The position numbers and the translations under genes are program-made. A stretch of DNA of 20,504 nucleotides, from IMG/VR virus record IMGVR_UViG_3300046007_005762, positions 1-20,504 of that record; one strand, 5' to 3'. The stretch comes from a virus. Positions 1 through 20,504 of this stretch are shown here, piece after piece (position 1 is the stretch's first letter; the number at the start of each line of letters is the position of its first letter). Under the pieces are notes generated by a model that saw only the letters and a program-made list of their open reading frames with translations, was not told where the DNA came from and did not search any database.

Positions 1-1524
1 AGAGGATTGAAAGTTCCGATATACGGTTATGCCGTTATCGGTCTTGTTGAAAAAGTTTGCAGAACCTGCGATATCATAAAGTGTGGGAACTTCATAGATA
101 CCGCCATCCTTTTTCTGTATCTTGCGTGGGTGTGCCACCAAAAAACAATGCACGTTGTACCTCTCACAGAAGTTGACAATCTTGTCCAGCGACTGACCAA
201 TGTATTTGGTTTCGCTTTCGCTGTACTGATGCTCTAATTTATTCCACGCATCAATAACAAACCAATCAATGTTCCTGCGGTTCTTTAATTCCGCAACCTT
301 GGATAAAATGCTTTCAAGTGTGAAATCCTTTTCCGGCTTTACAAAGTAGATATTGTTTTCCAGCAGCATCAGGGCTTCGTAAACTTCCTCTTGGTTCATA
401 CGGTTATGACCTTGAAATGGTCGCTGTGTGATTTTACGCATCAACTTGCTGATGTGTAATTCAACTGGGCGGTTTTCAGGGCTGTAAAACGCACCTTTCC
501 ATCCGTGTTTTTGCAGTAACTTGATAAGGATATGGTCTAAAAAGTCTGATTTACCGTGACCGGGTACACCTGTAATAGTTGTCAAATATCCCTTGTGGAA
601 TTTTAGCAGGCTGTCAAATCCGGGCATCCCAGTTCCGCAACCCTCTGGCAATCCATAGTTGTAAAGATTTTCAATTTCGGGAAGGTAATCGGTAATGCTA
701 AACACCCCGACCATCGGAAATTCCGTTGCGTTATTCGCTGCATCACGAAGAGCAAATGCACCATTTAAAAGCAGATATTCGTTTGCATCCTTGCAATCAG
801 GAAAAACGATGTAATCGCATTTATCCTTTCCAAAACGCTCTGCAATCGCATTGCGTAGGTCAATGCCCGGTGCATCGTTGTCAACCGCAATATGTATCTT
901 TTCAATGTGGTCAAACATCGGCATAAAGCGGTCAAAGAAAGTAAGATTTGGCTGCGCTCCATTTGGCACACTTATCACGTTTTCAATTCCGGCTTCGATT
1001 AAAGACAGCGCATCCATTTCACCCTCTACTATCCAAACCTGTTTTGCATTTTGCAGGCAGTCGATATTGTACGGGATAAGTTCTGCCCCTTTGTGCATCT
1101 TAAAATGCTTTGCACCATCGCGGTACTTAGTGTTTTTTAACTGCCCATTCTCAAAGTAATTAAAACAGATGCAATTAACTTCTTTGCTGACCTGCGGCAT
1201 CCATTCCACCTGCTCTGTGATTTGCATCTTGTTTAGCGTGGCGGCTGTTATGCGCCTGCCCTCAAACCATTTCAGCACCTTGTCGGATAGCGTGGTATTG
1301 TTTTTCCATTCCGGCACTTCGTATTTTACAACTTCAGGTCGGTCAATAATTGCGCCTTTCCACTGGCAGTGCTGACAATACCATGCCTTTTTATCCAAGT
1401 TAATCGATAGGCATTTGTCAGTTTTCTTTTTTCGGGTGTGGCTGCACTGCGGACAAAGTGTCTGTACTTCTCCTGATGTTTTGCCAGCAGGTATCTCTAT
1501 ATTGTGAAATGAATAGGTCAGCAT
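1..1524 (-). CDS. Bifunctional DNA primase-helicase (T7 gp4-like), C-terminus cut by window edge
   Basis: 508 residues are visible and the frame is still open at base 1. The N-terminus has a primase zinc ribbon with Cys24, Cys27, Cys50 and Cys53. A Toprim domain follows, with EGEMD at 167-171 and DND at 215-217, which would bind the catalytic metal ions for RNA primer synthesis. A RecA/DnaB-like helicase domain has the Walker A motif GVPGHGKS at about 319-326 and a hydrophobic strand ending in Asp425 as Walker B (WFVIDAWN). The segment GSANFFNKTDNGITVYR near the visible end suits the DNA-binding part of DnaB-type helicases. It would unwind and prime the phage fork. The start ATG (1524-1522) overlaps the stop of the initiator gene by 7 bases, which suggests translational coupling in a leftward operon. 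Family assignment is firm; only the end is missing. Confidence 0.93.
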   Translation of the reverse strand, partial: MLTYSFHNIEIPAGKTSGEVQTLCPQCSHTRKKKTDKCLSINLDKKAWYCQHCQWKGAIIDRPEVVKYEVPEWKNNTTLSDKVLKWFEGRRITAATLNKMQITEQVEWMPQVSKEVNCICFNYFENGQLKNTKYRDGAKHFKMHKGAELIPYNIDCLQNAKQVWIVEGEMDALSLIEAGIENVISVPNGAQPNLTFFDRFMPMFDHIEKIHIAVDNDAPGIDLRNAIAERFGKDKCDYIVFPDCKDANEYLLLNGAFALRDAANNATEFPMVGVFSITDYLPEIENLYNYGLPEGCGTGMPGFDSLLKFHKGYLTTITGVPGHGKSDFLDHILIKLLQKHGWKGAFYSPENRPVELHISKLMRKITQRPFQGHNRMNQEEVYEALMLLENNIYFVKPEKDFTLESILSKVAELKNRRNIDWFVIDAWNKLEHQYSESETKYIGQSLDKIVNFCERYNVHCFLVAHPRKIQKKDGGIYEVPTLYDIAGSANFFNKTDNGITVYRNFQSS

Positions 1525-2171
1525 ACAAAGTTCCTCATGTGTTTAGGTATTAATCCGTTCTTTGGTTTTTTTGCCAGCCATTTGCGAGCAGTCAAATTTA
1601 GAGAAACATAGTTCTTATTGTTTCGGTAGTTTTCGATTTCATCAAGGATTTCATCAACCTGCTCACGTTCCCACCCATCTGCAATTATTTTATCAACTTC
1701 GGCAGTTGTAATTTGTAAATGAGCAAAAGCTCTATATATATTTTCTTCTTTCTTTTCTTTCTTATCATTCTTAAATTCTTTAGTTGGTGTCATCTGCGTT
1801 TCATCTGCGTTTCGTTTGCGTTTCACTTGCGTTTCATCTGCGTGTCGCTCGTCTTGGTAACATTCATATTTACAAACAGTTAGCCGTGTCGAAACAGATA
1901 TGTTTTCAAGTGTAATCATGCCGTCAGTTTCCAGCATACTCAAAAACCTACGTACCTTGCTTTTATCCGTGTTCCAGCGTTTAGCCCATGTATCAAGAGA
2001 ATACACGCTTTGACCACGTTTGCAATCATACAATGCACCTTTAATCAATACCTTTTTATCCTCAAAGTTTGCAGAAAGCAGAATATCAATCCACCAGTGG
2101 AGATAATTGCTATCTTGATATATCCAATGCTCGGAAAGTTTACGATGTATTTTTATCCAACCCCCACTCAT
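1518..2171 (-). CDS. Phage replication initiator/helicase loader with winged-helix N-terminus
   Basis: 217 residues. The opening WIKIHRKLSEHWIYQD and the winged-helix-like segment at about 58-90 (TWAKRWNTDKSKVRRFLSML) are typical of phage replisome organisers of the lambda O/DnaD type. A charged linker (about 105-145) contains an 11-residue near-repeat, ADETQVKRKRN then ADETQM, and then a lysine-rich stretch. The C-terminal part, with EIENYRNN and ARKWLAKK, could bind the helicase. The linker is encoded by an 11-bp DNA tandem repeat (1791-1845) that looks like an origin embedded in the gene, as in lambda O. The start ATG overlaps the stop of the upstream gene as TAATG, and the primase-helicase follows with a 7-base overlap. 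Role is inferred from fold-like motifs and position; a purely transcriptional role is less likely. Confidence 0.7.
   Translation of the reverse strand: MSGGWIKIHRKLSEHWIYQDSNYLHWWIDILLSANFEDKKVLIKGALYDCKRGQSVYSLDTWAKRWNTDKSKVRRFLSMLETDGMITLENISVSTRLTVCKYECYQDERHADETQVKRKRNADETQMTPTKEFKNDKKEKKEENIYRAFAHLQITTAEVDKIIADGWEREQVDEILDEIENYRNNKNYVSLNLTARKWLAKKPKNGLIPKHMRNFVC
1728..1785. other. AT-rich, pyrimidine-rich tract next to the iterons (candidate unwinding element)
   Basis: This stretch beside the 11-bp repeats runs from a CTCTATATATATTTTC segment into a nearly pure T/C tract on the plus strand, followed by TTAAATTCTTTAG. In lambda-type origins an AT-rich segment flanks the iterons inside the initiator gene and melts first. 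Placement is suggestive only. It also simply encodes the lysine/glutamate-rich linker of the initiator. Confidence 0.45.
1791..1845. repeat. Five 11-bp tandem repeats (candidate iterons)
   Basis: Five consecutive 11-base units: CATCTGCGTTT (1791), CATCTGCGTTT (1802), CGTTTGCGTTT (1813), CACTTGCGTTT (1824), CATCTGCGTGT (1835). The core TGCGT is in every unit. Eleven is not a multiple of three, so successive units are read in different frames of the initiator gene; conservation is therefore of DNA, not of a short peptide. The period is about one helical turn, which would place protein sites on one face. This fits initiator-binding iterons of a phage origin. Confidence 0.75.
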
Positions 2172-2476
2172 TACATTTGCCCTTTCTCAAATAAACGCTT
2201 GCATTCCGTGTAATAAAGCTGCTGTAATGACAATTTGTGCATCTCGTACTTGTAAGCAGGCAGATGCTCTTTGATTGTGCAGTTTTGTTTTTTGATTTCT
2301 AACTGGATGATTTGTTTTTCCAGTTCTTCCAGACACCGATTGCAGATATCGGCCGGGATATGTTTGGGTTTTGTGATATTCATAAATACAAAAGACCCCA
2401 CACTTTCAAGGTTGAACCCGGCTGGAAGTGAGCCGCCCTTTACTTGTGTGAGGTCTTTCTGGTTATGCTTTGTCAT
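2171..2476 (-). CDS. Small hypothetical protein of the replication operon
   Basis: 101 residues, no family recognised. The N-terminal third is polar with a hydrophobic strand (VGSFVFMNI), followed by a CNRC pair at about 46-49 and a helical, probably coiled segment (LEELEKQIIQLEIKKQNC). Four cysteines in all; a complete zinc site is not obvious. The stop TAA overlaps the initiator ATG (TAATG), so the two are likely translated together. A promoter-like sequence lies just upstream at 2524-2555. The overlap and the lack of a better frame support a real gene. Confidence 0.7.
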   Translation of the reverse strand: MTKHNQKDLTQVKGGSLPAGFNLESVGSFVFMNITKPKHIPADICNRCLEELEKQIIQLEIKKQNCTIKEHLPAYKYEMHKLSLQQLYYTECKRLFEKGQM

Positions 2477-2523
2477 TGTCTTCCTAATTTCGGCACGGGG
2501 TTCAGTCGTGTTGTTCCGATACG

Positions 2524-2555
2524 CGAATATACGAATTACTTTTTACTTTACAAAA
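2524..2555 (-). promoter_or_regulatory. Candidate Bacteroidetes-type promoter before the 2476 gene
   Basis: On the minus strand TTTTG (2555-2551) is followed after 19 bases by TATATTCG (2531-2524), one mismatch from the TAnnTTTG -7 element. It would start transcription about 40 bases before the ATG at 2476. It overlaps the end of the preceding gene. Based on pattern only. Confidence 0.4.
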
Positions 2556-2752
2556 TTATTTTCAACAAATTTCTGTTGTTCCTGCTGTGCATCAGCGTAA
2601 TCAATCCGGCTTTGAATGGTAAAATACCACTGCCAGCCTTTTTCCCATTCATTAAATTGGTAAGTACCCTGACGATACGGGTTGATACCATCGTGCAGGT
2701 CGGCATCAAATTCGGCTGCGGCCTGATGGCCTTGTTCAAATACTGTGTTCAT
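2543..2752 (-). CDS. Small protein with an RMF/CrpP-like pattern
   Basis: 69 residues. The motif NPYRQGTYQFNEWEKGW, with an EQGHQAA segment upstream, resembles the G..A.....NPY..G.....W..GW layout of small ribosome-modulation-factor/CrpP-like proteins that occur often in phages. In that family the fold may bind nucleic acid or ribosomes, but phage members have no settled role. The ATG overlaps the stop of the upstream 2749-2973 gene as ATGA, so it is coupled to it under the promoter at 2978-3007. The resemblance is short; the gene call is firmer than the family call. Confidence 0.6.
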   Translation of the reverse strand: MNTVFEQGHQAAAEFDADLHDGINPYRQGTYQFNEWEKGWQWYFTIQSRIDYADAQQEQQKFVENNFVK

Positions 2753-2973
2753 GATGCAAATGTAAATGAATTTATAATTGAAAGACGTTTACCAGATTTA
2801 CCCCAAAGCTCTGTTCTTATAGGTTCTACAAAAATTACCTTGCCATTTTTTAGGTGAACAGCAAAATCATTCGCAGCATAGGTTTTTATAAAATCTATCT
2901 CGGCTGTGCGGGTTTTTTCTTTCCAATCCTTACTATCAAGGTAGGAATAAGTTATTGTTTTATTGTGTTCCAT
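2749..2973 (-). CDS. Small hypothetical protein, first gene of the leftward operon
   Basis: 74 residues (MEHNKTITYSYLD...), not recognised. It is a polar protein with short beta-like strands (FAVHLKNGKVIFVEPI). The frame is open up to an ATG at 3078, but that extension runs straight through the duplicated promoter sequence, so I start it at 2973, directly after the -7 element. Only four bases lie between the -7 TTTG and this ATG, so the message may be leaderless or nearly so. It overlaps the next gene as ATGA. Confidence 0.65.
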   Translation of the reverse strand: MEHNKTITYSYLDSKDWKEKTRTAEIDFIKTYAANDFAVHLKNGKVIFVEPIRTELWGKSGKRLSIINSFTFAS

Positions 2974-3047
2974 ACAGCAAAGATAATATAAATTTTTATA
3001 CTTGCAAGCATTTACATAAAAATTTTGTAAAGTTTTTTTAATTAGTT
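2971..3047. repeat. 77-bp direct repeat, copy 1 (carries promoter P1)
   Basis: Matches 3338-3414 at a fixed offset of 367 bases with three mismatches (2974, 3002, 3017). The copy spans from the CAT that is the start codon of the 2749-2973 gene to ATTAGTT. Both copies keep the -33 and -7 elements intact. Confidence 0.92.
2978..3007 (-). promoter_or_regulatory. Leftward promoter P1 (Bacteroidetes-type)
   Basis: On the minus strand TTG (3007-3005), a 19-base AT-rich spacer, then TATCTTTG (2985-2978): a full match to TAnnTTTG with the usual spacing. It sits immediately before the ATG at 2973 and so would drive the leftward replication genes. It lies inside copy 1 of the 77-bp direct repeat. Confidence 0.7.
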
Positions 3048-3338
3048 CTTTGAGGGGCATGGTATCCATCCCAGCCATATTGTGTCAAACTCGGCTGAAA
3101 GTCGCAGGCTCTCTTCTCGCCCAAGGTTTCAAGATATATCCCCCTTATAGGCAGCCGCTTTTACGGTTACGAGCAGTAATACTTTCTCACAGAGCAAGGT
3201 AGACCCAAATTCCCTATCGCTAATTTGCGACACCATTCAATAACGGTGGTTTTCGTTTGCTTGGTACTATTGGCATCCCGATGTTGTGCGTTTTGTTTTC
3301 CATGATTTCGGACTTAGTTTGCCAATCCCTCAAAGAAC
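3045..3338 (-). ncRNA. Candidate structured RNA or long leader closed by a 12-bp helix
   Basis: GTTCTTTGAGGG at 3045-3056 and its exact complement CCCTCAAAGAAC at 3327-3338 enclose 270 bases with no convincing gene. Promoter P2 would start leftward transcription almost exactly at 3338, so the transcript would begin with one arm and close with the other. Inside, ATTGGCA and TGCCAAT (near the 5' end) can pair over 7 bp, and CAGCC/GGCTG near the 3' end over 5 bp. No terminator follows the 3' arm; the RNA would read into the P1 repeat, so it may be a leader of the replication operon rather than a separate RNA. It does not match tmRNA, tRNA or group II intron signatures that I know. Function unknown. 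Confidence 0.45.
3220..3303 (-). CDS. Possible 27-residue leader peptide inside the structured segment
   Basis: MENKTHNIGMPIVPSKRKPPLLNGVAN, ATG at 3303-3301 and TAG at 3222-3220. It is short, basic and proline-containing, with no recognised family and no Shine-Dalgarno. It would be the first sizeable open frame on a transcript from P2; an 8-codon frame precedes it. It may be chance. Confidence 0.22.
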   Translation of the reverse strand: MENKTHNIGMPIVPSKRKPPLLNGVAN

Positions 3339-3414
3339 ATGCAGCAAAGATAATATAAATTTTTATACCTGCAAGCATTTACACAAAAATTTTGTAAAGT
3401 TTTTTTAATTAGTT
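3338..3414. repeat. 77-bp direct repeat, copy 2 (carries promoter P2)
   Basis: Second copy of 2971-3047, three mismatches. Its right end runs into the DnaA box (3413-3421), which copy 1 lacks because the sequences diverge right after ATTAGTT. Confidence 0.92.
3345..3374 (-). promoter_or_regulatory. Leftward promoter P2, duplicate of P1
   Basis: Minus-strand TTG (3374-3372), a 19-base spacer, and TATCTTTG (3352-3345). All key positions are conserved with P1. It points into the 3045-3338 segment closed by the 12-bp inverted repeat. Confidence 0.68.
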
Positions 3415-3421
3415 ATCCACA
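3413..3421 (+). promoter_or_regulatory. Perfect DnaA box TTATCCACA
   Basis: TTATCCACA matches the strongest DnaA-box consensus (TTATNCACA) exactly. It lies in an AT-rich gap between the divergent leftward and rightward transcription units, next to copy 2 of the repeat. I see no second good box nearby, so it may mark host DnaA control of the promoters rather than an origin. Confidence 0.5.
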
Positions 3422-3462
3422 ATTAGCAAATCAATCGTAAAAATTCCACAAACTTTGCAAGG

Positions 3463-3717
3463 TTGAAAAAGCACACGAAGATATATTTTGATTTTTTCGG
3501 CTATGACACCACATCGTTTGTCCGTTGTGAGGTGTGTGGTGCTGCGGCAAATGACATTCACCATATCCAAGCACGTGGCATGGGTGGTAGCAAGACCGCT
3601 GACCGCATTGAGAACCTGATGGCTCTGTGCAGGAAACACCACGAAATGTATGGTGACCGAAAGCAATGGAAAGATTGGTTACAGAAAGTTCACGATTTGA
3701 AAATAAAACGTGAGTGA
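3463..3717 (+). CDS. HNH endonuclease family protein
   Basis: 84 residues from a TTG start; no ATG lies in frame before the conserved core. It contains CEVC (Cys22, Cys25), DIHHI (His33, His34), RGMGGSK, ENLMALC (Asn51, Cys56) and HHE (His59, His60), the order of a beta-beta-alpha metal HNH nuclease with a zinc knuckle. Small stand-alone members like this are common in phage early or packaging regions and cut or nick DNA. It is the first gene of the rightward operon and its stop overlaps the GTG of the next gene (GTGA). An imperfect -7 element (AAACTTTG) lies 5 bases before the TTG. Confidence 0.8.
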   Translation: MKKHTKIYFDFFGYDTTSFVRCEVCGAAANDIHHIQARGMGGSKTADRIENLMALCRKHHEMYGDRKQWKDWLQKVHDLKIKRE

Positions 3718-4241
3718 ACAAAAGCCAAATCATAACAGAGATAGCAACGAGCAAATGGCTGCCGGATTTCTGCGGAAAAGTAGGAAAGCACGTAGCATCC
3801 GATTTACAGCAGCATCTTTTGTTACTCCTTTGCGAGATGTCCGAAGAGAAAATAACAAACCTGCACCAAAACGGAACACTGATATTTTACCTTGTCCGGG
3901 TGGGAGTGAATGCGGTCAACGGCAACCGATACACGAAATTTTACCGTGACCATTTACGCACCAATGAAACGCTGCCTGATAATTACGATGACACGGCCGA
4001 AGAGTATGATGAGACAAATTTCAGGCGGATGCAGGAAGCCCGTGAAGCAATCAACTACAAAGAGGTGGCACTGCACTTTAACCGCTCGGATTGGTACGTT
4101 GAAAAACTATGGCTATTGTATAATGAAAACCGCAGCATGGCCAGTATAGCCAAAGCCACCAAAATAAACTATCGTGAAATTTCCCAAATAATAAATGCAT
4201 TGAAAGCCCAAATAAAAGAAAGATACAATGAGCTTGGTTAA
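3714..4241 (+). CDS. Sigma-70-like phage transcription regulator
   Basis: 175 residues from a GTG start that overlaps the HNH stop. Residues about 25-80 (SDLQQHLLLLLCEM, then LHQNGTLIFYLVRVGVNAVNG and KFYRDHLR) resemble sigma region 2 as found in small phage sigma-like proteins, where D.QE...LLE and F....I.NQ....FYK..R are typical. The C-terminal part, about 141-165 (MASIAKATKINYREISQIINAL), reads as a helix-turn-helix like sigma region 4. The middle is acidic (YDDTAEEYDE). It would redirect host RNA polymerase to phage promoters; the recurrent TACTTTTA motif downstream is a candidate target. Alternative: a DNA-binding small-terminase-type protein. A following gene overlaps by 14 bases. Confidence 0.6.
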   Translation: MNKSQIITEIATSKWLPDFCGKVGKHVASDLQQHLLLLLCEMSEEKITNLHQNGTLIFYLVRVGVNAVNGNRYTKFYRDHLRTNETLPDNYDDTAEEYDETNFRRMQEAREAINYKEVALHFNRSDWYVEKLWLLYNENRSMASIAKATKINYREISQIINALKAQIKERYNELG

Positions 4242-4479
4242 TATCATATCTGTTGCCGCATTGGCGGTACTGCTATCCCGGTACCTATTCCCGCCGTTGA
4301 TTAGCTTTATTTTAAAAGTTGCCCGACCTGAACGGCCAATTTACAAGCCGTATGAATGTGGGTTTTGCCTTTCGTGGTGGATTGGCCTTGCTGTTTTCAT
4401 TCCGCTTGCCGGATGGTGGGGGTTGCCTTTTGCTGCCTTATCTGCTGTGTGTGGAAGTTTAATTGACCGCTATGTATGA
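4228..4479 (+). CDS. Small membrane protein with a CxxC motif between hydrophobic segments
   Basis: 83 residues. A hydrophobic N-terminal helix (about 4-29), a short basic loop (KVARPERPIYKPYE), then CGFC (Cys44, Cys47) directly before one or two further hydrophobic segments (about 48-78). The PYEC..CLSWW.GL arrangement recurs in small phage membrane proteins that I have seen without assigned function. It may sit in the inner membrane and could take part in lysis or superinfection control, but nothing shows this. It starts inside the end of the sigma-like gene and ends in an ATGA overlap with the next micropeptide. Confidence 0.65.
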   Translation: MSLVNIISVAALAVLLSRYLFPPLISFILKVARPERPIYKPYECGFCLSWWIGLAVFIPLAGWWGLPFAALSAVCGSLIDRYV

Positions 4480-4538
4480 TAGATTACATAGTAACAATAG
4501 TAATTTGCTTGTGGTTTATATCAATATCATTGAAATAA
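4476..4538 (+). CDS. 20-residue single-span membrane micropeptide
   Basis: MIDYIVTIVICLWFISISLK: an almost wholly hydrophobic span with a terminal lysine, as expected for a tiny inner-membrane peptide. The ATG overlaps the stop of the previous membrane protein (ATGA, 4476-4479), and the TAA at 4536-4538 is one base from the ATG of the next gene, so it fills the otherwise non-coding gap exactly. It has no known family. The tight fit between neighbours is the main support; chance remains possible at this length. Confidence 0.5.
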   Translation: MIDYIVTIVICLWFISISLK

Positions 4539-4539
4539 T

Positions 4540-4743
4540 ATGACACCAGAACAAAAAGAAATCTGCCTACAACTGAAAGAAACCATTGAGCGGATCAACC
4601 GCACGGGGACATATCACCTTGCCGCTGATTATTACGCTAAACTTAACGAGGTACACCGCCAGTTATATGGTCAGCCATTGCCCGGTTGCCGTAGCTGTAT
4701 GTTTGATGCACTGAAAAGATTATACCGAGAAGCCAATGGTTAA
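4540..4743 (+). CDS. Small helical protein with a CxxC motif
   Basis: 67 residues, mostly helical and charged, ending with GCRSCMFDALKRLYREANG (Cys50, Cys53). Function not recognised. The C-terminal GC..C...AL..L pattern is seen in small phage proteins near packaging genes. Its stop overlaps the ATG of the glycosyltransferase-like gene (4736) by 8 bases. Confidence 0.65.
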   Translation: MTPEQKEICLQLKETIERINRTGTYHLAADYYAKLNEVHRQLYGQPLPGCRSCMFDALKRLYREANG

Positions 4744-5494
4744 GATTATACATTCAGGAAACGCAGGGGATTTGATTTACTCCTTGCCTGCCATGCGCAA
4801 AGCATCCGAACTGAAAGGCGAAAAGGTGCATTTGTACCTGCATATTAACGTACCTGCAAAATACGGCAGTTTATCTCACCCTATGGGTAACGTGCAGATG
4901 AACAGAAAAATGGCTGAAATGTTGATACCTTTGCTGATGTCAACCGATTTTATAGGCGAGTGTGAAATCACAGAGGAGGCCCAGCAGGTAGATTATAACT
5001 TTGACCTATTCCGCAAATTCCATAACTACACCGGGCATATATCACAATGGTACTTCCACATTTACCCAGAACTTACCTGTGACCTTTCACAGCCGATTAA
5101 TTTTGATTTAGCACCCAGCCCGGAAGCGTTTGATATAGTGCTTAACCGAACCTCACGCTACCACAACCCCACGTTTGACTATACAGCCCTGCGCCAATAT
5201 CAGGACCGCATCACTTTTGTAGGCTTGCCCGAAGAGTTCCGAGTTATCAGCGCAAAGCTGCCAAACATAAAACACTACCCAGTTGATGATTTTTATCAAT
5301 TAGCGCAGGTCATATCCGGATGCAACCTATTTATCGGTAACCAATCGATGGCCTTTGCTATAGCCGAGCAAATGAAACACCCAAGAGTTGTGGAGATTTG
5401 CCCGACTGCTCACAATGTAATCCCGACCGGGCAAAACGGATATGGGGCTTGGACAATCGTTAACCTATTACAAATACTTAAAATACATGGCTAA
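4736..5494 (+). CDS. GT-B glycosyltransferase, family 9-like
   Basis: 252 residues. The N-terminus has GDLIYSLPAMR (about 11-21), which matches the start of family 9 (heptosyltransferase-type) enzymes where it forms the first Rossmann strand and loop. The C-terminal half ends with FYQLAQVISGCNLFIGNQS, then AIAEQMKHPRVVEICPT, the nucleotide-sugar-side pattern of the same family. At 252 residues it is shorter than the usual 320-350. The acceptor cannot be read from sequence: host lipopolysaccharide, virion protein and DNA base are all open. It is followed by a methyltransferase with an 8-base overlap and belongs to a cluster with a second glycosyltransferase at 7122. Confidence 0.65.
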   Translation: MVKIIHSGNAGDLIYSLPAMRKASELKGEKVHLYLHINVPAKYGSLSHPMGNVQMNRKMAEMLIPLLMSTDFIGECEITEEAQQVDYNFDLFRKFHNYTGHISQWYFHIYPELTCDLSQPINFDLAPSPEAFDIVLNRTSRYHNPTFDYTALRQYQDRITFVGLPEEFRVISAKLPNIKHYPVDDFYQLAQVISGCNLFIGNQSMAFAIAEQMKHPRVVEICPTAHNVIPTGQNGYGAWTIVNLLQILKIHG

Positions 5495-6101
5495 TAAGAA
5501 AAAATCACCCATCACGGGTTTTGCTTGCGAAAAGGCATTTATCAAAGGCGGTGTGCAATACTACCGCGATGGACTTGGAAATATCTTCTGCAAACCATTA
5601 GACCAATCCGAAATGGTTGGTGGCGGTAATGAAATCCCGCGCAACAACGAAGCAGACAACACCACCCGGTTGCAAAGGGTTAAAGACATTACAGGCAAAC
5701 CTAACCCCACAATTTTAGATTTTGGGTGTGGCAATGGTATGCTGGTATGCTTTGGAAAAGCAAGAGGATATAACGTGCTTGGTTATGACCTATATCGACC
5801 CGAAACCCACGATGCCCTCAATAAAAAATACGATTGCCTACTCTTAATAGAGGTGATTGAGCATTTGTCCGAGCCGTTTGATGAATTGAAACTGATGAAA
5901 AACCTGCTCAACCCCGGTGGAAAGGTTATGATTGAGACATCATTCTCCGATTGGCTGACCGAACACGATGCATACATTGAGCCAAAGGTAGGGCATTGCA
6001 CTATTTTTAGCCATGCCGGGTTGGATTTTCTGTTTGAGAAGTTCGGGTTTAAGATAGGCAAACACATAAACGACAACGTGAGAATTTATGCTCTGGGTTA
6101 A
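5487..6101 (+). CDS. Class I SAM-dependent methyltransferase
   Basis: 204 residues from the ATG at 5487; a longer frame exists to 5442 but lies entirely inside the glycosyltransferase gene. Motif I is ILDFGCGNG (76-84), the acidic residue for the ribose is probably Asp101 (VLGYDL), and LLLIEVIEHL (118-127) is motif IV of the UbiG-like/Methyltransf_23 type. The C-terminal sequence has the H..IF....L..L....GF pattern typical of that group, which methylates small molecules and sugars rather than DNA. The N-terminal 60 residues hold two isolated cysteines (14 and 35). Next to glycosyltransferases, a sugar O-methyltransferase role is plausible. It overlaps the ParB-like gene by 14 bases. Confidence 0.8.
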   Translation: MANKKKSPITGFACEKAFIKGGVQYYRDGLGNIFCKPLDQSEMVGGGNEIPRNNEADNTTRLQRVKDITGKPNPTILDFGCGNGMLVCFGKARGYNVLGYDLYRPETHDALNKKYDCLLLIEVIEHLSEPFDELKLMKNLLNPGGKVMIETSFSDWLTEHDAYIEPKVGHCTIFSHAGLDFLFEKFGFKIGKHINDNVRIYALG

Positions 6102-6513
6102 ACTAACAGAGATTAGGCCGAATGCAAACAACCCACGCCAAATAAGCGCGGATGATTTTGCGTTGCTGAAACGCTCTTTAATGCAGTTTCCCGAAATGCT
6201 CACAGCAAGGCCACTTGTATGCTATACATCCGATATGGGTGGGTATGTGATATTGGGTGGCAACCAAAGATACAGAGCATTGTGCGACATAGGGGCAGAG
6301 GAAGTGCCTATCGTATTGGCTGATGACTGGACACCACAACAACGTGATGAGTTCTTGATTAAAGATAATACGCATTACGGCAAATGGGATACCGAGATGT
6401 TGGCAAATGAATGGGATGCGGTTGAACTTGCGGAATGGGGTTTGCACCTGCCTGAACCACCCGAAGAAAAGGAAGAAAAAGACACTTGCCCGACTTGTGG
6501 CAAATCAATATAA
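6088..6513 (+). CDS. ParB-like nuclease-domain protein with a C-terminal zinc knuckle
   Basis: 141 residues. VKLTEIRPNANNPRQIS and VILGGNQRYRAL (about 54-65) are the ParB/Srx core, the second being its nucleotide-binding motif. It continues with WTPQQRDEFLIKDN and LANEWDAVELAEWGL, which I know as the linker between ParB-type domains and adenine DNA methyltransferases in phage proteins; here the methylase half is absent and the protein ends with CPTCGKSI (Cys134, Cys137). It may be a regulator or partner of DNA modification or packaging. Gap to the next gene is 21 bases. Confidence 0.75.
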   Translation: MLWVKLTEIRPNANNPRQISADDFALLKRSLMQFPEMLTARPLVCYTSDMGGYVILGGNQRYRALCDIGAEEVPIVLADDWTPQQRDEFLIKDNTHYGKWDTEMLANEWDAVELAEWGLHLPEPPEEKEEKDTCPTCGKSI

Positions 6514-6534
6514 AAACATCGGAGATACATCGGT

Positions 6535-6909
6535 ATGGAATTAGAGAAACAACCACATGGCGGAAGCCTGACAAGACCAGCGAAAGGGCAAACAATGAAC
6601 CCCAATGGCAGACCCAAAAAGTTTGTCACGTTGCTGAAAGAACACGGCTACAAAGTGAGCGAGGTAAACGACACCGTGCAGGCAATGTTGGCAATGACAC
6701 TGGATGAACTCAAAGAAGTTTGGAATGACCCAAAGGCGACCATACTTGAAAAGACCATTGCCAACGCTATGCGGAAGTCATTGGAGAAAGGCAGTTTGTA
6801 TTCCATTGAAACGCTACTGAGCAGGGTGTACGGCAAGCCAAAGGAAACGGCAGATGTAAATCAAAATGTAACCGGGGAGATAAAAATATCACTTGATTTA
6901 GGAGAATAA
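6535..6909 (+). CDS. Probable small-terminase-like protein (DUF5681-type N-terminus)
   Basis: 124 residues. MNPNGRPKKF (21-30) is the signature NPNGRPK of a family found before large terminase genes. The remainder is helical (AMLAMTLDELKEVW, KTIANAMRKSL, YSIETLLSRVYGKPKE), ending in an acidic strand. The small terminase binds phage DNA and hands it to the large subunit. The gene precedes the large terminase with two genes between. An HTH is not obvious, so the role is inferred from motif and position. Confidence 0.55.
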   Translation: MELEKQPHGGSLTRPAKGQTMNPNGRPKKFVTLLKEHGYKVSEVNDTVQAMLAMTLDELKEVWNDPKATILEKTIANAMRKSLEKGSLYSIETLLSRVYGKPKETADVNQNVTGEIKISLDLGE

Positions 6910-6914
6910 AAAAA

Positions 6915-6950
6915 CCCGGCAGCTTTGCGGGGTACTGCCGGGCTGGTTTT
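6915..6950 (+). terminator. Strong hairpin, possible attenuator or terminator
   Basis: CCCGGCAG (6915-6922) and CTGCCGGG (6935-6942) form a perfect 8-bp stem with a 12-base loop, preceded by a run of A and followed, four bases on, by TTTT. It lies 5 bases after the small-terminase-like gene. The distance to the short T run makes partial termination or mRNA end protection more likely than full termination. Confidence 0.5.
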
Positions 6951-6984
6951 GCAACCGATATTCAAGTGCAAATATAAACAAAAA

Positions 6985-7125
6985 ATGAAAAGAAAATACC
7001 ACGTTCAAAGAAATCGTGACAAAAAAATGAGACAATTGCACTTCCATTTGGTGCTGATTAAAAGCGGTTTCATAAATGGGATTTACAAAAACCTAAAACA
7101 AGCCATCGAATGGCACGAAAAATGA
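6985..7125 (+). CDS. Small basic hypothetical protein
   Basis: 46 residues from the ATG at 6985 (MKRKYHVQRNRDKKM...). An upstream ATG at 6925 lies inside the hairpin and is unlikely. It has a basic N-terminus, a beta-like stretch (LHFHLVLIKSGFINGIY), then NLKQAIEWHEK. No known family. Its stop overlaps the ATG of the glycosyltransferase at 7122 (ATGA), which supports translation. Confidence 0.5.
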   Translation: MKRKYHVQRNRDKKMRQLHFHLVLIKSGFINGIYKNLKQAIEWHEK

Positions 7126-8180
7126 AAGTATTAGCATTATGGCAGGGCATGGGTGGGGTGGAATACCACCGCCTTTATGTCCCACTGAAACGCCTGCAAA
7201 TCGACCATGCTGACCAAATCGAGGTGGAAGTATCGCAGGAGTTTGATAAATCAGGACTACCTAATTTAAAGCAATATGACCTTATACTATTCAACAGGTG
7301 GTTGGGTGCTGACCACTACGAGATACTCCATTATTTGGCAAAGCACGGCATCCCGTACATTGTCGACATCGATGATTTTTGGGAACTGCCGAAGTACCAC
7401 CCAACGTATAAATTTTTTCGTGAGAACAAATTAAAGCAAGCCATTGTGGATGCTATCCGATACGCTGACGGGGTGACCACCACCACACCGCAACTGTCTG
7501 CTGAATTGCGTAAGTTGAACAGGAACGTGGAAATACTGCCCAACGCATTGGACACAACGGATGAACATTGGCTATCTGCCCCACAGCAACGCGATGTGTT
7601 CACCTTTGGATGGGTTGGTGGCCTTACCCACTCAAACGATATTATGATTATATCGGATGCCATTGCCCGGATATGCGATGAGTACGGTGACCGTGTTCGC
7701 TTTGTGATCTGCGGATGGATGCCGAACAATTACGTTTGGGATAGCATCTTGTATAAGTTCAACGGAAGCACGGGTGTACTCCGACCTCAGGTTGTTGTAT
7801 CGGCAGCACAAGCACCAAACGAATATGGTAACTTTTACCGCCTGTTTGATTGCGCGCTTGCACCGTTGGAAGATACCAAATGGAATAGCTGCAAAAGTGA
7901 ACTCAAAATAATAGAAGCGTCAACCTATAAATTGCCCGTGATAGCATCAAACGTCAACCCATATATTAACCACGCGGAGAACTACGGGGTGCATTTCACA
8001 GACAACAACCCGGATGCGTGGTATAAATCAATGAAGCATTTTCTGGATAGTCAGGAAAGCGCACGGATTTTGGGGGATAACAATTACTATTACTGCAAAG
8101 AGCATCACGATTTAGATAAAATTAACAGCCAGCGGTTGGAGTTTTACAAATGCACATCCAATATAAGCGACCATTCGTAA
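7122..8180 (+). CDS. GT-B glycosyltransferase, family 4-like
   Basis: 352 residues; ATG at 7122 chosen for its ATGA overlap with the previous stop (an in-frame ATG at 7110 adds four residues). The N-terminal Rossmann half begins MKVLALWQGMGGVEYHR and has IVDIDDFW. A linker, NVEILPNALD, leads to the C-terminal half (FTFGWVGGLTHSNDI). The donor site SELKIIEASTYKLPVIASN, with Glu265, matches the E..A...P.I.S pattern of family 4. Such enzymes move a sugar from a nucleotide donor; phage homologues are associated with virion or DNA glycosylation, but the substrate is not visible here. It overlaps the large terminase by 31 bases, so it is part of the packaging transcript. Confidence 0.78.
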   Translation: MKVLALWQGMGGVEYHRLYVPLKRLQIDHADQIEVEVSQEFDKSGLPNLKQYDLILFNRWLGADHYEILHYLAKHGIPYIVDIDDFWELPKYHPTYKFFRENKLKQAIVDAIRYADGVTTTTPQLSAELRKLNRNVEILPNALDTTDEHWLSAPQQRDVFTFGWVGGLTHSNDIMIISDAIARICDEYGDRVRFVICGWMPNNYVWDSILYKFNGSTGVLRPQVVVSAAQAPNEYGNFYRLFDCALAPLEDTKWNSCKSELKIIEASTYKLPVIASNVNPYINHAENYGVHFTDNNPDAWYKSMKHFLDSQESARILGDNNYYYCKEHHDLDKINSQRLEFYKCTSNISDHS

Positions 8181-9337
8181 CGGATTACCAACGCAGGATA
8201 TTAGACAGCCCTGCGAGGTACACCATTACCGCTGCTGCCACCAAAGTAGGCAAGACGGCTTCGCATATTATTTGGCTGTTTGAACAGGCATTGCGCTTAA
8301 AAGAAAATCAATCCGTGTGGTGGGTTGCCCCAGTGTATCAGCAGGCAGAGATTGCATTCAACCGTATGCGTACACAAGTGACCGACAAATCATTTTTCAA
8401 GGTCAATGAAAGCAAACTGCGACTGACAACCCCAACGGGCGGTGTCATCCAATTTAAGTCAGCAGAGAAGCCCGACAACCTTTATGGTGATGATGTCTAT
8501 GCAGCCGTGTTTGACGAGTTTACACGGGCAAGGGAAGAGGCGTGGTTCGCCTTGCGTTCTACCCTGACAAAGACAGAGGGAAAATGCAAGTTGATTGGTA
8601 ACGTAAAGGGAAAAAAGAACTGGGGTTATAAGCTATCGGAACGGGCAAGGATGGGAGAACCTAACTACGAGTTCCACAAAATCACGGCATACGATGGTGT
8701 TAATGCCGGCATCCTGAAAATGGAAGAGGTGGAGCAGGCAAAACGTGACCTACCACAGCACATATTTAGCGAGTTATACCTTGCAGAGCCAACAGAGGAT
8801 GGCAGCAACCCATTTGGATTGTCATTTATTAACCAGTGCATCGAGCCGATTTCAAACCGACCTGCGGAGTGGTACGGTATTGACCTTGCAAAGTACAGCG
8901 ACTGGACAGTCATAATTGGATTGGATGCAGAATATAAGGTTTGCCACTTTGACCGCTTTCAAATGGATTGGGCGCAAACCGAGCAGCGTATTATCCGCAC
9001 CATTGGTACGACACCTGCGGCGTTGGATAGCACCGGAGTGGGCGATCCTATCGTTGAGAAGATACAGCGCATATGCCCCCGTGCAATTGGTGTGAAATTT
9101 ACCAGCACAAGCAAGCAACAAATGATGGAGCAACTGACCGCAGACGTCCACGCTGGAACCATTAAATTTCCAGAGGGTGTAATTGCTGATGAAATGCGTA
9201 ACTTTGAATTTGAACACACACAGACGGGCATGAGGTATTCAGCACCATCAGGGCTACACGATGATGCGGTTTGTGCTTTGGCACTTGCCCGACATTGTAG
9301 TATAAGAAACAAAAAAGGAGTATTTGTTATCATATGA
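8150..9337 (+). CDS. Large terminase subunit (TerL)
   Basis: 395 residues. The ATPase domain has a variant Walker A, ATKVGKT (about 30-36), and Walker B AAVFDE (118-123), followed by the coupling motif region IGNVKGKKNW. The C-terminal RNase H-like nuclease has acidic residues Asp245 (GIDLAK), Asp293 (ALDSTGVGD) and Asp371/Asp372 (LHDDAV). It cuts concatemers and pumps DNA into the prohead. Length is slightly short of the usual 420-550. Start at 8150 inside the glycosyltransferase gene keeps the conserved YKRPFVTDYQ opening. Stop overlaps the next ATG (ATGA). Confidence 0.93.
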   Translation: MHIQYKRPFVTDYQRRILDSPARYTITAAATKVGKTASHIIWLFEQALRLKENQSVWWVAPVYQQAEIAFNRMRTQVTDKSFFKVNESKLRLTTPTGGVIQFKSAEKPDNLYGDDVYAAVFDEFTRAREEAWFALRSTLTKTEGKCKLIGNVKGKKNWGYKLSERARMGEPNYEFHKITAYDGVNAGILKMEEVEQAKRDLPQHIFSELYLAEPTEDGSNPFGLSFINQCIEPISNRPAEWYGIDLAKYSDWTVIIGLDAEYKVCHFDRFQMDWAQTEQRIIRTIGTTPAALDSTGVGDPIVEKIQRICPRAIGVKFTSTSKQQMMEQLTADVHAGTIKFPEGVIADEMRNFEFEHTQTGMRYSAPSGLHDDAVCALALARHCSIRNKKGVFVII

Positions 9338-9921
9338 AATTACCAAAGAACTGGCAGGACATCAGCATCGGCACGTTTCAAAAACTGCACAAGCTGACCG
9401 AGCCGACGTTTGAAAACCAAATCGCAACGCTTGCCATCCTGACCGGGCAGACCGTTGACCAAATCGAGGAGTTGCCAATCAAAGAAATCACCTCTGCCAT
9501 CAATTCATTGGCGTGGATGTCACAGCTACCCACCGCAAAGGATTTCAAAAAGTTCAGGCACGGGCTGACAACCTATAAATTTGTTGCAAGCCAACACGAA
9601 TTAGCAGCGCATCAGTTTATTGCGGTTCAGGACTTGTTTGGACAGCAGGATAATTGGGTGGGAAACCTGCACAAAATTATGGCTGCACTGGCTGTGAAAT
9701 ACAAATGGTTTCGCAAATCCGAAATTAAACCCACCGAATTTGAGGGGGTTGCTGAGTTGTTCCGTGAACGCATGAGCATAGCCAATGCGTACGGTTACGC
9801 GCTTTTTTTTTCGGCTTACTTGCCAGCGTCACTCGAAATTACCCAAGTATTTTTAGAGCAGGAAGTGGAGAAGTTGAAGAGGATTCACGCAGAAAAGACC
9901 GCCCAGCCATCGCATGGTTAA
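9334..9921 (+). CDS. Probable tail assembly chaperone (zero-frame product)
   Basis: 195 residues beginning MKLPKNWQDISIGTFQKLH. The layout of an N-terminal helical domain (ATLAILTGQTVDQIEELPI), a central F...A..Q segment and a helical end resembles Bacteroidetes-phage chaperones placed near tail genes; identification is from general pattern. Within the gene, a run of nine T (9803-9811) includes T TTT TTT in the correct phase for a -1 shift. The -1 frame is open for another 105 codons. Tail chaperones classically exist as a short form and a -1 frameshifted long form, which fits. Unusually, it sits next to the terminase, about 5 kb before the tape measure. Coupled to TerL by ATGA. Confidence 0.55.
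   Translation: MKLPKNWQDISIGTFQKLHKLTEPTFENQIATLAILTGQTVDQIEELPIKEITSAINSLAWMSQLPTAKDFKKFRHGLTTYKFVASQHELAAHQFIAVQDLFGQQDNWVGNLHKIMAALAVKYKWFRKSEIKPTEFEGVAELFRERMSIANAYGYALFFSAYLPASLEITQVFLEQEVEKLKRIHAEKTAQPSHG
9804..9810 (+). promoter_or_regulatory. T TTT TTT slippery heptamer for -1 frameshifting
   Basis: In the zero frame the codons are CTT TTT TTT TCG. A -1 slip on the two TTT codons continues as TTC GGC TTA in the next frame. A GGC...GCC hairpin just downstream is weak, so efficiency may be low. A sequencing error in the T run would give the same picture. Confidence 0.5.
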
Positions 9922-10127
9922 AGACCATAGATGGAATGGCAGGCGGTGACCGCACAAAATGGGATTTCTTTTTAAATATGGGATTGGTGGAGTTCCTGAA
10001 TGCGGTATCGTTCCACAACGAAAAGAAACGGGCGCAAACCGAAAGGCTGAACGCAGCAGCACAGGGGGCAAAATCTGCAAAGGATAGTAGCGTTTATCAA
10101 ATTGCACTATTGCAAGAGTTAATTTAA
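9810..10127 (+). CDS. -1 frame extension of the tail chaperone (long form, 264 residues with the first 159)
   Basis: After the slip the frame reads FGLLASVTRNYPSIFRAG, an acidic/basic linker (GEVEEDSRRKDRP), then WLKTIDGM, WDFFLNMGLVEFLNAVSFHN and a helical EKKRAQTERLN end, and stops at 10127. The only ATG-initiated part starts at 9936, without an evident start signal and inside the end of the zero-frame product, so fusion through frameshifting explains it better than a separate gene. This would correspond to the T part of a gpG/gpGT-like pair, which recruits tape measure and tube subunits. Confidence 0.5.
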   Translation, partial: FGLLASVTRNYPSIFRAGSGEVEEDSRRKDRPAIAWLKTIDGMAGGDRTKWDFFLNMGLVEFLNAVSFHNEKKRAQTERLNAAAQGAKSAKDSSVYQIALLQELI

Positions 10128-10140
10128 TTATGTATATTTG
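10110..10140 (+). promoter_or_regulatory. Bacteroidetes-type promoter for the small RNA
   Basis: TTG (10110-10112), a 20-base spacer and TATATTTG (10133-10140), a perfect TAnnTTTG -7. It overlaps the end of the chaperone long form and would start RNA at about 10146, in a stretch without a coding frame. Confidence 0.65.
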
Positions 10141-10145
10141 TAGCA

Positions 10146-10274
10146 GTAAGGCGAGAAAAAAAGAATTATTTTAGACTCCATTGAGCGGTGATGCGCGAGA
10201 CCTAAATAGTCTGACACTTGGAAAGACAAGGTTTATTTCCCATTGACAGCCCGGAAAGACGGGCATTTTTTTTT
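10146..10274 (+). ncRNA. Phage small RNA bounded by its own promoter and terminator
   Basis: About 129 bases between a good promoter and a strong terminator, with no credible reading frame. Predicted by eye: stem TTAGACT (10171-10177) with AGTCTGA (10208-10214, one G-U), then hairpin CTTG-GAAAGA-CAAG (10217-10230), then terminator hairpin with the same hexaloop GAAAGA. A role is not recognised; two identical exposed loops suggest a protein or RNA binding site. The start is inferred from the promoter. Confidence 0.5.
10249..10274 (+). terminator. Intrinsic terminator of the small RNA
   Basis: GCCCG (10249-10253), loop GAAAGA, CGGGC (10260-10264), then A and nine T (10266-10274). A textbook intrinsic terminator. 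Confidence 0.85.
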
Positions 10275-10275
10275 C

Positions 10276-10283
10276 TACTTTTA
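10276..10283 (+). promoter_or_regulatory. TACTTTTA motif, candidate late promoter -7 (instance 1)
   Basis: TACTTTTA directly follows the small-RNA terminator, so a new start of transcription here would serve the tRNA-like element and the 10419 gene. No TTG is seen at the -33 position. One of five instances of this motif in the structural region. Confidence 0.4.
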
Positions 10284-10302
10284 TATATGAGGCTACGGCC
10301 TT

Positions 10303-10416
10303 GCCGGGTTAGTGTATAATAGGTAACATCACCATGCGCGCTAACGGGTTGCTTTGAGCGGCACTACAATAGCAATTCAAAGATGGTGGACGGGAGTTCG
10401 ATTCTCCCACCCGGTG
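10303..10416 (+). tRNA. tRNA-like element with a 47-nt anticodon loop
   Basis: Acceptor GCCGGGT (10303-10309) with ACCCGGT (10409-10415; first pair G-U); T8 and A9; D stem GTGT/ACAT with the D loop containing A14, GG and A21; anticodon stem ACCAT (10331-10335) with ATGGT (10383-10387), extended by a C-G pair; variable loop GGAC; T arm GGGAG-TTCGATT-CTCCC (10392-10408) with the invariant TTC.A; discriminator G10416. All arms fit, but the anticodon loop is 47 bases instead of 7 and does not begin with a Y-U pair, so no anticodon can be assigned. CCA is not encoded. It may be a tRNA with a small insertion, a decayed tRNA, or a tRNA mimic. Confidence 0.5.
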
Positions 10417-10418
10417 CG

Positions 10419-11012
10419 ATGAATATAAGCAAGGCAGATTTAGCCAAACTCGATGCGCTGTTGCCTACCATTGGCATTGATGAAAAAACCGCTGGCATGG
10501 GTGGCACGGTGCTATCCGATGCAATGGTATTTGTTGCGCAGGTCATTATTGATAAACTTAAAGAAAGCGCACGCGAAAAAGACCTTAAGGCCACCAACAA
10601 CCTGATACAAAGTATACAAGCTGATTATCCTAATGTAACGCCACAGGGTATTGATATTTCAATTTCAATGGCCGACTACTGGGAGCGTGTCGAATATGGA
10701 CAAAAGCCCGGTAAGTGGCCTCATATGCCATCATTGATTGAATGGGTTGGTGCAAAGGCATCTGTCAAAAAAATTGCACTGGCTCGCAGAGGTAGAAAAA
10801 ATCAAAGCGTTGACGATGCCATCAAATCATTTGCTGCTGTGATAGCCAAAAAAATACACAGCAAAGGTACAATAAAAAGATTTGGCTACAAAGGTGCTGG
10901 ATTTATTGCGGATGTATTAACCCAACAAAACATAGACACCATCGCGCAAAAGCTATCCGATTTGACTGGATTGCGCTTAAATGCATTTATCAGTACCGAG
11001 ACAGCCAAATAG
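10419..11012 (+). CDS. HK97 gp10-like neck/tail completion protein
   Basis: 197 residues from the ATG at 10419. An in-frame ATG at 10383 lies in the tRNA-like element and was rejected. Residues around DYWERVEYGQKPGKWPHMPSL followed by IEWV match the Y...VE.G..P..WP....I..WV pattern of gp10-type head-tail joining or tail completion proteins, after a first helical half with NNLIQSIQADYP. It would sit at the head-tail junction. It follows the motif at 10276 and ends 15 bases before the next gene. Confidence 0.5.
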   Translation: MNISKADLAKLDALLPTIGIDEKTAGMGGTVLSDAMVFVAQVIIDKLKESAREKDLKATNNLIQSIQADYPNVTPQGIDISISMADYWERVEYGQKPGKWPHMPSLIEWVGAKASVKKIALARRGRKNQSVDDAIKSFAAVIAKKIHSKGTIKRFGYKGAGFIADVLTQQNIDTIAQKLSDLTGLRLNAFISTETAK

Positions 11013-11013
11013 G

Positions 11014-11021
11014 TACTTTTA
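11014..11021 (+). promoter_or_regulatory. TACTTTTA motif (instance 2)
   Basis: The 15-base gap between two genes is almost entirely this motif: GTACTTTTATAGGTA, then ATG at 11028, 14 bases from the first T. No -33 TTG is evident. Confidence 0.4.
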
Positions 11022-11027
11022 TAGGTA

Positions 11028-12233
11028 ATGGCAATCACAATCAACACGGAGCCAAACGATATTGCTCCCGTTTATTCCGATATTTCCTACGTGGTGACAT
11101 CCACCAACTACGCACAATCAAACTTTAAATTTGTGGCGGTGGTAAAAAACACAGCTGGAACAATCATTGCAAAACTGAAAGCACCGATTTTTCACGGCAC
11201 TACCGATAAAGGGGTTTTTAACATCAGCAGGATTCTGCAAAATTATGTGACGTATGACTTCAGCCAAAGCCTTGCCAGTGTCAGCAAATGCACCAACAGC
11301 TATTTGGCGTATAGTGTAGAATTTGGCGAAGAGTATGGGGGTACTGAGTATTTAAACCTTACCAGCGATACCGGAAAATACGTTTGGAACGGCCTTTATA
11401 ATTTGTACGGCAGTGAAACAATAAGCGATTATAAACTTGCATTCCCAGCAGCAACGGGCAAATTCCTTACCCGTGTACGCACAAGGCGTGTGTCATTAGC
11501 GCAAAGTGATTACCTTTATTTCATGAGGGCAAACACGGGCTCAACTGGCTGTGATATTCAGGTAAAAGCCTACAACGGTGCAGGCTCATTGATTGCAACG
11601 TCACAGATTGCAAACACGTTCACAGACACAAACGATAAAAGTGAGTATCTTTTGCGCTGTCCTGCTGGCCCTGATAACCTAAACGATGTAGCACAGGCCG
11701 AATTGATTGCCGGAACGTCTGGCAGTGTTGTACCTGCATCAACAAGCTATTACACCATACAGGCATACAATCAGCTGAACAATAACTACGGAAGCGAACT
11801 TTACAGATTTGATGTGGTTGAGGAGTGCAGCAAATATGCACCGCAATATCTGTACTTCCTGAACCCTCTTGGTGGCTTTGAATCTGTGCGCTGTAGCATG
11901 GCATCCAAAGACAAATATAACGTCAGCAGAAAGCAATTTAAGCGCAACAATTACACGCTGTCTGGCAACACCTACGCATACGATACTAGCAAACACGGCA
12001 TCACCAACTATGCGGTAGAGAAAACCAAAGAGGTGACACTCAACACAAACTGGCTAACTGAAACGGAGTTTGAATGGTTGCAAGATTTGATTGCCAGCCC
12101 GGTTGTCTTTTTGGGCAACATACCAGTGAACATCGTTGAGACATCATACGAGGTGTTTGATTACGTTGATGGCCCGAACAACTTGAAAATAACTGTCCAA
12201 TATACTGAACCTGAAAGGCTGCAAAACGCATGA
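11028..12233 (+). CDS. Tail structural protein, probably tail-tip/distal tail component
   Basis: 401 residues, mostly predicted beta structure, rich in Thr, Ser, Asn and Tyr. The N-terminal part (MAITINTEPNDIAPVYSDI, FNISRILQNYV) and the C-terminal TNWLTETEFEWLQDLIASP and VFLGNIPVNIVETSYE pattern resemble structural proteins of Bacteroidetes phages that precede the long tail-tip protein. The exact role (distal tail or baseplate-like ring) is inferred from position. The ATGA overlap with the 12230 gene suggests fixed stoichiometry or coupled assembly. No signal peptide, no membrane segment. Confidence 0.5.
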   Translation: MAITINTEPNDIAPVYSDISYVVTSTNYAQSNFKFVAVVKNTAGTIIAKLKAPIFHGTTDKGVFNISRILQNYVTYDFSQSLASVSKCTNSYLAYSVEFGEEYGGTEYLNLTSDTGKYVWNGLYNLYGSETISDYKLAFPAATGKFLTRVRTRRVSLAQSDYLYFMRANTGSTGCDIQVKAYNGAGSLIATSQIANTFTDTNDKSEYLLRCPAGPDNLNDVAQAELIAGTSGSVVPASTSYYTIQAYNQLNNNYGSELYRFDVVEECSKYAPQYLYFLNPLGGFESVRCSMASKDKYNVSRKQFKRNNYTLSGNTYAYDTSKHGITNYAVEKTKEVTLNTNWLTETEFEWLQDLIASPVVFLGNIPVNIVETSYEVFDYVDGPNNLKITVQYTEPERLQNA

Positions 12234-14983
12234 ACAACGTAAGGCTTGTATGCGGTGGAGTATCGGTGGACCTGCCAAGTGATTTTGGAATCCTGATTAA
12301 CAAATCCATTGCCGATATTCGGGAACCCGAAAGCCGCTCATCGGATTGGTCAAAGACATTCACACTGCCCGGCACAAAGGCAAACAACAAGCTGTTTACC
12401 CACTTGTTTGATTTGAACTTAAGCATCCGCAATACATCGGCCACCAACTTCAACCCGGATTTCAACCCGAATCTCAAAGCCGATGCCATCCTGCAAGTGG
12501 ATGAGGTAACGCAAATACAAGGCTTTATCCGTTTGTTGGGTATAAAGGTCAATGATTTAAATCAAATAGAGTACGAATGCAGTATGCACGGGGAGTTGGC
12601 CGACCTATTTGCAAAGGTTGCCGATGCCAAACTTGCTGATTTGGACTTCACCGCCTACAATCACATCATAAGCGATACCAATATATTCAATAGTTGGGAC
12701 ACCTCGATAGTAAAAAACGGGTCATCTGGGTATGTAAACTTCAGCGGTGGCGCGCCAATTGGTGAGGGTTACGTTTACGGGTGGATAGATAACGGGCAAT
12801 ATGCCGATTATCACACACTTTATACTGATAATATGACCCCGTATTTGTACGCTAAAACTGTAGTAGATGCAATTTTTAGCGGTACTGGGTATTCATATAG
12901 CAGCGGTTCGTTTTTTAACACAGCGCAGTTCAAAAGATTGGTGGTTCCCTGCCCTACAAAAACACCGATATTAAGCGAACAAAATATATTAGATAGGCAA
13001 TTTCAAGCAAAATTCAGTGGTAGTGTAACATTTGGAAACACATCCACACAGATGCTTTTCCCTACCGAAATACTTGACCCATCAAACCAATGGAATACAG
13101 GCACATCCGAATTTACAAATGGCTTTTATTCTCAAGGTTATGATTTTACAATCTATTTAGATGGAAGCGCAACAGGGTTAACAGCAACAGCAGGGGCGCA
13201 AGATACCCTGTGGTTTAGATTATTTGTGAATGGCGTGGTTGTGCAGGAAAAAGGAGTTTGGACAACAAACACCGCAGCAGGCACAGCGACAATAAATGAC
13301 TATGTGCGTTTTCAAAATATCAAACTGCAAAAAAATGATGAAGTTGTTGTGCATTGGTATGGTGCAAGGCAGGGCGGTATCGGTGCATTTATTTCAGGCG
13401 CACAAGTAACCTTAACGGCCAATACATCGTTTTATAATTTTGTGGTTGAGAGTTCATACGCCTATGATGACACAATGGATTTCGGTGGATTTTTCACTGG
13501 CGTTGAAACCAAACAGCGTGAATTTATGCGGTGGATTTTCACCATGTTTAATCTGTACGTTGAAGCCACTGAAATTGATAAACAACTTGTTATCCTGCCC
13601 CGTGAAGATTTTTACACCACAACTGTAAGGGATTGGACAAAGAAACGTGACCTCTTGCAACCGCTTGAAATTACACCGATGGGAGAGTTGGATGCAGGTA
13701 GATATTTATTTACCTACAAAGACGGTGAGGATGAGGGCAATAAATACTACAAAGAGGATTACAGCCGTACGTATGGCGACCGCCAAATATTAGTGCAGAA
13801 TGACTTTGTAAAGGATGAAAAGAAAATTGAGATAGGATTTGTCCCGACCATCATTGTAAAGCCAGAACAAGAAACAGACAAGTATCTGCCAGAAATTGCA
13901 ACAAATGACGGCAAGACCAAATCCGGTGATTTAAGGATATTGCAATACAAGGCCAAAACCTGTGCAGGTTATTTGGTACGCAATGGCTCTTGGAGTTTCA
14001 ACCCACCAGCAGGAACGGTAAAAACTAAATATCCTTATATGGGACATTTGGATGACCCGTTGACCAGCAGCACAGATATAAACTTTGGGATGCCCCGTTT
14101 TATCGGATTGCCACCCGGCACAGCCGTTACAAACAACAACCTATTTAATGCCTATTGGTCAAAGTATTTGCAGGAAATCACCGACAAGGATAGCAAAATA
14201 GTTAAGGGTGCATTTTACCTGACCCCTGCCGATATGGAAAAGTTGTCATTTCGTGACTTGTACTTCTTTGATGGCAATTACTTCAGACTTAACAAGATTG
14301 AGGATTACGACCCTGTTAATCCATCGGTCAATATCTGTGAGTTTTTATTCCTTAAATCGGGCGTGACTTTCAGCGCAACCACTGGAAGCGTTGGCGGTGG
14401 TGGAACGCAAAGCGGTGGCGGTGGACAAACAGAATATGACCCAGAGGGTGGTGGAACTTCAAACAAAGTAATCAACCAACGTGGGTTTAATATTGGTCAA
14501 TTTAACCAAGCTGGTGATGGCGTAATCGTAGGTGACGCGGTAAGTAACTACGGCAGGGCAAACGCAGCCTTTGCCACAAGTGGCACAACTTTCCTGCCGG
14601 ATAGTGAGCGAAGCATTGTAATCGGTGAGGGTGTACAGAATGTTGGTAGTGATGAGGTATGGCTACAAGGCCACCTGATGACGCAAAACAACTTTAGCAC
14701 CAACCGCATTGTAAACGTGGTGGACAACTATACACCCAGCCTATACGATGATATATTGATTTGCACACTCACCACAAATTCGGTCATATCACTTCCACAA
14801 GCATCAACAGCAGCAAATAAGGCATACTATATTTTTAAGAACACATCGGCACACTCACTGACTATTGACGCATATGGTGATGAGTTAATCGATGACAGCG
14901 CAACCTATGCGCTCGCAACACATCACGAATGCGTACAGATTGTATGCGATGGGTCAAACTGGTACGTAATAAGCAAAAAATAA
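12230..14983 (+). CDS. Large tail-tip/receptor-binding fibre protein
   Basis: 917 residues. The N-terminal part (VRLVCGGVSVDLP, SSDWSKTFTLPGTKANN) is the sort of attachment domain found in Bacteroidetes-phage tail hub proteins. A beta-rich middle is followed by a glycine-rich hinge at about 719-745 (GGGG twice, GGG once). The C-terminal 150 residues (SIVIGEGVQNVG..., then VISLPQAS, YIFKNTS, LTIDAYGDELIDD, CDGSNWYVISKK) match the common fibre end domain that carries YY.I.N.....TI...G...I....Y.L and ..DG..WY. This part probably touches the host surface. Overlap ATGA with the preceding gene; the tape measure starts 1 base after its stop. Confidence 0.62.
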   Translation: MNNVRLVCGGVSVDLPSDFGILINKSIADIREPESRSSDWSKTFTLPGTKANNKLFTHLFDLNLSIRNTSATNFNPDFNPNLKADAILQVDEVTQIQGFIRLLGIKVNDLNQIEYECSMHGELADLFAKVADAKLADLDFTAYNHIISDTNIFNSWDTSIVKNGSSGYVNFSGGAPIGEGYVYGWIDNGQYADYHTLYTDNMTPYLYAKTVVDAIFSGTGYSYSSGSFFNTAQFKRLVVPCPTKTPILSEQNILDRQFQAKFSGSVTFGNTSTQMLFPTEILDPSNQWNTGTSEFTNGFYSQGYDFTIYLDGSATGLTATAGAQDTLWFRLFVNGVVVQEKGVWTTNTAAGTATINDYVRFQNIKLQKNDEVVVHWYGARQGGIGAFISGAQVTLTANTSFYNFVVESSYAYDDTMDFGGFFTGVETKQREFMRWIFTMFNLYVEATEIDKQLVILPREDFYTTTVRDWTKKRDLLQPLEITPMGELDAGRYLFTYKDGEDEGNKYYKEDYSRTYGDRQILVQNDFVKDEKKIEIGFVPTIIVKPEQETDKYLPEIATNDGKTKSGDLRILQYKAKTCAGYLVRNGSWSFNPPAGTVKTKYPYMGHLDDPLTSSTDINFGMPRFIGLPPGTAVTNNNLFNAYWSKYLQEITDKDSKIVKGAFYLTPADMEKLSFRDLYFFDGNYFRLNKIEDYDPVNPSVNICEFLFLKSGVTFSATTGSVGGGGTQSGGGGQTEYDPEGGGTSNKVINQRGFNIGQFNQAGDGVIVGDAVSNYGRANAAFATSGTTFLPDSERSIVIGEGVQNVGSDEVWLQGHLMTQNNFSTNRIVNVVDNYTPSLYDDILICTLTTNSVISLPQASTAANKAYYIFKNTSAHSLTIDAYGDELIDDSATYALATHHECVQIVCDGSNWYVISKK

Positions 14984-14984
14984 A

Positions 14985-16955
14985 ATGGCACAAACCACAG
15001 TAGCAATAAATTTAGAAGCCAAAACCAAAGGCACGGAAAGCGTAAAGTCGCTCAAAGCACAAATCAAGGAAGCTACCAACGAAGCAATTGCAATTGCAGC
15101 ACAATTTGGTGAATTTTCTGATGAAGCATTAACAGCAGCAAAAAGAGTTGCACAGCTGAAAGACCAAATGCAGGACTTTCAGCAGCGTTTACAAGCATTA
15201 AATCCTGATAAATTTGAGGCAATTGGTAAAATAATTGGCGGACTCGCAAACGGAATACAAGCAGCACAAGGTGCAATGGCTTTGTTTGGCAGTGAAAGTG
15301 AAGATGTGCAAAAGGCATTATTGCGCGTTCAGGGCGCAATGGCTTTAGCGCAAGGTATAAACGGTTTAATTGAAGCAAGAAAGCAATTAAGAGATTTTGG
15401 CAGGGATGCAGTTGAAACATTTAAAAAAATGACAACCGCTTCAAAAGTTTTTTTGGTTTCAGGAATAGGTTTACTTATTACCGCTATTTCAAATGCAATT
15501 ATTTATTGGGATGATTTAAAAGTTGCAATTGGTTTAGCAAACAAACAAATGGAATTTTCGGAAGAACAGATGATAAATATTTCCGAAAGTGCGGCCAAAC
15601 AAACAACCGAAGTTAATTTATTGACAAGGGCAGTTACAGACCAAAACAAAACTGAAGCAGAAAGAAGAAAAGCACTCGACCAATTAAAGGAAAAATATCC
15701 GACATATTTTGCCAATCTTACAACTGATATTAATGATACAACAAAACTTCTTGAACAAAAAGAAAAGTTAATCGATACCTTAATACGCGAAGCGCGTGTA
15801 AGGGCAGCACAAGAAGAAATTGAAAAGATAGCTGCTGAAAACATAGCTGAACGAACCAGACTCAATAAACAGTTAGCAGAAACGCAAGGACAAATAAATA
15901 CTTCTCTTGAAAAAGAATTTGCAAACATTCCAAAAGATATTGATGCAAAAAAATTGAGGTTGGCTAATGAAGAAGAATTTGATGCAGCACTAAAAAATAA
16001 TTCAAAAAGTTTAGAGGAGAGCAATAAACGTTTTGCACAAAGAGTACAACTTCAAAATAAAGTTGCAGAAATACAGCAAAAAATCAATGATTTAAATGCC
16101 AAAGAAAATGAAAAGGCAAAAGTTTATATTGGTGTAATAGATGAAGAAACTGCTGCAATTGAAAGAAATGGCGGAGCCAGTGAGGTTAAGGCTATTAAAG
16201 TTGAAAAAGCTGATAAAAAAGAAGAAGAGGTTAAAAAGAAAGCACTGACAAGGGAGCAGCTTTTCAACAAATTAATCAATGAAAGCGCAAAACAAAGAGA
16301 GGCAAACGATAAAACGATTGAAGAAGAGAACAAAAAAAGATTAGAGCAAAAGCAAAGAGTAGAAACAGCAATGCGTGAATATCGCATTGAAAAGGCTTTT
16401 GAAGAAGTTGAAATAAATAAAAAACTTGCTGCTGAACAAATTGAACTTGAAAAACAAAAAGCAGAGGCCATTAAACAAGCACAACAACAAAGCATTCAAT
16501 TGACTGCTCAAGGCTTTGCAAGTATTGCGGAACTTGCTGATGCGTTTGCAGGCAAGTCCGAAGAGCAACAGCGTAAAGCGTTTGAAATAAAAAAACAAGC
16601 CTCAATTGCTCAAGCTATTGTTGAGACAATAGGCGCTGCACAATCAGCATATGCATCACAAATGGCCATTAAAACACCTGATGCTCCTATTCGTGCTGCG
16701 GTTGCTGCTGCTCTTGCGCTTGCTGCTGGTGTTGCGCGTGTACGTAAAATAGAACAAACTCCGTTTGAAGCTAAAGGAGTTGATACCGCAGGCGGTGGCG
16801 CAACACCACCAGCACCAACATTCACACCCATAACTGGCGGTACTCTTCCTGATGAACAACAATTTGGTGGCATGGGGCGTGTGTACGTGCTTGAGGGTGA
16901 CATCACCAAAACCCAAACCCGTGTGCGCAGGTTAAGAAATACCAGTGTTGTATAA
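14985..16955 (+). CDS. Tail tape measure protein
   Basis: 656 residues. A helical N-terminus (VKSLKAQIKEATNEAIAIAA) is followed by a hydrophobic segment at about 153-173 (VFLVSGIGLLITAISNAIIYW), a long charged coiled-coil region (about 190-500, rich in Lys, Glu, Gln) and a C-terminal alanine-rich helix ending in GGMGRVYVLEGDITK. This is the usual make-up of Bacteroidetes-phage tape measures. If the usual length rule of about 0.15 nm per residue holds, the tail is near 100 nm. The gene is AT-richer than its neighbours: a 120-base sample (15541-15660) has 44 G+C, against 59 in a sample of the capsid gene (18841-18960). Confidence 0.78.
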   Translation: MAQTTVAINLEAKTKGTESVKSLKAQIKEATNEAIAIAAQFGEFSDEALTAAKRVAQLKDQMQDFQQRLQALNPDKFEAIGKIIGGLANGIQAAQGAMALFGSESEDVQKALLRVQGAMALAQGINGLIEARKQLRDFGRDAVETFKKMTTASKVFLVSGIGLLITAISNAIIYWDDLKVAIGLANKQMEFSEEQMINISESAAKQTTEVNLLTRAVTDQNKTEAERRKALDQLKEKYPTYFANLTTDINDTTKLLEQKEKLIDTLIREARVRAAQEEIEKIAAENIAERTRLNKQLAETQGQINTSLEKEFANIPKDIDAKKLRLANEEEFDAALKNNSKSLEESNKRFAQRVQLQNKVAEIQQKINDLNAKENEKAKVYIGVIDEETAAIERNGGASEVKAIKVEKADKKEEEVKKKALTREQLFNKLINESAKQREANDKTIEEENKKRLEQKQRVETAMREYRIEKAFEEVEINKKLAAEQIELEKQKAEAIKQAQQQSIQLTAQGFASIAELADAFAGKSEEQQRKAFEIKKQASIAQAIVETIGAAQSAYASQMAIKTPDAPIRAAVAAALALAAGVARVRKIEQTPFEAKGVDTAGGGATPPAPTFTPITGGTLPDEQQFGGMGRVYVLEGDITKTQTRVRRLRNTSVV

Positions 16956-16958
16956 ACC

Positions 16959-16966
16959 TACTTTTA
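16959..16966 (+). promoter_or_regulatory. TACTTTTA motif (instance 3)
   Basis: Lies in the 16-base gap between tape measure and protease, 13 bases from its first T to the ATG at 16972. Confidence 0.4.
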
Positions 16967-16971
16967 AAGAT

Positions 16972-17979
16972 ATGGAATTGCCCGTTTATAAAATTGTAGT
17001 TAATGAGGATGATGACACTGGGGTTGACTTCGTGTCGCTTGTTGACCGTCCTGCCATACAAAAAGATTTTATGCTGTTTAATCAGCAGTTCGTGGAACCC
17101 GGCGCAAAGGAAAGTGAAGATGAATTTATAAGCAGGTGCATTCCATATATGATAGGAGAGGGAATGGAACAAGAGCAGGCCGCTGCCGTGTGTTATTCAA
17201 AATGGGAAAGCCGCAAAGAATTTGAAAGCTATGATGATTACCCCGAAGCCGCCAAAGAAAATGCAAAGGTTGCCCTGCGATGGGCAGAGGAAAACGGCTG
17301 GGGTGATTGCGGCACTCCCGTTGGCAAGATACGTGCAAATCAATTGGCAAATGGCGAAGCCATAACCCGTGAAACCATTGCACGAATGGCTGGATTTGAA
17401 CGCCACAGACAAAACAGCACAAAAGAACTTGGTGATGGATGCGGTCGGCTGATGTGGTTAGCGTGGGGTGGTGATGAGGGCATCGCATGGGCGCAAAGAA
17501 AATTACAGCAAATCGACATGAAACAAGCGTACAGCGTGCAGGATGAGGAGAAACGTATTGTCACCGGGCCAGCCATGTTGTCCGATTTTCCAATATACAG
17601 ATACGATGACGTGCGTGGTGAGTATTATGTGACCTTTGATGCACCCACCATTTGGACTATTGCAAAGAAATTTGTACGCAAGAACTTCTATAAGGCGGTA
17701 AATACCGACCATGAAACCCCAGTTGACAGCGGTGTGCATATGATTGAAAGCTATTTCATTGACCGTGATCGTGGTGTGATGCCACCAAAAGGATATGAAG
17801 ATGCAAAAGATGGCAGCTGGTTTCTTACCTACCTTGTGGACAATGACGAATTGTGGGCAAAGGTTAAGGCTGGCGAGTGGAAAGGGTTTTCAGTTGAGGG
17901 CTTTTTCGATATGGAACAGCAAGATGAGGTTGTTACCCTTATGCGTGAAATAGCCACGATGCTGAAAAATTTTGCATAG
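16972..17979 (+). CDS. XkdF-type prohead protease with inserted domains
   Basis: 335 residues from the ATG at 16972; a GTG at 16945 would overlap the tape measure end and precede the TACTTTTA motif. Residues 1-37 (ELPVYKIVV.., VSLVDRPAIQKDF) are the first strand of XkdF-like capsid proteases. Residues 190-318 hold the catalytic part: KRIVTGPAMLSDFPIYR, then His247 (NTDHETP), Glu259 (MIESYF) and Ser307 (WKGFSVEGFF), a likely triad. Between them, about 48-182, sit two inserted pieces: ISRCIPYMIGEG with AAAVCYSKWE, and YPEAAKENAK, CGTPVG, RANQLA, RHRQNS, GGDEGIAWAQRKL. Cleaves scaffold and capsid during maturation; it directly precedes the scaffold and capsid genes. Confidence 0.78.
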   Translation: MELPVYKIVVNEDDDTGVDFVSLVDRPAIQKDFMLFNQQFVEPGAKESEDEFISRCIPYMIGEGMEQEQAAAVCYSKWESRKEFESYDDYPEAAKENAKVALRWAEENGWGDCGTPVGKIRANQLANGEAITRETIARMAGFERHRQNSTKELGDGCGRLMWLAWGGDEGIAWAQRKLQQIDMKQAYSVQDEEKRIVTGPAMLSDFPIYRYDDVRGEYYVTFDAPTIWTIAKKFVRKNFYKAVNTDHETPVDSGVHMIESYFIDRDRGVMPPKGYEDAKDGSWFLTYLVDNDELWAKVKAGEWKGFSVEGFFDMEQQDEVVTLMREIATMLKNFA

Positions 17980-18000
17980 GTTTTTGGTCTTGTACCTTTT
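17971..18000 (+). promoter_or_regulatory. Candidate late promoter TTTG-18-TACCTTTT (instance 4)
   Basis: TTTG (17971-17974), 18 bases, TACCTTTT (17993-18000), and ATG at 18006, 13 bases from the first T of the motif. One of two instances that also have a -33-like TTTG. Confidence 0.5.
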
Positions 18001-18005
18001 AGGAT

Positions 18006-18578
18006 ATGGATTTCAAAACAGAACTTTCAGAAATGAAGAGCGGACTTGCGGCTTTTATGGCCGAAGTTAAGCAGCGTTTTAGCGAAGTTCCTGCTGAACC
18101 CGTTGAAGCCGCGTTTGGTGAGTTGACTTTGGTTGACGGCACAATCGTAGTATTTGACGGTGAAGAATTGAATGCTGGCAGTATGCTGTCAGTAAAAACC
18201 GAAGAGGGTATCGTACCTGCTCCTGATGGGGTTCACGAAACTACCGACGGACTGCTTGTAACTACCAAAGACGGAGTTGTTGAACTTATCGAAGAGAAAG
18301 CAATGCCCGTTGAGGAAGTTGAGGTTGAAAATCAATTCGCAAGCTTGGAACAATTTGACGCTCTGCGTGCCGCCAATGAGGAACTGGCTGCTAAAATAGC
18401 CACCCTCGAAAACGCCCTTATCAATGTGTTGGGCAAAGTAGAAGAAACTTTCAGCGTGTTTGAAAAGTTTGCATCTGCTACACCTGAGCCAGCTAAAAAA
18501 CCCTTTGGTTCAGTAAACAAAAAAAATGAAGAAATTTTTAAGGGTTTTGTTTCAGCATTAAACAAAATTAAAAACTAA
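18006..18578 (+). CDS. Probable capsid scaffold protein
   Basis: 190 residues, acidic and mostly helical at both ends. The helical N-terminus (MDFKTELSEMKSGLAAFMAEVKQ), a beta-like centre with VDGTIVVFDGEELNAG and GLLVTTKDGVVELIE, and a coiled C-terminal segment (QFDALRAANEELAAKIATLENAL) ending in a basic tail (KKNEEIFKGFVSALNKIKN) is a layout typical of scaffold or head-assembly proteins. It lies between the protease and the capsid gene, where scaffold is usual, 5 bases before the latter. It should be a substrate of the protease. The VDGT..FDG segment could instead be a decoration-like domain. Confidence 0.6.
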   Translation: MDFKTELSEMKSGLAAFMAEVKQRFSEVPAEPVEAAFGELTLVDGTIVVFDGEELNAGSMLSVKTEEGIVPAPDGVHETTDGLLVTTKDGVVELIEEKAMPVEEVEVENQFASLEQFDALRAANEELAAKIATLENALINVLGKVEETFSVFEKFASATPEPAKKPFGSVNKKNEEIFKGFVSALNKIKN

Positions 18579-18583
18579 TAATC

Positions 18584-19531
18584 ATGGCATTTGACGTAAC
18601 TGGTTTAAGTAACTACACCAAAGAGGAGAGCCTTACGCTCCTGACCAAAGCTATGTTCACAGGCAAGACAGCATCTCTGCTGAATGCCGCCGGACAAGTT
18701 CTCCCTAACATTAAAAGCTCCGAAATTCTGCCTCTGCTGTATTCGGATGTTTATTTTCAAGCCGACAGCTGTTCTTATCAGTCAAGCGGAAACACCACTC
18801 TTTCAAAGCGTACTTTGACCGTAGGTAAAGTAAAGGTTCAAGAGACCCTTTGCCCTAAAGACCTCGAAACCAAATACACGCAGAAAGCTTTGAACGCTGG
18901 CGAAGCCATCGACATGGGTGTTTTCACCGAGCAGATTGGTAACGAAAAAGCTGCTAAGATTGCCGAAGCTATCGAAACTGCTATTTGGCAGGGTGACACC
19001 ACTGGTGGAACTGGAAACAACGCTTACTGGGATGGTTTCTTGACTATTCTTGGTGACTTGGGTTTCGGTGGTGCTGGTGACCCTATCAAAGGTAACGTGG
19101 GCGACGCTTACACCTCAATCACTGCTTCAAACATCGATGACATCATCGGTACTATTTACAGCGTTATACCTGCCGAACTGTTGGGTAAGCCTGATTTGTT
19201 CATCGGTATGGGTGTTGATACTTTCCGCAAATACCGCCAATGGCTGGTAGGTGCTAACCTTTACCACTACCCTGCTAACGAAGTAGCTGAAATGGAAATC
19301 ATTGACCCTGTAACTGGCATCAAGATTTACGGTCTGCACGGTATGAACGGCACTAACAAAATCGTTGCTGGTCTATGGAGCAATTTCTTCTTGGGTACGG
19401 ATTTATTCGACGAAGAAAGTGATTACAGCTTCATTTTCAATCCATTTGAGCGGCGCGTACAATTCCACGCTGCCTTTAAATACGGGGTTCAGCTGGCCTA
19501 TTGCGACCAAATTGTGTATTTCTCTCTGTAA
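18584..19531 (+). CDS. Major capsid protein (HK97-fold expected)
   Basis: 315 residues. The pattern of an N-terminal helical arm (YTKEESLTLLTKAMFTGKTASLL), a segment with QSSGNTTLSKRTLTVGKVKVQETLCPKDLE, a long acidic helix (IGNEKAAKIAEAIETAIWQG), GTGNNAYWDGFLTIL, and a C-terminal PDLFIGMGVDTFRKYR with EVAEMEIIDPVTGIKIYG and KIVAGLW suits HK97-type capsids of Bacteroidetes phages. It has higher G+C and more C-ending codons than the tape measure, as for a highly expressed gene. A strong hairpin with T-rich tail follows, so its message can be separated. Position after protease and scaffold supports the assignment. Confidence 0.78.
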   Translation: MAFDVTGLSNYTKEESLTLLTKAMFTGKTASLLNAAGQVLPNIKSSEILPLLYSDVYFQADSCSYQSSGNTTLSKRTLTVGKVKVQETLCPKDLETKYTQKALNAGEAIDMGVFTEQIGNEKAAKIAEAIETAIWQGDTTGGTGNNAYWDGFLTILGDLGFGGAGDPIKGNVGDAYTSITASNIDDIIGTIYSVIPAELLGKPDLFIGMGVDTFRKYRQWLVGANLYHYPANEVAEMEIIDPVTGIKIYGLHGMNGTNKIVAGLWSNFFLGTDLFDEESDYSFIFNPFERRVQFHAAFKYGVQLAYCDQIVYFSL

Positions 19532-19566
19532 CCATTAAGTAAGTTACCGAATAGTAAGTTTAACCC

Positions 19567-19602
19567 GGGGGGTGGGGATACAACCTCACCCCCTTTAATT
19601 TT
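19567..19602 (+). terminator. Terminator after the capsid gene
   Basis: GGGGGTGGG (19568-19576) pairs with CTCACCCCC (19585-19593) over 9 bp with one G-U, followed by TTTAATTTT. It can end or attenuate the capsid transcript. The 82-base gap between genes also has three GTAAG/TAAGT-like words before the hairpin, without a clear role. Confidence 0.7.
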
Positions 19603-19613
19603 AAAATAAAAAT

Positions 19614-20132
19614 ATGGCTTGTGTATTAACCACCGGATTTACCCTCGATTGCAAAACCGCATCGGCTGGTATAAAGACAATTTGGCTCGTTGAATTTGAC
19701 GCCAAATCTACCCTCACAAAATCAAGCGGCGAAGTTTCCGCACACACCTTGTCAGGTGGCAAATCTTACTTCAAATATGAATTGGAGAAAGAAACTGCCA
19801 GCATGACTTGGCGCACTATTCCCTCAACTGAGAACGGCACTGTATTTTACGAAGCCGACCTCGTAGCACGTCTGCACAAAGTAACTACCGCACAGCGTAA
19901 CGAAATCAAGTTGCTGGCTCAAAACCGTATGCTTGCCATTGCCCTCGATGCAAGTGGCGACTACTGGTTGTTGGGTGCTGATTATGGTGTTCAGTTGCAG
20001 CAGAGCGAAACCAACTTCGGTCAGGCGTTTGGTGACTTCAAAGGTCACGTTTTAAATTTCCTGCACAAAGAGACGGACTTGCCTTTGAAAGTTCAATCCG
20101 CTGTTGTAACTTCGCTGGGTCTTGGTTCGTAA
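19614..20132 (+). CDS. Structural protein, possibly major tail tube
   Basis: 172 residues. MACVLTTGFTLDCKTASAGIKTIWLVEFD opens with a short strand and a cysteine pair; the rest is rich in beta-like stretches (SYFKYELEKETASMTWRTI, GTVFYEADL, YWLLGADYGVQLQQ) with a helical loop (VTTAQRNEIKLLAQ). Length and pattern fit tail-tube or head decoration/stopper proteins of Bacteroidetes phages; I cannot separate these by eye. It stands as a single gene between two terminators, which suits an abundant virion protein. Confidence 0.5.
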   Translation: MACVLTTGFTLDCKTASAGIKTIWLVEFDAKSTLTKSSGEVSAHTLSGGKSYFKYELEKETASMTWRTIPSTENGTVFYEADLVARLHKVTTAQRNEIKLLAQNRMLAIALDASGDYWLLGADYGVQLQQSETNFGQAFGDFKGHVLNFLHKETDLPLKVQSAVVTSLGLGS

Positions 20133-20152
20133 TTGATTTGAGTGTTTCATGC

Positions 20153-20184
20153 AAAGGGGGCTGCCATTTGGTAGCCCTTTTTGT
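20153..20184 (+). terminator. Terminator after the 19614 gene
   Basis: AAAGGGGGCTGCC (20153-20165), loop ATTT, GGTAGCCCTTTTT (20170-20182): a 13-bp stem with G-U pairs ending in five T. Confidence 0.85.
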
Positions 20185-20209
20185 TTAACATCAAAAGTAT
20201 CTACTTTTA
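20180..20209 (+). promoter_or_regulatory. Candidate late promoter TTTG-18-TACTTTTA (instance 5)
   Basis: TTTG (20180-20183) inside the terminator tail, 18 bases, TACTTTTA (20202-20209), ATG at 20217, 15 bases from the first T. Lying just after a strong terminator, it must restart transcription if the next gene is to be expressed well. Confidence 0.5.
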
Positions 20210-20216
20210 TGGGTAG

Positions 20217-20504
20217 ATGTTGTACATCACAAAAGGCGGCACACCGGAACTGATAATCACGGGCAAAGAGAAAGTAACAATTTCTCCCGTGTATTACCTA
20301 TTGGTGTTCGAGAGCGAAATGTCGCAAGAAAGAAAGGCATTTATCGTGTCCGATACAAGCACAGCACCTAACAGATATCAGTTATTTTCATTTGTAGAGG
20401 GTAGTAGCACAGCCAAAACACTTGCCGTAGGTACTCATTATTGGTCACTATACGCACAGACAAGCCCGACCAACACAAATTATCTGCTGGCAAACGAAGA
20501 GATT
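20217..20504 (+). CDS. Structural-region protein, N-terminal 96 residues, cut by window edge
   Basis: Starts MLYITKGGTPELIITGKEKV and continues in frame to the last base. Beta-strand-rich with no cysteines; VYYLLVFESEM, RYQLFSFVEG and YWSLYAQTSP suggest alternating strands, as in small Ig-like or neck/decoration proteins following the tail tube. No family recognised. It lies under its own candidate promoter after a terminator. The C-terminal part is outside the window. Confidence 0.65.
   Translation, partial: MLYITKGGTPELIITGKEKVTISPVYYLLVFESEMSQERKAFIVSDTSTAPNRYQLFSFVEGSSTAKTLAVGTHYWSLYAQTSPTNTNYLLANEEI

Follow-up and report, generated by a model that had tools for sequence, protein, structure and literature searches.

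The initiator gene and its repeat array

The window (i.e. the whole stretch of viral DNA that was analysed, 20,504 nucleotides) has its replication genes on the minus strand, at the left, and its structural genes on the plus strand, at the right. The features of the replication region are:

1518-2171, minus strand: initiator gene, encoding a 217-aa protein with a winged-helix (wHTH) domain, a disordered linker and a small C-terminal domain (PHROG match, AlphaFold model)
1848-2171, minus strand: wHTH domain, residues 1-108, the putative iteron-binding domain (AlphaFold2 and Foldseek)
1792-1846, minus strand: five 11-bp iterons, on the coding strand GACACGCAGAT GAAACGCAAGT GAAACGCAAAC GAAACGCAGAT GAAACGCAGAT (TRF, core phasing, codon nulls)
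1836-1846, minus strand: unit 1, GACACGCAGAT, phased on the conserved core
1825-1835, minus strand: unit 2, GAAACGCAAGT, phased on the conserved core
1814-1824, minus strand: unit 3 (central), GAAACGCAAAC, the sole unit in the phase in which the consensus gives a TGA stop, and deviating there
1803-1813, minus strand: unit 4, GAAACGCAGAT, phased on the conserved core
1792-1802, minus strand: unit 5, GAAACGCAGAT, phased on the conserved core
About 1731-1783, minus strand: tract downstream of the array, A-rich and purine-rich on the coding strand, a candidate DUE (from sequence)
1569-1739, minus strand: C-terminal domain, residues 145-201, swappable (AlphaFold model, chimeras)
1-1524, minus strand: primase/helicase gene, overlapping the end of the initiator gene and running off the window (PHROG 239 'DNA primase/helicase', E=2e-95)

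The start codon of the primase/helicase gene, at 1524, was read from the sequence. By profile, the initiator protein matches the phage DnaD-like helicase loader families PHROG 2514/186 (PHROG 2514 'DnaD-like helicase loader', E=1e-32, residues 2-144), whose annotation names helicase loading, without origin or iterons. In the AlphaFold2 model the wHTH domain consists of helices and a two-strand wing (block mean pLDDT mostly 86-96), while linker residues 110-142 have a pLDDT of <50, i.e. are disordered. A Foldseek search with this model retrieved generic wHTH proteins, all with E>0.01; 4pt7 ('Structure of initiator'), which we take to be a RepA structure, ranked eighth (E=0.03). Only weak generic wHTH matches were obtained in a PDB sequence search using the alignment. 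Pfam searches gave no RepA_N match for the window protein and no DnaD / DnaB_2 (PF07261) match for its C-terminal domain; the latter match is present in a staphylococcal relative (L241). The C-terminal domain is presumed to be the helicase- or primase-contacting part.

The first-pass annotation had placed five consecutive 11-bp units within the winged-helix replication gene, at 1791-1845. This was borne out by TRF (period 11, 4.9 copies, 86% matches, 1790-1843) and by core phasing, and the span was correct to within one base. The unit reads GAAACGCANNN on the coding strand. The core proposed originally, TGCGT on the plus strand, is found as ACGCA on the coding strand, although the part most conserved across relatives is GAAACG. 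The two-unit pattern is unique to the array within the window (5 overlapping matches versus 0.35 expected from shuffling), and no second tandem iteron array was found elsewhere in the window or in the long relatives. The array is located about 325 bp into the gene, between the parts coding for the DNA-binding and C-terminal domains, and encodes residues 109-127, at the start of the disordered linker.

Selection on the DNA of the array

Since 11 is not divisible by 3, the repeat cycles through all three reading frames, as had been noted from the outset: units 1-5 stand in codon phases 1, 0, 2, 1 and 0, so that units 1 and 4 share a frame, as do units 2 and 5, and unit 3 is alone in its own. Agreement at lag 11 within the array (37/44) was reached by none of 2000 synonymous-codon randomisations and none of 2000 codon permutations of the gene. 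Comparison of relatives gave the same picture at synonymous sites. Among group A pairs, residues that are identical use identical codons in 90% of cases in the array versus 51% in the wHTH domain, and among the more distant group B pairs in 89% versus 66%. The array is thus under selection as DNA, as the first reading of the locus had held, and the codon nulls are also compatible with other DNA-level roles, e.g. autoregulation.

These data bear on whether the period could be a by-product of selection on an 11-residue charged linker repeat (e.g. one contacting DNA or a helicase). An 11-residue repeat is indeed present in the protein, and the linkers of relatives are hydrophilic. However, codon-preserving nulls do not reproduce the repeat, codon conservation exceeds residue conservation, and neighbouring units have DNA in common despite their different frames. 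Moreover, groups A and B differ completely in peptide (ADETQVKRKRN and TNKPLTNNQQT, respectively) but not in period or copy number, the array units being GAAACGCA in group A (window) and CTAACAAAC in group B (L073). The converse, a kept peptide with the DNA repeat lost, which the first reading had named as refuting it, was not encountered among the relatives examined. Selection at the protein level is therefore a highly improbable cause of the repeat. A role as an RNA element in the mRNA has next to no probability: the array does lie within a transcribed gene, which is all that speaks for this, whereas its predicted fold is no better than that of shuffled sequences (z=-0.44) and an Rfam search gave no match.

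The reading frame has left an imprint of its own. In 28 of 44 nonredundant arrays (many of them related, so that the 28 are not independent cases) a perfect consensus repeat would produce an in-frame stop codon, which would fall in unit 3 in 25 of the 28. Within the triplet that would make the stop, 37% of positions in the affected unit differ from the consensus, versus 7% in the same columns of the other units. In unit 3 of the window, for instance, the consensus would read CGC AGA TGA and the actual sequence is CGC AAA CGA. Deviation of the affected unit is forced, because the gene is open; the informative part of the imprint is that the other units do not deviate and that the constraint mostly falls on the central unit. 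The imprint is an unusually clean example of DNA-level selection within coding sequence.

Iterons of relatives and their inheritance with the wHTH domain

The sample comprised 88 nonredundant relatives from viral contigs, annotated phages and genome collections, including phages and prophages of several phyla; since they were collected by protein similarity, and some query peptides overlapped or adjoined the linker, the sample is not fully independent of this region. A viral-contig scan with the protein of staphylococcal phage PVL returned mostly near-identical copies, and plasmid searches for an experimentally tested replicon with the same wHTH type returned 13 and 9 records. In 47 of the 88 relatives the strongest period in the linker code was 11; seven relatives had 12, six had 33 and nine had 22-24. 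The wHTH-coding part of the same relatives served as a control, and there period 11 was strongest in only six. When the wHTH domains were grouped at 60% identity (50 clusters), 29 clusters had a member with a best lag of 11, and 44 had one with a best lag of 11, 12, 22, 23, 24 or 33. A codon-null z of at least 2 at lag 11 was reached in only 49/88 relatives, and in six of the 50 clusters there was no helical period and this z was not reached either. Two relatives, L086 and L090 (Pseudoalteromonas and Vibrio phages), have a linker period of 23 bp, about two helical turns, instead of 11.

The cores vary widely: GAAACGCANNN, CTAACAAACNN, ACAACAAATCA and AACCAACATCA in staphylococcal phages, with GTGAACAGCAG found in a Pseudomonas phage. 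Arrays most often have five copies, and eight copies occur in one staphylococcal cluster. The arrays of two staphylococcal phage initiators (L237 and L241) apparently differ by 33 bp, or three units, which is the smallest frame-keeping change of copy number in 11-bp arrays. Such a difference, and the tandem arrangement itself, are what a functionless, recent minisatellite arising by slippage would show. Gain of a single 11-bp unit, however, is a frameshift, mostly five copies are kept across very distant relatives, and unrelated cores occupy the same site. Together with the codon conservation, this already contradicts such an origin of the repeat, which is scarcely credible.

The iterons are inherited with the wHTH domain. 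Iteron similarity was 0.97 for pairs with the same wHTH and unrelated C-terminal domains, 0.80 for pairs with the same C-terminal domain and different wHTH (the listed examples being mostly one staphylococcal comparison) and 0.64 for pairs differing in both. In a partial Mantel analysis, iterons correlated with the wHTH at 0.68 (p=0.0005) versus 0.11 with the C-terminal domain. Natural chimeras include the pairs L113/L170, L101/L173 and L237/L249, which combine 99-100% identity of the C-terminal domains with 31-47% identity of the wHTH domains and have different arrays, with DNA homology restarting at about the 3' end of the array. As these comparisons show, the repeat follows the wHTH domain, not the C-terminal domain, and the wHTH segment and its iterons would form one recombining cassette.

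A further exchange is seen in close kin of the window (L044, L046 and L048-L055), whose C-terminal domain is 76-97% identical to that of the window protein, with the N-terminus replaced by DUF6291 (PF19808, E=8e-27 for L049). The 11-bp array is absent in these DUF6291-bearing kin. Pfam lists DUF6291 as a domain of unknown function; its presence in this slot suggests that it is a replication-origin recognition module. In L066 and L067 (match region 3001-3198 and upstream), the same type of C-terminal domain is combined with an HTH_36-like N-terminus, and the linker code contains a 15-bp repeat (around ACCGTTAACGGTAAA), not an 11-bp one.

A probable replication origin within the initiator gene

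The AT-rich stretch that the first-pass annotation had described beside the repeats corresponds to the A-rich tract at about 1731-1783. Over the 44 nonredundant arrays, A+T is about 0.59 in the array and 0.77-0.79 at +10 to +39. As evidence for a DUE this is weak, because a linker rich in K, N, E and D is A-rich anyway. Downstream NAN triplets were considered as DnaA-trios and dropped, the same pattern being yielded by K/N/D/E codons.

Relative G874 (loci L329 and L330), with 32,381 bases, a 123-base terminal direct repeat and a terminase 97% identical to that of the window, probably represents a whole genome from this group of phages, and the window, at 20,504 nucleotides, would therefore be about two thirds of a genome. 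In the window and six long relatives the turning points of GC skew track gene orientation, and group B relatives show no turn at the array; the turn expected near the array by the first reading tracks the change of gene strand and neither supports nor contradicts an origin there. A scan for sigma-70 promoters gave chance-level results. Elsewhere in the window, a 77-bp duplication is present (2971-3047 and 3338-3414, 96% identity, 367 bases apart), each minus-strand copy of which ends near TATCTTTG, close to a start codon and resembling the -7 element of Bacteroidota promoters.

Considering its selection as DNA, its position, its co-inheritance with the wHTH and the A-rich tract downstream, the array is very probably the part of a theta-type replication origin, lying within the initiator gene, to which the encoded wHTH binds. 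The proposal of an origin within the initiator gene, already made at first sight of the locus, is thus supported by the synonymous conservation and by the chimeras, which tie the repeat to the wHTH. Most likely, the encoded wHTH binds its own iterons. The wHTH from the 5' part of the gene would occupy all five one-turn iterons next to each other on the same helix face, and this binding would strain the adjacent A-rich tract, which would open. The C-terminal domain, on its flexible linker, would then recruit the phage primase/helicase, the product of the next gene, for helicase loading. As the iterons are coding DNA, they would be placed where the protein sequence matters least, in the disordered linker, and would be kept as alike as the reading frame permits.

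Alternatively, the origin might lie elsewhere, and the initiator might bind the iterons so as to repress its own gene or set the timing of its expression. The wHTH, if bound there, would yield identical co-inheritance in that case, and many initiators autoregulate. Nevertheless, the array is placed about 325 bp into the gene and not at its promoter, it has no other tandem copy in the window or long relatives, and its layout, with the A-rich flank, matches the mapped origins of lambda gene O and SPP1 gene 38. Autoregulation as the role of the array is therefore very unlikely.

The layout of an origin inside an initiator gene is already known (lambda O, SPP1 gene 38, pSK41 RepA_N). Lambda has four iterons, imperfect palindromes of about 18 bp at about two-turn spacing, and differs in this from the window, with its five 11-bp units at one-turn spacing. 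The parallel with lambda gene O drawn in the first-pass annotation holds for the layout, with a different unit size and spacing: the lambda origin and the putative one here both sit well inside the initiator gene and consist of iterons next to AT-rich DNA. Lambdoid origins lie mid gene O, and their iterons are bound by the encoded protein and flanked by AT-rich DNA (PMC7466680). In the pSK41 RepA_N initiator, the wHTH at the N-terminus binds four Rep boxes located where rep encodes the linker, the linker is dispensable and the domains are DnaD-like, and in pPR9 a phage-type N-terminal domain and origin were swapped in as a block (PMC5703833). The window gene likewise has an N-terminal wHTH domain and repeats in the linker-coding part; pSK41, however, is a plasmid with four Rep boxes, whereas the window protein has no RepA_N profile match and its gene has five one-turn units. 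SPP1 gp38 binds direct repeats in its own gene 38 (oriL), adjoining an AT-rich DUE, and the replication set of this phage also includes a helicase loader and a helicase (PMC6316719). There, too, a phage initiator gene carries direct repeats beside an AT-rich tract, but SPP1 has a second origin, oriR, while a second array was not found in the window.

What sets the present group apart from the known principle is that each site spans one helix turn and travels with the half of the protein expected to read it. A literature search that covered mostly open-access sources turned up no account of the one-turn period, of the stop-codon imprint or of how extensive the cassette exchange is. It is an evenly balanced proposition that phage initiators of several phyla share one design, i.e. 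an exchangeable wHTH with about five one-turn iterons in its own linker code, the stop-prone frame falling on the central unit only, freely joined to different helicase-recruiting domains and with DUF6291 as an alternative in the same slot. The repeats offer a sequence-only route to proposing origins for many uncultured phages and to predicting which initiator pairs with which iterons, and with the natural chimeras at hand, how these wHTH domains recognise DNA can be tested directly.
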